Made by a program: the position numbers and the translations under genes. From the NCBI RefSeq assembly GCF_014596515.1, contig NZ_MSJQ01000426.1, forward strand, positions 1-64,000: DNA of 64,000 bases, written 5' to 3'. The notes beneath the pieces are model-generated. The model was given only the letters and a program-made list of their open reading frames with translations, was not told the DNA's origin and did not search any database. The number at the start of each line of letters is the position of its first letter. Position 1 is the stretch's first letter. This document shows positions 1 through 64,000 of this stretch, piece after piece. This DNA is from Streptomyces sp. CBMA156. Its GTDB lineage: Bacteria > Actinomycetota > Actinomycetes > Streptomycetales > Streptomycetaceae.

Positions 1-1023
1 CGCCGGGGCGTGCTCGGTGGCGCCGGGGCGGTTGCCGGAGGCGCCGGAACCCGGGGTCTGCCCGGTGCCGGAGGTGCTGCCGGAGCCGCCCGCCGGAGAG
101 CCTGCCGGGGAACCGCCGGTCGGGTCGGCCGAGCCGTCGCCCGCTCCGGTGCCGGCCGAGTCACCGCTCGTGGCGGGTGGCAGGGCCAGGCGCAGGGGCG
201 CGACGTCCTCGCTTATGTCGTCGAAGAGCCGGTTCACCAGGTCGGCCTGCTGGGTGAGCTGGACGGGCAGCCTGCCCTGCAACTCGCTCCAGTGGCCGTC
301 CTCGTCGTGGGCGAAGCCGGCCAGTGCCCGCATCGGGTCGAGCGAGCCGTTGCTGCGGTAGACCGAACGCAGCAGGTCGCGGCCCTTGAGGGCGTCGGCG
401 TGCATGTCGTCCAGCGCGCGGCGGACCTGCTCGACGGTGACGGGGCTGAGCGCGCCGGCCGGGCCGGTGCGGCCGACCAGCGTCTTGGCCTCGCCGAGCC
501 GGGTGGCCGCGCTGTCGAGCAGCAGTTCGCCGCGCTCGGAGTCGGAGCCCGCGAGGTCGAACCTGAGCCCTTCCAGGCCGCGCTTCAGGCCGTACAGCGT
601 GTCCCCGGGGACGGCGTTCGAGCTGGCCGTGGCGGCGCCGGCCAGGCTGCCGACGGCGAGCCCGGCGACCAGTCCGCCGATCGCGAACCGCCGGCTCCAG
701 CGGCCGCGCGACGCCGCCCGGATCGTCCGGTGGCGGCGCTGGCGGGGGACCGCCCCGCCCGTCCCGCCGGCGAAGGCCTGCTCGAACGCGGCCATCAGCT
801 GGGCGCGTTGGACCGTTCGGACCTCCCGGTCCAGCACCGGCCCCGGCAGCCCACCCAGCGCGTCGGTCAGCCCGACCAAGCCGGCCATCGCGACCGAACC
901 GGTGCCGGTGGCAGCGGTGTTGTCCGATTCGGCGTTGGCCGCAGCGCGTTGCTCCGCCTGGTGGGCCTCCAGCGCCTCGGCGAAGGCCTTCGCCCGCCGG
1001 TGCTCCAGCACGTTTGCCGTCAC
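1..1023 (-). CDS. rsbN: RsbN-like anti-sigma factor (DUF5667), cut by the window edge
   Basis: The gene reads from a GTG at 1021-1023, preceded by GGGAGG at good spacing, and stays open to the left edge, so its 3' end is missing. About 340 residues are visible. A soluble N-terminal part is followed by one hydrophobic segment (IGGLVAGLAVGSLAGAA), then the DUF5667 signature PGDTLYGLKRGLEGLRFDLA and a Ser/Gly/Pro-rich tail. That layout fits a membrane-anchored anti-sigma factor. In Streptomyces, RsbN is encoded next to bldN and binds BldN; the same order here, with a BldN-type promoter upstream, supports the name. The function is inferred from family and neighbourhood. Confidence 0.8.
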   Translation of the reverse strand, partial: MTANVLEHRRAKAFAEALEAHQAEQRAAANAESDNTAATGTGSVAMAGLVGLTDALGGLPGPVLDREVRTVQRAQLMAAFEQAFAGGTGGAVPRQRRHRTIRAASRGRWSRRFAIGGLVAGLAVGSLAGAATASSNAVPGDTLYGLKRGLEGLRFDLAGSDSERGELLLDSAATRLGEAKTLVGRTGPAGALSPVTVEQVRRALDDMHADALKGRDLLRSVYRSNGSLDPMRALAGFAHDEDGHWSELQGRLPVQLTQQADLVNRLFDDISEDVAPLRLALPPATSGDSAGTGAGDGSADPTGGSPAGSPAGGSGSTSGTGQTPGSGASGNRPGATEHAPA

Positions 1024-1156
1024 GGGCCGCACCTCCCTTCGTCGTTGTCGACACCCCGGCCCGCCGGACGGTTGCCCTGGCTGGCCAAAGCCACTCCATC
1101 GGGTGATAGGCCGCAAATCGACTTGACCGTACGCCTGGTGGGGGCTTGCATGCTGG

Positions 1157-1185
1157 CCAACGAGCGGTGCGGGTGGTCGGTTACG
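1157..1185 (-). promoter_or_regulatory. BldN-type promoter of rsbN
   Basis: On the minus strand, CGTAACC (1179-1185) is followed after 16 bases by CGTTGG (1157-1162), about 135 bases before the rsbN start. As I recall it, the BldN consensus is a CGTAAC-like -35 and a CGTTGA-like -10. An anti-sigma gene driven by its own sigma factor would form a negative feedback loop. The motif is seen directly; its use is inferred. Confidence 0.55.
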
Positions 1186-1288
1186 CGCGGCTGATCATCG
1201 GACCGACCGTTCACCCTGACGTGTCGGCCCGGCGTGGACGGTGACGGCCCGCCGGGCCGTATGGCGGACGGGCCGTCGACGGTCCCGC

Positions 1289-2167
1289 TCATCGCGCGTC
1301 GGGCGGGAGCAGCCGGGCCAGGGTGCGTACGGCGCGGTACTGGAGGGTCTTGATGGCGCCCTCGTTCTTGCCCATGATCCGGGCCGTCTCGGCCACCGAA
1401 AGCCCTTGCAGGAAGCGCAGGGTGACGCACTCCTGCTGCTGCGGGTTGAGCCGGCGCACCGCGTCCAGCAGGGCGGCGTTGGAGAGCGACTCCAGCACCG
1501 ACTCCTCCGGGCTGCGCTCGCACTCGTTGGAGTCGAGCATCTCGCCGGTGGTGACCTCCAGCCGGAAGCGGCTGGACTTGAAGTGGTCGGCGACCAGGTT
1601 GCGGGCGATGGTGACCAGCCAGGCGCCGAAGTCCCGGCCCTGCCAGGTGAAGGTGCCGATCCGGCGCAGGGCGCGCAGGAACGTCTCGCTGGTGAGGTCC
1701 TCGGCGGTGGCCCGGCTGCCGACCCGGTAGTAGATGTAGCGGTAGACGGTGTCCGCGTAGTGGTCGTAGAGCCGGCCGAAGGCCTCGCTCTCGCCCGCCT
1801 GGGCCCGCTCGACCATCTCCATGATCGGGTTGTGCTCGGTCTCGTAGCCGGGGCTGGGCGCGGTCCTGGCGCGGCCCCGGCCGACCCCGGTGCTGCCCGA
1901 GCGGCCGCGCGAGCCGGTGCCGGTCGAGCCGGCGGCGGTGGTGCGCAGTGCCGTGCCGGGGCCCTGCGGGTGGCCGAACGTTCCTCCGGCGAGCGCGAGT
2001 TGGGGCGAGTCGGCGAACTGGCTGCGGAGCAGGCTGCGCAGCAGGTCCAGGCCGGTGGAGATCTGCCGCTCGGCGGTGGGCCGGCCGCGGAGGCCGGTGC
2101 GGGGGCGCAGGGGCACGGACGACGGGCGGGAGGGTGCAGGCGCGTCGTTCCGGACGGGTGGGTACAC
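1289..2167 (-). CDS. bldN: BldN, developmental ECF sigma factor with N-terminal pro-sequence
   Basis: BldN directs RNA polymerase to genes needed for aerial hyphae, including chaplins and rodlins. The 292-residue product has an N-terminal low-complexity extension of about 110 residues, then sigma region 2 (FGRLYDHYADTVYRYIYYRV and AEDLTSETFLRALRR) and region 4 (LNPQQQECVTLRFLQGLSV, then GKNEGAIKTLQYRAVRTLAR). In S. coelicolor BldN is made as a pro-protein with a similar extension that is removed, and the long N-terminus here matches this. The GTG start, read as VYPP-, has GGGAG 5-6 bases upstream and resembles the start known in S. coelicolor. rsbN follows 265 bases downstream. Identification is strong because the sigma core is nearly identical to known BldN. 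Confidence 0.95.
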   Translation of the reverse strand: MYPPVRNDAPAPSRPSSVPLRPRTGLRGRPTAERQISTGLDLLRSLLRSQFADSPQLALAGGTFGHPQGPGTALRTTAAGSTGTGSRGRSGSTGVGRGRARTAPSPGYETEHNPIMEMVERAQAGESEAFGRLYDHYADTVYRYIYYRVGSRATAEDLTSETFLRALRRIGTFTWQGRDFGAWLVTIARNLVADHFKSSRFRLEVTTGEMLDSNECERSPEESVLESLSNAALLDAVRRLNPQQQECVTLRFLQGLSVAETARIMGKNEGAIKTLQYRAVRTLARLLPPDAR

Positions 2168-2718
2168 GGGACTCCCAGAGGCAGAACTGTGGACGGATCA
2201 CCTCCGCCTGCGCGGAGAGCACTCCCCGAAGCGTCCGTTCGAGCGGGACGCGTGGTGACGTGCATCCAGGAGAGAATAACGCTTTGTGCAATGACAGCTA
2301 CACCGTGTGGTCGAAGTGGTCGTTTGGGATCCATTTGTTGTGCATATTCGGCTGACACTGACCGGTGCTGTCGGCGTTCATCCGGCTCAACGTGATCGAA
2401 CGGGTGCCCTGGGTGACCAATTGGGCGGCCTGAGGGGCGGTTTCCCAGCCTCGGGGCCCGGCAACCCCCGACTTTCCAGGTCTGGCGAACGATCAGAACC
2501 AGTCACTCGGCGACAGGTTCGTGCAGGTGGTCCGACTGTCCTGCGGCGAAAGGGAGTTCGCCCGTACGAGGGGCCAGGTCAGAGGCCTTGTTGACGCCCG
2601 CTCACCCTCCGGGGCGAGCCCGCCAGGGCGGCCCCGAACGCCTCCGAACGGGCTCCGAACGTCTCGGAACGCCTCGGAACGTCTCCGGACGGGCTGCGGG
2701 CCGGCTCCGGCGCGACGC
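2168..2718. other. Intergenic region upstream of bldN
   Basis: This 551-base stretch has no convincing gene. The part nearest bldN (about 2260-2360) is clearly less GC-rich than its surroundings and probably holds the bldN promoter, but I could not fix -35/-10 boxes. The far end carries a short tandem repeat described separately. Confidence 0.5.
2634..2697. repeat. Imperfect 10-11 base tandem repeat
   Basis: Six consecutive variants of CCGAACGNCT / CCGGACGGGCT are visible (CGAACGCCT, CCGAACGGGCT, CCGAACGTCT, CGGAACGCCT, CGGAACGTCT, CCGGACGGGCT). The array starts about 20 bases downstream of the HAD gene stop and lies in the intergenic space before bldN. No role is known to me. Confidence 0.6.
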
Positions 2719-3714
2719 TCAGGCGCGGTGCCGCCGCCGGTTCAGCGCCACCCCGGCCGCCGTCGCGCCGGCCAGCACCCCGAGCGCGGCCGCCGCCGGC
2801 AGCCCCACCCGGGCCGCCTTGCGTCCGGTCCTGAAGTCCCGCACCCGCCAGCCCTGGGCCCGGGCGTGGCGGCGCAGCGCGCCGTCCGGGTTCACCACGT
2901 ACGGGTGGCCGACCAGCGAGAGCATCGGGATGTCGTTGGCCGAGTCGCTGTAGGCGGCGCAGCGGTCGAGGTCGAGGCGTTCGCGCCGGGCCAGCGCGCG
3001 GACGGCGGCGGCCTTGGCCGGTCCGTGCAGCAGGTCGCCGACCAGCCGGCCGGTGTAGCAGCCGTCCCTGGCCTCGGCGACGGTGCCGAGCGCGCCGGTC
3101 ATGCCGAGCCGCCTGGCGATGATCCTGGCCACCTCCAGCGGGGCGGCGGTGACCAGCCAGACCCGCTGGCCGGCGTCCAGGTGCATCTGGACCAGGGCGC
3201 GGGTGCCGGGCCAGATCTTGTCCGCCACGACGTCCTCGAAGATCTCCTCGCAGATCGCCTCCAGGTCGGCGGTTCGCTTGCCCGCCACGATGCCGAGGGC
3301 GGACTGCTTGGCGTCCGAGATGTGGTCCGGGTCCTCGGTGCCGTGCAGCCGGAACCAGGTCTGCTGCCAGGCGAAGCGGGCGATGTCGCGGCGGGTGAGG
3401 AAGCCGCGGCGGTAGAGGCCGACGCCGAGGTAGAAGACCGCGGCGCCGCGCAGGATGGTGTTGTCGCAGTCGAAGAAGGCGGCGGCGCGGGGGTCGTCCG
3501 GGTCCGGGGTGTGGTCCCCGTCCGGGGCCTTGGGGGTCTTCCCCGCCCTGGCCTCGGCCGACGCGTCCGGCGCGGCGGAGCCCGGTCCCGCGGTGCCGGG
3601 CCCGGGTTCGGCGCGCAGCGCGGCCTCGGCCGCCTCGGCCGCGGCTTCGCCGGCCAGGGCGCTCCGCTCGCTGCTGGAACGCCTTGCCTGGGTGAGCCTT
3701 CTGAGCACGGCCAT
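2719..3714 (-). CDS. HAD-IB family hydrolase (SerB/CicA-like phosphatase)
   Basis: A 331-residue HAD-superfamily hydrolase, probably a phosphomonoesterase of unknown substrate. Motif I is FFDCDNTIL (nucleophile Asp and acid Asp), motif II is VWLVTAAP, and motif IV is the Asp pair region AYSDSANDIPML, all in the order expected for subclass IB. A charged Ala/Glu/Pro linker of about 90 residues precedes the catalytic domain, and a hydrophobic C-terminal stretch (AALGVLAGATAAGVAL) ending in Arg residues suggests membrane attachment. I chose the ATG that reads MAVLRRL; no strong ribosome site is seen and a start further upstream is open. It lies back to back with the glutaredoxin-like gene. Confidence 0.85.
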   Translation of the reverse strand: MAVLRRLTQARRSSSERSALAGEAAAEAAEAALRAEPGPGTAGPGSAAPDASAEARAGKTPKAPDGDHTPDPDDPRAAAFFDCDNTILRGAAVFYLGVGLYRRGFLTRRDIARFAWQQTWFRLHGTEDPDHISDAKQSALGIVAGKRTADLEAICEEIFEDVVADKIWPGTRALVQMHLDAGQRVWLVTAAPLEVARIIARRLGMTGALGTVAEARDGCYTGRLVGDLLHGPAKAAAVRALARRERLDLDRCAAYSDSANDIPMLSLVGHPYVVNPDGALRRHARAQGWRVRDFRTGRKAARVGLPAAAALGVLAGATAAGVALNRRRHRA

Positions 3715-3869
3715 GTCATCGAGGATAGCCAGCCGGGTGCGCGGTGGCCGTGACGGAGCCGTGCCCGCGAGGTGAACAGCTCCACCGGCCCCGCCGCGGG
3801 ACGAAGCGCAGGTCGGGGCGGGGGCCGGGCTCTCCGGGGGCGGGCGGCGCGGTGGCGCAGAATGGGGCG

Positions 3870-4145
3870 GTGAGCCCACTGCTGCGACGTAAGAGCCCCA
3901 AGCCCGCGGACCGGACCGTGACCCTGGTCGGCAAGCCCGGCTGCCACCTGTGCGACGAGGCCCGCGAGGTGATCGTCCGGGTGGCGGGCGAGCTGGGGGC
4001 GTCCTTCGAGGAGAAGGACATCACCCAGGACGCGGAGCTGTACCGCCGCTACTGGGAGCAGATCCCGGTCACCCTGATCGACGGCCGCCAGCACGACTTC
4101 TGGCGGGTCGACGAGCGCCGCCTGCGGACCGCCCTCGGCGGCTGA
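3870..4145 (+). CDS. Glutaredoxin-like thiol-disulfide protein
   Basis: A 91-residue protein with the glutaredoxin/DUF836 pattern: VTLVGKPGCHLCDEAREVI near the N-terminus, the cis-Pro region QIPVTLIDG, and a C-terminal DERRLRTAL helix. The active site is CHLC, not the CPYC of classical glutaredoxins. The GTG at 3870 (VSPLLRRK) gives the usual short family length; an earlier in-frame start would add a Gly/Arg-rich lead that looks non-coding. It is a probable cytoplasmic redox protein and sits in the block that ends with the redox sensor rex, but the exact substrate is unknown. Confidence 0.8.
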   Translation: MSPLLRRKSPKPADRTVTLVGKPGCHLCDEAREVIVRVAGELGASFEEKDITQDAELYRRYWEQIPVTLIDGRQHDFWRVDERRLRTALGG

Positions 4146-4328
4146 GCGGGGGCCGGGCCCGGCCCGGGCGGGCGTTCGTCCGTATACCGACCCCCCGCCG
4201 ATCGGCGGGGGCGGTTCGCCGAATCGTTGCCAAAGACACCCCGTCCCGGCATGGGGTGGGGCGGGTTGGTCGGCTTACGATCGAACGCGTTTGCGCCCAT
4301 GGGGGGCTGAGCACACGAGGAGTGCGCC

Positions 4329-5063
4329 ATGCTTCCCGGCCCTGCCCCTGGGACGCCCGGAGCCCGGGGCTTCGCGGTGGTGGACGTGGAGGCGACCGGC
4401 CGCAGTCCGTGGCGGCACCGGATGGTCGAGGTCGCGGTGGTGCTGCTCGACGAGCGGCTCCGCCCCGAGGGGGAGTTCGCCACCCTGCTGGACCCGCTGG
4501 GCCCGGTCGGCCCGACCCATGTGCACCGGATACGCCAGTGCGACGTCGAGGGCGCCCCGCGCTTCCGCGAGATCGCCCCGCTGCTGCTGGAGCTGCTGGC
4601 GGGCCGGGTGCTGGTCGGTCATCACGTCAGCTGCGACCACGCGTTCCTGGATCGCGAGTTCGCCAGGATCGGGGTCCCGCTGCCGCCCGTCCCGCTGCTG
4701 TGCACGATGCGGCTGGCCCGCGCCCACCTGCCGGCGGCCCGCGGTCACGGCCTGGCGGCCTGCGCGGAGGCGGCGGACCTCGGCTGGTACCCGGCGCACA
4801 CCGCGCTGGGCGACGCCCGGGTGACCGCCGAGCTGCTGCGGCACTGTCTGGACGCCCCGTCCTGCCCGCCGGACGACTGGACCGGCCCGCTGCGCGAGGC
4901 CGCCGGGGTGCCCTGGCCCCGGCTCGGCCGGGCCCGTTCCCGCCCGGCGGGCACCGGAGTCCCGCTGCTCCGCAGGGAGGCGCCGTACGGTCCCTGGCTG
5001 CCCGGTTGCCAAGCCCCGGAGGTGGTGCTGACCCAGGCCGGTGCTATGGGTTCGACGGCGTGA
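4329..5063 (+). CDS. DnaQ-like 3'-5' exonuclease (DEDDh)
   Basis: A 244-residue protein with the three exonuclease motifs of the DEDDh family: Exo I DVEATG (about residue 19), Exo II LVGHHVSCDHAFLDREF (about residue 95), and Exo III with the His/Asp pair HTALGDARVTAELL (about residue 157). These residues bind two metal ions and hydrolyse DNA or RNA from the 3' end. The start has GAGGAG at good spacing. It is the right size for a stand-alone exonuclease or proofreading subunit rather than a polymerase fusion. The Rex operator lies just after its stop codon. Confidence 0.88.
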   Translation: MLPGPAPGTPGARGFAVVDVEATGRSPWRHRMVEVAVVLLDERLRPEGEFATLLDPLGPVGPTHVHRIRQCDVEGAPRFREIAPLLLELLAGRVLVGHHVSCDHAFLDREFARIGVPLPPVPLLCTMRLARAHLPAARGHGLAACAEAADLGWYPAHTALGDARVTAELLRHCLDAPSCPPDDWTGPLREAAGVPWPRLGRARSRPAGTGVPLLRREAPYGPWLPGCQAPEVVLTQAGAMGSTA

Positions 5064-5101
5064 TGCGCATCACTGTGCGGGGACAAAACGGACACCATCT
5101 T

Positions 5102-5117
5102 TGTGCACACGTTCACA
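5102..5117. promoter_or_regulatory. Rex operator (ROP) upstream of rex
   Basis: The sequence TGTGCACACGTTCACA matches the Streptomyces Rex operator TGTGAACNNNTTCACA at all but one fixed base (A to C at position 5). It lies 48 bases before the rex start, so Rex probably represses its own rex-hem transcript when NADH is low and releases it when NADH rises. Confidence 0.9.
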
Positions 5118-5164
5118 AACGCATAGCCTGGCTGCCAAAGCCCAGCTTCACCCACAGGAGCACC

Positions 5165-6067
5165 GTGGCAATCGGCCGATCACCACAGAGCAGTTCGCAG
5201 ACGCCCGACCAGGGCGCCGCGCGCCGACCCTCGCGTGCCCGGGGCATCCCGGAGGCGACGGTCGCCCGCCTGCCCCTCTATCTGCGGGCACTCACCGCGC
5301 TCTCCGAGCGCTCGGTGCCGACGGTCTCCTCCGAGGAGCTGGCCGCCGCGGCCGGCGTGAACTCGGCCAAGCTGCGCAAGGACTTCTCCTACCTCGGCTC
5401 CTACGGCACCCGCGGCGTCGGCTACGACGTCGAGTACCTCGTCTACCAGATCTCCCGCGAACTCGGCCTGACCCAGGACTGGCCGGTCGTCATCGTCGGC
5501 ATCGGGAACCTCGGCCACGCGCTCGCCAACTACGGCGGCTTCGCCTCCCGCGGTTTCCGGGTCGCCGCCCTGTTGGACGCCGACCCCAACGTGGTCGGTT
5601 CCACCGCGGCCGGACTGCCGGTGCGCCACATGGACGAGCTGGAGTCGATCGTCGAGAGCCAGCACGTCTCCATCGGCGTGATCACCACCCCGCCCGGCGC
5701 CGCCCAGCAGGTGTGCGACCGGCTGGTGGAGGCCGGCGTCACCAGCATCCTGAACTTCGCCCCGACCGTGCTGACCGTCCCGGACGGCGTGGACGTGCGC
5801 AAGGTGGACCTCTCCATCGAGCTGCAGATCCTCGCCTTCCACGAGCAGCGCAAGGCCGGCGAGGAGCCGGACGACCGCGCCGAGTCGGTGCTGGACCGCG
5901 CCCCCGGTCCGGTCCGGGCGGCCGCCGCCAAGCTGCGCCGCGCTGCGGGCGGCACCGGCAAGGGCCGGGGCACCGTCGAGTCGGCGGCCAAGGACCAGGC
6001 CGAGCCGGCCAAGGGAAAGACCGCCACGGGCGGCGACGGGGATCTCTCCGCGGTGATGCCCGCATGA
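5165..6067 (+). CDS. rex: Redox-sensing transcriptional repressor Rex
   Basis: Rex binds NAD+/NADH and represses respiratory genes. The N-terminal winged helix is clear (VARLPLYLRALTAL, then SSEELAAAAGVNSAKLRKDFSYLGSYGTRGVGYD), followed by the Rossmann fold with GIGNLGHALANYGGF and the C-terminal swapped helix near VDLSIELQILAFHEQR. The GTG start reads VAIGRSPQSS and has an AGGAG-like site upstream. At 300 residues it is longer than Rex proteins I know (about 210-260): the last 50 or so residues are Ala/Lys/Gly-rich and probably disordered. hemA follows after 25 bases, as in Streptomyces rex-hem operons. Confidence 0.95.
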   Translation: MAIGRSPQSSSQTPDQGAARRPSRARGIPEATVARLPLYLRALTALSERSVPTVSSEELAAAAGVNSAKLRKDFSYLGSYGTRGVGYDVEYLVYQISRELGLTQDWPVVIVGIGNLGHALANYGGFASRGFRVAALLDADPNVVGSTAAGLPVRHMDELESIVESQHVSIGVITTPPGAAQQVCDRLVEAGVTSILNFAPTVLTVPDGVDVRKVDLSIELQILAFHEQRKAGEEPDDRAESVLDRAPGPVRAAAAKLRRAAGGTGKGRGTVESAAKDQAEPAKGKTATGGDGDLSAVMPA

Positions 6068-6092
6068 ACACCGAGAGCTGTGGGGGGCGGGC

Positions 6093-7433
6093 ATGAGCCT
6101 TCTCGTCGTAGGGCTGAGCCATCGCACGGCCCCGGTCGGGGTGCTGGAGCGCGCCGCGCTGACCGGTGAGGTGCCGACCCGGCTGCTGCACGACGCGGCC
6201 GCCACCACGACCGTCGCCGAGGCCGCGCTGCTGAACACCTGCAACCGGATCGAGCTGTACGCCGACGTGGACAAGTTCCACGCCGGCGTCGCCGAGCTGT
6301 CGCTGCTGCTGGCCCACCACAGCGGGGTGGACCTGGAGGAGCTGACCTCCCACCTGTACGTCCACTACGAGGACCGCGCCGTCCACCACCTCTTCTCGGT
6401 GGCCTGCGGCCTGGACTCGATGGTCGTCGGCGAGGGCCAGATCCTCGGCCAGCTGCGCGACGCCCTGGCCAAGGCCCAGGAGGAGCACACCGCGGGGCGC
6501 GGCCTGAACGAGCTGTTCCAGCAGGCGCTGCGGGTCGGCAAGCGGGCCCACAGCGAGACCGGCATCGACAAGGCAGGCCAGTCGCTGGTCACCTTCGGCC
6601 TGGAGCAGGTCGCGGCGGGCGCGGGCGAGATCGCCGGCAAGCGCGCGCTGGTCGTCGGCGCGGGATCGATGAGCTCGCTGGCCGCCGCCACCCTGGTCCG
6701 CTCCGGCGTGACCGACCTGCTGATCGCCAACCGGACCCCGGCCCGTGCCGAGCGGCTGGTCGAGATCCTCGGCCCGGACGTGGCCCGCACGCTGGACCTC
6801 GCCAAGGTGCCGGAGGCGCTGGCCGACGTGGACCTGGTGATCTCCTGCACCGGCGCGTCCGGCGTGGTGATCAAGGCCGAGGACGTGGCCGCCGCCGTCG
6901 CGGCCCGCACCTGCGCGCAGCCGCTCGCCCTGCTCGACCTGGCCATGCCGCGCGACGTCGACCACGCCGTGCACGAGCTGGCCGGCGCCCTGCTGGTCGA
7001 CCTGGAGAGCCTCTCCCACGCGCACGCCGCCAGCCCCGGCGTCGGCGACGTCGACGAGGTCACCCGGATCGTCTCCGACGAGGTGACCGCCTTCGGCGCC
7101 GCCCAGCGGGCCGCCCGGATCGCGCCGACCGTGGTCGCGCTGCGCTCGATGGCCTCCGGCGTGGTCGCCGCCGAGCTCGGCCGGCTGGACTCCCGGCTGC
7201 CCGACCTGGACGAGCGCTCCCGCGCGGAGATCACCCAGACCGTCCGCCGTGTCGTCGACAAGCTGCTGCACGCCCCGACCGTCCGGGTGAAGCAGCTGGC
7301 CGCCGAGCCCGGCGGTGCCTCCTACGCGGAGGCGCTGCGCGAGCTGTTCGACCTCGACCCGGCGGCCGTGCACGCCGTGTCGGGCACGCCCGTAGGCGGC
7401 GCGCCCCAGCCCTCGGCCGGGGGCGCCAGATGA
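6093..7433 (+). CDS. hemA: Glutamyl-tRNA reductase
   Basis: First committed enzyme of C5 heme synthesis: it reduces Glu-tRNA(Glu) to glutamate-1-semialdehyde with NADPH. The catalytic Cys is residue 50 in NTCNRIELYA, preceded by GLSHRTAPV; GEGQILGQLRDAL and the NADPH site GAGSMSSLAAATL follow, and a dimerization helix bundle ends the 446-residue protein. The ATG has a G-rich ribosome site. It overlaps hemC by four bases (ATGA), so the two are translationally coupled. It is placed under Rex control by the operator ahead of rex. Confidence 0.96.
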   Translation: MSLLVVGLSHRTAPVGVLERAALTGEVPTRLLHDAAATTTVAEAALLNTCNRIELYADVDKFHAGVAELSLLLAHHSGVDLEELTSHLYVHYEDRAVHHLFSVACGLDSMVVGEGQILGQLRDALAKAQEEHTAGRGLNELFQQALRVGKRAHSETGIDKAGQSLVTFGLEQVAAGAGEIAGKRALVVGAGSMSSLAAATLVRSGVTDLLIANRTPARAERLVEILGPDVARTLDLAKVPEALADVDLVISCTGASGVVIKAEDVAAAVAARTCAQPLALLDLAMPRDVDHAVHELAGALLVDLESLSHAHAASPGVGDVDEVTRIVSDEVTAFGAAQRAARIAPTVVALRSMASGVVAAELGRLDSRLPDLDERSRAEITQTVRRVVDKLLHAPTVRVKQLAAEPGGASYAEALRELFDLDPAAVHAVSGTPVGGAPQPSAGGAR

Positions 7434-8482
7434 ACCGTCAGCCATCCCACGAGTACCACCGGGACGATCACCTCATGAATGGTCAACCGATCACGGAGCA
7501 GCCCGCGGCCACCACGGCCCTGCGGCTCGGCACCCGGCGCAGCGCCCTCGCCATGGCGCAGTCGGGCATGGTGGCCCGCGAGGTGACCAGGGTCACCGGG
7601 CGCCCCGTCGAGCTGGTCGAGATCACCACCTACGGCGACACCTCGCGGGAGTCGCTGGCGCAGATCGGCGGCACCGGTGTGTTCGTCTCCGCGCTGCGCG
7701 ACGCGCTGCTGGAGGGCCGGATCGACTTCGCCGTGCACTCGCTCAAGGACCTGCCCACCGCCGCCCCCGAGGGCCTGGCGCTGGCCGCCGTCCCGGAGCG
7801 CGAGGACGTCAGGGACGCCCTGGTCGCGGCCGAGGGCCTGACCCTGGACGAGCTGGTGGAGAAGCTGGCCGGAGCCGGCCGCCCGGCCAGGATCGGCACC
7901 GGCTCGCCCCGCCGGATGGCGCAGCTGAACGCCTGGGCCACCGCCCGCGGCGCCCAGCTGGAGACCGTCGCGATCCGCGGCAACGTGGACACCAGGATCG
8001 GCTTCGTGACCAGCGGCGAGCTGGACGCGGTGGTGCTGGCCACGGCCGGCCTGAACCGGCTCGGCCGCAGCGCCGAGATATCCCAGCACCTCGACACCGA
8101 GGTGATGATCCCGGCCCCCGGCCAGGGCGCGCTCGCGATCGAGTGCCCCTCCGCCGCCACTGACCTGACCGCCGTGCTCGCGGCCCTGGACCACGCCCCC
8201 ACCCGGGTCGCCGTGGCCGCCGAGCGCGCCCTGCTGGCCACCCTGGAGGCCGGCTGCTCGGCGCCGGTGGCCGCGCTGGCCACCTGGGGCCGGGAGAACG
8301 AACTGCGGCTGGACGGCGTGGTCGGCGACCCCGACGGCTCCGCGCTGCTGAAGATGTCCGCCAACGGTCCGATCGTCCTCGACGAGACCGCCGAGCGGCA
8401 GGCGGTGGCCCTCGGCCGCGCGCTGGCCGACCGGCTGCTCGCCGCGGGCGCGGCCGCCCTGATGGGGGAGCGAGCCCGATGA
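7430..8482 (+). CDS. hemC: Hydroxymethylbilane synthase (porphobilinogen deaminase)
   Basis: Joins four porphobilinogen units into hydroxymethylbilane using a covalent dipyrromethane cofactor. Seen: LRLGTRRSALAMAQ, DFAVHSLKDLPT, RIGTGSPRRMAQL, RGNVDTRIG, and the cofactor Cys in LEAGCSAPVAAL. The start at 7430 overlaps hemA by ATGA and has GGGGG upstream; an alternative ATG at 7475 would remove a 15-residue lead and lies closer to the usual family N-terminus. Length is 350 (or 335) residues. It is the second gene of hemA-hemC-hemD-hemB. Confidence 0.95.
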   Translation: MNRQPSHEYHRDDHLMNGQPITEQPAATTALRLGTRRSALAMAQSGMVAREVTRVTGRPVELVEITTYGDTSRESLAQIGGTGVFVSALRDALLEGRIDFAVHSLKDLPTAAPEGLALAAVPEREDVRDALVAAEGLTLDELVEKLAGAGRPARIGTGSPRRMAQLNAWATARGAQLETVAIRGNVDTRIGFVTSGELDAVVLATAGLNRLGRSAEISQHLDTEVMIPAPGQGALAIECPSAATDLTAVLAALDHAPTRVAVAAERALLATLEAGCSAPVAALATWGRENELRLDGVVGDPDGSALLKMSANGPIVLDETAERQAVALGRALADRLLAAGAAALMGERAR

Positions 8483-10128
8483 GCCCCACCACCGCCACCG
8501 ACGCCCTGTTCCCGGCGGGACAGCCCGCCACCGGACGGTGCACCTTCCTGGGCGCGGGCCCCGGGGACCCGGGGCTGCTGACCCTGCGCGCGGTCGAGGT
8601 GCTGTCCACCGCCGACGTGCTGGTCGCCGACCCGCTGACCGCCGCCGCCGTGCGCAGCCACTGTCCGGCCGGTGTGCAGGTGCACGCCCCCGCCGCCGAG
8701 GGCACCGGCTTCGACCTGGCCAAGCTGGTCGCCGAGGCGGTCCGCTCCGGCAGGCACGTGGTCCGCACCGTCGACGGCGACCCCGGCCTGGACGGCTGCG
8801 CCGCCGAGGAGATGCTCAGCTGCGCCGGCGACGGGATTCCGTTCGAGGTGATCCCCGGCGTCGCCCAGTCGGTCGGCGTCCCGGCGTACGCGGGTGTCCC
8901 GCTGCGCGCCGGGGCCGGCACCGACGTGCGCTTCGTGGACGGCGCGGCGCTGCTGGCCGGCAGCCCGGTGGACCTGGGCGGGGCGGAGACCACCCTGGTG
9001 GTCCGCACCACCCTGGGCCGGCTGCCCGCCACCGCGGGCGCCCTGGTCGCGGGCGGCCGCAAGCCGGACTCGGCGCTGAGCGCCACGCTCTCCGGCACCA
9101 CCACCCGCCAGCGGACCTTCACCTCCACCCTGTCCGGCATCGCGGCCGACCTGAAGGCCGCCCGGGTGCTGCCCTCGCCGGTCTCCGCCCCGGTCGACCC
9201 GGCCACCTCGGTGATAGCCGTGGTGGGCGAGCAGGTCGCCCACCGCGCCTCGCACTCGTGGTTCGAGACCAAGCCGCTGTTCGGCTGGAACGTCCTCGTG
9301 CCGCGCACCAAGGAGCAGGCCACCGGCCTGTCCGAGCAGCTGCGCTCGTACGGCGCGGTGCCGCAGGAGGTGCCGACCATCGCGGTCGAGCCGCCGCGCA
9401 CCCCGCAGCAGATGGAGCGGGCCATCAAGGGCCTGGTCACCGGCCGGTACGAGTGGATCGCGTTCACCTCGGTGAACGCGGTGCGCGCCGTCCGGGAGAA
9501 GTTCGAGGAGTACGGCCTGGACGCCCGGGCGTTCGCCGGGATCAAGGTCGCGGCGGTCGGCGAGACCACCGCGCAGGCCCTGGTGGACTTCGGCGTGAAG
9601 CCGGACCTGGTGCCCTCCGGCGAGCAGTCCGCGGCCGGTCTGCTGGAGGACTGGCCGCCGTACGACCCGGTCTTCGACCCGATCGACCGGGTGCTGCTGC
9701 CGCGCGCCGACATCGCCACCGAGACCCTGGTGGCGGGCCTGGTCGAGCTCGGCTGGGAGGTCGACGACGTGACGGCGTACCGGACGGTGCGCGCCTCGCC
9801 GCCGCCGGCCGAGACCCGCGAGGCGATCAAGGGCGGCGGCTTCGACGCGGTGCTGTTCACCTCGTCCTCGACCGTCAGGAACCTGGTCGGCATCGCGGGC
9901 AAGCCGCACAACGTCACGGTCATCGCCTGCATCGGCCCGGCCACCGCCAAGACCGCCGAGGAGCACGGCCTGCGGGTCGACGTGATGGCCCCGGCGCCGT
10001 CGGCGGCCGCGCTGGCCCAGGCGCTGGCAGACTTCGGGGCCAAGCGCCGCGACACCGCGACGGCCGCCGGTGAGCCGGTCTACCGGCCCAGCGAGCGTCG
10101 CCCGGGTTCGCGCCGCAAGGCCCGCTGA
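8479..10128 (+). CDS. hemD: Uroporphyrinogen-III C-methyltransferase / synthase fusion
   Basis: A 549-residue fusion. The first half is a SUMT/CobA-type methyltransferase domain ([18 protein letters not shown] near residue 20); the second half, from about residue 275, is uroporphyrinogen-III synthase ([60 protein letters not shown]). HemD cyclizes hydroxymethylbilane to uroporphyrinogen III, while the SUMT half could divert it to siroheme or cobalamin. The methyltransferase motif usually written GDPF-FGR is degenerate here ([10 protein letters not shown]), so its activity is uncertain. It overlaps hemC by ATGA. Confidence 0.93.
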
Positions 10129-10196
10129 CACCCCTCACGGCCGGGGGCGGCCGACCGTCGCCCCCGGTGCTGCACAACCGTTCGGAGAGAGAAGCC

Positions 10197-11177
10197 GTGT
10201 CCGCTGAATTCCCGTACGTACGCCCCCGCCGGCTGCGTCAGAGCCCGGCGATGCGCCGCCTGGTGGCCGAGACCCGGCTGCACCCGGCGGAGCTGATCCT
10301 GCCGCTGTTCGTCCGTGAGGGCGTCAGCGAGCCCGTCCCGGTGAGCTCGATGCCCGGCGTCGTCCAGCACTCCAGAGACACCCTGCGCAAGGCCGCGGTG
10401 GAGGCGGCCGAGGCGGGCCTGGGCGGCCTGATGCTGTTCGGTGTCCCCGAGGTGCAGGACGCGACCGGCAGCGAGGGCACCAACCCGGACGGCATCCTCC
10501 AGCAGGCGATCCGGGACGTGGTCTCCGAGGTCGGCGACTCCCTGGTGGTCATGTCGGACCTCTGCCTGGACGAGTACACCGACCACGGCCACTGCGGCGT
10601 GCTGGCCGCCGACGGCAGCGTCGACAACGACGCCACCCTGGAGCGCTATGCCGAGATGGCCAGGGTGCAGGCCGACGCCGGCGTCCACCTGGTCGGCCCG
10701 TCCGGCATGATGGACGGCCAGATCGCCGTGATCCGGCGGGCGCTGGACGAGGCCGGGCACCAGGACGTGGGCATCCTCGCCTACACCGCCAAGTACGCCT
10801 CGGCCTTCTACGGCCCGTTCCGCGAGGCGGTCGGCTCCTCGCTCAAGGGCGACCGCAAGACCTACCAGCAGGACCCGGCCAACGCCCGCGAGTCGCTGCG
10901 CGAGCTGGCGCAGGACCTCGCCGAGGGCGCGGACATGGTGATGGTCAAGCCCGCCATGGCCTACCTGGACGTCCTGCGCCAGGTCGCCGACGCCTCCCCG
11001 GTGCCGGTCGCCGCGTACCAGGTGTCCGGCGAGTACGCGATGGTCGAGGCGGCCGCCGCGAACGGCTGGATCGACCGGGAGCGGATGATCATGGAGACGC
11101 TCACCTCGATCCGCCGCGCGGGCGCCGAGCAGATCCTCACCTACTGGGCCCTCGAAGCCGCCGCGATGCTCAAGTAG
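10197..11177 (+). CDS. hemB: Delta-aminolevulinic acid dehydratase (porphobilinogen synthase)
   Basis: Condenses two 5-aminolevulinate molecules to porphobilinogen. Both active-site lysines are visible in [12 protein letters not shown] and [12 protein letters not shown]. The metal-site segment reads [14 protein letters not shown], lacking the full Cys triplet of zinc enzymes, so this is likely the Mg2+-type. I chose GTG at 10197 ([14 protein letters not shown]) because GGAGAGAGAAGCC precedes it; an in-frame upstream start would add only ten residues. The 326-residue length is normal. It follows hemD after 68 bases and is ended by a strong hairpin. Confidence 0.95.
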
Positions 11178-11192
11178 CGGACACCGCACGAC

Positions 11193-11235
11193 GGAAGGCC
11201 GGGCCGCTCCCCACGGGGGAACGGCCCGGCCTTCC
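11193..11235 (+). terminator. Terminator of the rex-hem operon
   Basis: A hairpin with arms GGAAGGCCGGGCCG and CGGCCCGGCCTTCC around a C/G-rich loop, starting 15 bases after the hemB stop. It is symmetrical and can also end the convergent small secreted gene. Confidence 0.85.
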
Positions 11236-11244
11236 GGGTTCCCG

Positions 11245-11514
11245 CTAGATGCCCACGTCGCCGGCGTGCGCGAAGCCCACGCCGCCGCCGACCAGGTCGG
11301 TGGAGGTGGCGGCGCCGCCGCCGAAGCCGCCGGCGGCGGTGTCCCCGGCGTGGGCGATGCCGAAGCCCTCGCCGGCCAGGAACGGCTGGTCGGCCGAGGC
11401 GACGAACTCGCCGCCGCCGGCCACGCCGACGTGGGCGAAGGCCGGGGTGGCGGCACCCGCGAGCGCCAGGGCGGCAGCGGCGGTCAGTGCGGCCTTGGCC
11501 AGCTTGCTCTTCAT
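11245..11514 (-). CDS. Small secreted Gly/Ala-rich protein with AHAGD repeats
   Basis: An 89-residue protein starting at an ATG with GAGAGGG upstream. A Sec signal peptide (MKSKLAKAALTAAAALALAG, cleavage near AFA-H) leaves about 63 residues. The mature part is Gly-rich, free of Cys, and repeats the pattern G-[F/V]-G-[I/F]-AHAGD twice (GFGIAHAGD and GVGFAHAGD), with GGGEF and GGGAA spacers. It is neither a chaplin (no GN-C motifs) nor a rodlin. Its place beside the rodlins and chaplins suggests a surface-layer role, but I do not recognise the family. Confidence 0.75.
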   Translation of the reverse strand: MKSKLAKAALTAAAALALAGAATPAFAHVGVAGGGEFVASADQPFLAGEGFGIAHAGDTAAGGFGGGAATSTDLVGGGVGFAHAGDVGI

Positions 11515-11672
11515 GGAACTGCCCTCTCTCTGGGAGCGCCCCCGCGGGCGCTCTGACACGTGATCACATCCGGCGGCCGGGACCGGCGCCCCACGCGCCG
11601 GACCGGATCGCCGCTCACCCGTCCGGACCGCGCCGCGGCGCGGCCGGCCGGACACTTTCGTCCGTAAAGCCC

Positions 11673-11708
11673 GGAGGGCCCGGGGAGGTGTTCCTCCCCG
11701 GGCCCTCC
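11673..11708. terminator. Perfect 16-bp hairpin downstream of the rodlin gene
   Basis: Arms GGAGGGCCCGGGGAGG and CCTCCCCGGGCCCTCC around a TGTT loop, 20 bases past the stop of the minus-strand rodlin gene. Confidence 0.85.
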
Positions 11709-11728
11709 GTCCGTGCCAGGCCCCGTGA

Positions 11729-12073
11729 TCAGCCGATCAGGTGCGAGACACCCGCGTCGCCCGAGGACTGGGTGTTCTGGCCCACGTCGCAAATCTGCTT
11801 CGGGGTGCTGTTCAGGATCGGCACCTCGACCGGCACCGCGACACCGATGACGGCGACGGCGATGTTGTGGATCTCCGGCAGGCAGATGTTCGGGTTGTCC
11901 AGAACGTGGCTGTTCGGGCTGCCGTTGCCGGCGGTGCCGGTGTGGTTGGTGCCACCGTTGCCCTGGACGGAGGTGGCGGCGCCGTCCGCGTCGACGATGG
12001 CGGACGCCGAGCCCGCGGACATCGCGAGGGCGGCGACGGCCAGGCCGGCCGCGGCGAAGGACTTCTTGATCAT
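11729..12073 (-). CDS. Rodlin (spore/aerial hyphal surface protein)
   Basis: Rodlins assemble with chaplins into the rodlet layer of aerial hyphae and spores. The 114-residue product has a signal peptide (MIKKSFAAAGLAVAALAMSA, cleavage near ASA-I) and the rodlin pattern: NGNGG, DNPNICLPEIHNIAV, VAVPVEVPIL, then QICDVGQNTQSSGDAGVSHL. The two Cys of the family are present. It is a tandem copy of the next rodlin (spacing 86 bases, same strand, same length). Rodlin genes are known BldN targets in Streptomyces. It could be rdlA- or rdlB-like; I cannot assign which. Confidence 0.88.
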   Translation of the reverse strand: MIKKSFAAAGLAVAALAMSAGSASAIVDADGAATSVQGNGGTNHTGTAGNGSPNSHVLDNPNICLPEIHNIAVAVIGVAVPVEVPILNSTPKQICDVGQNTQSSGDAGVSHLIG

Positions 12074-12159
12074 TTCCGGTTTTCCTCTCGAGGGTGAATC
12101 GGGGAGCGATTCGGGGGTGGATCAGAGGGGTGGTGCAGGGAGAGCAGAGCGGGGAGCCG

Positions 12160-12504
12160 TCAGCCGATCAGGTGGGACACGCCGCCGTCGCCCTGGCTCT
12201 GGGTGCCCTGGCCGATGGTGCAGTACTGCTTGCCACCGGTGTTGGCGACCGGGACCTCGACCGGGACGGCCACGCCGAGCACGCCGACGGCGATGTTGTG
12301 GATCTCCGGCAGGCAGATGTTCGGGTTGTCCAGGAAGTGGAAGTTCGGGCTGTTGTTCCCGACCGTGCCGGTGAAGTTGGTGCCGCCGTTGCCCTCGATC
12401 GAGGCGGCGGCGCCGTCCGCGTCACCGATGGCGGCGGCGGGCCCGGCGGCACCGGCCAGCGCGGCGACGGCCAGGCCGGCGGCGGCGAAGGACTTCTGGA
12501 TCAT
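12160..12504 (-). CDS. Rodlin, second copy
   Basis: A 114-residue rodlin, start MIQKSFAAAG with GAGAGGGAT upstream; a longer frame reading MYARNPK... has no ribosome site. Signal peptide, then NGGTNFTGTVGN, DNPNICLPEIHNIAVGVLGV, VAVPVEVPV, QYCTIGQGTQSQGDGGVSHL. It is highly similar to the neighbouring rodlin across the signal peptide, the central block and the C-terminal SHLIG, with divergence in the middle, so this is a tandem duplication with some drift. The upstream region holds a CGTAACC word on this strand (12615-12621). Confidence 0.88.
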   Translation of the reverse strand: MIQKSFAAAGLAVAALAGAAGPAAAIGDADGAAASIEGNGGTNFTGTVGNNSPNFHFLDNPNICLPEIHNIAVGVLGVAVPVEVPVANTGGKQYCTIGQGTQSQGDGGVSHLIG

Positions 12505-12805
12505 GGCGAGATCCCTCTCTGAAATGCTCTTTGGATTCCGTGCGTACAACGCTGAGAACGCTCAGACCCGGTCTGCAGTCACTGACGTCCAGATCAAAGA
12601 ACGACGGCACGGAAGGTTACGGGGATTCTTGAAAAGAGTCCCGGAGACACGGCGGCGGATCGTTTCCGGTCGGATTATTAACCCGAACCGGTTAACCGCC
12701 GCAATCCACACTCCCGGTCACTCGTTGAGCAGATCGCTTTCCGGCTGCGGTCCCCGCAGCCCTTCCCCAGTGATCCCCAGTTCGGACAGCAGAACGGTGA
12801 ATAGC
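12505..12805. promoter_or_regulatory. Divergent promoter region between rodlin and secreted-protein genes
   Basis: About 300 bases of lower GC than the surroundings. On the minus strand CGTAACC (12615-12621) resembles a BldN -35 box, but a matching -10 at 16-17 bases is not clear. An AACCGGTTAACC-like palindromic patch lies near 12680-12695. No gene is seen. Confidence 0.45.
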
Positions 12806-13471
12806 ATGAAGTTCTCCAAGCGGGCCGGCGCGATGCTGCTGGCGGTAGGCGCCGGCGTGCTCGCCTCCCCGGGAGCGGCCTCCGCCGCCGCCCCGGTCGG
12901 ACTCGACCAGGTCGGCGTCCTGGAGGACGCGCTGGCCACCCAGCAGGTCCCGGCGGACGTCCCGCTCGCCCCGCTGGGCAGCCGGCTCACGGCCGGCATC
13001 CCGACCTCGCTGGTCATGCCCCCGGTGCCGGCCCGGACCACCAGCACCGACGGAGCGCTGCTCCCGGAGCAGGTCCTGCCCCAGCTGACCACCGGCAAGG
13101 TCGGCCCGAGCGCCAAGGCCGACCTCCCGCTCCCGCTGGTCGACCAGAGCGCCGACCTCGGCAAGGTGCTGCTGGACGCCCCGGCCGCGCCGCTGCACGC
13201 CAAGACCCCCGGGCTCACCCTCGGCAAGCCGCTCGCGCTCGCCCAGGACGGCGCCGGCCAGCTCGCCGACGGCCGGCTGAAGGTGGACGAGATCGACCCG
13301 CGCCTGGTCTCCGGCGCGGTGCAGGTGATCCCCGGGGCCAAGGCCAGCCTCGGCGGCGACGACAGCCGGATCTCCGTGACCGACACGGCCGGCGCCCTCG
13401 CCGACACCGCCACCACGACCACCACCACCGTGGTGGGGCAGTCCGGCCTGACCGACCTCACCCGGCTCTGA
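12806..13471 (+). CDS. Secreted protein of unknown function (coat cluster)
   Basis: A 221-residue protein with a signal peptide (MKFSKRAGAMLLAVGAGVLA, cleavage near ASA-A). The mature part is rich in Leu/Pro/Ala/Asp, has no Cys and no membrane segment, and contains PLAPLGSRL, LPLPLVDQS and a Thr-rich stretch near the C-terminus (TATTTTTTVVG). I do not recognise a catalytic domain. It is divergent from the rodlins and shares a large bidirectional terminator with the small secreted gene beyond it, so a role in the cell surface is possible but only by association. Confidence 0.75.
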   Translation: MKFSKRAGAMLLAVGAGVLASPGAASAAAPVGLDQVGVLEDALATQQVPADVPLAPLGSRLTAGIPTSLVMPPVPARTTSTDGALLPEQVLPQLTTGKVGPSAKADLPLPLVDQSADLGKVLLDAPAAPLHAKTPGLTLGKPLALAQDGAGQLADGRLKVDEIDPRLVSGAVQVIPGAKASLGGDDSRISVTDTAGALADTATTTTTTVVGQSGLTDLTRL

Positions 13472-13482
13472 GGCCTGTCCCG

Positions 13483-13533
13483 GCACGAGAGCCCGGCACC
13501 CCGGCCGCACGGCGGGGTGCCGGGCTCTCGTGC
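13483..13533. terminator. Perfect 21-bp bidirectional terminator hairpin
   Basis: Arms at 13483-13503 and 13513-13533 (begin GCACGAGAGCCCGG, end CCGGGCTCTCGTGC) around a 9-base loop, between two convergent secreted-protein genes. Confidence 0.9.
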
Positions 13534-13559
13534 GCCCGGGCTCTCGTGGGCCCCGCGGC

Positions 13560-13937
13560 TCAGCCCGGCAGGAGGCCGGTCAGCCCGCCGACCAGCGGGA
13601 GGTCCTTGGCGCCGCCGCCGGCGCTCAGCGGGCCGGTCAGCGTCCCGGTGCCGACCGCGGGCAGGCCCTGGTCGGGCTGGAGGGCCGCGCCGTTGTTGAG
13701 GAAGTCGGCCGAGGAGTTCGCCCACGGGTCCAGCCGCAGGCTCTTGATCGGCGCGATGCCGTAGCCGAGGCCGGTGGTCGTCCCGCCCAGCGCCTGGCCG
13801 AGGTCGGTCTTGGTCAGCGTGGCCGGACCGGCCGGGGCCTGGCCCGGGGCGGTGGCGGCCTGCGCCGAGCCGGCGCCGAGCAGCACCGCGGCGCCCGCGG
13901 CGACGGCCAGGGCGGCCGCGCTCTTCTTCGAAACCAT
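13560..13937 (-). CDS. Small secreted protein, conserved actinobacterial type
   Basis: A 125-residue protein from an ATG with AAGGGTG seven bases upstream; the in-frame GTG three codons earlier sits on that site and is less likely. Signal peptide (MVSKKSAAALAVAAGAAVLL, cleavage near AQA-A). The mature part has GLGYGIAPIKSLRLDPWANS, a pattern I associate with small secreted streptomycete proteins of unknown function, followed by LPLVGGLTGLLPG. There is no Cys. Location inside the chaplin/rodlin cluster is suggestive only. Confidence 0.75.
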   Translation of the reverse strand: MVSKKSAAALAVAAGAAVLLGAGSAQAATAPGQAPAGPATLTKTDLGQALGGTTTGLGYGIAPIKSLRLDPWANSSADFLNNGAALQPDQGLPAVGTGTLTGPLSAGGGAKDLPLVGGLTGLLPG

Positions 13938-13992
13938 CGTGATCACCCTTCGGTGGATCGGGAGTCCCGGACGGCTGTCCGGGGACGCCGAA

Positions 13993-14022
13993 CTGCCCCC
14001 CGGCCGACTGGTCGGGGGGCAG
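13993..14022 (-). terminator. Hairpin downstream of the first chaplin gene
   Basis: CTGCCCCCCGGCC and GGTCGGGGGGCAG pair with one mismatch around a 4-base loop, about 30 bases past the chaplin stop. Confidence 0.75.
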
Positions 14023-14050
14023 GACGGCCGGAACGCGTGCCGATCGGGGA

Positions 14051-14314
14051 TCAGCAGTCGTCCGCGGGCGGCGCGTCCACGTTGGCGCAGGTGTTGCCGA
14101 ACGCCGGGTTCAGCAGGCCCACGAGGTTGATGGAGTTGCCGCAGAGGTTGACCGGCACGTGCACCGGGACCTGGATCTGGTTGCCGGAGATGACGCCGGG
14201 GGAGTTCGCGGCGACGCCCTCGGCGCCCGCGCTGGCGGCGGCGGAGCCCGCCGCGCCCAGCACCAGGCCGGCAGCGGCGGCGGAGAGGACGGCGGCCTTC
14301 TTCATGTTCTGCAT
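14051..14314 (-). CDS. Short chaplin with an extra C-terminal cysteine
   Basis: Chaplins are small amyloid-forming surfactant proteins that coat aerial hyphae. The 87-residue precursor starts at an ATG (MQNMKKAAVLS) with AGGAGATC upstream; a nested ATG three codons in is too far from it. After the signal peptide, the chaplin domain is complete: SPGVISGNQIQVPVHVPVN, LCGNSINLVGLLNPAFGN and TCAN. Two Cys are as in the family. The tail VDAPPADDC is unusual: it adds about nine residues and a third Cys at the very end. It may be transcribed with the chaplin upstream, though a hairpin lies between them. Confidence 0.9.
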   Translation of the reverse strand: MQNMKKAAVLSAAAAGLVLGAAGSAAASAGAEGVAANSPGVISGNQIQVPVHVPVNLCGNSINLVGLLNPAFGNTCANVDAPPADDC

Positions 14315-14350
14315 GGGGGGTTGATCTCCTCGATCACACACGGGTGGAGC

Positions 14351-14382
14351 GTGCCGCGCCCCGGCGCTGCGGGGCGCGGCAC
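14351..14382 (-). terminator. Perfect 12-bp hairpin between two chaplin genes
   Basis: GTGCCGCGCCCC and GGGGCGCGGCAC around an 8-base loop, following the stop of the second minus-strand chaplin. Confidence 0.85.
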
Positions 14383-14425
14383 GGGCTCGGGTGAATCAGC
14401 TGTCGCCGGTGCGGCGACCGCGGGT

Positions 14426-14668
14426 TCAGCCGGCGTTGACGCACGCGTTGCCGAACGCCGGGTTCAGCAGGGCGATGATGTTGATGGTGTTGCCGCACAG
14501 GTTGATCGGGATGTGGATCGGCACCTGGAGCTGGTTGCCCGAGAGCACGCCGGGCGAGCCGGCGGCGACGCCCTCGGCGCCGGCGCTGGCGGCCGCGCCA
14601 CCGGCGGCACCGAGCACCAGGCCGCTGGCGGCCAGCGACAGGACGGCGGCCTTCTTGAAGTTGCGCAT
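14426..14668 (-). CDS. Short chaplin
   Basis: An 80-residue chaplin precursor with an ideal ribosome site (GGAGGAATGAC before ATG). The signal peptide (MRNFKKAAVLSLAASGLVLG) is followed by ASAGAEGVAAGSPG, SGNQLQVPIHIPINLCGN, TINIIALLNPAFGN and ACVNAG: both Cys and the VP-rich beta strand of short (ChpE-H type) chaplins are present. No LPXTG anchor follows, so it is a secreted, self-assembling form. The gene is divergent from the third chaplin across a 494-base gap. Confidence 0.93.
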   Translation of the reverse strand: MRNFKKAAVLSLAASGLVLGAAGGAAASAGAEGVAAGSPGVLSGNQLQVPIHIPINLCGNTINIIALLNPAFGNACVNAG

Positions 14669-15162
14669 GTCATTCCTCCGATTTCTGCCCGACGGCAGGG
14701 AAATGTCGGGAGTCGGGCGAGCGCGAATACTCACCCGCCGGCTTCAGGGATTGCCGTGATTGTCACTCGGCCGGCGCACACCGGCGTGTTCCGCCCATGG
14801 CTCGGGCGTCGCCGTGGCTGCCGGGTCGCATTGCCTCCTGAAACGATTCCCGCACGGCCGGGAAAGGAATTCGGACAAAGGCGCGACCGATGGAATTCCG
14901 GTCAGGCGTTCCGGCGGGGATTGCCGGGCGCCGGGTACGGGAGGCCCGCCGCTCGGGGGCCGTGGAGACCGGGTTCCGTCAGGGAGAACGAGGCTCCGCG
15001 CGAGGGGATACGGTCCGTTCCTCCGATCACCCGAATGCCGGGCCCGTGGCGCCGTTGCGCCGGATGGGTGACAGTGCGCGGACCGTCGCAACCGGTCCGG
15101 TGGGGTCTCGTTCTAGATGTCGCACTCCCCGTGCATATCTGTCGAACAGTCAGGAGGCTCCT
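14669..15162. promoter_or_regulatory. Divergent chaplin promoter region
   Basis: About 490 bases without a convincing gene, separating two divergent chaplin genes. A BldN-type promoter candidate for the plus-strand chaplin is listed separately. The central part includes AT-richer words (GAAAGGAATTCGG) but I could not fix the minus-strand promoter. Confidence 0.5.
15087..15114 (+). promoter_or_regulatory. Candidate BldN-type promoter of a chaplin gene
   Basis: CGCAACC (15087-15093), 15 bases, then CGTTCT (15109-15114), about 50 bases before the chaplin start. It differs by one base in the -35 from the word seen before rsbN. This agrees with known BldN control of chaplins but is not proven. 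Confidence 0.4.
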
Positions 15163-15402
15163 ATGAGCATCAAGAAGACCGCCGCCGTCGGCGCGGCCGT
15201 GGTGGGCATCGTGGCCAGCGGCGCCGGTGCCGCGATGGCCAGCTCCGGCGCCCAGGGCGTCGCCGCCGGTTCCCCCGGTGTCGTCTCCGGCAACCAGATC
15301 CAGATCCCGGTGCACGTTCCGGTGAACGTCTGCGGCAACACCATCGACATCATCGGCGCGCTGAACCCGGCGTTCGGCAACAAGTGCGCCAACGTGGGCT
15401 GA
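15163..15402 (+). CDS. Short chaplin
   Basis: A 79-residue chaplin precursor with AGGAGG before its ATG. Signal peptide MSIKKTAAVGAAVVGIVASG, cleavage near AMA-S, then SSGAQGVAAGSPG, SGNQIQIPVHVPVNVCGN, TIDIIGALNPAFGN and KCANVG. Both family Cys are present and the mature length (about 54 residues) is typical of the short chaplins. It is divergent from the other two chaplins and closed by a strong hairpin. Known role: lowering surface tension and forming the hydrophobic amyloid sheath. Confidence 0.93.
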   Translation: MSIKKTAAVGAAVVGIVASGAGAAMASSGAQGVAAGSPGVVSGNQIQIPVHVPVNVCGNTIDIIGALNPAFGNKCANVG

Positions 15403-15426
15403 TCCGGCACCCGGTTCGGCCGGTGC

Positions 15427-15472
15427 GAGCCGCCGCTCCGCGCTTCCCTCCTGGGGCGCGGGGCGGCGGCTC
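15427..15472 (+). terminator. Chaplin terminator hairpin
   Basis: GAGCCGCCGCTCCGCGC and GCGCGGGGCGGCGGCTC pair with one mismatch; TTCGTTTC follows. Confidence 0.8.
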
Positions 15473-15645
15473 TTCGTTTCCCCGGAATCCGTCCTTCCGT
15501 CAGTTCCCGGTGATGTCGCACGTCTTGTTGTGTTACTCGTCAGTTCCTAGAATGCGAGACCTGCTCACCTTTCCCTGCCCCTCTCTTGCCCAGAGCCGCT
15601 CGGCGCCCCGCCGAAGCGGGTCCCCACCCTCGCAAGGAGTCGCGT

Positions 15646-17317
15646 GTGATCAGGTCCCCACTGTCGGCTGCGCGACGGACACGCCCGGGTGCCTCCCGGT
15701 GCGCCGCGCTGCTCGCCACCGGTGCCCTCCTCGCCACCCTCGGCCTGGCCGGCGCCCCCGTCGCCCTGGCCGGTCCCGCCCCGGCCGCGCCCGCGGCCGC
15801 CGCCCGCCCGTCCGCGATCGTCGCCCTCGGCGACAGCGCCATCTCGGGGGAGGGCGCCGGCACCGACACCAACGACGGCTACTTCCCGGAGACGGACAGC
15901 CCCACCAACTACTGCCACCGCCATCCCAAGTCGGAGATCTTCGTCACCGACATCCCCGGGGTCACCCCGATCGACCTCGCCTGTTCCGGCGCCCAGACCG
16001 GCGACCTGGTCAGCGACCCGGAACTGGCGAAGATCACCGGCCCCGGCAGCGGCGACTTCGGGGAGCCCAAGCAGGACGTCAAGCTGGCCGACACGGCGGC
16101 CAGGTACGACGTCAAGATGGTCGTCGTCACCATCGGCGCCAACGACGACTTCGACTTCAGCGGCATCATGATGCACTGCCTGGCGCAGTACTTCCCGATC
16201 CCCAAGGACCAGGGCTGCCGGGACACCATCGGCAGCGACGAGATCCGCCGCCGGGCCAAGGGCGTCCAGCCCAAGGTGGTCGCGGCGCTCCGGAACATCC
16301 GCCAGACCATGCGCGGGGCCGGCTACGCCGACTCCTCGTACCAGCTGGTCTACCAGTCGTACTTCAACCCGATCACCCCGGACATCCGGCGCAACGACTA
16401 CGTCGGCAAGGTCGCCGACGGCTGCCCGGCCTTCCCCGAGGACCTCGCCTGGGGCCACAACTGGGTGGTGCCGACGCTCAGCGACGCGCTGCGCGGCCGA
16501 GCAGGTGCCCGGCGTCCGGTACCTGGACCAGCGGCGGGTCGCCTTCGGGCACGAGGTCTGCGCGGAGTGGACGACCTCCCCGTACGAGTACAGCAACGGG
16601 GACGTCATCAACCTCTCCGAGTGGGTGCGCAACGGCTGCGACTCGCAGATCGGCATCCCCGGACTGTGCATGAACATGGTCCGCCAGTCGTACCACCTGC
16701 GGGTGGCCGGCTACCGCGGCGAGGGCGTCTGCCTCGGCCAGTTCTACTCCCGGCCCGAGCTGGCGCAGGCGTACTGCACGCTCAACCAGCAGAACACCAC
16801 CTCGATCCAGCCGCTCAGCCCCGGACAGCCGTTCGGCGACGTCCCCGAGGACGGCTCCTGGTACCAGCTGACCAACGCGGCCGGCGGCAACGCGCTCGAC
16901 CTCAGCGGCGGCGGCAGCTACGGCGACTCCACCGACGGCCGGCCCGCGATCACCTATCCGGCCACCGGCGGGCTGAACCAGTCCTTCGTCCTGGAGGCCA
17001 AGGCCGGCGGCAGTTACGAGCTCGACTTCAGCGGCAACCGCGACATGTGCCTGGACGCCAACGCGGCCTCCACCGCCCCCGGCACCCGGATCCAGCAGTG
17101 GCGCTGCACCGGCGGCGGCAACCAGCACTGGGTCTTCAAGCCGGCCGGCAACGGCCGCTACCGGATCGCCGACTCCCAGGACCAGACCAAGGTCCTGGCC
17201 ACCGGCGGCACCCTCGACGCCAAGGGCAACCCGTACGTCGAACTCGCCACCGACACCGGAGCCCCCAACCAGCTCTGGCAGCTCACCAAGCTCGGCATCG
17301 TCTACGTCCACGGCTGA
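15646..17317 (+). pseudogene. Secreted SGNH/GDSL hydrolase with ricin-B lectin domain, frameshifted
   Basis: The GTG (VIRSPLSAARRTRPG) has AAGGAG upstream and starts a signal peptide. The first frame carries the SGNH catalytic blocks ALGDSAISGEGAGT (nucleophile Ser) and TIGANDDFDF. After DLAWGHNWVVPTLSDALR (about 16480-16495) this frame turns into Arg/Pro-rich nonsense, while frame +2 continues sensibly with AEQVPGVRYLDQRRVAFGHE, then the end of the hydrolase (QSYHLRVAGY, likely catalytic His) and a ricin-type beta-trefoil (NALDLSGGGSYGD, MCLDANAAST, GNQHWVFKPAGNGRYRI). Removing one G from the GCGCGGCC run near 16491-16498 restores a single product of about 556 residues. Either a true inactivating insertion or a sequencing error; otherwise it would be a secreted esterase/lipase binding carbohydrate. 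Confidence 0.85.
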
Positions 17318-17561
17318 TCCACCCCGCCCGCCCTCACCCCGTCGCCGCCCCCACCCGGGCGGCGACGGCCGCGTTCACGACCGGCCGGTGTCGGCCGTGG
17401 ACGCGGCGGGGCGGCGGGGTATTCGGCATGGGCGGCATGGTGCTGGGCGACGGTCGGGGGACGCCAGCGGTTTTCGGCGCGGGGGCGTGCCGTAGGCTCA
17501 CGGGAAAATCGTTGCGCCGGAGCCGCGCGGACACGAGCGGGGCGGGGAGTACCCAGACCAG

Positions 17562-18842
17562 ATGAGCACGGCATCGAGCACCGAGTCGTCCAGCACCCAG
17601 CCAGGAGCGCCCGAAGCGGCGCCGGCGGAGGCCCCCGAGGAGCGGACGGGCCGGGAACCCGGGCGGTTCGGGGCGCTGGTGGACCGCTTCGCGCCCGCGC
17701 TGGGCGCGTACGCGGTGGTCAAGGCCATCGGCCTGACCGTCTTCATGCTGCTGCTCTCGCACACCGGCGACTACCTGAAGAAGCAGCCGGGCCGCGGCGG
17801 CGGCACCAACGCCTGGGACGTGCTGGGCACCTGGGACGGCGTCTGGTACCAGCGGATCGCCGAGAACGGGTACGACCCGCAGCTGATCCCGCTGCACGGC
17901 TTCCCGCTGGCCACCTACTACGAGAACTCGGCCGCCTTCTTCCCGCTCTACCCCTGGCTGATGCGGCTGGTCGGCACCGTCACCGGGCTCGGCCCGTACG
18001 GCTCGGGGATCGTCGTCTCGGTGCTCGTCTCGTTCGTCGCCGCGGCCGGCATCTTCGCCGTCGCCGAGCGGCTCGGCGGCTACCGTGCGGGCGTGATCGC
18101 CGCGGTGCTCTGGGGCCTGTTCCCCGGCTCGGGCGTGGAGTGGGCGGTCTACTCGGACTCGCTGTTCGTCGCGCTGTCCGCCTGGGCCTGCTACTGCGTG
18201 ATGACCCACCGCTGGCTCGCCGCCGGCCTGCTGGCGCTGGTGGCGGGCCTCAACCGGCCGACTGCCGCCGCGCTGATCGCGGCCGTCTCGATCGCCGCGC
18301 TGGTCGCGCTGGTCCGCCGCACCGACGGGGTGGCCCGCCCGCTGACCGCGATGCTGATCACCCCCTGGGGCCTGATCGGCTACGTCGCCTGGGTCGGCTG
18401 GAGGATGGGCGACTGGGGCGGCTACTTCAAGCTCCAGCAGGGCGCCTGGAACCGCTACTTCGACGGCGGCGCCTCCACCCTGCGCACGATCATGGACGTG
18501 ATCACCGGGCACTGGGACTTCTGGCAGTCCAACCCCGTCCCCGACCTGATCGCGATCGCCCTGCTGATCGCCCTGCCCGGGATGCTGGTGCTGCTCTGGC
18601 GCACCCGGCCGCCGCTGGTGCTGTGGGTCTACACCGCGCTCACCATCCTCACCGCGCTGAGCAGCAACCAGATCTTCGGCAACATCTCGCGTTACCTGCT
18701 GCCCGCCTTCCCGCTCTGCATCGGCCTGGCGGTGGCGCTGCGCCGGATGCGGACCTCCTCGCTCGCCGGGCTGCTGGCGATGCCGGTCCTCGCGGCGGGC
18801 TGGTACGCGGGCTATGCGCTGTTCGAGTTGGGCATCCCGTAG
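17562..18842 (+). CDS. PIG-V-like integral membrane mannosyltransferase
   Basis: A 426-residue polytopic membrane protein, with a Ser/Glu/Ala-rich cytoplasmic N-terminus of about 45 residues and then roughly nine or ten membrane segments. The loop after the first segment reads TWDGVWYQRIAENGYDPQ, the lumenal/external motif shared by PIG-V and related GT-C glycosyltransferases that use polyprenyl-phosphate sugars; NSAAFFPLYPWLMRLVG and YSDSLFVALSAWACY are also typical. It likely transfers mannose or a related sugar on the outer face of the membrane, for example to proteins or lipids. The acceptor is unknown. It stands alone, 63 bases ahead of a MarR gene. Confidence 0.8.
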   Translation: MSTASSTESSSTQPGAPEAAPAEAPEERTGREPGRFGALVDRFAPALGAYAVVKAIGLTVFMLLLSHTGDYLKKQPGRGGGTNAWDVLGTWDGVWYQRIAENGYDPQLIPLHGFPLATYYENSAAFFPLYPWLMRLVGTVTGLGPYGSGIVVSVLVSFVAAAGIFAVAERLGGYRAGVIAAVLWGLFPGSGVEWAVYSDSLFVALSAWACYCVMTHRWLAAGLLALVAGLNRPTAAALIAAVSIAALVALVRRTDGVARPLTAMLITPWGLIGYVAWVGWRMGDWGGYFKLQQGAWNRYFDGGASTLRTIMDVITGHWDFWQSNPVPDLIAIALLIALPGMLVLLWRTRPPLVLWVYTALTILTALSSNQIFGNISRYLLPAFPLCIGLAVALRRMRTSSLAGLLAMPVLAAGWYAGYALFELGIP

Positions 18843-18905
18843 ACCCGGCGTTGGTTGGCAACGGGATCATCCGGCAGCAGACGGGCCGTTGCTAACCTCG
18901 GACCC

Positions 18906-19397
18906 ATGACGACGACCCCGCCGCCCGCGCGCCAGATCCGCGACATCTCCGGGCTGATGGACCACGCGAGCCACGTGCTGGCCACCCGGATGGCGGCCGC
19001 CTTCACCGAGCTGGGGATCACCCCGCGCGCCTACTGCGTGCTGTTCCACGCGCAGGAGGCGGAGCGCACCCAGATCCAGCTGGCCGAGCTGGCGGACCTG
19101 GACAAGACCACCATGGTGGTCACCGTCGACGAGCTGGAGAAGGCCGGCCTGGCCGAGCGCCGCCCGTCCGCGACCGACCGCAGGGCCAGGATCGTCTCGG
19201 TCACCGCGGCGGGCGAGCGGACCGTGACGGAGGGCACCGCGATCGCCGACCGGGTGCACCGGGAGCTGCTGGAGGCGCTGCCGCAGCCCGAGCGCGAGGT
19301 GTTCGTCTCGGCGCTGACGCACCTGGTGGAGGGGCACCTCGCGGAGCCGGTCGAGGTCGAGCGCACCGTCCGCCGGGCCCGCCGTTCCCGGGGCTGA
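18906..19397 (+). CDS. MarR-family transcriptional regulator
   Basis: A 163-residue winged-helix regulator. Core: ARMAAAF-like dimer helix, then TQIQLAELADLDKTTMVVTV (recognition helix), ELEKAGLAERRPSATDRRAR (wing) and VSVTAAGERTV. The next gene, an MFS exporter, lies 94 bases downstream on the same strand, the standard arrangement in which the regulator senses a drug-like ligand and controls the pump. The AT-rich gap (GATAGATAGTCCTGAACAAAACGATCTGATAG) is the likely operator/promoter for the exporter. Confidence 0.9.
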   Translation: MTTTPPPARQIRDISGLMDHASHVLATRMAAAFTELGITPRAYCVLFHAQEAERTQIQLAELADLDKTTMVVTVDELEKAGLAERRPSATDRRARIVSVTAAGERTVTEGTAIADRVHRELLEALPQPEREVFVSALTHLVEGHLAEPVEVERTVRRARRSRG

Positions 19398-19491
19398 TGC
19401 CGGAAGGCCAATCTGCTCCCGAGATAGATAGTCCTGAACAAAACGATCTGATAGCGTCCTACCCGGTACTCGACGAACCGGGAGAACCGCC

Positions 19492-20934
19492 ATGACCACG
19501 CACGCCCCGGCCGCCCCCAGGCCGGCTTCCGCGGCCCCCGCCCGCTCCCGCCCGCTCGCCCTCGCGGTGCTCTGTGCGGGAATGCTGATGATCATCCTGG
19601 ACGGCTCGATCGTCACCGTGGCGCTGCCCGCGATCCAGGGCGACCTGCACTTCTCGCCCGCCGGCCTCACCTGGACGGTCAACGCCTACCTGATCGCCTT
19701 CGGCGGCCTGCTCCTGCTGGCCGGGCGGCTCGGCGACCTGATCGGCCGCAAGCGGATGTTCGTCGCCGGGCTCACCGTCTTCACCGCCGCCTCGCTGCTC
19801 TGCGCCGTCGCCACCGGGCAGGAGATGCTGATCGCCGCCCGCTTCCTCCAGGGCGTCGGCGGTGCGATGGCCTCCGCGGTCAGCCTCGGCATGATCGTCA
19901 CGCTCTTCCCCGAGCCGGCCGAACGCGGCCGGGCGATCGGCGCGTTCGGCTTCGTCGGCGCGGCCGGCGCCTCGATCGGCCAGGTCCTCGGCGGGGTGCT
20001 CACCCAGGCGCTCGACTGGCACTGGATCTTCCTGATCAACCTGCCGCTGGGCCTGGCCGCCGTGCTGCTGTCCGTCCGGGTGCTGGCGTCCGACCGGGGT
20101 CCCGGCCTGCGGGCCGGCGCCGACGTCCTCGGCGCCGTGCTGATCACCGCCGCGCTGATGCTCGGCATCTACACCGTCGTCGGCACCGGCGAGCACGGCT
20201 GGGCCTCCGCGCGCACCCTCGGCCTCGGCGCGCTCTCGCTCGCCCTGCTGGCCGGCTTCCTGCTCCGCCAGGCCAGGGCCGCCCAACCCCTGCTCCCGCT
20301 GCGGATGTTCCGCTCGCGCAACGTCTCCGGCGCCAACGCCGTGCAGGTGCTGATGGTCTCCGCGCTGTTCGCCTTCCAGATCCTGGTCGCGCTCTACCTC
20401 CAGAACGTCCGCGGCTACGGCCCCGCCGCCACCGGCCTGGCGATGCTCCCGGCGGCACTCGCCATCGGCACCGTCTCGCTCACGCTGTCCGCCCGGCTGA
20501 ACGCCCGCTTCGGCGAGCGCCCGGTGCTGCTGGCCGGGCTGGTCCTGCTGGTCGCCGCCCTGGCGCTGCTGGTCCGGCTGCCCGCGGACGGGGACTACGT
20601 CCTCGACCTGCTGCCCACGATGCTGCTCGCGGCCGGCTTCGGCCTGGCGATCTCGGCGCTCACGGTGCTCGGCATGTCGGGCGCGGGGCCGGCGGACGCG
20701 GGCACCGCCTCCGGCCTCTTCAACACCACCCAGCAGGTCGGCGGCGCGCTCGGGGTCGCCGTCCTCACCACCCTCGCCGACGGCCGCACCGGGGCCCTCG
20801 TGGCCGCCGGACACCCGGCGTCCGAGGCCCTCACGGCCGGATTCCGGCTCGCCTTCGGGGTGGCCGCAGGCCTGCTGACGGTGGCTCTGCTGCTCGCCGC
20901 CGCCGTCCTGCGGCCGGCCGGAGGACGGAACTGA
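19492..20934 (+). CDS. MFS drug exporter, DHA2 (EmrB/QacA) type
   Basis: A 480-residue transporter with about 14 hydrophobic segments, in line with the DHA2 family (H+ antiport of drugs). Segment 1 contains LDGSIVTVALPAIQGDL and the first loop carries motif A, GRLGDLIGRKRMFVAG; the antiporter motif C region reads GAAGASIGQVLGGVL. It is controlled in all likelihood by the adjacent MarR protein. A perfect G/C-rich hairpin ends it, immediately before the left boundary of the mobile element, so before insertion this gene lay next to the target gene. Confidence 0.92.
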   Translation: MTTHAPAAPRPASAAPARSRPLALAVLCAGMLMIILDGSIVTVALPAIQGDLHFSPAGLTWTVNAYLIAFGGLLLLAGRLGDLIGRKRMFVAGLTVFTAASLLCAVATGQEMLIAARFLQGVGGAMASAVSLGMIVTLFPEPAERGRAIGAFGFVGAAGASIGQVLGGVLTQALDWHWIFLINLPLGLAAVLLSVRVLASDRGPGLRAGADVLGAVLITAALMLGIYTVVGTGEHGWASARTLGLGALSLALLAGFLLRQARAAQPLLPLRMFRSRNVSGANAVQVLMVSALFAFQILVALYLQNVRGYGPAATGLAMLPAALAIGTVSLTLSARLNARFGERPVLLAGLVLLVAALALLVRLPADGDYVLDLLPTMLLAAGFGLAISALTVLGMSGAGPADAGTASGLFNTTQQVGGALGVAVLTTLADGRTGALVAAGHPASEALTAGFRLAFGVAAGLLTVALLLAAAVLRPAGGRN

Positions 20935-20952
20935 TCCTCCGTCAACCGAGCC

Positions 20953-20985
20953 CGCCCCGGTCCGCGTTCGGCGCGGGCCGGGGCG
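20953..20985 (+). terminator. Terminator of the MFS exporter gene
   Basis: CGCCCCGG-T-CCGCG pairs with CGCGG-G-CCGGGGCG (14-bp stem including one T-G pair) around TTCGG, 18 bases after the stop codon. Confidence 0.85.
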
Positions 20986-20996
20986 CGTGGCGTCAG

Positions 20997-21068
20997 GGCC
21001 AGACCAGGCAGTACAGCTGGTGCCCGGCCTCGTGCAGCCGGTTGGCGAAGTCCTGCCACTCGTGCAGC
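20997..21068. repeat. attL: left 72-bp direct repeat
   Basis: Identical over 72 bases to 50067-50138 (starts GGCCAGACCAGGCAGTACAG, ends CCACTCGTGCAGC). Here it is an orphan copy of the end of the target gene. Just outside, GTCAG versus GTCAC at the right copy keeps the same TGA stop (CCC TGA versus CCG TGA). Confidence 0.93.
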
Positions 21069-21113
21069 TATTGGTCCCTGCAAGCCCGTGACCTGCGGTT
21101 TTGTCGCCAAAGT

Positions 21114-21162
21114 GCCGCTGACCAGCGGAAACGACCTTCAGTGGTTGACGCTGGTCAGCGGC
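21114..21162. repeat. Perfect 13-bp inverted repeat beside attL
   Basis: GCCGCTGACCAGC (21114-21126) and GCTGGTCAGCGGC (21150-21162) are perfect inverted copies with a 23-base spacer. It could terminate the minus-strand gene ending at 21252, or be a protein-binding site in the attachment region. Confidence 0.7.
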
Positions 21163-21176
21163 GTTTTCCACCCCCA

Positions 21177-21193
21177 TGTGCCCTGGATGTGCC
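21177..21193 (+). repeat. 17-bp terminal repeat, left copy
   Basis: TGTGCCCTGGATGTGCC also occurs at 49968-49984 in the same orientation. Each copy contains two TGTGCC words. Both lie inside the element within about 110 bases of an attachment repeat, as expected for arm-type integrase sites. Confidence 0.6.
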
Positions 21194-21251
21194 CTCGTTT
21201 CTCGCCCGTCTTCAGTGCCTTGCGTCGAGGCCGGGGCTGCTTATCAGCGGG

Positions 21252-22589
21252 TCAGCCGGCGGCGGGCGAGCTGCTGCTGCTGCTGCTGCGGTCGTCGAGA
21301 ACGATGTGCGGTTGCTGCAGGCGGTCGCTGCCGACCTCGTTGTCGGCGGGTCGAGTGCTGTTGATGACGGCGGCGATGCGCTCGTAGCTGGTGACGGCGA
21401 GGGTCCACGTCTCGATGCCGGTGCCGTCGCCGAGGCCGCTGCACACGGTCTCCCGGAGCGCGTTGAGAAGGGCGAGGGTGCTACGGCCGGACAGGATCGT
21501 GTCCTCGTTGCTGTCGTTGACCGGCTTCGAGAAGTGGTCGGTGCCTTCGACCTGGGCGGCCAGGAAGTCCCAGGTTTCGGGGTGGCAGGAGATCGCGACG
21601 GTCTTCACCGCAGCGGCCTTGCGGAGGGTGTTGACGTGGTTCTCCCAGACGAAGGGCTCCGGGATCAGGCCGGACACGTCGTTGGCGCACCCGTTCGGGA
21701 GGTCATCGACTGTGGCCTGCTCCTGCGCGACTGCTTCCGTGCGCTCGGGTTCGACCTCCACGTCTTGCTCCGCGGGGACGGAGGGGCGCAGGAGATCTGC
21801 GAGCTGAGCGGCGACCTCGGCCGCGATCAGCCGCGCCTGGTCCTCCGGAGAGGCGGAGGCGGTGGTCGGCTCGGGCTCGGGTGCTTCTGCGGACTGCACT
21901 TCCGGCTCGGGCGCGACAGGCTCAGGAAGGGTGCCCCGGTGTTCGGCGAGCTGGGCGGCCACCTCGGCCGCGATCTGGCTGAGCTGGTCCTTGGTGAGGA
22001 CGTGCGGGGTGACCGGCGTGCTGTCGGCGGGGGTGGGTTCGGACACGGTCGTCTCCTCGCTGTCGGATTCCGCGGCCTCGCCGGTCACGGTGGGGGTGGC
22101 CAGCTCTGCGGCCTGCTCGGATGCCGGGGGCTCGGCGGCGGGAAGCCCGGTGGTGTCGGCGGAGTCGTCGACGCTGCTGTCGTCGCCGGGAGAGTGGACG
22201 GCGTCGTCCTGGCTGTCCGCCTCCGGAGAGGCTCCCGTCGGCTGGTTCGCGGCCTCGGGGGAGCCGATGGTTGGCGGAGGCGACTCGCCGTGGCCGGCTC
22301 CCAGGGGGGAGCGGATGCTGTTCTGCAGGGCGCTGACTTCGGCGCGCAGGTTGCCCAGCTGGCGGTGGAGGCCGCGGTTGTCCTGATGGGCGCGGCTGGC
22401 CTCCTGCTGTTCCCGGGCGATCGCCTCGAAGAATTCGTCGCGGTGTTCGCTCAGGCCAGCCGCCAGCGTCGCGTTGAGTTCGGTCCGCAGGCTGTCGGTG
22501 TTGTTGCGGATCTCCTCCAGGCCGGCCTGGAGGGCCGTCCCGACCTCTGCGCGCAGCAGTTCGACCTGGTGGGCGGTGCCCCGTGCCAT
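21252..22589 (-). CDS. Coiled-coil protein of unknown function with acidic linker
   Basis: A 445-residue protein from an ATG with GGGAGGGG upstream. Residues 1-95 are predicted coiled coil (LLRAEVGTALQAGLEEIRNN to SALQNSIRSP). Residues about 100-310 are an acidic Pro/Glu/Ala/Ser linker that contains two copies of IAAEVAAQLA. The last 130 residues form a compact domain (PFVWENHVNTLRKAAAVKTV, CHPETWDFLAAQVEGTDHF, STLALLNALRETVCSGLGDG), ending in a Ser run. I do not recognise this family. It follows the nuclease-like pair on the same strand after 205 bases and may work with it. Confidence 0.75.
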   Translation of the reverse strand: MARGTAHQVELLRAEVGTALQAGLEEIRNNTDSLRTELNATLAAGLSEHRDEFFEAIAREQQEASRAHQDNRGLHRQLGNLRAEVSALQNSIRSPLGAGHGESPPPTIGSPEAANQPTGASPEADSQDDAVHSPGDDSSVDDSADTTGLPAAEPPASEQAAELATPTVTGEAAESDSEETTVSEPTPADSTPVTPHVLTKDQLSQIAAEVAAQLAEHRGTLPEPVAPEPEVQSAEAPEPEPTTASASPEDQARLIAAEVAAQLADLLRPSVPAEQDVEVEPERTEAVAQEQATVDDLPNGCANDVSGLIPEPFVWENHVNTLRKAAAVKTVAISCHPETWDFLAAQVEGTDHFSKPVNDSNEDTILSGRSTLALLNALRETVCSGLGDGTGIETWTLAVTSYERIAAVINSTRPADNEVGSDRLQQPHIVLDDRSSSSSSSPAAG

Positions 22590-22794
22590 ATCCCCTCCCG
22601 ATCTCGCGCGCCTGTCGGGCTCGCGGCGGGTACAGCGTGGCGGCAAGGGCCTGTGCGTGATGAGTAGATGCGTGGGACTGTCGAGAACGCATCGGTTACT
22701 GTCTGAGATCAAATCATCACGTCGGGGCGATGGTTCGTCAGTTCGACCTATGCCTGTTCCAGGGCGACGTGCTGTGACCCTGTGCGACTCACCA

Positions 22795-24219
22795 TTACGA
22801 CTCGAACAGGGTCGGTTGATTCCAGGGCGAGACTATGGGTCGCCCCTGGGGGCCAAGCAAACGTGCCAGTTGGTCGGATTCGTGCTCGGTGAGGTCGGAG
22901 AGGAGACGGGCCGTTGTGCCGATGAGTTCATCGAGAGGAACATGGCTGCGAGCACCTCGTGCGCTGGCCAAGCGGTAGGTGAAGCTGCAGTGCAGGACGG
23001 CGCCGGAAGGTGTTGGCGCATCCGCCTCGATAACCGCTTCAGCCTGGCCGAGTGCCTCACTGATGCCGACGAGCTGGGAGTCGTGGACGACGTTGTCTCC
23101 AGGGCTGTCGTAGCCGATGCGGCGATCGGTGACGAGCATTCGGATTGACGTAAGCGGGATGGAGAACCGGTCGGCCCGAGCGCGCACTTCGTCCAGAGTG
23201 GGCTCGTCGTACCTTTCGGTTGTGTCGAGATCTTTCTGCGTCTGGGCGACGTACGCCCGAAAGCGCGACATCTGCAGAACGAGGTTGCCTTGATCCACTG
23301 CCCAGCGCCAAGGGCCGATCGGCGCGTTGGGCGTGGTCCCCGGAGCAAGCACGCAAACGTGGCTCTGCCACTGCTGAGCCGCTGGCCGCATGAGGTGCTG
23401 AAGGTTTTCCGGGTCGCGGACCGGTGTGCGAAGCAGGAGCGGCAGGCTGATCAAGGGAAGCAGGCGACCCCAGAAGCTGCTGTCAGGAATCTCCTCAGCA
23501 CTTAGGAGGTAGGCGAGGGTGGATTCGTCCAGGCGGCCGGAGCGTCGCAGCGTGCCCGGGAAGCTGGCCAGGGTGGAGCCTCCGCCCTGCCAGAGGGCAG
23601 CCATGAAGGCCGTCATCCGGTCCGCGACCAGGGGCACCATCCGGGCGGATACCGCTTCCACTGCCACGCGCGTCGGTGCAACATCTCCTTCACGGGCAGC
23701 TTCCACGCCGGTGACGACAGCGCTCCTGAACCGGGTGACCGCAGGGCCGTCCAGGGCGCCATGCCCGCCTTCGATCACCGAGCTGGAGATGAGCCGAGGG
23801 ACGCTCGGGGTGTCTTGGGTGGGGACCAGCTCGCCGAAAGCCGGAGTGTCAAGAAGCAGAGTTTGATGTTCGGTGGCTGACGGTTGGAGGTCTGCCGCCG
23901 CACGGGACGCTTCGAGTTGCCCCAGGGACACGACCATCGGTCGGTCCTTGGTCTGCAGTCGGGCGATGTCGTCCTGGAGCTCCGCCGGGTTGGCCGTTGT
24001 CCGGAGATAGACGTGTCGGTCTGGGGTGCGGGTCGCCTGCGGCCAGCGGATCACCATGTCCGGGGCGTAGGTGTGGTTGAAGAAGCCGGTCGCGATGACC
24101 TCGGCTCGGGGGTCCATCCGGCGCAGTTGGTGCCCGATGATTTCCTTGACCCGGCCGAAGGGTTGCCTGGGGTCCGTGTCATCGAGCGCGGCCATGATCG
24201 CCTGCGATGCCTGATTCAC
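22795..24219 (-). CDS. Protein of unknown function coupled to a nuclease-like gene
   Basis: A 474-residue soluble protein. The GTG start at 24219 overlaps the upstream stop by GTGA, so the two are translated together. The first 130 residues (GRVKEIIGHQLRRMDPRAEV, FFNHTYAPDMVIRWP, HVYLRTTANPAELQDDIARL, RPMVVSLG) have the alternating strands and 'PDMVIRW...YLR' order of a restriction-endonuclease-like fold, but lack a clear ExK, so it may be an inactive or divergent nuclease domain. The rest is helical (LPLISLPLLLRTPVRDPENL, PWRWAVDQGNLVLQMSRFRA). No known family is recognised. Confidence 0.7.
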   Translation of the reverse strand: MNQASQAIMAALDDTDPRQPFGRVKEIIGHQLRRMDPRAEVIATGFFNHTYAPDMVIRWPQATRTPDRHVYLRTTANPAELQDDIARLQTKDRPMVVSLGQLEASRAAADLQPSATEHQTLLLDTPAFGELVPTQDTPSVPRLISSSVIEGGHGALDGPAVTRFRSAVVTGVEAAREGDVAPTRVAVEAVSARMVPLVADRMTAFMAALWQGGGSTLASFPGTLRRSGRLDESTLAYLLSAEEIPDSSFWGRLLPLISLPLLLRTPVRDPENLQHLMRPAAQQWQSHVCVLAPGTTPNAPIGPWRWAVDQGNLVLQMSRFRAYVAQTQKDLDTTERYDEPTLDEVRARADRFSIPLTSIRMLVTDRRIGYDSPGDNVVHDSQLVGISEALGQAEAVIEADAPTPSGAVLHCSFTYRLASARGARSHVPLDELIGTTARLLSDLTEHESDQLARLLGPQGRPIVSPWNQPTLFES

Positions 24220-24824
24220 CACTGCTCTCCCTTGCGGATCAGTTCGGCAGCCACGATGGCTTCCCAGTCCTTGAGGGGGACCAGCGTCTCCTGCTTCTCT
24301 GACAGCACGATCAGCCACAGCCGCGACGCGACCATCGCAACGATCTTGGGGTCGATCACCGCCTCAGCGGCAGCTCGGTCAGCCGTTCCGAAGACGCGGT
24401 CGTGGTGGAGCAGAACCGCCGTCTCGACATGCTTCGGCGAGTCCAACTGCGACCAGGTGTTGGCGCGGAAGGGAGCCCATGTGATCCACATGAGGTGATC
24501 ACTCAGAAGATGGCCGTTCTGGCACGCGACGTAACACTTCGCAATGAACTCGTCGAACTGATTTCCCTGGTCACTGGGCTGCTGGTAGTTCTTCACCTCA
24601 GCACAGAACATGTCCCCGTGGTAGGGAGCGCCGCGCATGGCGCCTCCCAGGTCGAAGGAGAACGTCTGCCCGCCATGAGGCCATGCCAGAGTTAGCCGTC
24701 GGGCGCACGACGGCGAGTCGGTGTTCGCATACGCGCCCGAGATTCTCATCGTGCCCTCAAGCCACATCTTTGCCCGGCGGGCGCCTGAGAATCCTTTGAG
24801 GTGGGCGTCTTCCCCCACTGCCAC
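24216..24824 (-). CDS. Putative PD-(D/E)XK nuclease-like protein
   Basis: About 202 residues. The central segment FSFDLGGAMRGAPYHGD followed by MFCAEVKNYQQP has an Asp and, after a turn, Glu-Val-Lys at the end of a strand: the D...(E)xK pattern of restriction-endonuclease-like nucleases. A helix with FDEFIAKCYVACQNG follows, then HLMWITWAPF and a C-terminal helix (VAMVASRLWLIVLSEKQE). The start is uncertain: GTG at 24824 or 24818, or ATG at 24767; none has a good ribosome site, and coding character seems to extend slightly further upstream. It is coupled to the next gene by GTGA. A defence or DNA-processing role is inference. Confidence 0.6.
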   Translation of the reverse strand: MAVGEDAHLKGFSGARRAKMWLEGTMRISGAYANTDSPSCARRLTLAWPHGGQTFSFDLGGAMRGAPYHGDMFCAEVKNYQQPSDQGNQFDEFIAKCYVACQNGHLLSDHLMWITWAPFRANTWSQLDSPKHVETAVLLHHDRVFGTADRAAAEAVIDPKIVAMVASRLWLIVLSEKQETLVPLKDWEAIVAAELIRKGEQW

Positions 24825-25233
24825 GTTGATCAGCGTAGAGGACTTCAGCGGCTCCCACCACGGGCAGGGGGCACTCGAACGGCTGGTCCCAAGGTCCGAT
24901 TGGCAGGAGCCAGTGCTGTCGCCCGAGGCGCGTGTAGGGCTGGGTTGGCTCGCCGAGAAGTGCTCGACGAGCCAACCCCTGTATCGGTCACGCCGCAGTC
25001 GGCTCCCAGCCGTAGCGAGAAAAGGCGGGACCGCCATCGCGGTGGGCGGCGAGCGCTTGTGTGGCCGTGGGGGACGCCGGCTCGGGGAGGTAGTTGGCGA
25101 GAACCCGGCGGGCGGTGAGGTGCTTGTCGGGTTCGATGTTGGTTGGCGAGTTCGTCCGTCCAATTGTCGGAAGGTCGGCTGAAACCTCCTGAACCGACCG
25201 CTTCGGTCGCTCGGCTCCGCTAGCCTGCGTGGC
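24825..25233. other. Gap with a start-less coding-like fragment
   Basis: No complete gene is visible. On the minus strand, about 24988-25150 reads ... NIEPDKHLTARRVLANYLPE ... FSRYGWEPTAA-stop with G/C-rich third positions typical of coding DNA, but without an ATG, GTG or TTG start, so it may be the remnant of a lost gene. The segment next to the kinase gene presumably contains its promoter. Confidence 0.4.
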
Positions 25234-26295
25234 GTGACAGACGCGACTTTCGACGCCGCGAGCAGTCCGCGGTACAGCGAGATCGCAGAGGATCTGGCGG
25301 TTCTCGGCGAGGCCTTCGGGCTGGGTGAGGTTCGGGAGCGCCGCTTCCTGTTGGACGGGTTGATGAACGGGAACTGGCGGCTGGATACGGTCGAGGGCTC
25401 GTTCGCGTTGAAGCGGATCATCGATGTGCCGCTGTCGCTGGCTCGCCGGAACCTGGCTGTGCTGGCGGAGCTGGCCGACGACGGCCTGCCGGTGGGCAGG
25501 GCACGGGCCTCCTCGGCTGGGGACGCGGTGGTCGAGGTCGCCGGCCGCGGGTACTGCCTGCTTCCGTGGATGGAGGGGAGCCACCTACCGGGTACGACGC
25601 TTTCGGTTGGGCAGGCCGGTGACCTTGGCGTTCTCCTGGGTCGGATCCATCGGAGCTTGAACGATGAGCGGATGGCCGGCCTGTTGCCGCCGGGGCCGCA
25701 GCGGGTGACCGTCTCGGTGACCACGCCCGCTGCGGCTCGCGAGGAGGCGGATCGTTTCCTGGCGTTGATCGCACGCTTGGAGAGCCGGACGGCGTTCGAC
25801 GTCGAAGCAGCCTCGGCGTTGGCCGAGCGCAAGGCGCTGCTGGACAAGTACGGGCACGAGCGCCCAGCCAGCGAGGTGGCGGTCGGCCCGGTGGGGTGGA
25901 CGCACGGTGACGTGCAGCACCGGAACGTGCTGTGGCGGAACGGTGAGATCGCCGGGGTGATCGACTGGGACCGGATTCGGGTGCGGCCGTTCGGCGAGGA
26001 GGTCGCCCGCACCGCCACGGTGCAGTTCGGCGGTGAGGACGGCTTCCTCGATCTGGAGCGGACCTCCGCGTTCGTGGCCGGCTACCGGTCGGTGGTGCCG
26101 ATCCCGGTGCCGGCCTTGGCGGACGCGGTGGAGCGGCTGTGGTGGAAGCGCATGTCGGACTACTGGCAGCTGGTCTTCCACTACGACCGCGACGACCACT
26201 CCTGCGACCACCTGTTCCTGCCCGCCGAGCGCTTCCTGGCCTGGTGGACGGAGCGGCGCGAGGGCGTGCAGGAGGCGTTCGCGGCTATGCCGTGA
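25234..26295 (+). CDS. APH-like phosphotransferase (choline kinase/homoserine kinase fold)
   Basis: A 353-residue small-molecule kinase of the aminoglycoside phosphotransferase superfamily. The catalytic loop is WTHGDVQHRNVLW (catalytic Asp and Asn), the Mg2+-binding DFG-equivalent is GVIDWDRIR, and the N-lobe Lys lies in SFALKRIIDV. The substrate may be a sugar, an amino alcohol or an antibiotic. It is convergent with the eight-gene operon and its last 11 bases overlap the end of the aminotransferase gene. The GTG start (VTDATFDAASS) lacks a clear ribosome site, so translation may be leaderless or weak. Confidence 0.85.
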   Translation: MTDATFDAASSPRYSEIAEDLAVLGEAFGLGEVRERRFLLDGLMNGNWRLDTVEGSFALKRIIDVPLSLARRNLAVLAELADDGLPVGRARASSAGDAVVEVAGRGYCLLPWMEGSHLPGTTLSVGQAGDLGVLLGRIHRSLNDERMAGLLPPGPQRVTVSVTTPAAAREEADRFLALIARLESRTAFDVEAASALAERKALLDKYGHERPASEVAVGPVGWTHGDVQHRNVLWRNGEIAGVIDWDRIRVRPFGEEVARTATVQFGGEDGFLDLERTSAFVAGYRSVVPIPVPALADAVERLWWKRMSDYWQLVFHYDRDDHSCDHLFLPAERFLAWWTERREGVQEAFAAMP

Positions 26296-27493
26296 GCACG
26301 GTGCGGGACAGGACGGTGGCGAGGGCCTCGGCGACCTGCTCCATGTAGTCCGGAGCCGGGATCTGCGGCACCTTCATCACGATCATCTGGCGCAGGGCCT
26401 TGTAGTAGTTCGGCAGCGAGTCCCTGCTCGGCGGCTCGTACGGGCTGTCGGCGAGGTGAGGCCAGTAGCGGGCCGCCAGGTCGAGGCGTTGCAGCAGCGG
26501 CGTCTGCGTCCAGTCCTCGTACTGGGAACGGACGGGGATGCCGGCGGCCCGGCACCTCTCGTGCAGCGTCTTCGGGTCGGGCACGCGGACGTTGATCGTC
26601 AGCGGGGTGCCGTACCAGCCGCGGACGGAGAGTTCGCCGATCTCCGGCCAGGCGACGGGCGCGTCGTACTCCTCCAGGGCCTGGCGGAGGGTGGCCAGGT
26701 TCTGCTCGGCGGCCAGCATCCGGTCCGGCAACGAGCGGAGCTGCTGGCGGGCGATGACGGCGGAGAGGGCGGGCATCCGGTACTTGTAGGCGGCCCCAGT
26801 GCCGGCGAGCGGCCTCAGCTCGGGAAGGGTGAGCTCGTCGGCCAGCCGGGCGGGGTGGTGGCCGAGGGTGAGGGCGCGCTCGTAGACCTCCCGGTCGGAG
26901 GTGGTGAGAACGCCTCCTTCGCCGCCGGAGACGGACTTGGATTCCTGGAGGCTGAAGCACCCAGCGGCGCCCCAGGAGCCGACGGCCCGGCCCTGGTAGA
27001 GGGCTCCGTGGGCGTGCGAACAGTCCTCGACGATCGGCAGGTCGGTGGCCTTGGCGAGCTGGTCCATGCGAGCGGGGATGCCCCAGGTGTGGGTGGCGAG
27101 GACGGCGGAGCATTCGTCGGCGACCTGGGCGACCGCAGTCGCGGCGATGTTGGGGCTGTCCGGCTCGATGTCGCAGAAGACGGGGTAGCTGCCCGCCTGG
27201 AAGACGGCGGTGATGGCGGAGATCCAGGTCATCGGGGAGACGGCGACGCCGGCTTCGGGGTTGGCGCCGACCGCGTGGAGTGCGGCGTGCAGGGAGGCCG
27301 TGCCGGAGTTGAACGACAGCGCGTGGCGGGTGCCGGTAAGGCGGGAGAAGGCGGCTTCGAGGGCGTTGGTGGCCGGGCCGCGGTTGATCTCGGAGAGGTG
27401 CCCGTCATCGAGGAGCTTGAGGACGGCGTCCTTCTCGGCCTGCCCGTACTTGGGCTCGCGGGGGAACGGGAGGCTGACCTTGAGGTCGTTCAT
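26285..27493 (-). CDS. DegT/DnrJ/EryC1-family PLP aminotransferase
   Basis: Transfers an amino group from glutamate or glutamine to a keto-sugar or keto-cyclitol. The 402-residue product has the family landmarks: FNSGTASLHAALHAVGA, the PLP-ring Asp in LPIVEDCSHAHGA, and the Schiff-base Lys186 in FSLQESKSVSGGEGGVLTT. The start has GGAAGGA at good spacing. It is the last gene of the operon, after an APH-like kinase. In streptomycin and related pathways a DegT enzyme works with a Gfo/Idh/MocA dehydrogenase and an APH-like kinase; the same trio is present here. Confidence 0.9.
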   Translation of the reverse strand: MNDLKVSLPFPREPKYGQAEKDAVLKLLDDGHLSEINRGPATNALEAAFSRLTGTRHALSFNSGTASLHAALHAVGANPEAGVAVSPMTWISAITAVFQAGSYPVFCDIEPDSPNIAATAVAQVADECSAVLATHTWGIPARMDQLAKATDLPIVEDCSHAHGALYQGRAVGSWGAAGCFSLQESKSVSGGEGGVLTTSDREVYERALTLGHHPARLADELTLPELRPLAGTGAAYKYRMPALSAVIARQQLRSLPDRMLAAEQNLATLRQALEEYDAPVAWPEIGELSVRGWYGTPLTINVRVPDPKTLHERCRAAGIPVRSQYEDWTQTPLLQRLDLAARYWPHLADSPYEPPSRDSLPNYYKALRQMIVMKVPQIPAPDYMEQVAEALATVLSRTVLTA

Positions 27494-27522
27494 GGCGTCC
27501 TTCCAGTCGGGAGCGGGGCTGC

Positions 27523-28491
27523 CTACGGGCGGCGACGCCCGGAGGAGTGCGGATCGGGGGCGATGCGGGGGACGGCGGTGAGGTGGCCGTGGTCGAGGTC
27601 GTCGAGGTCGGCCTGGATCTGGGCGGCCCGGAGCCGCACCATGTCCTGGTCGTCGCAGGAGGCGTGGAAGTGCAGGAGCGAGACCGCGATGCGCAGGCGG
27701 AACAGGACGAGCGGCAGCAGGCTCTCGGCGGGCAACGGCCCGTCGAAGTAGCCGGCGAGGAGGGCCTCGGTCATCGGGGCGGGCTCGCGCAGGGACCAGC
27801 CGGCGAGTTCGGCCAGCGGGTCGCCGCCGCGGGCGCTCTCCAGGTCGACGACTCCGGTGATGTGGCGGCCGTCGGTGAAGAGGTGGCGGCCGACCCAGTC
27901 GCCGTGCAGGAGCTTGGGTGCCGTCGCCGGGAGGCGGTCGGCTCCGGCTTCGAGGACAAGGCGGGTGCGGTTCAGCAGTCCGGGCAGGTCGAGGCCGACC
28001 AGGTTGGGGGTGCGGCGGGCAGGTAGGGCGAGGAACCAGCCCTGGATGGTGGCGTGTTGGCCGATGCCGTGCCCGTCGAGCTGACCGAAGCTGCTGACCT
28101 CGACGGTGTGCAGGCGGCGAAGGACCTCCCCGGCTCCGGCTGTGGCGTCCCGGTCCTGCGGCTGTGGCGGCTCCGCTTCGATCGGCCGACCCGGGCAACG
28201 GGTCTCGACGCACGCCTCTCGGCTGTACCAGAGGACGTGGGCGGCGGGGATTCCCGCTTCTCGCATCCGGGCTGAGGCCCAGGCGGCGGTCGGGTAGCGC
28301 GAGCGGCTGCCTGCGCGGCGGACCTTGACGACCAGTTCGTCGCCGTCGCGAGTGGTGGCGGCGAAGGGGAGGCTGTCCGTTCCGGACCGCAGGGGCGTGA
28401 AGCGCGCGTCAGTAGCGTCGAAGGCGGATGCGGCGAGCGCGTCGAGCAGCAGCGGGTGCGGGCGGTCGATCACGGCGTCACGAGCGGACAT
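27523..28491 (-). CDS. Second APH-like phosphotransferase, divergent active site
   Basis: A 322-residue member of the APH superfamily: N-lobe Lys in DELVVKVRRAG, catalytic loop LLHGDWVGRHLF, metal-binding GVVDLESARGGDP. The usual Asn five residues after the catalytic Asp (HGDxxxxN) is His here, which may alter metal binding or mean a specialised activity. It starts inside the end of the oxidoreductase gene (14-base overlap), so it is part of the operon. The short Arg/Pro C-terminus is poorly conserved in such proteins. Confidence 0.82.
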   Translation of the reverse strand: MSARDAVIDRPHPLLLDALAASAFDATDARFTPLRSGTDSLPFAATTRDGDELVVKVRRAGSRSRYPTAAWASARMREAGIPAAHVLWYSREACVETRCPGRPIEAEPPQPQDRDATAGAGEVLRRLHTVEVSSFGQLDGHGIGQHATIQGWFLALPARRTPNLVGLDLPGLLNRTRLVLEAGADRLPATAPKLLHGDWVGRHLFTDGRHITGVVDLESARGGDPLAELAGWSLREPAPMTEALLAGYFDGPLPAESLLPLVLFRLRIAVSLLHFHASCDDQDMVRLRAAQIQADLDDLDHGHLTAVPRIAPDPHSSGRRRP

Positions 28492-29446
28492 CGGGCACCT
28501 CCGGCACCGGGACGGAGCGGCGGCTGGCGGCAGACTGGAGGGCGGCGTCCAGCAGGGCGATGGAGCCGAGGTTGCCGGCGGCGGGGACGGGCACGATGCC
28601 GGGCTGGTGAAGGGCGTCCACCATGGCGGTGATGCGCCGCTGGTAGGCAGGCGGCTCGGCCTCGGTCGTCTTGTGCCTGTCGGCGGGGTTCGAGGCCCAG
28701 CGCGCGGCGAAGCCTCGGGCTTCCACCCACCAGTTGCCGTTGGCGTCGGTCCGTAGGAGCGAGTCGAAGATGTAGCCGCCCCGGTAGGTGAACAGGGAGC
28801 CGTCGGCGAACCGCACGGTGATCGTGGCGATCGAGCTGTGCGAGGCGAGGAAGCCTGTCGGCGTCTCGGTGCAGGTGACCTCGGTCGGCGGTGCGGTGAT
28901 CAGGGTGCGGACCTGGTCGAAGGCGTGCACCGCGAGGTCGGTGGTGACGGGCAGGTGCTGGCTCCTGCGGAAGCCGGGGCCGGGCAGGGTGACGAGGGCG
29001 TCGGCGGCGACGGCGAAGGGCGGCCGGCCGCCGAGGCGGACCGTGTCGCGGAAGGCGAGGAAGCCGGGGTCGGCGCCGCGGTTCTGCATGACGGCCAGCA
29101 GCAGGCCGCGCTCGCGGGCGAGGTGGACGAGGTCGAGAGCGTCGGGCAGGTTCAGGGCCAGGGGCTTCTCGGTCAGGACGTGGAGGCCGTGGGCGAGGGC
29201 TTCGCGGCTGACGCGGTAGTGGTGGTCGGGCGGGGTGAGGTTGACGACGACGTCCACCTGGGCCAGCGCGAGCGCCTCGTCGAGCGTCGTGGCGAACGCC
29301 GGGGTCAGCTCGTATCGGTCCGCGAGAGCCCGCGCCGCCTGCTGGTCGGGGTCGGCGAGGGCGGCGATCTCGATGCGGCCGTCGGCGAGCAGGGATCGGA
29401 CCCAGCGGCTGGCGATGGCGCCGCAGCCGATCAGTGCGGCCTTCAT
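28478..29446 (-). CDS. Gfo/Idh/MocA-family NAD(P)-dependent oxidoreductase
   Basis: A 322-residue dehydrogenase of the glucose-fructose oxidoreductase / inositol dehydrogenase family. The Rossmann start is ALIGCGAIASRWVRSL; the conserved EKPLALN lies near residue 95; the substrate domain has VTTDLAVHAFDQVRTL (a D-x3-H-type catalytic motif) and FTYRGGYIFDSL. It probably oxidizes a hydroxyl of a sugar or cyclitol (or sugar nucleotide) to a ketone for the DegT enzyme. The start overlaps the upstream kinase stop by ATGA. Confidence 0.9.
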   Translation of the reverse strand: MKAALIGCGAIASRWVRSLLADGRIEIAALADPDQQAARALADRYELTPAFATTLDEALALAQVDVVVNLTPPDHHYRVSREALAHGLHVLTEKPLALNLPDALDLVHLARERGLLLAVMQNRGADPGFLAFRDTVRLGGRPPFAVAADALVTLPGPGFRRSQHLPVTTDLAVHAFDQVRTLITAPPTEVTCTETPTGFLASHSSIATITVRFADGSLFTYRGGYIFDSLLRTDANGNWWVEARGFAARWASNPADRHKTTEAEPPAYQRRITAMVDALHQPGIVPVPAAGNLGSIALLDAALQSAASRRSVPVPEVPDVRS

Positions 29447-30060
29447 GATGCCTCCCGCTGTGGGTGTTCGCCGGCCTGGTGGCGGCGGATGTGGTCGAGG
29501 GCGCGTGCGGCGAGTTCCTCGGGTGAGCCGGTGGTGGTGTCGAGTCGGACGACGGCCGGGGCGAGCGGGTGGTCGAAGTAGGCGTTGAAGTGCTCGCTGA
29601 AGTGGCGGTCGTAGAAGATCGTCGGCATGCCCTTGCGCAGGCGGGCCCGGCGGGCGAGCACGTCCGGGTCGGCGGTGAGCATGATCGTCAGGTCGGGCAT
29701 TGCCACGGCCTTGCTGGTGACCGTGTGTTGGGCCTGGTCGTCGCAGTCGAAGCCGTTCATCCGGCCGACGGCGTGCGCGTGGGCGAGGAGGGTGTCCACG
29801 GTGCGGTCGAGGATCACGTCCCGGCCCTCGGCAGCGGCCTGCCTGGCCCGGCTGAGTCGCAGGTCCTCGACGTCCAGGAACTGGGCGATGTTGGCCAGTT
29901 GGTGGTCCGCGGTGAAGGGCTCCGGGGTCGGCAGCCGGGTGGGGTCGGGGCTGGCGTGGAAGTAACAGGGGATGACGGTGGGCTGGTCGAGGTGAGGGGC
30001 GAGCATGGCGGCCAGCGTGGTCTTGCCGACGCAGCTGACGCCCTCGATACCGAGGATCAC
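29443..30060 (-). CDS. P-loop small-molecule/nucleotide kinase (dTMP kinase-like)
   Basis: A 205-residue kinase. Walker A is GIEGVSCVGKTTLAAML right at the N-terminus; DVILDRTVDTLLAHAHAVGR provides the DR motif seen in thymidylate/deoxynucleoside kinases; LTIMLTADPDVLARRARLR resembles the LID Arg region, followed by FYDRHFSEHFNAYF. The GTG start (VILGIEG) has AGGGAGAC upstream and overlaps the glycosyltransferase stop by GTGA. It may phosphorylate a nucleoside, a sugar or a pathway intermediate; which one cannot be read from the sequence. Confidence 0.82.
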   Translation of the reverse strand: MILGIEGVSCVGKTTLAAMLAPHLDQPTVIPCYFHASPDPTRLPTPEPFTADHQLANIAQFLDVEDLRLSRARQAAAEGRDVILDRTVDTLLAHAHAVGRMNGFDCDDQAQHTVTSKAVAMPDLTIMLTADPDVLARRARLRKGMPTIFYDRHFSEHFNAYFDHPLAPAVVRLDTTTGSPEELAARALDHIRRHQAGEHPQREAS

Positions 30061-31583
30061 AGTGTCTCCCTGTCCGTGGTGGCGAGCTGGTCCGTGCGGC
30101 GGTTGCTCTTGGGAGCGAGCGCCGAGTGCCTGGTGCCTGCCACGGCCCAGCGGCCGAGGGCGGTCATCGGGCCGATGCTCTTGAGCAGCAGCCCGGCCAG
30201 GATTTCCGCGCTCTGCGTGGCGGTCTCCCGTATGGCCAGCGGACGGCCTTCGGCCTCGGCGAGTAGGCGGACCGGTGCGACGGTGGCCGCCCAGAGCGCG
30301 ACCGTGGCCGTTGCCCGGACCGGTAGGCGCGTGCGCGGTCCAAGCGCCAGGGCCAGGCAGGCTGCCGTCGCAGGCGAGACCAGCAGCCAGGCCATCCCCC
30401 GGTAGGCGCCGATGGTGAGCGCCGCTGCGTGGTCGAGGCGGCTGCCATGGCCCTGGGCGTGCCAACGGGCGGCGCACTGCGGGTAGTCGAGGTAGCTCTG
30501 GAACCAGCGCTCGCTCTGGAACAGCAGCTCTGGCAGGTACTCGGCCGCCGGCACGGTGGTGGTGAAGGGGAGACTGTCGACCGGCATGCCGCCCAGGGTG
30601 AGCCGGTAGCCGAAGGCGACGTCGTCGAGGACAGTGAAGGTGGGCAGCCCGCCGACCTGCCGGAAGACGTCGGTGCGGACGAGCAGGCCGTGGCCGACGG
30701 TCTGAGCGAGGCCCCGAAGGCCGGGCCGCGTGTGGCGGACGGACTCGGCGTACCGGCGGAGGTTGGGGATCTCGCGGCGGAGAGTCCACAGAGTCTGCGC
30801 TCGGGCGGCGCTTCGGCACAGGGCCCGCTCCCACCAGTTGTCGGCGGCGTCCTGGGTGGCAAAGCGGGCGGACTGCTGGACGACGCAGGGCAGTTCGCCG
30901 TCCTCCGCTCGTCGGCGGGCCAGGAACTCGGCGGTGCGTCGCAGCAACTCACAGCTCGGACGGGAATCCACGTCGTAGACGGCGACGTACTCCTCGGCCG
31001 AGTCGGCCGCGAGCTGTTCGACGACGGCGTTCACCTGCGCGGCCTTCCGCCCGTCGCCCTCGTAGTGGACGTGCCGGACCACCGGCTCCCGGAGGCGCGC
31101 GATCTCGCTCGCGATGACGTCCGCCGTGGTGGGGAAGGCCGACAGGACCTCGGCGGCTGCCGTCCGGGTGAGCGTGCGTTCGCCGGTCTTGGCCAGGGCT
31201 TCGGCGAGGGCGGTCAGCTCGTCGTCGGTCAGCTGTGGGAAGCGCTGTACCGTGAGGTCGGTCGCCGTCGCCCCGGCGAGCCGGCCGACGAGGTGAGCGC
31301 GTTCGCGCTCCTCGCGCGCCGTGGACACCAGGGTCAGCGTCGAACCCGGGAAGTCGCGCAGGAGCGGCACGAACCACGCCAGCGCACCGGCGACGTGCTG
31401 CTGCTCGCGCAGCACCGGAATGACGACGTGCAGCACCACCGGCTCCACCACCGAGAGCTGGGTCGGCCGGTCGACCCGCGCCAGCGTCTGGCGGACCTGC
31501 CACAACCCGTTCACGTTGCGCGCGGCCACGGCGGCGGCGACCCACCAGGACGGCCGCCGCCAGAACGGCTTCCGGCCGTTCAC
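30057..31583 (-). CDS. Membrane GT2-family glycosyltransferase
   Basis: A 508-residue enzyme. The GT-A core has VVLHVVIPVLREQQHV near residue 55, the metal-binding DVDSRP at about residue 204-209, GHGLLVRTDVFRQVGGLP, the acidic LDDVAFGYRL (likely catalytic base region) and FQSERWFQSYLDYP, which resembles the (Q/R)xxRW motif of processive GT2 enzymes. Hydrophobic stretches follow near the C-terminus (GMAWLLVSPATAACLALALG and ATVALWAATVAPVRLL), so it is membrane-embedded. The GTG start has GGGAGG and overlaps the GT8 stop (GTGA). The sugar and acceptor are unknown. Confidence 0.85.
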   Translation of the reverse strand: MNGRKPFWRRPSWWVAAAVAARNVNGLWQVRQTLARVDRPTQLSVVEPVVLHVVIPVLREQQHVAGALAWFVPLLRDFPGSTLTLVSTAREERERAHLVGRLAGATATDLTVQRFPQLTDDELTALAEALAKTGERTLTRTAAAEVLSAFPTTADVIASEIARLREPVVRHVHYEGDGRKAAQVNAVVEQLAADSAEEYVAVYDVDSRPSCELLRRTAEFLARRRAEDGELPCVVQQSARFATQDAADNWWERALCRSAARAQTLWTLRREIPNLRRYAESVRHTRPGLRGLAQTVGHGLLVRTDVFRQVGGLPTFTVLDDVAFGYRLTLGGMPVDSLPFTTTVPAAEYLPELLFQSERWFQSYLDYPQCAARWHAQGHGSRLDHAAALTIGAYRGMAWLLVSPATAACLALALGPRTRLPVRATATVALWAATVAPVRLLAEAEGRPLAIRETATQSAEILAGLLLKSIGPMTALGRWAVAGTRHSALAPKSNRRTDQLATTDRETL

Positions 31584-32458
31584 CCGGCGCCTCCCGAGCC
31601 GACGTAGTCGTGGAACAGCCGGTAGGTGTCCCGGAGCTGGCCTTCCGGGTAGCTGTCCTGCCACGGCTTGTCGGGGCCAGCGAAGTGCACCAGGGCGGCG
31701 GTCGCCTCGTCCTCCAGGAGCTGGGCGAGCGGGCTGTCCGCCTCGGCGTAGTGGATGAACCCGGGCTGGGCGGCCTGAGGGGACATGGCGAAGGTGTTCC
31801 AACGCCTGTCCAGCCGGTGCCAGTTGTCGTCGACAGACCAGTTCAGCGCGTCCTGGTCCCAGAACCGGACCTTGTCCGGGTGCTCGGACAGGAACTGCCT
31901 GGACCGCTCGAAGACGCCGAGCCGCTGGCAGCGGTCGAGGTCGATGAGCATGACGCCGCTGTTGAAGTAGTCCCTGCCGTACGGGACGCCGAGCTTCTCC
32001 CAGCCGGGCAGCTGGATGCCCCGGCCGATGACCGGGTTCTGCGGGTCTCGCACCGCGCCGATCGGGCGCCCGTCGAGGGACTGCCGCAGCAGCGGACGCA
32101 GGTCCCCGAGTACCAGGGTGTCGGCGTCCAGGTAGAGCACCCGGCGTTCGTCGGGGATGACCTCCGGGATGGCCAGGCGCACGTACACCGCGCCGCTCAC
32201 CCAGTCGGAGACCGGGTAGCGCGGGTCGGTCATGGGCGCCGGCCGCAGCTCGGTCCGCAGGCCCATGCGGTCGGCGTCCCGCAGGATCGCCTGGCGATTG
32301 GCGTCGCTGATCTGCTGGTCGAGGACGATCAGTCGGAGCTCGTCGACGCTGCCCGGGTGGGCGGCGGCGATCGAGTGCATCAGCGTCCGCAGCGGGCGGG
32401 CGTATCCGTCGTCGATCCCGCAGACGAGCGCGGGCAGCGGGTGGGAAGCGGTGGTCAC
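31580..32458 (-). CDS. GT8-family glycosyltransferase
   Basis: A 292-residue retaining glycosyltransferase of the LgtC/glycogenin type. Seen: ALVCGIDDGYARPLRTLMHS at the N-terminus, the metal-binding DxD in RRVLYLDADTLVLGDL, YFNSGVMLIDLDR, FWDQDALNW and LVHFAGPDKPW, the last His/Lys-Pro-Trp element being a family hallmark. It would transfer galactose, glucose or a pentose from a UDP-sugar. The GTG start has AAGGAGCACCTC before it and overlaps the SDR stop by GTGA. The UXS-like SDR directly upstream could make its donor. Confidence 0.92.
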   Translation of the reverse strand: MTTASHPLPALVCGIDDGYARPLRTLMHSIAAAHPGSVDELRLIVLDQQISDANRQAILRDADRMGLRTELRPAPMTDPRYPVSDWVSGAVYVRLAIPEVIPDERRVLYLDADTLVLGDLRPLLRQSLDGRPIGAVRDPQNPVIGRGIQLPGWEKLGVPYGRDYFNSGVMLIDLDRCQRLGVFERSRQFLSEHPDKVRFWDQDALNWSVDDNWHRLDRRWNTFAMSPQAAQPGFIHYAEADSPLAQLLEDEATAALVHFAGPDKPWQDSYPEGQLRDTYRLFHDYVGSGGAG

Positions 32459-33480
32459 GAGGTGCTCCTTCCGGGGGTGGCGGTGGCCTGATGGGGGAAG
32501 TGCTTCTCGGCCCAGTCGAGGGTCCGGCGCAGGCCGTCGCGCAGGTGGGTGGTGGGCTCCCAGTCGAGGTGGGCGCGGGCCGAGGCGATGTCGGGGCAGC
32601 GGCGCTTCGGGTCGTCGGCGGGCAGCGGGACGAACGTGATCGCGGACGAGGAACCGACCAGCGCCCGGATCTCCTCGGCGAGCCGGAGCATGGTGATCTC
32701 GTGCGGGTTGCCCAGGTTCACCGGGTCGGTGTGGTCCGCCGCGGCGGCGGCGAGCAGGCCCTCGACAGTGTCCGCCACGAAGCACAGCGAACGGGTCTGG
32801 CTGCCGTCGCCGGCCACTGTGATCGGCTCGCCCGCCAGTGCCTGCCGGATGAAGGCGGGCACCGCGCGGCCGTCGTCGGCACGCATCCTCGGCCCGTAGG
32901 TGTTGAAGATCCGCACGATGCGGGTGCGGGTGCCGCCGGAGCGCTGGAAGCAGGAGGTCAGAGCCTCGGCGTACCGCTTGGCCTCGTCGTACACACTCCG
33001 AGGGCCCACGGGGTTCACGTTGCCCCAGTAGCGCTCGGGCTGTGGGTGGACGAGCGGGTCGCCGTAGACCTCGGAGGTCGACGCGAGCAGGAACCGGGCC
33101 CGCTTGGCCTCGGCCAGCTCCAGGGCGTTGAGCGTGCCCATCGCGCCGACCTTCAGGGTGGCCAGCGGGTGGCGGGCGTAGTCGAGCGGCGACGCGGGCG
33201 AGGCCAGGTGGAAGACGAAGTCCACCGGCCCGACCACGCCGAACGGCTGAGTGACATCGTCGGTCTGGAAGCGGAAGCCGCCGGCCGAACGCAGGCCCGA
33301 GAGGTTGTCGAGGCGGCCGGTCAGCAGGTTGTCGACGCCGATCACCTCCGCACCCAGGTCGAGCAGGCGCTCGCACAGGTGCGAACCGATGAACCCGGCG
33401 GCCCCGGTGACGACGGCGGTACGGCGGGCGAAGGCGCTGGTCACTGCCGTGGGCGGCAGTGGTTCTTGCGGGTAGGACAC
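32455..33480 (-). CDS. UDP-glucuronate decarboxylase-like SDR (nucleotide-sugar enzyme)
   Basis: An extended SDR of 341 residues. NAD-binding motif VVTGAAGFIGSHLCERLLDL, then ASTSEVYGDP, and GNVNPVGPRSVYDEAKRYAE with the catalytic Tyr and Lys. The GNVNP-G-RS-YDE signature is that of UDP-xylose synthases (UDP-glucuronate decarboxylases); the related RGDTRSLCFVADTV-like segment (GDGSQTRSLCFV) is also present. It likely makes UDP-xylose or a related UDP-sugar for the two glycosyltransferases downstream. The GTG start has GGAGGAG upstream. A dTDP-sugar dehydratase or epimerase role is less likely. Confidence 0.88.
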   Translation of the reverse strand: MSYPQEPLPPTAVTSAFARRTAVVTGAAGFIGSHLCERLLDLGAEVIGVDNLLTGRLDNLSGLRSAGGFRFQTDDVTQPFGVVGPVDFVFHLASPASPLDYARHPLATLKVGAMGTLNALELAEAKRARFLLASTSEVYGDPLVHPQPERYWGNVNPVGPRSVYDEAKRYAEALTSCFQRSGGTRTRIVRIFNTYGPRMRADDGRAVPAFIRQALAGEPITVAGDGSQTRSLCFVADTVEGLLAAAAADHTDPVNLGNPHEITMLRLAEEIRALVGSSSAITFVPLPADDPKRRCPDIASARAHLDWEPTTHLRDGLRRTLDWAEKHFPHQATATPGRSTS

Positions 33481-33538
33481 GGTGCTTTCTCCTCCAACTC
33501 GCTGGCGGGTGGCGGGCTGAGCACAGAGCCGTGGCTCC

Positions 33539-33745
33539 TCAGGCGGTCGGCTCCCGATCCGGGACGACGCGTGCCGGCGGCGCCGCGAACTGCTGCTCGG
33601 CGCCGAGCTGGTGCTGGGCGACGGTCCCGAGCAGCACCAGAGCCGCGACGTGACCGAGCCCCCACAGCGCCGTGAACCTGACTCCCAGCGGGTCGTGGTG
33701 CGCGCCTCGATGGCGGCCTCGCTGTGCGCTCGCGGCTCTGTCCAT
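33539..33745 (-). CDS. Small single-span membrane protein at the head of the operon
   Basis: A 68-residue ORF with GGAGGGAAGG correctly placed before its ATG. Basic N-terminus (RAASAQRGRHRGAHHDP), one hydrophobic segment (FTALWGLGHVAALVLLGTVA), then a polar Gln/Pro/Arg tail. The positive residues before the segment predict a cytoplasmic N-terminus. It precedes the SDR gene by 58 bases on the same strand and is probably the first gene of the operon, perhaps a small partner of the membrane glycosyltransferase. No family is recognised. Confidence 0.6.
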   Translation of the reverse strand: MDRAASAQRGRHRGAHHDPLGVRFTALWGLGHVAALVLLGTVAQHQLGAEQQFAAPPARVVPDREPTA

Positions 33746-33903
33746 GGGCCCTTCCCTCCGCTCTCCTCGGACGATGGCCGGTCCAGCGTCACGGCGAGAC
33801 GGAGCGTGGCGGAACGTTTCCAGGGGGTTTCTCTCCGAGAGCGCCCCGGCTGCGGCGGGTAGCAGTACGCTCACTAACAGGGCCTGAAAAGCCGGGGGTT
33901 GAG

Positions 33904-35250
33904 ATGCTCGAAGGCACGCTGGCGGTCCACCCGCTCGCCTATCTGCTGCAGTCGCGCGGGTGGGGAAAGAACCAGTTCGCGGGCATGATGCGCGACCGCG
34001 GTGCCGCACTAAAGATCCACCTGGCGACCAACCGGACCCTGGTCTGGAAGTGGGAGCAGGGCCAGGAACCGGAGCCGGACGCGCAATACGTGCTGGCCGA
34101 TCTCCTGGGCGTCAATCCCCGTACTCTGGTTGCCAATCCGTGGCCGGGATGGCTTCCTGTATGGGAGGTGACCGGCGTCACGGCGCCGTGGACGAAGGCC
34201 GGTACCGTGGACGTACTGGTGGAACTGGTCAGGAGTGGTCGTATGGATCGGCGTGGCTTTCTCACCGTCACCGGGGCCGCCATGGCCACCGTCGCCGCGA
34301 GCTGGGCCTCGGCCTCGCCCGCCTTCGCCTCCGCCCTGAACGGCGACCAAGTGACCGACTCCATGGTCGACACCCTCGAAGCCCGTGTCGCTACCCTCCA
34401 GACCCTGGATGCCCAGATGGGCGGCGCCCGCCTCATCGAGCAGGCCCGCGGCGACCTCGCGATCATCACCACCCTGCTCAAGCAGGGCCGTCACACCGAA
34501 GCTGTTGAGGCCCGCCTGTACGGGCTGGCTGCCCAGGTCAACTACATCGCCGGCTGGATGGCCTACGACAGCGGCCTGCGCTCAGCCGGCCAGCAGCACT
34601 ACCTCGGTGCCCTCCGAGCCGCGAAGACCGTCGGCGACGACGCCCTCGGCGCCTTCCTCCTCGCCGAGATGGGCGTGCACCTCTCCGATGCCGGCAATCC
34701 CGCCGAGCGCGTCGCCCAGGTCGAGACCGCGCTCGCCAGCACCCCCTCGACGATGCAGCCCGGCGTCCGCAGCTACCTCGAACTCCACCACGCCGAGAGC
34801 CTCTCCCGCGACGGCCAGTACCAGAAGGCCGGCTCCGCCCTCAACCGCGCCCACGACCTCTGGTCCAGGAGCGGCGGCGACCAGCTCCCGACCTGGCTCT
34901 CCTGGTACGGGGGCGCCCAGCTCAGCTCCACCGAGGGCAAGATCATGCTCCGCGCCGGTCAGGTCGAACGCGCCACCAGCGCACTCGCCTCCTCCATCGA
35001 CCACGCCGTCCCCCGTGACCAGGCCGTCCGCTCCGGCCGCCTCGCCACCGCCCGCCTTGCAGGCAAGGACCTCGACGGTGCCCTCGACGCTGCCAACCGC
35101 GGCCTGGGTCTCCTCGAAACCAAGGTCCACTCCGTCCGCGCAGTCACCCGCCTCACCAAGTTCGACGGCTACCTCAAGCCCTACGCGGCCGAGTCCGCCG
35201 TCGCCGAGTTCCGCGAGCGCCTTCGGGCTCTGCCTGCGATGGCGGCGTGA
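33904..35250 (+). CDS. XRE-type HTH regulator with TPR domain
   Basis: A 448-residue regulator, divergent from the sugar-pathway operon. Residues 1-85 form an XRE-like helix-turn-helix (LLQSRGWGKNQFAGMMRDRG, LVWKWEQGQEPEPDAQYVLA). Near residue 113 a MDRRGFLTVTGAAMATVAAS segment resembles a twin-arginine signal but is internal, as in other streptomycete XRE-TPR regulators. From about residue 150 TPR-like helical repeats follow (ARLYGLAAQVNYIAGWMAYD, HYLGALRAAKTVGDDALGAF, EGKIMLRAGQVERATSALAS). It probably controls the divergent operon through the shared 158-base promoter gap. Confidence 0.85.
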   Translation: MLEGTLAVHPLAYLLQSRGWGKNQFAGMMRDRGAALKIHLATNRTLVWKWEQGQEPEPDAQYVLADLLGVNPRTLVANPWPGWLPVWEVTGVTAPWTKAGTVDVLVELVRSGRMDRRGFLTVTGAAMATVAASWASASPAFASALNGDQVTDSMVDTLEARVATLQTLDAQMGGARLIEQARGDLAIITTLLKQGRHTEAVEARLYGLAAQVNYIAGWMAYDSGLRSAGQQHYLGALRAAKTVGDDALGAFLLAEMGVHLSDAGNPAERVAQVETALASTPSTMQPGVRSYLELHHAESLSRDGQYQKAGSALNRAHDLWSRSGGDQLPTWLSWYGGAQLSSTEGKIMLRAGQVERATSALASSIDHAVPRDQAVRSGRLATARLAGKDLDGALDAANRGLGLLETKVHSVRAVTRLTKFDGYLKPYAAESAVAEFRERLRALPAMAA

Positions 35251-35280
35251 CGGTTGTCAGCTCAGTGAGCTGAGGCCGCG

Positions 35281-35560
35281 CTACTGGGCTGCCCAGCGGC
35301 CATTGGTGGCACGCAGGCATGCGGGCCCGCTTCGGGTGACCGCGATGCCCCTGTCGACGTCGACTGTTCGTGTACCGATGTCTGTGCATACTCGGCAGAC
35401 CCCGGGCTGGGGTACCAGGGCGCCCTTGGCCCACTTGGAGCACCGAGCCGTTGTGGGTCACTCATCGGGCTGGGCGGGCGGTTTCCTGTGCTCCAGGTAG
35501 TAGCGGACCACCGTGATCGCCGAGTGCACCGAGTGCGGGCAGGTCTGTCCCTGCCAAGTC
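35281..35560 (-). pseudogene. Remnant of a replication-type HTH protein gene
   Basis: On the minus strand the reading VHSAITVVRYYLEHRKPP ... stop ... RCSKWAKGALVPQPGVCRVC, then IGTRTVDVDRGIAVTRSGPA, ends at TAG (35281-35283). It aligns with the C-terminus of the intact HTH gene at 41225-42187 (VHSAVAVLRYRLERKMPP, ECTKCHDPVPHAGICRECA, GTRTVSVGGGEAATRSGA). There is an in-frame TGA in the middle and no upstream half. It is a decayed duplicate, probably from an earlier related element. Confidence 0.75.
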
Positions 35561-36016
35561 TGGATCTGTTGCGGTTGGGCTTTGCGCCGATCCAACTCAA
35601 CCCAGGAAGACTCCGAAGGCAGTCACTCACCGCACTCATCTGATCAACCGCTACCAGATGAGTGGCGCGGCCAGCCGTCGGCGAGCAGGCTTCAGGCGGG
35701 AACCGGATCACAGCACGGCCCTCTATGTACGACAGCTGCCGCACTCATGGGAACGTACCCTCAATCGCCTGGGCCGTTACCCTCGTTTGATCGTTCTCCT
35801 GGCGTCGGCTTAGGAGCGACCGGAAACGGGAATGGGACTCCGGAGACCTCATAGCTACCCAGCCACACTCACAGATCAGCGCAACGACGAGTTGACCCGG
35901 TTCGGCGCCGGTCGATGGTCCCAAGGCTGGGCCACAAGATCTCGACCCGCCGGGTGTCAGTGCTGCATGGGAGTCTTTGAGTACGAGGTCGACGGGATCG
36001 AGCGGAGGGCATTGAG
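35561..36016. other. Intergenic region without a supported gene
   Basis: About 450 bases of lower GC with short, overlapping open frames on both strands but no frame with coding-like third positions. It probably contains the debris of the HTH remnant and the promoter of the small gene that follows. Confidence 0.4.
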
Positions 36017-36226
36017 ATGCACACTTTGCTGGTGCGTGTTCGGCACACAGATCCGCCAGCGCCGTCCGGGTGCCGATGGTGCGGCGAGGAGGAGGTCAAC
36101 CACGGGCGGCGCTGGGTCGCATCAGTAGGCATCCATGCGTGGGAGGCGCCCACCCGCGAACAACGGCTTAGCAGGATGCGGGCGCGCCGTACGCGCAGAA
36201 CGGATCAGTCTTCCTCGGCCCAGTAG
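36017..36226 (+). CDS. Small protein with CxxC and HxW motifs, element-associated
   Basis: A 69-residue ORF with GGAGGG before its ATG. It reads DPPAPSGCRWCGEEEVNHG followed by SVGIHAWEAPTREQRLSRM and a basic tail. The 'CRWCG...HG......HAWE.PT..Q...RM.ARR' pattern is one I associate with small proteins of Streptomyces plasmids and integrative elements; its function is unknown to me. Its end overlaps the end of the convergent OLD gene by 22 bases. Confidence 0.55.
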   Translation: MHTLLVRVRHTDPPAPSGCRWCGEEEVNHGRRWVASVGIHAWEAPTREQRLSRMRARRTRRTDQSSSAQ

Positions 36227-38067
36227 TGCGGTCCCGCAGTAGCCGCGATCTTAACTGCGTCCTTGAAGACATCCACCAGGGATTTGGGAACGTCAGACGG
36301 CCTACGTAGCCGTTGGGCCATTGCAACAACCATCTCATCCTTATGGCGGGGGGCCTGGGTGGAGTGCTCGTACAGCAAGTTGTGGAGCTTCTTGCTGAAC
36401 TTCCCGTCGAGGCGGAGCGCTTCGATGTCCTGAGACGCCCATGGCTTCTCGTCCTTACGGGGCCAGTGTTCGTTCATGGTGTCAGCCCACTGATCGCTGC
36501 TGAACACATCCTCCAGCTCGTGCGGGTCACCGATGAACAAGCAGTCATCCTTCGTGAAGCCCTGCTTGAGCAGGCGGTCGTAGCTGAACTCCTTTTGCTT
36601 GTCGCGCGGAGAGTCTGCGTCAACCATGAACACAACGGTTCGCTTGTGTTCCTTGAGAAACTTGGCGAAGTTGAGGGCCCCGTCGTTGCCGCCGCAGGCC
36701 CACAGTGCGATGCCGGCGGACTGGATTGGGTAGCCGAATGCAAGTTTGAACAGGGTCGGTAGCGCCGCATACTCGGTCGCACCCTCTACGGCCACGAAAC
36801 ACTTCTCGTGGAGTAGAACGCTGTTTCGAAAGCCCAGCGAGGCTGCCATGTTGGACAGGAAACGACGGGTGTGCGCATCGGTGTCGCTGGCGCCAAGTGA
36901 CTGGATGTACGCGCGACCGTCTCGGCTGTTCAGGTGCACGATGTCCTGAATATCCACGCCATCGATCAAGTTGAGCGAGTGGGTAGCTACGATCACCGTG
37001 GAGTGCGAGGTTGAGGCCGACGCCTTGATCATCTCCATGATCCGACGCTGGTGGTCGTAGTCAAGGTGCGTGTCGGGCTCGTCGTAGACGATGATCACGT
37101 TGGCCTCGGCACCCTCCGTACCTCCGGAGAGAAGCTGCTGGCTGGCTTCCCATAGGGCCAACGTGATGCGCCGCGACCTTCCCGCTCCCGCTGCAGACAA
37201 CGGCACGGGGTGCTGTCCATGGGCGGACGCGGCCAATGGGACCCGGTCGATGGTGGGCTTGAACTGGATCTGCGGTTCAAGGCTGAACTCGTCGAGAGCG
37301 CAGCGCTCTTCGACAAGCTTGCGCAAGATCGCGGCATCCTCCTTAAGCCGCTCCGCGAATTCGGTTTCAAGATCAGTGATCTTCTGGCGGGTGTCTTCGA
37401 GGAGGGTGTATTCGCGGAGCTTGGCGGTCAGAATGCCTCGGACTACCGCCTCGGGGGAATCGGCGGAATCACCCTTGAAGTAGAGCAACTGCGGCAGGGC
37501 ATTCCTCAGCTGAGGAGGGGCCTCGATCCAGTCCGTGACATGTGCAGCGGAGGCTGCATGCTCCTCTAGCAGGTCGTACCAGCTTGCCTTAACGTTCGCC
37601 TGGCCCTCGCGCAGTTTGAGGTCAAACTCGGTTGCAAGATCGCGCAGATCCGCAACTTTCAGGGCTGGCAGAGTCCTCAGCTCAAGACGCTCGGGTACGC
37701 TGGTCTGCCACTCCAGTCGGCTGCCTTGGCCCTCCACGTAACGGCGGCGCACGCTGACAGGAGAGGAAGTGTCAAGTAGCTCGACCTCCGCTTCCGAGAG
37801 TTCGAACTTGCCCTCCACAATGACGGTGCGAGGCTCCCCGTCGTCACCGATTGCAGGAAGCGCAGACCTCTCCCTGCCCACCGAAGCAAACCGAGACACG
37901 TCACTGTCCTCGATCTGGCGTTCGCCCAGGAGGAACGCAATTGCATCGAGCATTGCGGTCTTCCCGCAGTCGTTGTGCCCAGTCAGGATGGTCTGCTTGT
38001 GAATGGGAATGCCTGGGACGTCGGCGAGGGAGCGGAAGTTGGTCACGCCAAGCTCGACGAGTTGCAC
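36205..38067 (-). CDS. OLD-family ATPase with Toprim nuclease domain
   Basis: A 620-residue overcoming-lysogenization-defect (OLD) nuclease. N-terminal ABC-type ATPase: Walker A GHNDCGKTAM (residues 30-39), a signature-like SAAGAGRSRR (about 291), Walker B VIIVYDEPDTHLD (Asp329-Glu330) and the H-loop ATHS (His363). The C-terminal Toprim domain has Glu428 in FVAVEGATEYAALP and FMVDADSPRD (Asp483, Asp485). Related proteins act in phage defence (P2 Old, GajA of Gabija). There is no UvrD-like helicase next to it, so it is not a Gabija pair. The GTG start has AAGGGAG upstream. Codon use is less GC3-biased than the flanks, a sign of transfer. Confidence 0.9.
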   Translation of the reverse strand: MQLVELGVTNFRSLADVPGIPIHKQTILTGHNDCGKTAMLDAIAFLLGERQIEDSDVSRFASVGRERSALPAIGDDGEPRTVIVEGKFELSEAEVELLDTSSPVSVRRRYVEGQGSRLEWQTSVPERLELRTLPALKVADLRDLATEFDLKLREGQANVKASWYDLLEEHAASAAHVTDWIEAPPQLRNALPQLLYFKGDSADSPEAVVRGILTAKLREYTLLEDTRQKITDLETEFAERLKEDAAILRKLVEERCALDEFSLEPQIQFKPTIDRVPLAASAHGQHPVPLSAAGAGRSRRITLALWEASQQLLSGGTEGAEANVIIVYDEPDTHLDYDHQRRIMEMIKASASTSHSTVIVATHSLNLIDGVDIQDIVHLNSRDGRAYIQSLGASDTDAHTRRFLSNMAASLGFRNSVLLHEKCFVAVEGATEYAALPTLFKLAFGYPIQSAGIALWACGGNDGALNFAKFLKEHKRTVVFMVDADSPRDKQKEFSYDRLLKQGFTKDDCLFIGDPHELEDVFSSDQWADTMNEHWPRKDEKPWASQDIEALRLDGKFSKKLHNLLYEHSTQAPRHKDEMVVAMAQRLRRPSDVPKSLVDVFKDAVKIAATAGPHYWAEED

Positions 38068-38420
38068 GTTGCTCCCTTGTCTCCAGGGCACGACTATTTT
38101 ACGCGGTACACAGCACGCCCTGGAACACGCCCTGCAACCGTGGGATGAGAAGACTCTAGCGCCTAGCGGCACCAGGCCGTCTGGCGATCCGCGCGACCAC
38201 TGTGCCTCTGAAGAAACCGACATGACACGGGACAAGGAGGACCACCTGCTTGGTCCGCCCCTGAGGTCCACCAGCAGGTGCTCGCGCGCGAACAAGCTGA
38301 ACGGAAGCGATCCGCCAACGCCTGGCCAGCTGAACAGCCGAGTTGTGGATCTCGCATGCAAAGTCGACGCCCTGTGCAGGAGAATGCACCGACGAACTCG
38401 CCGGTCGGGACGGAGACTCC
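38068..38420. other. Divergent region between OLD and HEPN genes
   Basis: About 350 bases holding the promoters of two divergent genes. AT-rich words near 38090-38105 (ACTATTTTACGCGG) may be the OLD promoter. Short plus-strand frames occur but none is convincing. Confidence 0.4.
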
Positions 38421-39177
38421 ATGGGCGCACCACCGAAGATGTCCGCGCGAGCGGCCTTCGACCTGAACATGCAGGACGCCGAGATGCTGGTGGAGCTTGC
38501 CAAGCTGCTGAGTAACCAGCGGACCTACCGCATGCGGCGCGAGCTTCGAGAACGACTCGGTAGCGCGCTGTCTTTCCCCCCAGAAGCACTGGGCCGATCT
38601 GGAGTGCCTCGAAAACGACCGGGTCTTCGTCACCTTCAAGCCAGGACACGCCGAGTGGCGCGAGCGCCTTGAGGAGCCGAACCTCCGCCCGTTGCTCCGG
38701 CAGTCCCTGGTTGCCGCATGTGCGGCCATTGAGACCTTCTGTGCCGACCGCGTCATGGAGCTGTACCCGGCGGCGATAAAGCAGGACCCGCCGCCAAGCC
38801 GGCTGCTGGAGTTGTCACTCACGGTCGATGACTACCTAACGATCAAGAAGAAGTACACCAAGACCGGCTGGGGTCTTCGGCAGGTCGTCGAGCTCGAAGT
38901 GCGACAGCGGGCGAGTCCTGCGCCGGCGCAGATCGGAACGCTCTTCTCGCTCGTGGGCAAGAGCAAGCTTTTCCCCGAGATCGACAAGATCCGCAAGGTC
39001 GGGAAGGGCACCTCGACCACAGAACTGGAACGGATCGTTGAGCGACGCAACCTCATCGCACACACCGGTGATCGAAGCGGACGAGGCCGGGCTCCGATCT
39101 CCGTTGCCGAGGTCGAAGCCGACCTGGCCATCATCAAGGCGATCATCGGCGCCCTGGACCAGCTGACCACGGTCTGA
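38421..39177 (+). pseudogene. HEPN-domain protein, frameshifted in a C6 run
   Basis: The first frame starts MGAPPKMSARAAFDLNMQDA with GGAG upstream and runs to SALSFPP; at CCCCCC (38576-38581) coding shifts by +1 to QKHWADLECLENDRVFVTFK, then RQSLVAACAAIETFCADRVM and IVERRNLIAHTGDRSGRG. The RRNLIAH sequence is the R-x4-H motif of HEPN ribonuclease domains, close to the RiboL-PSP-HEPN type. A five-C run would give one protein of about 251 residues. It lies divergent from the OLD nuclease. The break may be a true mutation, slipped-strand variation or a sequencing error; without it, a toxin-like RNase in phage defence would be plausible. Confidence 0.75.
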
Positions 39178-39244
39178 GCTGAGCCGAGATTTTCAGTGCG
39201 CTCGGCAACACCAACGCTCCCAGAACCTCCAGGCCCGGACGCCG

Positions 39245-39688
39245 ATGCTCGAACAAGAAGTCACTGCCATGGCCAGTTGGTCGGGATGGGTTCCGCTGAT
39301 CGGCGCCGAGGTTCCGAGGCTGCCGGGTGTCTACTTGGTCCGGCAGGGTGAGAGCGGCCTGCTGGTGTACGCGGGCCTGGCCGGGGAGCGCCAGGGCGAG
39401 GGGCTGCGCGGTCGACTGCGGTGATACACCAGCGGCAAGGCGCTGGCCTCCGGGCTCGGCGAGGCGGTTTTCGACCGGGCACTGGCCGACGCGACCTGGC
39501 TGCGTGAGCGCCTGGAGGAGGCCGAAGATGGTCGGCCGATGCGAGCGACGGGATGAGGCAAGGCCGCCCTGGCGTGGGCTGACCTCCACGTCTGTTGGGC
39601 TGTCACCGAGAGCGGCGCGGAAGCCGAGGTCCTAGAAAGAAGAGTGCTGGCGGTGGAGGCCGTGGAGTGGTGGAATCGTGCCCGTTGA
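39245..39688 (+). pseudogene. GIY-YIG nuclease gene with two in-frame TGA codons
   Basis: The frame reads WSGWVPLIGAEVPRLPGVYL, LLVYAGLAGERQGEGLRGRL, then TGA (39422-39424), YTSGKALASGLGEAVFDRAL, a second TGA (39554-39556) and GKAALAWADLHVCWAVTESG to the final stop. GVY...VYAG is the GIY-YIG active-site core and RGRL carries the catalytic Arg. The second stop stands where the sequence suggests Trp (TGG to TGA), the first where Arg is likely (CGA to TGA). Two nonsense codons indicate decay, not recoding. Confidence 0.75.
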
Positions 39689-39696
39689 GCAAGGTC

Positions 39697-39732
39697 GAGG
39701 GCTGCCACCCGAGTGCCCGGGTGGCAGCCCTC
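39697..39732. terminator. Perfect 15-bp bidirectional hairpin
   Basis: GAGGGCTGCCACCCG and CGGGTGGCAGCCCTC around AGTGCC, between the convergent GIY-YIG remnant and the gene ending at 39806. Confidence 0.85.
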
Positions 39733-39805
39733 AACTTGTCGGCTGTCAGCCAGCAGCGGTTCCATCGGTTGCTTCGCTTTCCGGCGGAGCGGCGGAGCGT
39801 CCGGC

Positions 39806-40570
39806 CTACCCGAGCGGGGTGTTGGCGCCAGTGAGGTCTTCGATCACGCCGGGGTCGAGCTCTGCGGCACGATGCAGCAGGCGCATCCGCTGCACGGGGG
39901 TCAGGCCCAGTGCGTCGTCGAAGGCGAGGCGTTCGAGTGCGGCGGCGACGTAGCCGGGCGCGGCTGCGGCCAAGGCCTGGCGCATGGCCTCGTCGGAGAC
40001 GTCTGCCGCAGGCATGTCGGCGACGTAGTGCCCGGCGAGGCAGTACGTCTCAACCGCCCGCGTATTGATCCGCTCCAGAGCGGCCTTCGCGTTGGCGTCA
40101 CCCTTGTCGGCGCGCAGGACGAGGTCCACCTGGTCGCGGCGGTCGGCGGCCGCAGCCACCGGTCGGAGATCAGATGCAGTGGGCCACTCAGGGGTGGCCT
40201 CCTGCACCACCTCGGCGGCCGGGGTGTCCTTGGGCGTGCGGCGCAGCTTCTCCTTGAACCGGCGCGCCCCGTCCTTGACGTACGGAGTGGCAACCTCCAG
40301 GGCGGCGGCCGTCACGGCGCGCGCGACGTCCACCGCGATGCTGGCGGCGCAGTTGACGAGGAGGTTCCTTAGGCCGTCCCTGTAGCCGTCGTCGTACCGG
40401 TCGTCGGCATCGAAGAGTTCGGCCTGGGTGACGAGCGAGTTGTCCCGGTCATTGCGGGCGGTAGCACGCATCCCGCCGGAGGAGGCGCGGGAACGGTCGA
40501 GGTGGGTGCCGACGGGGTACACGGCCCACACCAGCTTGCGATTCGGCTGCGGCCGTTGGTAGTTCGACAT
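39806..40570 (-). CDS. Hypothetical protein of the element
   Basis: A 254-residue protein, start MSNYQRPQPNRKLVWAVYPV; no good ribosome site is seen. A basic N-terminal region is followed by YDDGYRDGLRNLLVNCAASI and an Ala-rich helix, then a charged segment (RRFKEKLRRTPKD), and a helical C-terminal half (LRADKGDANAKAALERIN, MRQALAAAAPGYVAAALERL, RMRLLHRAAELDPGVIEDL). There is no catalytic motif or signal peptide that I recognise. It stands alone, with a strong hairpin after it. Confidence 0.65.
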   Translation of the reverse strand: MSNYQRPQPNRKLVWAVYPVGTHLDRSRASSGGMRATARNDRDNSLVTQAELFDADDRYDDGYRDGLRNLLVNCAASIAVDVARAVTAAALEVATPYVKDGARRFKEKLRRTPKDTPAAEVVQEATPEWPTASDLRPVAAAADRRDQVDLVLRADKGDANAKAALERINTRAVETYCLAGHYVADMPAADVSDEAMRQALAAAAPGYVAAALERLAFDDALGLTPVQRMRLLHRAAELDPGVIEDLTGANTPLG

Positions 40571-40813
40571 GACGGAACTGTAGGGGGCCGCACAGACAGC
40601 GCGGCGGTAAAGGCAGCTGCACGAGATCAGCGGCGGTGGCGCCGGGGCCGATGAGGTGTCGGCCAGGCTCGGGCTTGGTGATCGCTGGCAGGCGCGGCGG
40701 GTAGGAGAACAGCCCGCATCGGCACTCAGGCAGACGGTCTCAGGGTCAGATCGGCTGCAGAGAGCTATCTCGTCACCAGGGCACGCCGACTCGTCGAACC
40801 GCTGCAAGATGCC

Positions 40814-41194
40814 TTGGAAGGCATCCCACAAGACATGGGGCAGAGTGTGCTTTTAGCCGGCTGCGACCAAGCTGTCCGTGTCGTCATCAACACCGCCGAT
40901 CAGTTCAGCAGCGAGCCCCGCCCGTCCGACCCCGCACAGGCCGAGCACCTGTGGGCCGCCGCGTGGCTCAACCTGAACCGTGTACCCCTGCGCGCACTTG
41001 GCATGTGGCTCGGCCATTCTCGACACGCCCCCACCGACTCCGGGACCACGCGGTTCGCACGGCGGGCAATCGCAACAGCAACCCGCGAATTCCAGGCTTC
41101 CGGACAAGTTCGTGCCCTACCCGTGGCGGTGCCTGTGCGCGCACAACTGGCCGCAGTCCTGGCCACCGCGCACTACGCACACCAGCGATCGTGA
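40814..41194 (+). CDS. Possible coding remnant, start unclear
   Basis: An open frame runs from a stop at 40679 to 41194. Its codons look coding (SAAESYLVTRARRLVEPLQD, AEHLWAAAWLNLNRVPLRAL, FARRAIATATREFQASGQVR), but the first usable start is the TTG at 40814 and no ribosome site precedes it; only a CTG lies earlier. It may be the 3' part of a truncated gene. No family is recognised. The bases 40571-40680 before it hold nothing I can name. Confidence 0.35.
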   Translation: MEGIPQDMGQSVLLAGCDQAVRVVINTADQFSSEPRPSDPAQAEHLWAAAWLNLNRVPLRALGMWLGHSRHAPTDSGTTRFARRAIATATREFQASGQVRALPVAVPVRAQLAAVLATAHYAHQRS

Positions 41195-41224
41195 CCGCCT
41201 CGGAATGAACGCCTATGCCGCAGG

Positions 41225-42187
41225 CTAGCCAGCGGTGGCCAGGCCACCCAGGTGCAGGCCGACGGTCCTCCCGGCGTGCAGGGCCGCTCTGGCTCGGGCC
41301 GCTCCGCTGCGGGTGGCCGCCTCGCCTCCGCCGACGGAGACTGTTCGCGTGCCGAGGCCCGCGCACTCCCGGCAAATGCCCGCGTGGGGCACCGGGTCGT
41401 GGCACTTGGTGCACTCGGCGTACCGCGCTGCTGCGAGCCTCGCAGCAGGCCGGAGGGGTGGCATCTTGCGTTCCAGGCGGTAGCGGAGCACCGCGACCGC
41501 CGAGTGCACAGGGGTGGGCAGGCCCGGAAGCAGGGCCTGAGCGAGGTCGGCAGGGGTCGCGCCACGTTCCAGCCACCGCGCTACGAGGGGTGCTAGTTCC
41601 TCGGCTTCGGTCTGGCCTAGCCGCAGGCGCGGTTCGGGGCGGATCACCCGGAACAGGGTGGTCAGTGCCTGGCGGACCTGCTCGTCCGGTGCCGCCACGG
41701 GCTGCTCGGCGGTCTCCTCTTCGGAGCTTTCCGCCCGCCCTCCGGTCCTCGCCTGAGGCTCGTCGGCGAGGGCCGGCTCGTCGGCCTGCTCGGCGGGGAG
41801 GGAGGGTTCTTTCACCAGGTCCTTTACAAGGGTGTCAGCACCGCCGGTGGTCGCTTCGCCGGAGACCGGACGGGTGGCACCCGGCAGCACCGTGAGCTGC
41901 GGGGTGTCGTGGACGTGGGTCTCGGTGCGGATGGTGCCGTCGGGCATGCGGATCTTCTCGACCCGGTAGAAGCCGGCCTCGGTCAGCTCCTTCAGGGCCT
42001 TGCGGATCGCGCCGCGTCCCTGGGTGCTGGTGTCGGCCATGTGCCGGCCGTCCTCGCGCCAGCCGTCGGGGCGGGAGAGGAGATCGGCGAGCAGGCCGCG
42101 GGCGGTGTAGGAAAGCCGTCGGTACTGCAGGACGGCGTTGGGCAGCACAGTGAAGTTGCGCGCGTGGGCGCTACGATGGACACGCAT
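41225..42187 (-). CDS. Helix-turn-helix protein with C-terminal zinc ribbon
   Basis: A 320-residue protein of a type common on streptomycete plasmids and integrative elements. The winged-helix N-terminus reads NFTVLPNAVLQYRRLSYTAR and GAIRKALKELTEAGFYRVEK, similar to plasmid replication/regulatory HTH proteins. A long Glu/Ala-rich linker follows, then HSAVAVLRYRLERKMP and a zinc-ribbon-like ECTKCHDPVPHAGICRECAG. The ATG has AGGAG 13 bases upstream. A role in replication or control of the element is likely but not shown. The remnant at 35281-35560 derives from a relative of this gene. Confidence 0.8.
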   Translation of the reverse strand: MRVHRSAHARNFTVLPNAVLQYRRLSYTARGLLADLLSRPDGWREDGRHMADTSTQGRGAIRKALKELTEAGFYRVEKIRMPDGTIRTETHVHDTPQLTVLPGATRPVSGEATTGGADTLVKDLVKEPSLPAEQADEPALADEPQARTGGRAESSEEETAEQPVAAPDEQVRQALTTLFRVIRPEPRLRLGQTEAEELAPLVARWLERGATPADLAQALLPGLPTPVHSAVAVLRYRLERKMPPLRPAARLAAARYAECTKCHDPVPHAGICRECAGLGTRTVSVGGGEAATRSGAARARAALHAGRTVGLHLGGLATAG

Positions 42188-42414
42188 CGGGAGTGATAGC
42201 TCCTGTTGCCGGACCCCGGGGTGTTACCAGCACCGCCGGGGTCGCCTATTTTCGGTTGGACCACGGAACGTAGCACACGTACGGCCGGAAGATCCAAGTC
42301 TCGCGAGCGATCACGATCACACTCTGCGGCCAGTGACGGCAGGTGAGTTGGTCCGTTGAGCCGGCCTGGCTTCCGCAGGAGGCCGCCACCGGTTGGTGGC
42401 GGCCTCGGCGCCGG

Positions 42415-42747
42415 TCATTCCAGGTTCCACACCGTTCCCGCGAGCAGCCCGTCGAAGCCGAGTCCGCGGTACATCTGCTCGAACGACTCCCACTCCTGGT
42501 GGTCCCCGATGTCGTCTCGGGCTGTGGTGACGTCGGCGGTCTCCAGGTCGTGCTCGCGCCACTCGTGGGCGCATCGGCAGCGCACGAAGACCAGGTCGGG
42601 TTGGACGTGGATAAGGAGCCAGTCGCGGGTGGCGTTGCACATGGCGCAGGTGATGGTGATGCCGCAGGGGTTGAGGGGTGCGGGGTGGGGGACGGCGAGG
42701 ACGACGTTGCGGTGGGGGTTGCGGTCGGCGTCGGCGGGGTTGGTCAA
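42415..42747 (-). CDS. Small Cys-rich protein of the element
   Basis: A 110-residue protein. I chose the TTG at 42747 (LTNPADADRNPHRN) because GGAAGGGC precedes it; a frame extending further upstream lacks such a site. The Cys pattern NPCGITITCAMCNATRDW and FVRCRCAHEWREHDL suggests a metal-binding fold. The acidic C-terminus reads DIGDHQEWESFEQMYRGLG. Function is unknown. It lies among the element's replication/mobilization genes on the same strand. Confidence 0.6.
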   Translation of the reverse strand: MTNPADADRNPHRNVVLAVPHPAPLNPCGITITCAMCNATRDWLLIHVQPDLVFVRCRCAHEWREHDLETADVTTARDDIGDHQEWESFEQMYRGLGFDGLLAGTVWNLE

Positions 42748-42884
42748 GCGCGGTGCCCTTCCGTGGTGTGACGGGTTCAAGCACCACACGACGACGGAGG
42801 GGCTGAGATGCTTCCCGATCGCGCAGGAAGACATCAAATCGACGCCCTGGCCGGGCAGGTACCCGGCCAGGGCGGGGTGGAGGG

Positions 42885-43268
42885 TCAGCTCTTGATGAAG
42901 GCGATGCGCTGGGCGGGGGTGAGGGCGTCGGAGAGGCGCGCGAACTCGGCGCGGTCCTGGTCGGTCATGGCGGCGAGGAGGTCAGTGCTGTCGGCGTCGT
43001 AGTCGGGGATCGTGATCCAGTACCGGTAGGTGAGGACGCGGAGGGCGTCCATCGGGTCGACGAGGTCGCGCTTGAGCAGGAGCTTGTACACGTCGAAGAG
43101 GGCTTCGAGCTCTTCCTCCCCGGCGGCTTCGGCCATGGCCTGCTCGGGCTCGCTGAACGGTCGGCCGTCCTGGTGGGACCAGGTGTCGGTGTCGTCGCGG
43201 TACGCGAAGTCCGCGTCGAACAGCAGCTTCATGATGTTCCGGCTGGCGAAGGTGGTGGTGTTGGTCAC
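42885..43268 (-). CDS. Small acidic protein of the element
   Basis: A 127-residue protein from a GTG with AAGGA upstream. It is acidic and helical: FDADFAYRDDTDTWSHQDGR, EQAMAEAAGEEELEALFDVY, ALRVLTYRYWITIPDYDADS, DRAEFARLSDALTPAQRIAF. No catalytic motif is seen. It follows the relaxase on the same strand and may belong to its transcript. Function is unknown. Confidence 0.65.
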   Translation of the reverse strand: MTNTTTFASRNIMKLLFDADFAYRDDTDTWSHQDGRPFSEPEQAMAEAAGEEELEALFDVYKLLLKRDLVDPMDALRVLTYRYWITIPDYDADSTDLLAAMTDQDRAEFARLSDALTPAQRIAFIKS

Positions 43269-43470
43269 GGGTGTCCTTTGCGGTGGGGGATGGGGCTGGG
43301 TGTGGTCCTGCTGGCGGCGGTGCTCGATGTCCGGTGGCGGCCGGGCGACCGCGGGCGTGGCCTGCAGGCATGGGCTGCATGGGTCGCTCCGCGGGGGCCT
43401 GGGCCGGCCCCGGGAAGGCGTGGCGCCAGGGGATGAGGAGCCTCCTCCTGCGCGGAGACAGGCTGGAGCT

Positions 43471-45189
43471 TCAGCGCCTGCGGTGCTGCTGGCGGGTGCC
43501 GGGCTGCAGCGAAGGCGTGGGCTGTACCGTGTCGCGGCCGGTCGTGGTGGGCCTGGTGGTGCGCAGGCGGGCGGCGTCGGCGGCGCGGTTGGGTTTGGGG
43601 TTGCGGCTGGTGTGCTGGATGCGGCCGAGGAGGACCTTGGCGGGTTGGCGGGCTGTGCCGAGTTCGCGGCGGGCGGTTGCCTCGGTGAGGAGTTGGCGGG
43701 GGTGGTGGCCGGCGGCTTCGGCGTCGGAGAGGACGGTGGCGAGGGCGGGCCAGGTGGGGTCGGCGAGGACGCGTGCGGCGTGGTCGGGGACGGCGGCGCG
43801 CAGGTCGTGGGCGAGGTCGTTGATCGTCTCCTGGGCGGGCTGGCGGTGGGTGAGGGCGGCGAGGTGTTCGGCGGCGGCCTGGTCGTAGGCGGCCTGGAGG
43901 TGTTGGACGGCGAGGTGGGCGGCGTGGGCCTGCTGGTGGTGTCCGCGGGCGTGGTGCCAGCGGCTGGCGAGGACTGCCGCCCAGACGAGGGCGGCGATCA
44001 GGACGGTGAGGGCGCTGCCGCCGGGTCCGTCGTCGGCGTGGAGGATGTCGCGGGCGGCTCGGCGTAGGGCGGCGGCGGCCTGGTGGTCGGCGCGCACCTG
44101 GGAGCGTTGGGCGCGGGCGTACACGCGGGTGGCGGCTCGTAGTTCGGCGCGCAGCTCGTGGGGTGCGGCCTGGGTGGTGGCGTTGATGATGTCGCCGAGG
44201 GCGGTGATCTGGGCCTGCGCGTGGGCGCCGGCCCCGGTGTTGCCGTCGGTTTCGGCGAGGTGGAGGGTGTCGAGGGCGTCGGTGGCGCGCTGCCAGCTGG
44301 TGCTGTGCCGGTGGCGGCGGGCGGTGGGGTGTTCCTCCGGGGTGCTGGCCGTGAGGAGTGCTTGGAGCCTGGGCAGGGAGAGGTCGGGGGCGATCTTGCT
44401 GCCGGAGAGGTAGTTGAGAGTCCCGTCGGCCTTGAGGTCGCCGGGCCGGGCGACGGAGTAGCCCTTCAGGTCTCCGGAAGGCAGTCGGCGGATGTTGACC
44501 TCGACGCCGCCGGCTTGGAGGTAGGCGAGGAACTCCTCGATGTTGGCGGCGTGCGGGATGGCGTCGCGGATGCGGTCTTCGAGCCAGGCGCGGCTGGTCT
44601 GCTTCCAGCCCAGACGTTTGGCCTTGTGCATCTCGGTCTGGGTGGGGCGTTTGGCGGCGGTGCCGTCGCCGGGCTTGAGCCGGCGAAGGCCGTAGTCCTT
44701 CTCGATCTGGCGGCAGGCGTCGGCGGCGCGTCGCCCGCTGCCGTGGAGCTTGGGGCGGCGGCCGTCCTCGCGGACGGTGGTCGCGAGGATGTGGATGTGG
44801 TTGTCGGCGTGGCGCATGGCGATCCAGCGGCAGGCGAGGTCGTCGCCGTCGGGGGCGATGCCGGCGGCCTGCACGATGCGGTGGGCGATGTCGGCCCACT
44901 CGGTGTCGGAGAGGAAGCGGTCCTCGGGGGCGGCGCGGACGGGGCAGTGCCACACGTGGCCGGTGAGCTTGAGGCCGACTTCGCTGTTGCGCAGGTGGAC
45001 GGGCTCGTCGAGGTAGTGGGCGAGCTGGGTGAGGGTCGCCTGCTCGTCGCGGCCGGGGTCGGGCATGGCGAGCATCGCGAAGCCGGCGACGATGTGCGGG
45101 TCGTGGTGCTCGTCGTGGCGGCCAGGGCCGTAGAGGTAGGCGAGCAGGCCGCGGGTGTTGGAGCCGGGGTCCTTGATGGCGGCGATCAC
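43471..45189 (-). CDS. Relaxase / mobilization nuclease
   Basis: A 572-residue relaxase that would nick the element's origin of transfer and lead the single strand into the recipient. The N-terminal third carries the MobA/VirD2-like core: GLLAYLYGPGRHDEH, HVWHCPVRAAPEDRFLSDTE, WADIAHRIVQAAGIA and the metal-binding HUH-type ADNHIHILATTVREDG. The remainder is a long helical Ala/Arg-rich region with one hydrophobic stretch (LTVLIAALVWAAVLA). The GTG start overlaps the MobC-like stop (GTGA), so the two are coupled, as in mobilizable elements. Confidence 0.88.
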   Translation of the reverse strand: MIAAIKDPGSNTRGLLAYLYGPGRHDEHHDPHIVAGFAMLAMPDPGRDEQATLTQLAHYLDEPVHLRNSEVGLKLTGHVWHCPVRAAPEDRFLSDTEWADIAHRIVQAAGIAPDGDDLACRWIAMRHADNHIHILATTVREDGRRPKLHGSGRRAADACRQIEKDYGLRRLKPGDGTAAKRPTQTEMHKAKRLGWKQTSRAWLEDRIRDAIPHAANIEEFLAYLQAGGVEVNIRRLPSGDLKGYSVARPGDLKADGTLNYLSGSKIAPDLSLPRLQALLTASTPEEHPTARRHRHSTSWQRATDALDTLHLAETDGNTGAGAHAQAQITALGDIINATTQAAPHELRAELRAATRVYARAQRSQVRADHQAAAALRRAARDILHADDGPGGSALTVLIAALVWAAVLASRWHHARGHHQQAHAAHLAVQHLQAAYDQAAAEHLAALTHRQPAQETINDLAHDLRAAVPDHAARVLADPTWPALATVLSDAEAAGHHPRQLLTEATARRELGTARQPAKVLLGRIQHTSRNPKPNRAADAARLRTTRPTTTGRDTVQPTPSLQPGTRQQHRRR

Positions 45190-45923
45190 GGGTGGGGCGG
45201 GGTCTCCTGGTTGGCGGACGGACGGAAGGCGTGGGCGATCTCGGTCTGGAGGCGGAGCAGTTGGTCGATGGTCCGGGGGCTGTGGGCCGGCCGGTCGTAG
45301 CCGCCGTTGTCGGCGCGGGCGATCTGGTTGAGGTTGTGGGCCAGGCGGTCGTGCTTGCGCAGGAAGACCGAGCGGAAGTGGTGGGTGGCCCGCCGCTCCT
45401 CGGCGAGGGGCAGGTCGATGAAGAACCGGCCGTCGATGAACGCCATGACGACGTCGGCGGCGAAACCGGACATGCCGTTGTAGCCGTGGGCGAGCGCAGC
45501 CGTCTGCAGCCTGGCGTGCTCGTCGGGCTTGAACCGCAGTGGGCCGACGCGGTCCTCGCGCTTGACGCCCTCGAAGCGGCGGTTGCGCGGCTCGGCGATG
45601 CCGGCCTCGGTGGGGCTGTCGTGCCGGCGGCGGTCGGTGAGGATTGCCGTCTGGACGGCGATGAGTTCGTCCGGTTCGGGGCCGCCCTCGGCCTCGAACT
45701 CCTGCCCCGGCGCGCCCTCGCGCCGGGCCCGCTCCGCCACCCCTGGGGCGGAGCCTCCCCGTGTCCGGCCGCGAGTCGGACTCGGGGTACTACTGGCTCC
45801 GCCAGGGCCGCCCGGGCCGAACGCCCGCCGCAGGTCACGGGCGAACGTAGGCGAGTCCAGAAGCGCTTCCAGGCCGGCATCGGGGCTGTCGGCGCGCTCG
45901 GGGCCGTGCTGGTGATCGGTCAG
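45186..45923 (-). CDS. MobC-like relaxosome protein, probable CTG start
   Basis: The conserved part (PLRFKPDEHARLQTAALAHG, GFAADVVMAFIDGRFFIDLP, RKHDRLAHNLNQIARADNGG) is that of MobC-type accessory proteins, which bind the transfer origin and help the relaxase. A GTG at 45740 would give 184 residues, but the same frame continues upstream as LTDHQHGPERADSPDAGLEA and LLDSPTFARDLRRAF to a CTG at 45923 with AGGAGAG seven bases before it, giving 245 residues. That CTG overlaps an upstream TGA (CTGA) of a short leader-like frame. The longer form is favoured; the start stays tentative. Confidence 0.75.
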   Translation of the reverse strand: MTDHQHGPERADSPDAGLEALLDSPTFARDLRRAFGPGGPGGASSTPSPTRGRTRGGSAPGVAERARREGAPGQEFEAEGGPEPDELIAVQTAILTDRRRHDSPTEAGIAEPRNRRFEGVKREDRVGPLRFKPDEHARLQTAALAHGYNGMSGFAADVVMAFIDGRFFIDLPLAEERRATHHFRSVFLRKHDRLAHNLNQIARADNGGYDRPAHSPRTIDQLLRLQTEIAHAFRPSANQETPPHP

Positions 45924-45969
45924 GGAGTCTCTCCTGGGTCTTCGGGTGGATCGGTCATGCGGGCGAGGT

Positions 45970-46460
45970 GCGGACGGACCGCGAGGCGGACGGTCCGGTT
46001 CCGTGAACGGACCGTTGGACTGAGCGGGTCCGGTCCACCGGTCCGGTCCGCTTGGTCGGTGAGCGGATTTCGGTCCGCCGGTCCGCCGGTTCGGCGGACC
46101 ACGGTCCGGACCGTCCGGAACGTGAACGGACCGGCGTGCCGGTCCGCGCAGGGCGGTGGGATGGTCCGGACGGTCCGATGGCCTGGTCTGCGCGGGAGAC
46201 GGTCCGGCAGCTTCCGGACCGTGCGTTCAGACAGGCCGCCGGACACCGGACCGGTCCAAGTCCGCAAGCCTCGGACACCGGTCCGGTCCGGGCGGTCCGC
46301 AAGCCTGCGGGTGGCGGACCGTCCGGTCCGTTTGGGTTGAGTGCCGCGGTCCGTTTCATCCGTCTCGTGTGCTGAAGTCCGTTGCCACGACTGGCCGGTG
46401 CGGATGGTCGCTCCGTCCCGCTACCGTCTTGGTCCGGTACAGCCGGATCGGTCCGGCCGG
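45970..46460. repeat. Dense array of GGTCC/GGACC words
   Basis: I count about 27 copies of GGTCC or GGACC in roughly 490 bases, most extended to CGGTCCG or CGGACCG and present in both orientations, often back to back (CGGTCCGGACCG near 46101). No convincing gene covers it; frames through it encode Arg/Thr/Pro/Gly-rich low complexity. It lies between mobC and the replication ATPase, where an origin of transfer, replication origin or other protein-binding locus would be expected. The rest of the gap (45924-45969 and 46461-46580) has no feature I can name. Confidence 0.8.
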
Positions 46461-46580
46461 CCGCCTTGTGGTCGGGCAGGCCCTGCGGACGGCTCTCGGA
46501 AGGCTGCCGTCCCGGTGGCGGGCGTGCGGGAGAGCGGATGCGACGTCGGTGACGGCATATACCGCACCCGGGGGTCGGGG

Positions 46581-47756
46581 TCAGCCGGCCAGGGCGCGCT
46601 GGGGGAGCGGGTGGACCTTGGGGCAGTAGCGGCGCCAGGAGTCGGCGAACTTGTTAAAGGTGTAGCCCTTGCGCTGGGTGCCGTCGGGCAGGCGGATGTT
46701 GGCCGAAGAGATGCAGTAGTCCTTGAGCAGCCCGGCCAGCGCGCGGGCTGTGAGGCCGCCGCGTCCGTGCTCGGCCCACGGCGCCTCGGGGTCGTCGTTG
46801 AGTGTCGCGAGGATCGCCGTGGTGGGCAGGGTGTCCGTGTCGCCGTGGGTGAAGAAGATCCGGCGGATGTCGGCGAGGATTCGCGCGCCGCCGCAGCTGT
46901 CCTCCTCGATCTCCTCCTCGGCCGCGACCATGTGGACGCACGCCAGGCGGGCGCGGTCCGGCCATGAGCCGCCGGCGAGGTCGGCGACGGCCACCAGGGG
47001 TTCCCAGGTGTCGGCGGCGCGGTCCTCGACTGGCATGTCCGGGTGCAGGGCTTCGGCCTTCTCCCGCACGAGGGAAGCCCAGAGGGCGAGTTTGGCGCGG
47101 GTTTCCCGGAGCAGGACGCCGTCGCGGCGGTCCCGCAGCGGGGCGACGACCTCGCCGTCGGCACGGCGGCGCATGCGGATCACGACCGATCGGTCCATGA
47201 TCGTGTCGGGCAGGTCGCCGATCCCGGCGAGGGCGGCCATAGCGAAGGTGTCGAACTCGCGGGCCTGGTGGTCGTTGCCGACCGACCGGGTGACGGGCCG
47301 GTTGCGCTGGTGGCCGGCGTTCAGCAGGCCGCGCAGGCCCTCGTTCATCTCGGCCGTGCGGGGGTTGCCGAAGATGGTGTCGACCTCGTCGACCAGCAGG
47401 GTCCTGGGCCGGTCGCTGATCGAGCGGTAGATCGCCGCCGCGCTGGTGTTGACCGTGATCAGCGGGTCGTGGACGGTCTCGACCAGGATGTCGAGCAGGC
47501 GGGACTTTCCGCACCGGCGGGCCGGAGCCACGATCGCCAGACGCGGCGCGTGGTGCCACACCGCCTGCAGGTGCGTCGCGGCGACCCACAGCGTGACTGC
47601 GTCCAGCGCCTCCGGGGACGGCAGGACCGCGTACCGGCGGATGTGATCACGCAGCTCGGCCAGCAGAGCGGCGCCCGGCGAATCGGACGTGTCCGGGGGC
47701 GCGTCGATGGTCCGAAGGGGGTCGGTCGGGGAGCCGTCTGCGGTCAGCGTCTCCAT
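46581..47756 (-). CDS. DUF3631-domain replication ATPase
   Basis: A 391-residue AAA-like ATPase typical of actinobacterial integrative elements and phages. LAIVAPARRCGKSRLLDILVE holds the Walker A (GKS) and RPRTLLVDEVDTIFGN the Walker B; NEGLRGLLNAGHQRNRPVTR and DRSVVIRMRRRADGEVV follow, and the DUF3631-like C-terminus has LKDYCISSANIRLPDGTQRK and GYTFNKFADSWRRY. It probably unwinds or loads at the origin of the excised element. The ATG lacks a strong ribosome site. A primase partner was not found nearby. Confidence 0.85.
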   Translation of the reverse strand: METLTADGSPTDPLRTIDAPPDTSDSPGAALLAELRDHIRRYAVLPSPEALDAVTLWVAATHLQAVWHHAPRLAIVAPARRCGKSRLLDILVETVHDPLITVNTSAAAIYRSISDRPRTLLVDEVDTIFGNPRTAEMNEGLRGLLNAGHQRNRPVTRSVGNDHQAREFDTFAMAALAGIGDLPDTIMDRSVVIRMRRRADGEVVAPLRDRRDGVLLRETRAKLALWASLVREKAEALHPDMPVEDRAADTWEPLVAVADLAGGSWPDRARLACVHMVAAEEEIEEDSCGGARILADIRRIFFTHGDTDTLPTTAILATLNDDPEAPWAEHGRGGLTARALAGLLKDYCISSANIRLPDGTQRKGYTFNKFADSWRRYCPKVHPLPQRALAG

Positions 47757-47882
47757 AGCGGCGTCGGCGTCGAGAGGGTGGGACAGAGAGGTGATGGTGG
47801 GACTCCAGATCGCGGCACGCGGAGGGGGCGCCGGGCGCCGGCGGTAGAGGGCGGAAACGGGAAGGGGGTGAGGGGCGGCTGG

Positions 47883-48098
47883 TCAGGCGGTCTGGTCGGC
47901 GCTCTGGCCGTCCAGCCAGGCTTCCACCTCCGCCCAGCGGTAGCGCAGGTGCCGGCCGACCTTGATCGCCACGGGGCCCTGGCCGCGGTGTCGCCACGCG
48001 TACACGGTCCCGAGCGGGACGCCGAGGTACGCGGCGAGCTCCTCCGCGGTGGCCAGTGGGCGGCGATCGGGGGTGGTGGCACGGAAGGTCGTGGGCAA
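47883..48098 (-). CDS. xis: Excisionase-like HTH protein
   Basis: A 71-residue MerR/excisionase-type winged helix: LATAEELAAYLGVPLGTVYA, WRHRGQGPVAIKVGRHLRYR, WAEVEAWLDGQ. I chose the TTG at 48098 because GGAGACC lies five bases upstream and it gives the usual Xis length; an ATG at 48191 would add 31 poorly conserved residues. In element excision, Xis bends DNA at the attachment sites and works with the integrase. It is divergent from int, as in related elements. The 126-base gap to the replication gene shows nothing notable. Confidence 0.82.
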   Translation of the reverse strand: MPTTFRATTPDRRPLATAEELAAYLGVPLGTVYAWRHRGQGPVAIKVGRHLRYRWAEVEAWLDGQSADQTA

Positions 48099-48694
48099 GA
48101 GGTCTCCAGTGGGCAGGGGGCAAGGGAGTGCGGGCGCGCCGAAGGGCCCTTGGAAAAGGGGTCGTTCTGCGCTGGGGAGAGAAGTCTCCACACAACCCGG
48201 CTCGGAACCTAAAACGGCTCAGGGTCGGTCGGCGGGCCCGCCCGGAGCGAGGTGAAGCGTCGCGACCTCGCCGGGCGTCGATAACGAACGTAGGGCCCGC
48301 AATATCTCGCGTGCAAGGAGTTCGGGAAAATCCACCAAAAGATCTTGATCGCCCTGTCGGGGTGGCCATGCTCAGGCAACTAGCCAGGTCAGGATGCATC
48401 GCGTCCGCGATTGGACGTTGTGATCGCCCTTGAGCGGCGGTGAGCGCGCATGGGCGCCAGTGGGCTCGGGACTATCCGGCGCTATCGAGCACGAATTGGC
48501 ACTGAAGTGCCTCTTTGGGAATCTCTCATTTGACAAACCGGTCGCGGTCGATAAACATCCAACACCCGCCCCGAGGGGCGCTTCCGCGAGCGTTCCGCAT
48601 TCGCGGTTCACCGGCGCCGCCGTCCGCGCCACCACTTCCACCTCACCGCCGGCCACAGGCCGTGCCCCCTCATGCCCCAGCGCGAAGGAGCCGA
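48099..48694. other. Divergent xis-int control region
   Basis: About 600 bases, less GC-rich than the flanks, with no supported gene. It separates divergent xis and int, and is the obvious place for regulation of excision. An int promoter candidate is listed separately. Confidence 0.5.
48530..48557 (+). promoter_or_regulatory. Candidate sigma-70-type promoter of int
   Basis: TTGACA (48530-48535), 16 bases, TAAACA (48552-48557). The -35 is a perfect match to the housekeeping consensus. It lies about 140 bases before the int start. Confidence 0.5.
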
Positions 48695-49996
48695 ATGGCG
48701 ACCGTCTACGACACCTGGCACAAGACCTATCCCCGCCCGACCGACAAGCCCTGCCGCGAGCACAAGGGCAAGTACCCCACCGCCGAGCACGGCAAGGGCA
48801 AGCGCTGGCAGGTCCGCTACCGCGACCCCCAGGGGAATCAGAAGAAGGAGGACTTCGAGCTCAAGACCAAGGCCGACAGCCGCGTCGCCGAGCTCAAGGC
48901 AGCCTTGGACGACGGCACGTACATCGACCCTGCGGCGACCAGGATCACCCTCGGCGCGTACGCCACGAAGTGGTTCAAGAACAACACTGCGGGCCCGACG
49001 ACGGAGGTCCGCTACGAGTGCGTGGTGCGGAACCACATCGTCGGGCGCCTCGGCCACCGTGAGATGCGGGTGTTCAACGATCCCGAGCCGGTTCGTGCAT
49101 GGATCAAGGAGCTGCTGGAGGTCCCGCTGGCGGCTTCCACGATCGGTGGCATCGGCGACGTGCTCAGCAGCATCTTCGATGCCGCCGTCGACTCCGGCAT
49201 CCTGAGGCGCAACCCGTGCAAGGCGTCCTCCGTGTCGTGGCCAAAGGTCCCGCCGAAGCCCGTCGTGCCGTGGACCCGTGAGCGGGTGCTGGCGGTCCTG
49301 GAGGGACTCCCCGAGAGCTTCCGCGCCGGCGGCGCGGTGGGTGTCGGCTGCGGCCTCCGTCAGGGCGAGATCTTCGCGCTGACGGAGGATGACATCGACT
49401 TCGAGGGAGGCTGGTTGCACGTGAACCAGCAGATCCGCTTCGTCGGCTCGAAGATGGTGTTCGCGCTGCCGAAGGGTGACAAGATCCGCTCCGTGCCGCT
49501 GTCGCCGGCCACGGCCAAGGCTCTTCGGGCCCACTTCGCGGTGTTCAAGCCGACGCCCGCGACGCTGCCGTGGCACAAGCCCGACGGCAAGCCGAAGACC
49601 CTCAAGCTCCTCTTTGTGGACGCCAAGGGGAAGCCGTACAACCGGAGCGTCTTCAACCAGGGCCTCTGGAAGCGCGCCCTGGTGCACGCCGGTGTCATCC
49701 CGCCCCGCACGAGCGGCTCGCAGTACTTCGAGGCGGCGCCCGACGACGGCATGCACGCTCTCCGCCACACGTACGCCTCGGCCCAGCTCGAAGGCGGTAC
49801 CAGCATCAAGGCCCTTGCGGTCTACCTCGGCCACTCGGATCCCGGCTTCACGCTCCGGACCTACACTCACCTCATGCCGAGCAGCGAGGGTCGTGCCCGC
49901 TCGGCCACCGACGACTTCCTCCTCGGCGTGGCCGGGCAGGAGCGCGGCCAGGGCACTTCCGGGCCCGTGTGCCCTGGATGTGCCTTGGCCGCCTGA
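48695..49996 (+). CDS. int: Tyrosine integrase
   Basis: A 433-residue site-specific recombinase that would integrate and excise the element at the 72-bp repeats. An N-terminal arm-binding/SAM-like domain (KRWQVRYRDPQGNQKKEDFE, then TLGAYATKWFKNNTAG) is followed by the catalytic domain with Arg222 in GVGCGLRQGEIFALT, His354 and Arg357 in HALRHTYAS, His380 in LGHSDPGFTL and the nucleophile Tyr390 in RTYTHL. The start has GAAGGAG upstream; longer frames read into low-complexity sequence. It ends 70 bases before attR. Its last codons (VCPGCA) overlap a 17-bp repeat also found beside attL. Confidence 0.95.
   Translation: MATVYDTWHKTYPRPTDKPCREHKGKYPTAEHGKGKRWQVRYRDPQGNQKKEDFELKTKADSRVAELKAALDDGTYIDPAATRITLGAYATKWFKNNTAGPTTEVRYECVVRNHIVGRLGHREMRVFNDPEPVRAWIKELLEVPLAASTIGGIGDVLSSIFDAAVDSGILRRNPCKASSVSWPKVPPKPVVPWTRERVLAVLEGLPESFRAGGAVGVGCGLRQGEIFALTEDDIDFEGGWLHVNQQIRFVGSKMVFALPKGDKIRSVPLSPATAKALRAHFAVFKPTPATLPWHKPDGKPKTLKLLFVDAKGKPYNRSVFNQGLWKRALVHAGVIPPRTSGSQYFEAAPDDGMHALRHTYASAQLEGGTSIKALAVYLGHSDPGFTLRTYTHLMPSSEGRARSATDDFLLGVAGQERGQGTSGPVCPGCALAA
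49968..49984 (+). repeat. 17-bp terminal repeat, right copy
   Basis: TGTGCCCTGGATGTGCC, identical to 21177-21193 and in the same orientation, lying in the last codons of int and 82 bases before attR. Confidence 0.6.
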
Positions 49997-50062
49997 CGGC
50001 ACCTTTCGGGTGCCCGCCCCGGATCCTGTTGACGAGTGATCAGAAGTGGGCGAACCCGCAGG

Positions 50063-50695
50063 TCACGGCCAGACCAGGCAGTACAGCTGGTGCCCGGCCT
50101 CGTGCAGCCGGTTGGCGAAGTCCTGCCACTCGTGCAGCATGCTGTAGATCACGAACGCGTCCCGCGGTCCGCGCCGGTCCGGCACGGTGGACCAGATGAA
50201 GGCGGCGGCGCCGAGTTCGGTCTCGTCGGCCTTGCGCAGCGGTTCGACGACGTTGTGGGGGAGCTGGACGACGGCGTAGTCGGGGTGCAGCACGACCAGC
50301 TCCAGCGGCGGCACCTGGTGCAGCGGGACCCCCTGGATGCCGGTGAGCACCATGGCGCTCATGGTCTCCGGTTTGATCTTGGTGGAGAGGTGGCCGGTGG
50401 GGGAGCCGCTGGTCTCCATCAGGTCGCCGAGCCGCCCCAGCGAGCCCAGCTCGCCGGCGTCCAGGCCGAGTCCGCCGGGCCCCAGGGCGGTGGGGACTCT
50501 GGCGGCGGTCGCGCGGTCAGGGGCGCCGAAGTACTTGTACGTCACCCCCACGCGTCCCTCACCCCGCCTCTCACCGCCGCGACGACCTCGACCCGTACCC
50601 GCTCCCGCACCCGCTCCCGTACCCCCGCGTGCGGCCTCGGTGGGCCGGCGGGAGCCCCCCGCGGCCTCGTCGTAGCCGTCCTGCGCCTCGGACAC
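50063..50695 (-). CDS. Conserved hypothetical protein whose 3' end is the integration site
   Basis: About 210 residues. The conserved part starts VTYKYFGAPDRATAARVPTA and includes LGSLGRLGDLMETSGSPTGH, IKPETMSAMVLTGIQGVPLH, LVVLHPDYAVVQLPHNVVEP and ends MLHEWQDFANRLHEAGHQLY-CLVWP. Those last 25 residues or so are encoded by the 72-bp repeat, so integration rebuilt the gene's end. I prefer the GTG at 50695 (VSEAQDGYDEAA, GAGG upstream); GTG codons at 50551 or 50545 would skip a Gly/Arg-rich lead and are possible. Function is unknown. It is divergent from hemL. Confidence 0.75.
   Translation of the reverse strand: MSEAQDGYDEAAGGSRRPTEAARGGTGAGAGAGTGRGRRGGERRGEGRVGVTYKYFGAPDRATAARVPTALGPGGLGLDAGELGSLGRLGDLMETSGSPTGHLSTKIKPETMSAMVLTGIQGVPLHQVPPLELVVLHPDYAVVQLPHNVVEPLRKADETELGAAAFIWSTVPDRRGPRDAFVIYSMLHEWQDFANRLHEAGHQLYCLVWP
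50067..50138. repeat. attR: right 72-bp direct repeat
   Basis: Identical to 20997-21068. It lies inside the 3' end of the target gene, of which it encodes the last codons up to the stop. Confidence 0.93.
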
Positions 50696-50997
50696 TCGGA
50701 CCATCCTCACCGGAATTCGCCGGAATCGACAGACCCCCGCACGTCCGGCGTCCCACCGGTCGTGCTCCTTACCCGTCATGCGCCGCCGTACCCACTCGCG
50801 GTACGCGGCAGTCCTCTTCACACCCCTGCACACAGACCGGAGCGCCTGCGCACTCTGTGTACACAGTCTGACTGGTCCCCGGTCCGGTGCAGTCAGCGGC
50901 CCCTGCTGTACGGACAACCGTACAGACAACGGTGCCCGGATCATCGTTCCAGATGATCGGGTCGGACATGCAGAGCGCAAGGACACGATTTGAGACC
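50696..50997. promoter_or_regulatory. hemL promoter region with two palindromes
   Basis: About 300 bases between the divergent target gene and hemL. It contains a perfect 12-bp palindrome CTGTGTACACAG (50855-50866) and an 8-bp inverted repeat CTGTACGG-acaa-CCGTACAG (50906-50925), about 70 bases before the hemL ATG. Both look like operator sites for dimeric regulators. Neither matches the Rex operator. Confidence 0.6.
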
Positions 50998-52326
50998 ATG
51001 TCTTTTGTGAGCTATCCCTACGAAGCCCCCCAGTCCCAGTCGCTGTTCGACCGCGCCTCCGTGGTGACCCCCGGCGGCGTCAACTCCCCGGTGCGCGCCT
51101 TCCGCGCGGTCGGCGGCACGCCGCGCTTCATGGTGTCCGGCACCGGCCCCTACCTCACCGACGCCGACGGCCGCGAGTACGTCGACCTGGTGTGCTCGTG
51201 GGGTCCGATGATCCTCGGCCACGCGCACCCCGAGGTGATCGACGCCGTCCGGCGGGCCGTCTCCCACGGCACCTCCTTCGGCACTCCCGGCCAAGGCGAG
51301 GTCGAGCTGGCCGAGGAGATCGTCGCCCGGGTCGCCCCGGTCGAGCAGGTCCGCCTGGTCTCCTCGGGCACCGAGGCCACGATGTCCGCGATCCGGCTGG
51401 CCCGCGGCTTCACCGGCCGCGCGAAGGTGGTCAAGTTCGCCGGCTGCTACCACGGTCACGTGGACGCGCTGCTGGCCGCCGCCGGTTCCGGCGTGGCCAC
51501 CTTCGGCCTGCCGGACACCCCGGGCGTCACCGGCGCCCAGGCCGGCGACACCATCGTGCTGCCGTACAACGACCTGGCCGCCGTCGAGCGGGCGTTCGCC
51601 GCCCACCCGGGCGAGATCGCCTGTGTGATCACCGAGGCCTCGCCCGGCAACATGGGCGTCGTCCCGCCGCTGCCCGGCTTCAACGGCGGCCTGGCCCGGC
51701 TCTGCCGGGAGAACGGCGCGCTGTTCATCTCCGACGAGGTGATGACCGGCTTCCGCGTCTCCAAGGCCGGCTGGTACGGCCTGGAGGCCGCGAACGAGGG
51801 CTGGGCGCCGGACCTGCTGACCTTCGGCAAGGTCATGGGCGGCGGCTTCCCGGCCGCGGCCTTCGGCGGCCGCGCCGACGTGATGGCGCACCTGGCCCCG
51901 GCCGGCCCGGTCTACCAGGCGGGCACCCTGTCCGGGAACCCGATCGCCACCGCGGCCGGCCTGGCCCAGCTGCGCGGCTGCACCGACGAGGTGTACGCGA
52001 CGGTGGACCGGGTCGCCGCCGAGATCTCCGGCCTGGTCACCGAGGCGCTCGCCAAGGAGGGCGTGGCGCACCGTCTCCAGACCGCGGGGAACATGTTCTC
52101 GGTGTTCTTCACCGAGGCCGCCGTCACCGACTACGACGAGGCGAAGACCCAGGAGGCGTACCGTTTCACCGCCTTCTTCCACGCGATGCTGGCCGAGGGC
52201 GTCTACCTGCCGCCATCCGCCTTCGAGTCCTGGTTCGTCTCGGCGGCCCACGACGAGCGGGCGATCGAGCGGATCGCCGCCGCGCTGCCGGCCGCCGCGC
52301 GCGCCGCTGCCGCCGCCACGGCCTGA
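50998..52326 (+). CDS. hemL: Glutamate-1-semialdehyde 2,1-aminomutase
   Basis: A PLP enzyme that turns glutamate-1-semialdehyde into 5-aminolevulinate, the step between HemA and HemB. Seen: [38 protein letters not shown], the phosphate-binding [44 protein letters not shown] and the Schiff-base Lys in [13 protein letters not shown]. Its 442 residues are normal. The ATG was chosen at [14 protein letters not shown]; a slightly earlier in-frame start is possible. It starts an apparent run with the histidine phosphatase (29-base gap). Confidence 0.95.
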
Positions 52327-52355
52327 ACCCTCTGAGTCCCAGGAGTAGTCGAGAA

Positions 52356-53039
52356 GTGAGCGCCAAAGAGATCACCGTCGTCCACGTGATGCGGCACGGC
52401 GAGGTGCACAACCCGGAGGGCGTCCTGTACGGGCGGCTGCCGGACTACCACCTGTCCGAGCTGGGCCGGAAGATGGCCGAGCGGGTCGGTGAGGACCTGG
52501 CCGACCGGGACGTCACCCACGTGGTGGCCTCCCCGCTGGAGCGGGCCCAGGAGACCGCCGCGCCGATCGCCGGGGCACACGGCCTGGAGGTCGCGGTGGA
52601 CGGGCGGCTGATCGAGGCGGAGAACGTCTTCGAGGGCAAGACCTTCGGCGTCGGCGACGGTTCGCTGCGGAACCCGGGTTACTGGAAGTACCTCACCAAC
52701 CCGTTCAAGCCCTCCTGGGGCGAGCCGTACCTCGACCAGGTGGTGCGGATGATGGGTGCGCTCGGCGCCGCCAGGGACGCCGCGCGCGGGCACGAGGCGG
52801 TCTGCGTCAGCCACCAGCTGCCGATCTGGATCCTCCGCTCCTTCGTGGAGCGCCGCCGGCTCTGGCACGACCCGCGCAACCGGCAGTGCTCGCTGGCCTC
52901 GCTGACCAGCTTCACCTTCGAGGACGACAGGATCGTCTCGGTCGGCTACCGCGAGCCGGCCCGCGACCTGCTGCCCGCGCACCTGGTGGGCAAGGGCCGC
53001 AAGGGAGACAAGCCGGTGGGCAAGAGCTTCGGCGCCTAG
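52356..53039 (+). CDS. Histidine phosphatase (phosphoglycerate mutase-like)
   Basis: A 227-residue member of the RHG superfamily. The catalytic His is in VVHVMRHGEVHNPEGVLYG, the second region is VASPLERAQETAAPIA, and the acid/second His lies in EAVCVSHQLPIWILRSF. It has the size of cofactor-dependent phosphoglycerate mutase-like phosphatases, though the substrate cannot be told. GTG start (VSAKEITVVHV) with AGGAG 11 bases upstream. It follows hemL closely and is ended by a clear hairpin. Confidence 0.9.
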   Translation: MSAKEITVVHVMRHGEVHNPEGVLYGRLPDYHLSELGRKMAERVGEDLADRDVTHVVASPLERAQETAAPIAGAHGLEVAVDGRLIEAENVFEGKTFGVGDGSLRNPGYWKYLTNPFKPSWGEPYLDQVVRMMGALGAARDAARGHEAVCVSHQLPIWILRSFVERRRLWHDPRNRQCSLASLTSFTFEDDRIVSVGYREPARDLLPAHLVGKGRKGDKPVGKSFGA

Positions 53040-53068
53040 CCCCGCGTAAGCGGTAGGTAAGTATGACT

Positions 53069-53104
53069 TCGGGTCACCTGGTATCTGCCGGGTGACCCGA
53101 TTTC
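53069..53104 (+). terminator. Terminator after the histidine phosphatase gene
   Basis: TCGGGTCACC and GGTGACCCGA (10-bp perfect stem, 12-base loop) followed by TTTC. Confidence 0.8.
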
Positions 53105-53182
53105 GTCGCAGGTCAGAAGGGGTGCCACGCGCAAGGGAGGACCCCGGCGAACCGGCCCGGAACTCCATGCGAAACTTTTCAC

Positions 53183-53800
53183 ATGTCTGCCATGACGCGC
53201 CCCCGTCCCCGTGTCGCCGCAGCAGCCGCCGCCACCGTCGCCGCCGCTGCGCTCGCCCTCACCGGTTGCTCCTCCGCGGGCTCGTCGGGCAGCGGCGAGG
53301 GCCAGGTCGGCTTCGTCACGGTCAAGGGCACCAACCTGTCGAAGGCGGACGCCGGCAAGCGCGGGGACGCGCCGGACATCACCGGGGAGACGCTGGAGGG
53401 CACCCCGGCCAAGCTCTCCGACTACCGGGGCAAGGTCGTCGTGCTGAACGTCTGGGGCTCCTGGTGCGGTCCGTGCCGGGCCGAGGCCAAGAGCCTCCAG
53501 AACGTCTCGGAGAAGTACAAGGACCAGGGCGTCCAGTTCCTCGGCATCAACACCCGGGACACCGAGAAGCAGAACGCCGTCCGCTTCGAGCAGGAGCAGG
53601 GCGTCACGTACCCGAGCCTGTTCGACCCGGCCGGCACCCAGCTCCTGAAGTTCCCCAAGGGCAGCCTCAACCCGCAGTCCATCCCGACCACCCTGATCGT
53701 CGACCGCGACGGCAAGCTCGCCGCCCGCGCCGTCGGCGGCACCACCGAGGACGCGCTGGAGTCGATCCTCCAGCCGGTGGTCGCGGAGCAGAAGCAGTGA
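53183..53800 (+). CDS. resA: ResA/TlpA-like thioredoxin lipoprotein
   Basis: A 205-residue extracytoplasmic thiol-disulfide protein that reduces apocytochrome c cysteines. The lipobox LALTGC places the lipidated Cys at residue 29. The thioredoxin fold carries WCGPC in LNVWGSWCGPCRAEAKSL, then FLGINTRDTEKQNAVRF and the cis-Pro segment SIPTTLIVDRDG. It overlaps ccdA by TGA/GTG (four bases) and heads the operon resA-ccdA-resB-ccsB. Confidence 0.92.
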   Translation: MSAMTRPRPRVAAAAAATVAAAALALTGCSSAGSSGSGEGQVGFVTVKGTNLSKADAGKRGDAPDITGETLEGTPAKLSDYRGKVVVLNVWGSWCGPCRAEAKSLQNVSEKYKDQGVQFLGINTRDTEKQNAVRFEQEQGVTYPSLFDPAGTQLLKFPKGSLNPQSIPTTLIVDRDGKLAARAVGGTTEDALESILQPVVAEQKQ

Positions 53801-54570
53801 GTCTGCCGCAGCAGCTCGCCGACACCACCTCGACCGTCCAGAGCGGCGCGCTGCTGGCCGCCGCTCCGGTCGCGCTGCTGGCGGGGCTGGCGTCCTTCTT
53901 CTCGCCGTGCGTGCTGCCGCTCGTCCCCGGCTACCTGTCGTACGTGACCGGCTTCTCCGCCGCGGACCTCGCGGACGCCCGCGGCTCCCGGCGCGGCCGG
54001 ATGCTGCTCGGCGTGGTGCTGTTCATCCTCGGTTTCACCGCGGTGTTCGTCTCCACCGGAGCCCTGTTCGGCTACTTCGGCCAGGAGCTCCAGGACTACA
54101 AGCGGATCATCAGCATCGTGCTGGGTTCGCTCACCATCGTGATGGGCCTGGCGTTCATGGGCCTGGTGCCCGGGCTGAGCATGCGCGAGGTCCGGTCGCA
54201 CCGCCGCCCGGCCGTCGGCCTGCTGGGCGCCCCGATGCTCGGAGTGGTGTTCGGCGTCGGCTGGACGCCCTGCATGGGGCCGACCCTGACGGCCGTGCAG
54301 AACCTGGCCCTGAACCAGGCCGACGCCCAGCGCGGCGCGCTGCTGACCACCTTCTACTGCCTGGGCCTCGGCGTACCGTTCATCCTGGCCGCGGTGGCCT
54401 TCCGCAGGGCGCTGGGCGCCTTCGGCTGGGTCAAGCGGCACTACCCGCTCGTCATGAGGATCGGCGGCGGCATGCTCGTCGCGGTCGGTCTGCTGCTCGT
54501 CACCGGGATCTGGGACTCGATGATGAGCCAGTTGCAGTCCTGGACCGCCGACTTCCAGATCGGAATCTGA
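53797..54570 (+). CDS. ccdA: CcdA, cytochrome c biogenesis thiol-disulfide transporter
   Basis: A 257-residue protein with six membrane segments that carries reducing power from cytoplasmic thioredoxin to ResA. The two redox Cys lie in LASFFSPCVLPLVPGYLSYV (segment 1) and GVGWTPCMGPTLTAVQ (segment 4), each with the Pro-flanked pattern of the family. GTG start overlapping resA. resB begins two bases after its stop. Confidence 0.93.
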   Translation: MSLPQQLADTTSTVQSGALLAAAPVALLAGLASFFSPCVLPLVPGYLSYVTGFSAADLADARGSRRGRMLLGVVLFILGFTAVFVSTGALFGYFGQELQDYKRIISIVLGSLTIVMGLAFMGLVPGLSMREVRSHRRPAVGLLGAPMLGVVFGVGWTPCMGPTLTAVQNLALNQADAQRGALLTTFYCLGLGVPFILAAVAFRRALGAFGWVKRHYPLVMRIGGGMLVAVGLLLVTGIWDSMMSQLQSWTADFQIGI

Positions 54571-54572
54571 CC

Positions 54573-56393
54573 GTGAGCAAGACCACGACCGAGACCGAGC
54601 AGCCCCCGGCGCCGGACGACGCCGCCGCCGAACGGCTCAGCACCGCGCCGGTCGAGTCCGAGGGACCGGTCGGCATAGGGGCGTTCGGCTGGGCGCGCTG
54701 GATGTGGCGCCAGCTGACCTCGATGCGGGTCGCCCTGGTCCTGCTGTTCCTGCTGTCGCTGGCCGCCATCCCGGGCTCGCTGATCCCGCAGAACGGCCAG
54801 AACCAGTTCAAGGTGCAGACCTGGAAGGCGCAGCACACCACGGTCGCGCCGATCTACGAGAAGCTCCAGCTGTTCGACGTCTACAGCTCGGTCTGGTTCT
54901 CCGCGATCTACATCCTGCTGTTCGTCTCGCTGGCCGGCTGCATCGTCCCGCGCACCTGGCAGTTCGTCGGCGTGCTGCGCTCCCAGCCGCCGGCCGCGCC
55001 GCGCAACCTGACCCGGATGCCGGTGCACGCGGCCTGGCGCACCACGGCGGACGCCGGGACGGTGAACGCCGCCGCGCACCGGCTGCTGAGCAAGCGCGGC
55101 TTCCGCGCCCACCTGTCCGGCGGCGCGGTGGCCGCCGAGAAGGGCTACCTGCGCGAGGTCGGCAACCTGCTCTTCCACCTGTCGCTGTTCGCGCTGCTCG
55201 GCGGCTTCGCCTGGTCCAGCCTGGCCGCCGGCACCGGCGGCAAGCTGATGGTCGAGGGCGAGGGCTACTCCAACACCATCACCCAGCTCGACGACTTCAC
55301 CGGCACCCGGTTCTACGGCAGTCAGGACCTGGACCCCTTCTACCTGAAGCTGAACGGCTTCACCTCGGAGTTCCAGACCAAGGGCGACCAGATCGGTGCC
55401 GCCCGGCAGTTCACCGCGAACGTCGAGTACTACGAGGGCAGCGACCAGTCGAAGCTCAAGCAGTCGACGATCGAGGTCAACCACCCGCTGGAGATCGGCG
55501 GCAGCAAGGTCTACCTGATCGGCCACGGCTACGCCCCGGTGATCACCCTCAAGAACGGCAAGGGCGACGTCGTCTACCAGGGCGCCGTCCCGTTCCTGCC
55601 GCAGGACGGCAACCTGACCTCCACCGGCGTCGTGAAGGCCTCCGACTACGGCGTCGGTCCGGACGGCAACAAGACCCAGATGGGCTTCTCCGGCTTCTTC
55701 CTGCCGACCGCCCCGCTGAGCTTCGAGGGCACCGGACCGGTCTCGCTGTTCCCCGGTGCCGCCGCCCCCGAGCTGGTGCTGAACGCCTTCGCGGGCGACC
55801 TGGGCACCGACTCCGGCCTGCCGCAGAACGTCTACCAGCTCAACACCCGCAAGCTCACCCAGCTGACCCAGGACGGCCAGCCGGCCAAGGCCAGGCTCAA
55901 GCCGGGCCAGGGCTGGACCCTCCCCGACGGCTACGGCTCCGTCACCTTCGAGGGCTACAAGCAGTGGGCCAGCTTCAACATCACGCACCGCCCGGGCAAC
56001 GAGATCGCCCTGGCCGGCGGCGTGCTGGCGATCCTCGGCCTGATCGGCTCGCTGTTCATCCAGCGCCGCCGGATCTGGGTGCGGGCGGTCGCCCTGCCGG
56101 GCGGCGGCACCCAGGTGGAGCTGGCCGGGCTGGCCCGCAGCGAGTCGGCGAAGATCGCCGAGGAGCTGGCGGAACTCGCGGTGGACCTCCAGGACGACGC
56201 CCCGGCCTCCGAGGAGGACGACGCCCCGGCCTCCGACGGGGACGACGCCCCGGCCTCCGACGGGGTCGACGAGGACGATGAGGACGGCGCCGGGCGACCG
56301 GCCGCCGCGCCCGAGCCCGACGCAGTGCCCGACGACCCCGAGGCCGAGGCCTCAGCCCCCGCAGTCCCTGCCGACCAGAACTCCAAGGAGTAG
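54573..56393 (+). CDS. resB: ResB, cytochrome c biogenesis protein
   Basis: A 606-residue membrane protein that, with CcsB, delivers heme and attaches it to apocytochrome c. Three N-terminal membrane segments (MRVALVLLFLLSLAAIPGSL; FSAIYILLFVSLAGCIVP; LLFHLSLFALLGGFAWSS), a large outer domain of about 350 residues, and a fourth segment (IALAGGVLAILGLIGSLF). The C-terminal tail is acidic and repetitive (DDAPASEEDDAPASDGDD), an odd extension compared with typical ResB. GTG start two bases after ccdA; three bases separate it from ccsB. Confidence 0.92.
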   Translation: MSKTTTETEQPPAPDDAAAERLSTAPVESEGPVGIGAFGWARWMWRQLTSMRVALVLLFLLSLAAIPGSLIPQNGQNQFKVQTWKAQHTTVAPIYEKLQLFDVYSSVWFSAIYILLFVSLAGCIVPRTWQFVGVLRSQPPAAPRNLTRMPVHAAWRTTADAGTVNAAAHRLLSKRGFRAHLSGGAVAAEKGYLREVGNLLFHLSLFALLGGFAWSSLAAGTGGKLMVEGEGYSNTITQLDDFTGTRFYGSQDLDPFYLKLNGFTSEFQTKGDQIGAARQFTANVEYYEGSDQSKLKQSTIEVNHPLEIGGSKVYLIGHGYAPVITLKNGKGDVVYQGAVPFLPQDGNLTSTGVVKASDYGVGPDGNKTQMGFSGFFLPTAPLSFEGTGPVSLFPGAAAPELVLNAFAGDLGTDSGLPQNVYQLNTRKLTQLTQDGQPAKARLKPGQGWTLPDGYGSVTFEGYKQWASFNITHRPGNEIALAGGVLAILGLIGSLFIQRRRIWVRAVALPGGGTQVELAGLARSESAKIAEELAELAVDLQDDAPASEEDDAPASDGDDAPASDGVDEDDEDGAGRPAAAPEPDAVPDDPEAEASAPAVPADQNSKE

Positions 56394-56396
56394 ACG

Positions 56397-57587
56397 GTGC
56401 AACTCGCCTCGGCGGTCGACCCACAGCTGGCCGACCTCTCCAACAACCTGATCTATTCGGCGATGGTGGTCTACACGCTCGCCATGTTCGCCCACATGAT
56501 CGAGTGGACCTTCGGCAGCAAGGGCGCCGTCGCCGTCCGCTCGAAGGAGCAGGCGGGCAGCCTCGGCGAGACCGTCGCGGCAGCGGCGCCGAAGGGCGCG
56601 AAGAAGGTCACCGTCACGGTGGCCGGCGCCGGCGGCGGCACCACCACGCTCACCCGCACCGCGATCGCGGGCGAGGGCGCGACGGTGGTCACCAGCGGGC
56701 GCGCGGCGGACGAGGAGGACGGCCCGGGCGCGGCCGGCACCAACGAGAAGGCCGACCTGGCCGGCCGGATCGCCATCTCGCTCACCGTGCTCGCGGCCCT
56801 GCTGCACGTGGGCGGGATCGTCACCCGCGGCCTGTCGGTGTCCCGCTGGCCGTGGGGCAACATGTACGAGTTCTCCTGCGCCTTCGCCTTCGCGATGACG
56901 GCCGCGTACCTGGTGCTGCTGGCCGCGAAGAAGAAGGTCCGCTGGCTCGGCCTGCCGGTCGTCCTCGCGGTGCTGCTGACCCTCGGCATCGCCACCACGG
57001 TGCTGTACACCGACTCCGAGCAGCTCGTCCCGGCGCTGCACTCGCCGTGGCTGGCGATCCACGTGTCCACCGCGATCTTCTGCGGCGGTGCCTTCTACGC
57101 GGCGTTCATCGCCACGCTGCTGTACCTGTGGCAGGACTCGTACCACACCCGGGTCGAGGCCGGGAAGTACGACTTCCTGCAGCCGGGCGCGGCGCGGTCG
57201 CACGACGGGCGGACGTACTCGCGGACGCGGATCCTGCTGGCCCGCGTCCGGGTCTCGGTGTGCAACCGGCTGCCCGCCGCGTCCACCTTCGACAAGCTGT
57301 CCTACCGGATCAACGCCCTGGTCTTCCCGCTGTGGACCTTCACCATCATCGCGGGCGCGATCTGGGCCGAGGCGGCCTGGGGCAAGTACTGGGAGTGGGA
57401 CCCGAAGGAGACCTGGTCGTTCATCACCTGGGTCGCCTACGCCTGCTACCTGCACGCCCGGGCGACGGCCGGCTGGAAGGGCCGCAAGGCCGCGTACCTG
57501 GCGCTGGCGGCGTTCGCCTGCTGGCTCTTCAACTACTACGGCGTGAACATCTTCGTCACCGGAAAGCACTCCTACGCGGGGATCTGA
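56397..57587 (+). CDS. ccsB: CcsB/ResC, cytochrome c synthase subunit
   Basis: A 396-residue member of the heme-handling CcsA/CcmC superfamily, with the WWD-type heme motif WGKYWEWDPKETWSFITWVA and several conserved His in membrane segments (VLAALLHVGGIVTRGL, HSPWLAIHVSTAIF). GTG start with AAGGAG upstream. Unusual: between segment 1 and segment 2 lies an insertion of about 75 residues rich in Gly/Thr/Ala/Val (KVTVTVAGAGGGTTTLTRTA), not expected in the core family. It completes the ResBC complex and is followed by a hairpin. Confidence 0.93.
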   Translation: MQLASAVDPQLADLSNNLIYSAMVVYTLAMFAHMIEWTFGSKGAVAVRSKEQAGSLGETVAAAAPKGAKKVTVTVAGAGGGTTTLTRTAIAGEGATVVTSGRAADEEDGPGAAGTNEKADLAGRIAISLTVLAALLHVGGIVTRGLSVSRWPWGNMYEFSCAFAFAMTAAYLVLLAAKKKVRWLGLPVVLAVLLTLGIATTVLYTDSEQLVPALHSPWLAIHVSTAIFCGGAFYAAFIATLLYLWQDSYHTRVEAGKYDFLQPGAARSHDGRTYSRTRILLARVRVSVCNRLPAASTFDKLSYRINALVFPLWTFTIIAGAIWAEAAWGKYWEWDPKETWSFITWVAYACYLHARATAGWKGRKAAYLALAAFACWLFNYYGVNIFVTGKHSYAGI

Positions 57588-57608
57588 CCGGGGCACACGA
57601 TCACCCAC

Positions 57609-57639
57609 CGGCCCGGCTCTCCCACAGGTAGCCGGGCCG
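57609..57639 (+). terminator. Terminator of the cytochrome c maturation operon
   Basis: CGGCCCGGCT and AGCCGGGCCG form a perfect 10-bp stem 21 bases after the ccsB stop. Confidence 0.8.
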
Positions 57640-57709
57640 AGGTGCAGACAGGGGTAGTGCGCGCCGGCCGCCGGCCGGTGCGAGAGGGATTCGAGGAGGA
57701 AATCGCGCG

Positions 57710-58114
57710 ATGGAGTGCGACGAGGTCATGCTGACCGTCCGAATCACCGCCGCCGAGCGCATGCTGCTCCGCAGGCTCGCCCAGGGACACCGGAGCGACG
57801 TGTCCGAGGTGGTGTCCGACGCGCTGCTGGACATCATCCCCACGCTCAGCGCGCCGGGAGACGCCTACCGGCTGCTGGGGGCGCTGGCGGTGCCCGCGCC
57901 CTGCGCCCTGACGGTCTGGCTGCCGACCCCGCTGGCCGACCTGCTGGTGCCCGGCGCGGCCAGGATCGCGCAGATCACCGACGTCCGGGTCGAGTCGGCG
58001 AGCGCCGCCCTGGGCGCGGCGCTGCGGCTCTGGCTGGCCCAGGACCCGGTCCGGCTGGCGACCAACCTGAGCGTGATGCACGCGGGCCGGCCGTCCGCGC
58101 TGATGGCCGCCTGA
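57710..58114 (+). CDS. Hypothetical protein, possible small regulator
   Basis: A 134-residue protein with GAGGAGG before its ATG. The first half (VRITAAERMLLRRLAQGHRS, DVSEVVSDALLDII) resembles a ribbon-helix-helix dimer in its strand-helix-helix pattern; the second half repeats something similar (LTVWLPTPLADLLVPGAARI, VESASAALGAALRLWLAQD). Two tandem RHH-like units would fit a small DNA-binding protein, but no family is certain. It sits next to the AfsA homologue (convergent, 9-base gap). Confidence 0.65.
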   Translation: MECDEVMLTVRITAAERMLLRRLAQGHRSDVSEVVSDALLDIIPTLSAPGDAYRLLGALAVPAPCALTVWLPTPLADLLVPGAARIAQITDVRVESASAALGAALRLWLAQDPVRLATNLSVMHAGRPSALMAA

Positions 58115-58123
58115 GCGCGGCCG

Positions 58124-59221
58124 TCAGCTCGCCAGCGGCAGCCGGGTGCCGCCGAGGCCGGGCGTGGCGGGGCGGCCGTCGTAGGCGTCCCGCCTGGCCG
58201 GCACCCCCGGCTCCCCGGCCGGTCCGTGCACCGGCTCGGTGAGCACCCGGCACTCGGCCGCCGTCCGGCCGTCCTGGAGCAGCTGGACCAGGACGGCCGG
58301 ACGGCCGCCCGTCGCGGCCGGCTCGGTGGCCGCCCGGACGAAGCAGGGCCGGTCCAGTTCGATGTAGCGGCCGAAGGAGGTCACCAGCTCGACCGGCACC
58401 ACCGGCTCGGGGTGGCACAGCCGCTGGGCGGCCTGCCGGGCGGCCTCCAGCACCAGCATTCCCGGCACGTGGTCCAGCTCGTGGTCGAACAGCACCGGGT
58501 GCGTGACGTCGGCCCGCAGCAGCCAGGTGTCCGGTGCCAGGGTCGGGCTGAGCACCACGTCCGCGGGCTGGACGCGGCCGACCAGCTCGGGCGCGGCGGG
58601 CGCCGGCGGCCGCGGCGGGACGACGCGCCGCGCGGGGCCGCGCAGCCGGGCGTACGAGGCGGGGGAGAGGACCCGCAGCTGGCCGGTGCCGTGGCCGATC
58701 GGCCGGCCCTCCCTGGTGACCTCGATGCGCACCCGCAGCGAGACCAGCCCGCCGTGCCGCATCCGGACGTCCTCGCAGCCGACGCCGAGCATCAGCGAGA
58801 CGGGGCCGGGTGTGACGGCCAGGCCGGGCAGTCCGGGCTCGCCGAGCGCGTAGGAGAGGTCCTCCATGACGAACTGGTGGCCGCGCGGCACCCCGAACCC
58901 GGCGTGGCCGATCAGCAGCCCGGCCTGCCGGATCGTCTCCGCCAGCAGCACCGGGTCGTGGTAGCGGTCGCCGGGCAGCCGGTAGAAGCCGTGCAGCCGG
59001 GGCCACTGGGCGCCGAGCAGGAAGTCGTACGGGCCGGTGGCCTGCCAGCCGGTGAGGAAGACCTCGGACACCGAGGCGCGGTGCACCAGGTGCCGGGAGA
59101 CGGTCCGGTCGTGGAAGTCGTAGCCGGTCACGGGGCCGTCGTGGAAGCCGGGACCGTCGGCGTCGCCCGGGCCGGGGTGGGGGTACGGGCCGTGCGGGTC
59201 CGGCTCTACGATCGATGGCAT
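58124..59221 (-). CDS. AfsA-family gamma-butyrolactone biosynthesis protein
   Basis: AfsA homologues join a beta-ketoacyl chain to dihydroxyacetone phosphate, the key step to gamma-butyrolactone signals. The 365-residue protein has two hot-dog repeats: VHRASVSEVFLTGWQATGPY with FLLGAQWPRLHGFY in the first, and FDHELDHVPGMLVLEAARQA in the second, which are AfsA hallmarks. The ATG is 55-80 bases from a butyrolactone-receptor box. A TetR receptor-type gene lies on the other side of the shared promoter region. The signal made is unknown. Confidence 0.88.
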   Translation of the reverse strand: MPSIVEPDPHGPYPHPGPGDADGPGFHDGPVTGYDFHDRTVSRHLVHRASVSEVFLTGWQATGPYDFLLGAQWPRLHGFYRLPGDRYHDPVLLAETIRQAGLLIGHAGFGVPRGHQFVMEDLSYALGEPGLPGLAVTPGPVSLMLGVGCEDVRMRHGGLVSLRVRIEVTREGRPIGHGTGQLRVLSPASYARLRGPARRVVPPRPPAPAAPELVGRVQPADVVLSPTLAPDTWLLRADVTHPVLFDHELDHVPGMLVLEAARQAAQRLCHPEPVVPVELVTSFGRYIELDRPCFVRAATEPAATGGRPAVLVQLLQDGRTAAECRVLTEPVHGPAGEPGVPARRDAYDGRPATPGLGGTRLPLAS

Positions 59222-59276
59222 GACTGGCCCCCGATTCAGGGTGTCGGTCGGAGCGGCCGCCGCGGCCGTCCGAGCA

Positions 59277-59304
59277 AAACATACATACCACCCGGTTTGT
59301 CTTT
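59277..59304. promoter_or_regulatory. Butyrolactone-receptor box (ARE-like), site 1
   Basis: AAACATACATACC-ACC-CGGTTTGTCTTT is an imperfect inverted repeat matching the ACATACC...GGTTTGT core of autoregulatory elements bound by ArpA/ScbR-type receptors. It is 56 bases before the afsA-like start. Confidence 0.8.
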
Positions 59305-59447
59305 GGCGACTGGGGGTGCCCCGGCCGACCGTACCGGCCCGATCACGCTACCTGCCCCGTGGACTGGGGGAATGCCTGTTCGGGGTGGCTCAGGCCATGG
59401 GGGGAGGGCTGTTCCCGCTGGACGACGGGGGCGGAGCAAGCGCTAGA

Positions 59448-59473
59448 TTAGATACCAACCATGCGGTTTCGGA
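59448..59473. promoter_or_regulatory. Butyrolactone-receptor box (ARE-like), site 2
   Basis: TAGATACCAACCATGCGGTTTCGGA contains ATACCAACC opposite GCGGTTTCG, a second receptor-type inverted repeat, about 100 bases before the plus-strand TetR gene. The rest of the 350-base gap holds no gene. Confidence 0.65.
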
Positions 59474-59571
59474 CGGTACGCTCCGCATGCGAGCGCCGCT
59501 CCCCGAAGGGGCCGCGCCGACAGCAGCCGGGTGGGGCGGGGATCGCGCCCGGCCGAGTCCGGAGGGGGCCA

Positions 59572-60198
59572 GTGGTCAAGCAGGAACGGGCTGGGCGGAC
59601 CCGGCGGGCCGTACTGCTCGCCGCCGCGGAGACCTTCGCGCGGGTGGGCTTCGAGGCCGCCAGCCTGGTCGACATCAGCCGCCGGGCCGGGGTGAGCAAG
59701 GGGGCCCTCTACTTCCACTTCGTGTCCAAGCAGGCCCTCGCCGACGGGGTGCGCTGCGCCGCCGGGCGGGAGGTCGGCTCGGCCGCGCTGCGCGCCCTGC
59801 GGGCCGAGGGCCCGGCGCTCCAGGGCCTGATCGACTTCTCGCACGAACTGGCCGGGATGCTGCGCGAGGACGTGGTGGTGCGGGCCGGCATCCGGCTCGG
59901 CCGTCCGGGCCCACCGCGCCGGGACGGTGCGCCGGGCCCGGTGGGCCCGGACGTCGCCTGGCGCAGTCTCACCGCCGTCGTCCACCGCCTGCTGGACCGC
60001 GCCGCCGAGGCCGGTGAGCTGTGCGCCGGGGTGGACCGGCGGGCCGCCGCCGAACTGCTCACCGCGGCGGCGGCCGGCCAGGTGCTGCTGGCGGGCGAGG
60101 AGACGGACCGGCCGGGGCCCGAGGCCGTGAGCCGGCTCTGGACGGCCGCGCTGCCGGCCCTGGTGGCGGCCGAGCACCGGGGCGGCTACCGGGTCTGA
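59572..60198 (+). CDS. TetR-family gamma-butyrolactone receptor-type regulator
   Basis: A 208-residue TetR protein. The DNA-binding domain reads RTRRAVLLAAAETFARVGFE, ASLVDISRRAGVSKGALYFH, FVSKQALADGV, close to ScbR/ArpA-type receptors, which carry KGALYFHF. GTG start (VVKQERAGRT) with GGAGGGGG upstream; longer frames are unsupported. Being divergent from afsA with ARE boxes between, it probably represses both until the butyrolactone accumulates. The ligand-binding half is Arg/Ala/Gly-rich. Confidence 0.85.
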   Translation: MVKQERAGRTRRAVLLAAAETFARVGFEAASLVDISRRAGVSKGALYFHFVSKQALADGVRCAAGREVGSAALRALRAEGPALQGLIDFSHELAGMLREDVVVRAGIRLGRPGPPRRDGAPGPVGPDVAWRSLTAVVHRLLDRAAEAGELCAGVDRRAAAELLTAAAAGQVLLAGEETDRPGPEAVSRLWTAALPALVAAEHRGGYRV

Positions 60199-60271
60199 CC
60201 GGAGCCGGCCGACGGGGGCCGCCCGGCGCCGCGGGCCCGCCCGGTGCCTCAGGCTCGCCCGCCGAGGTGCC

Positions 60272-60883
60272 TCAGGCCCGCTCGCCGACGCTCAGCCGGG
60301 CGAGCGCGTGCGGCTGGACCAGGCCGGGCAGCAGCAGCGTCCACAGGTCGGACAGCCGCTGGATCAGGTCCTGCCGGTCGGCCAGCACCTGGGAGCTCAG
60401 CTGGATGCCGGTGACCGCGCCGGTGATCACCCCGGAGGCCGCGGTCAGGTCGATCCCCGGGTGGAGGTCCCCCGCCTCCCTGGCCCGCTCCAGCAGGACC
60501 CGGACCGTGTCCATCCACCCCTGGTAGGCCGCGAGCTGCGGCTGGGTGAAGCTGCCGTGCTCGATCGTCAGCCGGATGCTGCCGCGCACCAGCGGGTCGG
60601 TCCGGAGCGCGCGGGCGAAGGCGTACCCGAGGTCGATCAGGTTCTGCACCGGACTGTCCGAGGTCGGTTCCCAGCCGGAGATGAAGGCGCCCTGCCCCTC
60701 GATGACGGCGAGGGCCAGCTCCTCCTTGGAGTGGAAGTGGAAGTACAGCGCGCCCTTGGTGACGCCGGCGCGGTCCAGGATCCCGGACATCGTGGCGGCG
60801 GCGTAGCCCCGCTCGTCGAACACCTCGGCCGCCGCGACGAGTACCGCCTGGCGGGTCGCCAGCGCGCGTGCCTGCCTGGCCAT
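60272..60883 (-). CDS. Second TetR gamma-butyrolactone receptor-type regulator
   Basis: A 203-residue TetR protein of the same subfamily: MARQARALATRQAVLVAAAE, FDERGYAAATMSGILDRAGV, TKGALYFHFHSKEELALAVI, then a ligand domain that fits butyrolactone receptors well (RLTIEHGSFTQPQLAAYQGW, WMDTVRVLLERAREAGDLHP). It is convergent with the other TetR gene (73-base gap). One of the pair could be a true receptor and the other a pseudo-receptor. An inverted repeat lies about 70 bases before the start. Confidence 0.88.
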   Translation of the reverse strand: MARQARALATRQAVLVAAAEVFDERGYAAATMSGILDRAGVTKGALYFHFHSKEELALAVIEGQGAFISGWEPTSDSPVQNLIDLGYAFARALRTDPLVRGSIRLTIEHGSFTQPQLAAYQGWMDTVRVLLERAREAGDLHPGIDLTAASGVITGAVTGIQLSSQVLADRQDLIQRLSDLWTLLLPGLVQPHALARLSVGERA

Positions 60884-60954
60884 CGCAGCCTCCCTGGAAA
60901 GTTCTGGTACTCGGCAGCGGCCGGTCCTGTGGGGGCGGACGGGGCGGCGGACGC

Positions 60955-60972
60955 ATACCGTCCAGCAGGTAT
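60955..60972. promoter_or_regulatory. Inverted repeat upstream of the second TetR gene
   Basis: ATACC-gtccagca-GGTAT is a perfect 5-bp inverted repeat spaced 8 bases, of the kind bound by TetR dimers; it may mediate autoregulation. The remaining gap to the carboxylase gene has nothing else clear. Confidence 0.45.
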
Positions 60973-61109
60973 CCTACCGAGCCTTTCGCGGGCCCTTCCG
61001 GCCTCGGTCGGGCAGGTGGGAGCGCCCGGGCCCGCGCGGTCCCGGGAGGAACGCACGACGGCCGGTCACCCGAACGGGGTGACCGGCCGGAGGCCCGGGC
61101 CGTGGGCCG

Positions 61110-61316
61110 TCAGGCGGCCTGCTGCCAGCTGACCGGCGAGTAGTACGCCGGGCGGCGCTCCAGGCGCTGCCAGCTGGCGATCGGCTCGACGGGAGCGGCG
61201 GCGGCGGCCTGCTGCGCGGCGGCGCGCGCGGCGAGGACGGCGGTCAGGGCGGCGAGTTCCTCGTCGGTGAGACTGCCGCGGACGATGCGGACGAGGGGTT
61301 CGGCGGAAGCGGTCAT
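61110..61316 (-). CDS. Acyl-CoA carboxylase epsilon subunit
   Basis: A 68-residue protein of the AccE/PccE type found beside beta subunits in actinomycetes. LVRIVRGSLTDEELAALTAV is the conserved N-terminal segment; the C-terminus has IASWQRLERRP and SPVSWQQ, matching the short Trp/Arg motifs of the family. It tightens the alpha-beta carboxylase complex. It lies 72 bases downstream of the beta subunit, on the same strand. Confidence 0.85.
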   Translation of the reverse strand: MTASAEPLVRIVRGSLTDEELAALTAVLAARAAAQQAAAAAPVEPIASWQRLERRPAYYSPVSWQQAA

Positions 61317-61388
61317 GTCCTGGTTTCTCCCCCGGGTTGCTGTGGTCTGGGGCGGGTGCCCCGGTGGACTGCTGCGGTGGAGCGGGCG

Positions 61389-62990
61389 TTACATCGGCGG
61401 GTTGCCGTGCTTGCGGCTGGGCAGGTCCGCGTGCTTGGTGCGGAGCATGGCCAGGGCGGAAGCGATCACCTGGCGGGTCTCGGCCGGGTCGATGACGTCG
61501 TCCACGAGGCCGCGCTCGGCCGCGTAGTACGGGTGCATCAGCTCGTTCTTGTATTCCTTGATCTTCTGGGCGCGCATGGCGTCCGGGTCCTCGGCGGCGT
61601 TGATCTCGCGCCGGAAGATGACGTTGGCCGCGCCCTCGGCGCCCATCACGGCGATCTCGTTGGTCGGCCAGGCGTAGGACAGGTCCGCGCCGATCGAGCG
61701 GGAGTCCATCACGATGTAGGCGCCGCCGTAGGCCTTGCGCAGGATCAGCGAGATGCGCGGCACGGTGGCGTTGCAGTACGCGTACAGCAGCTTGGCGCCG
61801 TGCCGGATGATGCCGCCGTGCTCCTGGTCGACGCCGGGCAGGAAGCCGGGGACGTCGAGCAGGGTGACCAGCGGGATGTTGAAGGCGTCGCACATCTGGA
61901 CGAAGCGGGCGGCCTTCTCGCTCGCGTTGATGTCCAGCACGCCGGCCAGCGACTGCGGCTGGTTGGCGATGATGCCGGTGACGTGGCCGTCGACCCGGGC
62001 GAGCACGCACAGCACGTTGGTGGCCCAGCGCTCGTGGACCTCCAGGAACTCGCCGTGGTCGACGACCTCCTCGATCACCTTGCGCATGTCGTACGGGCGG
62101 TTGCCGTCGGCGGGCACCAGGTCCAGCAGGCTGTCGTTGCGGCGCTCGACCGGGTCGTCCGTCATCACGGACGGCGGCATCTCGCGGTTGTTCTGCGGCA
62201 GCAGCGACAGGAGGTAGCGGACCTCCTCGATGCAGGACTGCTCGTCGTCGTAGACGAAGTGGGAGACACCGGAGACGCCGGCGTGCACGTCCGCGCCGCC
62301 GAGGCCGTTCTGGGTGATCTTCTCGCCGGTGACCGCCTGGACGACGTCGGGGCCGGTGATGAACATCTGCGAGGTCTCGCGGACCATGAAGACGAAGTCG
62401 GTCAGCGCGGGGGAGTACGCGGCGCCGCCGGCGCACGGGCCGAGCATCACCGAGATCTGCGGGATGACGCCGGAGGCCTTGGTGTTGCGCTGGAAGATGC
62501 CGCCGTAGCCGGCCAGGGCGGTGACGCCCTCCTGGATGCGGGCGCCGGCGCCGTCGTTCAGCGACACCAGCGGGGCACCGGCCGCGATGGCCATGTCCAT
62601 GATCTTGTGGATCTTCTGCGCGTGGGCCTCGCCCAGCGCGCCGCCGAAGATCCGGAAGTCGTGCGCGTAGGTGAAGACGGTGCGGCCGTGGACCGTGCCC
62701 CAGCCGACGATCACGCCGTCGGTGTGCGGCTTCTTGGCCTCCAGGCCGAAGCCCTGGGCGCGGTGCCGGCGCAGCGGCTCGACCTCGCGGAAGGAGCCCT
62801 CGTCCAGCAGCAGCTCGATGCGCTCGCGGGCGGTCAGCTTGCCCTTGGCGTGCTGGGCCTCGGTGGCCTTGTCGCTGGGGCCGCGGCGCACCTTCTCGCG
62901 CAGCTCGTGCAGCTCGGCGACCCGTCCGCGGGCGTCGGCCGGGACCTCGGGGGCCCCACCGTCGACCTGCGCCTCATGCACAACCGTCAT
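61389..62990 (-). CDS. pccB: Acyl-CoA (propionyl-CoA) carboxylase beta subunit
   Basis: Carboxyltransferase subunit that makes methylmalonyl-CoA or malonyl-CoA, precursors of fatty acids and polyketides. The 533-residue product has the N-terminal crotonase-fold half (GKLTARERIELLLDEGSFRE, HDFRIFGGALGEAHAQKI, ISVMLGPCAGGAAYSPAL) and the C-terminal half (VPGFLPGVDQEHGGIIRHGA, ILRKAYGGAYIVMDSRSIGA, AVMGAEGAANVIFRREI). A start at MTVVHEAQVDGG with GGAG is preferred to a GTG five codons earlier. It could equally be called accB or pccB by substrate; Asp/Ile specificity was not resolved. Confidence 0.93.
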   Translation of the reverse strand: MTVVHEAQVDGGAPEVPADARGRVAELHELREKVRRGPSDKATEAQHAKGKLTARERIELLLDEGSFREVEPLRRHRAQGFGLEAKKPHTDGVIVGWGTVHGRTVFTYAHDFRIFGGALGEAHAQKIHKIMDMAIAAGAPLVSLNDGAGARIQEGVTALAGYGGIFQRNTKASGVIPQISVMLGPCAGGAAYSPALTDFVFMVRETSQMFITGPDVVQAVTGEKITQNGLGGADVHAGVSGVSHFVYDDEQSCIEEVRYLLSLLPQNNREMPPSVMTDDPVERRNDSLLDLVPADGNRPYDMRKVIEEVVDHGEFLEVHERWATNVLCVLARVDGHVTGIIANQPQSLAGVLDINASEKAARFVQMCDAFNIPLVTLLDVPGFLPGVDQEHGGIIRHGAKLLYAYCNATVPRISLILRKAYGGAYIVMDSRSIGADLSYAWPTNEIAVMGAEGAANVIFRREINAAEDPDAMRAQKIKEYKNELMHPYYAAERGLVDDVIDPAETRQVIASALAMLRTKHADLPSRKHGNPPM

Positions 62991-63443
62991 CTCGAACCAC
63001 TCCAAGGGTGAGGGAACTGTCCGACAGCCAACGTCATGCTGTGCCCCCGGCTGCGAATCACTTTCTTCACTTATGACTGTACGAGGGGCCGTGCGCTGGT
63101 TTCGGCGTCGATTCCGTACAAGGTCGGGTTCGTTTCGCTGTCAGGCCTGGACAGAAGCGGTTGGTTCAGCCGCTGAGCGCTCGGTGTTCACTCGGGTACC
63201 GGGGGTTGTCGGGCAGGTGATGGCCCGATGATCTGAACATGAAGGAAAGCGCAGGTCAGGGCCGTCTTTTAGCAATGTAGGCCGGTCCTCTGGGGTCGCG
63301 CTCAAGGTCTGCTCAAGTCCGGCGGCGGAGCGGCCGCCGGCCGGGCGAGACGGCGGAAAGTCGTAGGGAAGCGCCAAAAACACCGCAGCCCACCCCGGGT
63401 GTCAGGGGTGGGCTGTCCGGGCGAGCGGTCGGACCGGCTCCGA
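62991..63443. other. Intergenic region between pccB and a PLDc_N gene
   Basis: About 450 bases without a supported gene. The part next to pccB is relatively AT-rich (GAATCACTTTCTTCACTTATGACTG) and probably holds its promoter. The other end has the hairpin listed next. Confidence 0.5.
63386..63415 (-). terminator. Terminator of the PLDc_N membrane protein gene
   Basis: CAGCCCACCCC and GGGGTGGGCTG (11-bp perfect stem, 8-base loop), 28 bases after the stop; on the minus strand it is followed by CGGTGTTTTTGG, a T-run. Confidence 0.85.
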
Positions 63444-63866
63444 TCAGCTCTTCTTGCCGTCCTCGGGCTCGTCGCGGTCGCGCAGCTCGCGCTCGCGACG
63501 CCGCAGATCGGACTCCCACTGCTTCAGCATGTCCTCGTGGTCTTTGTCGTTCCTCTTCAACGAGGCGAGGAACTCCGGGTCGTCGTCCGGCGCCGTCGGC
63601 CGTCCGCCGCGCGGGGCCGGGCGGCCCTGGCGGTCGTCGGCCGGGTACCCCGCGTGGGCCCCGGCGGGGGCGGCCGGCAGGAAGCCGCGCCGCTTGCCGG
63701 CGATCAGCCAGGCGATCGGGCCCAGCGGCGGGAAGAGCAGCACGATCAGCACCCAGACCACCTTCGGCAGGTGCTTCACCTCGTCCTCGGGCGTGGTCAG
63801 GCAGTCCACGAACGCCCAGACCCAGAGCGCGAGCGGAAGGATGATGGTCAGAAGAATCCTCAGCAC
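63444..63866 (-). CDS. PLDc_N-domain membrane protein
   Basis: A 140-residue protein. Two membrane segments (ILLTIILPLALWVWAFVDCL and VVWVLIVLLFPPLGPIAWLI) with the PLDc_N pattern D..T....E...LPK..W.....  ..GPIAW, then GKRRGFLP and a cytoplasmic tail with charged helices (PEFLASLKRNDKDHEDMLKQ, RRRERELRDRDEPED). Such proteins are common next to menaquinone genes in Streptomyces, but their function is unknown. No ribosome site stands out. Confidence 0.8.
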   Translation of the reverse strand: MLRILLTIILPLALWVWAFVDCLTTPEDEVKHLPKVVWVLIVLLFPPLGPIAWLIAGKRRGFLPAAPAGAHAGYPADDRQGRPAPRGGRPTAPDDDPEFLASLKRNDKDHEDMLKQWESDLRRRERELRDRDEPEDGKKS

Positions 63867-63961
63867 GGCCGGGTTCTCCTCCCTGGCGGCGACGGTGGCG
63901 GCGGGCGCCTTCCAGGGGCCCTTGACCCGGCCAGGCTATCGGGTGGCGGATACTGACAGGC

Positions 63962-64000
63962 ATGGCATACGACGATCTCCGCTCGTTTCTCCGGGCCCTC
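63962..64000 (+). CDS. Start of a probable UbiD-family decarboxylase, cut by the window edge
   Basis: Only 13 residues are visible: MAYDDLRSFLRAL. This matches the N-terminus I know from UbiD-like decarboxylases of the actinobacterial menaquinone (futalosine) pathway, which lie next to a PLDc_N gene. The call rests on very few residues. Confidence 0.5.
   Translation, partial: MAYDDLRSFLRAL

Follow-up and report, generated by a model that had tools for sequence, protein, structure and literature searches.

The DUF3631 protein family corresponds to RepAM, which the available text of Ghinet et al. 2011 (PMC3218068) makes responsible for the autonomous replication of pMEA300, predicting a rolling-circle mode without sequence similarity to known initiators. 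The Streptomyces plasmid pWTY27 carries a repAB-iteron locus that is bound by RepA, as related in the accessible portion of its report (PMC3583192). In the accessible portions of the literature on DUF3631/RepAM, pMEA300 and AICE iterons, we found no repeat arrays of RepAM in print. Here we analyze a dense array of short words beside a DUF3631 gene in a 64,000-nucleotide stretch of Streptomyces sp. CBMA156 (contig NZ_MSJQ01000426.1, positions 1 to 64,000; hereafter the window). This array, termed array-2 below, is most likely part of a switch that starts or controls the copying of the element in which it resides, and sequence comparison reveals arrays of this kind, written in slightly different words, in related elements.

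Judged by its gene content, the host of the array is an integrative element, which is probably mobilizable, and the array lies between its MobC/relaxase genes and its DUF3631 (RepAM) gene. Read from right to left, the gene order is tyrosine integrase, HTH_17/excisionase-like, DUF3631, array, MobC-like and MobA/VirD2-type relaxase, and the following features were delineated:

48515 to 49996, plus strand: tyrosine integrase (PF00589).
47883 to 48191, minus strand: HTH_17/excisionase-like protein (PF12728, TIGR01764).
46581 to 47756, minus strand: DUF3631 protein, RepAM-type replication initiator (PF12307, E 3.9e-71; AAA+ core and C-terminal winged helix in the model; fold search).
46360 to 46555, minus strand: probable remnant of array-1, six GACGG just 3′ of DUF3631, weak in the window alone and clear in relatives.
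45975 to 46455, no strand assigned: array-2, 22 CGGWCCG among 28 GGWCC, non-coding here.
45186 to 45740, minus strand: MobC-like protein, so labelled because it adjoins the relaxase and has a short, weak NikA/MobC-like similarity.
43471 to 45189, minus strand: MobA/VirD2-type relaxase (PF03432, E 1.3e-7).
41225 to 42187, minus strand: protein with an N-terminal domain like phage HTH/replication-initiation proteins (PHROG matches, best 3e-15), also present in the related loci L072 and L073.

The MobC-like protein has no Pfam or NCBIfam match, and it resembles the NikA/MobC-like protein of L072/L073 over 38 residues only. The protein at 41225-42187, which matches its L072/L073 counterparts at 73-74%, may serve the element as a second replication protein. 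A search of 28500-51000 for direct repeats of at least 20 nt marking the element ends found none.

Between 45970 and 46460 (491 bp) the window contains 28 GGWCC words, 20 GGTCC and 8 GGACC, and 22 of the 28 are CGGWCCG. The preliminary description gave a count of about 27, and the density that it reported is real: dinucleotide shuffles of the same stretch (n=2000), a comparison it had proposed, contained on average 5.0 GGWCC (maximum 11) and 1.0 CGGWCCG (maximum 5), and no other 490-bp stretch of the window (starts outside 45400-46500) holds more than 7 GGWCC. The occurrence of the words in both orientations, also listed there as a feature, is uninformative, since CGGWCCG, but for its middle W, reads identically on both strands. 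CGGWCCG and GGWCC are the RsrII and AvaII sites, respectively.

It had also been asked whether the genome reaches a similar density elsewhere. In the window's own genome (9.17 Mb on 458 contigs, in an assembly that is 6.4% contaminated) it does not: of the 43 CGGWCCG triples whose gaps do not exceed 30, 19 fall inside the array, with at most two overlapping triples at any other place. When gaps are limited to 14, just 2 of the 19 triples in the genome fall in the array, and at least one such tight triple is present in 69 of 70 genomes of the genus, so that clusters of three or four words must be regarded as ordinary in the genus. Twenty-two irregularly spaced CGGWCCG are not ordinary for it, and the array is the densest CGGWCCG place of its own genome. 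Short, regular CGGWCCG minisatellites with a period of 9, 12 or 15 (e.g. G003:C97:205554-205614) were observed in most genomes of the genus, far above a reversed-pattern control.

The nearest relative of the window, L071, can be aligned with it over 860 bp 3′ of DUF3631, with internal gaps of 2, 3, 2, 6, 20, 7, 1, 1 and 27; most of these are not multiples of three, which makes a conserved reading frame through the array unlikely. Identity in the array zone is 76%, 14 of the 22 window words occupy the same aligned column in L071, and blocks of words have been both gained and lost between the two. One 60-bp step reaches an AT content of 40% in the window and 28% at the same place in L071; the two differ here, and an AT-rich stretch common to both, as of an unwinding site, is not apparent. 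Rfam, promoter and terminator scans found nothing, and the plasmid collection returned no DNA relatives of the array.

DUF3631 matches were obtained in 41 of the 70 genomes of the genus and, at E values up to 1e-30, in 215 of the 394 genomes sampled from the family, which indicates that RepAM replicons are widespread in the family. A further 23 named loci gave matches, and the plasmid collection contributed three DUF3631 records, including two circular Streptomyces plasmids, of 14.3 and 13.5 kb. Stretches from relatives were fetched in two sets of 79, and 184 loci were oriented. Five were dropped (L021, kept as L258; L031/L032, kept as L071/L072; and the partial L048/L049), leaving 179 rows that represent 176 different proteins, a few rows being one locus from two collections. 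In a first pass over 100 loci, the best clustered 7-mer of 65 loci reached an S of 20, the maximum from one shuffle per locus being 15.3; 60 of these 65 clustered 7-mers lay within 700 bp of the DUF3631 gene.

Two kinds of array emerge from these loci. The zone of array-1 is the first 480 bp 3′ of DUF3631, and its words include GACGGCA/AAGACGG, ACGAGT, ACCCGT, GACGGA and CCGCTAC, among others. Four or more copies of one such word occur at 157 of the 179 DUF3631 loci versus 8 of 1566 control zones, and array-2, defined by a GGWCC/GGTC core, occurs at 49 of the 179 versus 0 of 866 control zones, the words having been chosen and counted on one and the same set of loci, with other zones of those loci serving as controls. 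Four strong examples of array-1 have 14-18 GACGG words each; in the window, GACGG occurs six times in 46340-46580 (241 bp), against about 1.5 predicted from the window background. By locus, the array-2 words are GGGACCG (21), CCGGTCA (15), CGGWCCG (7) and CGGACCA (6), and the CGGWCCG array of the window is an array-2. Related elements, whose inspection had been proposed, include carriers in at least four genus codes of the family. Since 130 of the 179 loci lack array-2, it is not needed by every RepAM.

The location of array-2 varies among carriers. Forty-four of the 49 have it in the 5′ part of the DUF3631 gene, where 460 of 474 words fall within the open frame, distributed over the three frames as 144/176/140, with all three frames used at 39 of the 44 loci. 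The window and L071 have it 3′ of DUF3631 and directly 5′ of the MobC/relaxase genes, and L224 also has it 3′ of DUF3631. At L072/L073 it occupies the second half of a DUF2637 ORF, 0.8 kb from DUF3631, and has a NikA/MobC-like gene just behind it; in L032, identical as a locus to L072, that ORF holds 13 array-2 words in mixed frames. A translation conserved across homologues, named earlier as a sign that the stretch is coding, is not what the relatives present: their arrays do lie in coding DNA but take up all three frames, and it is therefore the DNA, not the protein, that is constrained. Comparison of the loci indicates that the DNA word is what is kept and that array-2 has moved while staying near DUF3631.

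Several observations concern other places or other loci. The circular plasmids L149 (NZ_CP108973.1) and L150 (NZ_CP108827.1), perhaps excised elements, encode integrase, HTH, DUF3631, prim-pol and TraB/FtsK proteins and have a CCGCTAC array-1 at the 3′ end of DUF3631. Word clusters away from DUF3631 were seen at L037 (ACCAGCA x8, about 1470-1510 bp 3′ of the gene) and at L131 (AGCCGGA x15, about 4.6-4.7 kb upstream of its DUF3631 end), and L089 and L090 have four copies of GGGGTAA/CTTACCC within about 60 bp 3′ of DUF3631.

Mapped onto FastTree trees, some long branches of which were flagged, the state of array-2 requires fewest changes on DUF3631: 10 versus 20 on the relaxase tree (130 rows), 12 versus 23 on integrase (170 rows) and 11 versus 14 on HTH (89 rows). 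An earlier relaxase comparison, with 64 rows and noisy class labels, had given only 12 versus 10 changes. When the word is considered among carriers only, DUF3631 is better by 5 to 6 changes than relaxase, by 6 to 12 than integrase and by 6 to 7 than HTH, the margins over relaxase and HTH being little. On these trees, array-2 tracks DUF3631 better than it tracks relaxase, integrase or HTH. The search for a co-occurring neighbour gene revealed none that goes closely with array-2, the best cluster being found with 12 of the 49 carriers and 0 of the 130 other loci. This cluster is an open frame of about 69 aa on the minus strand, about 1750 bp upstream of the DUF3631 end; it is perhaps either a small gene or antisense to the array.

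An AlphaFold2 model of the DUF3631 protein based on 17 sequences (mean pLDDT 72.6, pTM 0.66) displays an AAA+ core spanning about 25-285 and, at 309-377, a winged-helix pattern. Its best Foldseek matches in the PDB were Drosophila ORC (4.8e-6), PriRep1 (1.8e-4), NrS-1, MCM and monkeypox E5 (D5/E5), with low TM-scores of about 0.2-0.4, and a VIA fold search with the model matched MCM proteins across about 25-288, with Z values as high as 14.7. Sequence matching to solved structures returned nothing beyond two hits at chance level. All 179 DUF3631 proteins contain Walker A and B patterns and 13 of the 179 an H-x-H pattern, so the HUH motif is not conserved. In the model, RepAM is an AAA+ ATPase whose C-terminal part is a winged helix, as in SaPI Rep-like initiator helicases, and this predicted architecture, combined with a non-conserved HUH motif, does not fit the published rolling-circle prediction.

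Pairs of loci with the same array-1 word have a winged-helix identity above that predicted from the core (residual difference 0.045, 0/500 permutations), and to a lesser degree the same holds for the helical part (0.025, 0/500 permutations); the label permutations (n=500) ignore the tree. A natural word switch is provided by L101 (G049), where the array-1 word 3′ of DUF3631 is CCGTAAC and not CCGCTAC. Of the winged-helix columns invariant in 11 relatives, 6 of 29 are changed in L101, versus 3 of 221 elsewhere (Fisher 1e-4, for a segment chosen once the L101 differences had been seen), and the 11 relatives have 0-3 changes in 29-32 such columns. The winged helix is thereby a good candidate for the reader of array-1. 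No such link was detected between array-2 words and winged-helix identity (residual 0.002, 165/500 permutations), and the helical part was weakly positive (0.011, 12/500 permutations). Because array-2 failed the winged-helix comparison, we regard it as iteron-like, short of a proven set of iterons. Its reader may be another face of RepAM or a host protein.

Other assignments of the reader were considered and rejected. CGGWCCG as the word of the DUF3631 winged helix conflicts with the array-1-like words beside DUF3631 in the window and L072, as well as with the negative residual result. GGGACCG arrays accompany two unlike HTHs, and 15 of the 49 carriers have no detected HTH of the HTH_17 family, which discards that protein. 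DUF2637 is not matched in the window at E 1e-3. Among 102 loci, the HTH protein at 41225-42187 was found only in L070, L072/L032 (one locus twice) and L073, a count that is weak because many other stretches end before its place. The co-occurring neighbour gene, limited to 12 carriers and on the opposite strand, was set aside as a partner.

We put forward, at a probability of about 0.5, that the RepAM (DUF3631) replication module of an integrative element, probably mobilizable, has in array-2 a set of iteron-like binding sites for a protein; RepAM would open array-1, and array-2 would be a loading aid or a copy control. The excised element would be copied from an origin beside the RepAM gene; RepAM would bind GACGG-type words just 3′ of its own gene and open the DNA there; and array-2, the second word array of the module, would help to load RepAM or restrain initiation. 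As in iteron origins, several short repeats adjoin the initiator gene beyond chance, and the repeat word follows the DNA-binding domain of the initiator for array-1 (0.045), but not for array-2 (0.002). Two small circular Streptomyces plasmids with DUF3631 and a 3′ CCGCTAC array-1 favour an iteron-type reading, as do the word density, the contrast with the control zones, the tree comparisons and the 14 words held in place. The absence of array-2 from 130 of the 179 loci, the missing link of its word to winged-helix identity, the small carriers-only margins, the difference in AT content between the window and L071, and the array-2 of L072/L073, which is in a DUF2637 gene beside a NikA/MobC-like gene and not in DUF3631, count against it. 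Of the three roles suggested in the preliminary description, iteron-like replication fits best, in the altered form of a second array: the array class follows DUF3631 on trees, and DUF3631 is the published RepAM initiator in the available text of PMC3218068. The origin of transfer and the TraB-type site are disfavoured. More tentatively, the control region of RepAM may be written in two independent word codes, with array-1 read by, and changing with, the winged helix and the GGWCC-core array-2 read by something else; array-2 could then be written across initiator coding sequence in all three frames and, never more than about 1.3 kb from the gene, have changed place among its 5′ end, its 3′ side and an adjacent gene.

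Array-2 could instead be a site for a conserved host protein (a factor of the nucleoid, of segregation or of replication) or a decoy at which the translocase of another element would act in transfer; its need to be present on the excised circle would then keep it close to RepAM. The persistence of the GGWCC/GGTC core while RepAM and its winged helix diverge, the lack of a closely tied neighbour gene and the presence of unlike HTH proteins with one word are all in line with such a site, but the better fit of array-2 to DUF3631 than to three other element genes and its usual position inside the DUF3631 gene render it rather unlikely. We know of no host protein that reads a GGWCC array. Distinctly less credible is an origin of transfer or relaxosome array bound by the MobC-like protein or the relaxase, even though the window and L071 have the array immediately 5′ of their MobC/relaxase genes and a NikA/MobC-like gene follows it in L072/L073. 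Outside the clade of the window, the relaxases and MobC-like proteins nearest to its own, those of L075, L085, L086 and L119 (69-72% and 58-62% identical to the window's, respectively), belong to loci without array-2; no relaxase was found within 8 kb at L072/L073, which carry the array; 44 of the 49 carriers have the array across DUF3631 from the usual place of the mob genes; and the relaxase tree needs twice as many changes.

A functionless low-complexity repeat spread by slippage would account for the blocks gained and lost between the window and L071 and for the tight CGGWCCG triples of the genus, many of which are regular tandem repeats. It accounts poorly for irregular spacing, for 22 words where the rest of the genome offers at most two overlapping triples, for the 14 words held in place, for the empty control zones and for carriers in several genus codes, and we consider it improbable, slightly more so than an origin of transfer. 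A set of recognition repeats read by the element's own TraB/FtsK-type translocase has a precedent in the 8-bp word arrays bound by TraB in Streptomyces plasmids (available text of PMC3583192); yet two queries found no TraB/FtsK homologue in 38584-52256, a range taken with the element ends undefined, and such homologues were found just in array-1-only loci of the CCGCTAC/CCGTAAC class, so that this role is very improbable.

Under the preferred reading, a second array of the RepAM replication module, the arrays, the AAA+/winged-helix model and the free plasmids of the same layout point to an iteron-type helicase origin instead of the published rolling circle. Array words would then predict incompatibility groups, and the modules would offer small replicons for work in actinomycetes.

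Compared with the RepAM elements of the pMEA300 AICE type, as depicted in the available text of PMC3218068, the present element shares the DUF3631 replication protein, the integrase and the HTH gene, but has a relaxase in the place of TraB and arrays flanking the DUF3631 gene. The clt/TraB recognition repeats are likewise many short repeated words on a Streptomyces-type mobile element, whereas the array studied here is beside a replication gene, is tied to DUF3631, has a near-palindromic word and comes with no traB found (accessible portion of PMC3583192). The theta plasmids pWTY27, pFP1, pFP11 and SCP2, in the same portion of that report, also combine rep gene(s) with an adjacent repeat region, which is bound by Rep there; relative to pWTY27, the words and the repeat layout differ.

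In lambda-type origins, iterons are located inside the initiator gene, as is array-2 in the initiator coding sequence of 44 of 49 carriers, although the window array is outside the gene and the protein family is a different one.

The initiator helicases SaPI Rep and SCCmec Cch2, with their iteron origins, also belong to integrated elements, and their layout, insofar as the available text of PMC7581432 presents it, is matched by array-1 and the RepAM model, PriRep1 being among the fold matches. Relative to them, the present locus adds a second array, with other words and mostly in the 5′ part of the initiator gene, whose word does not follow the winged helix, in a host of high G+C content.
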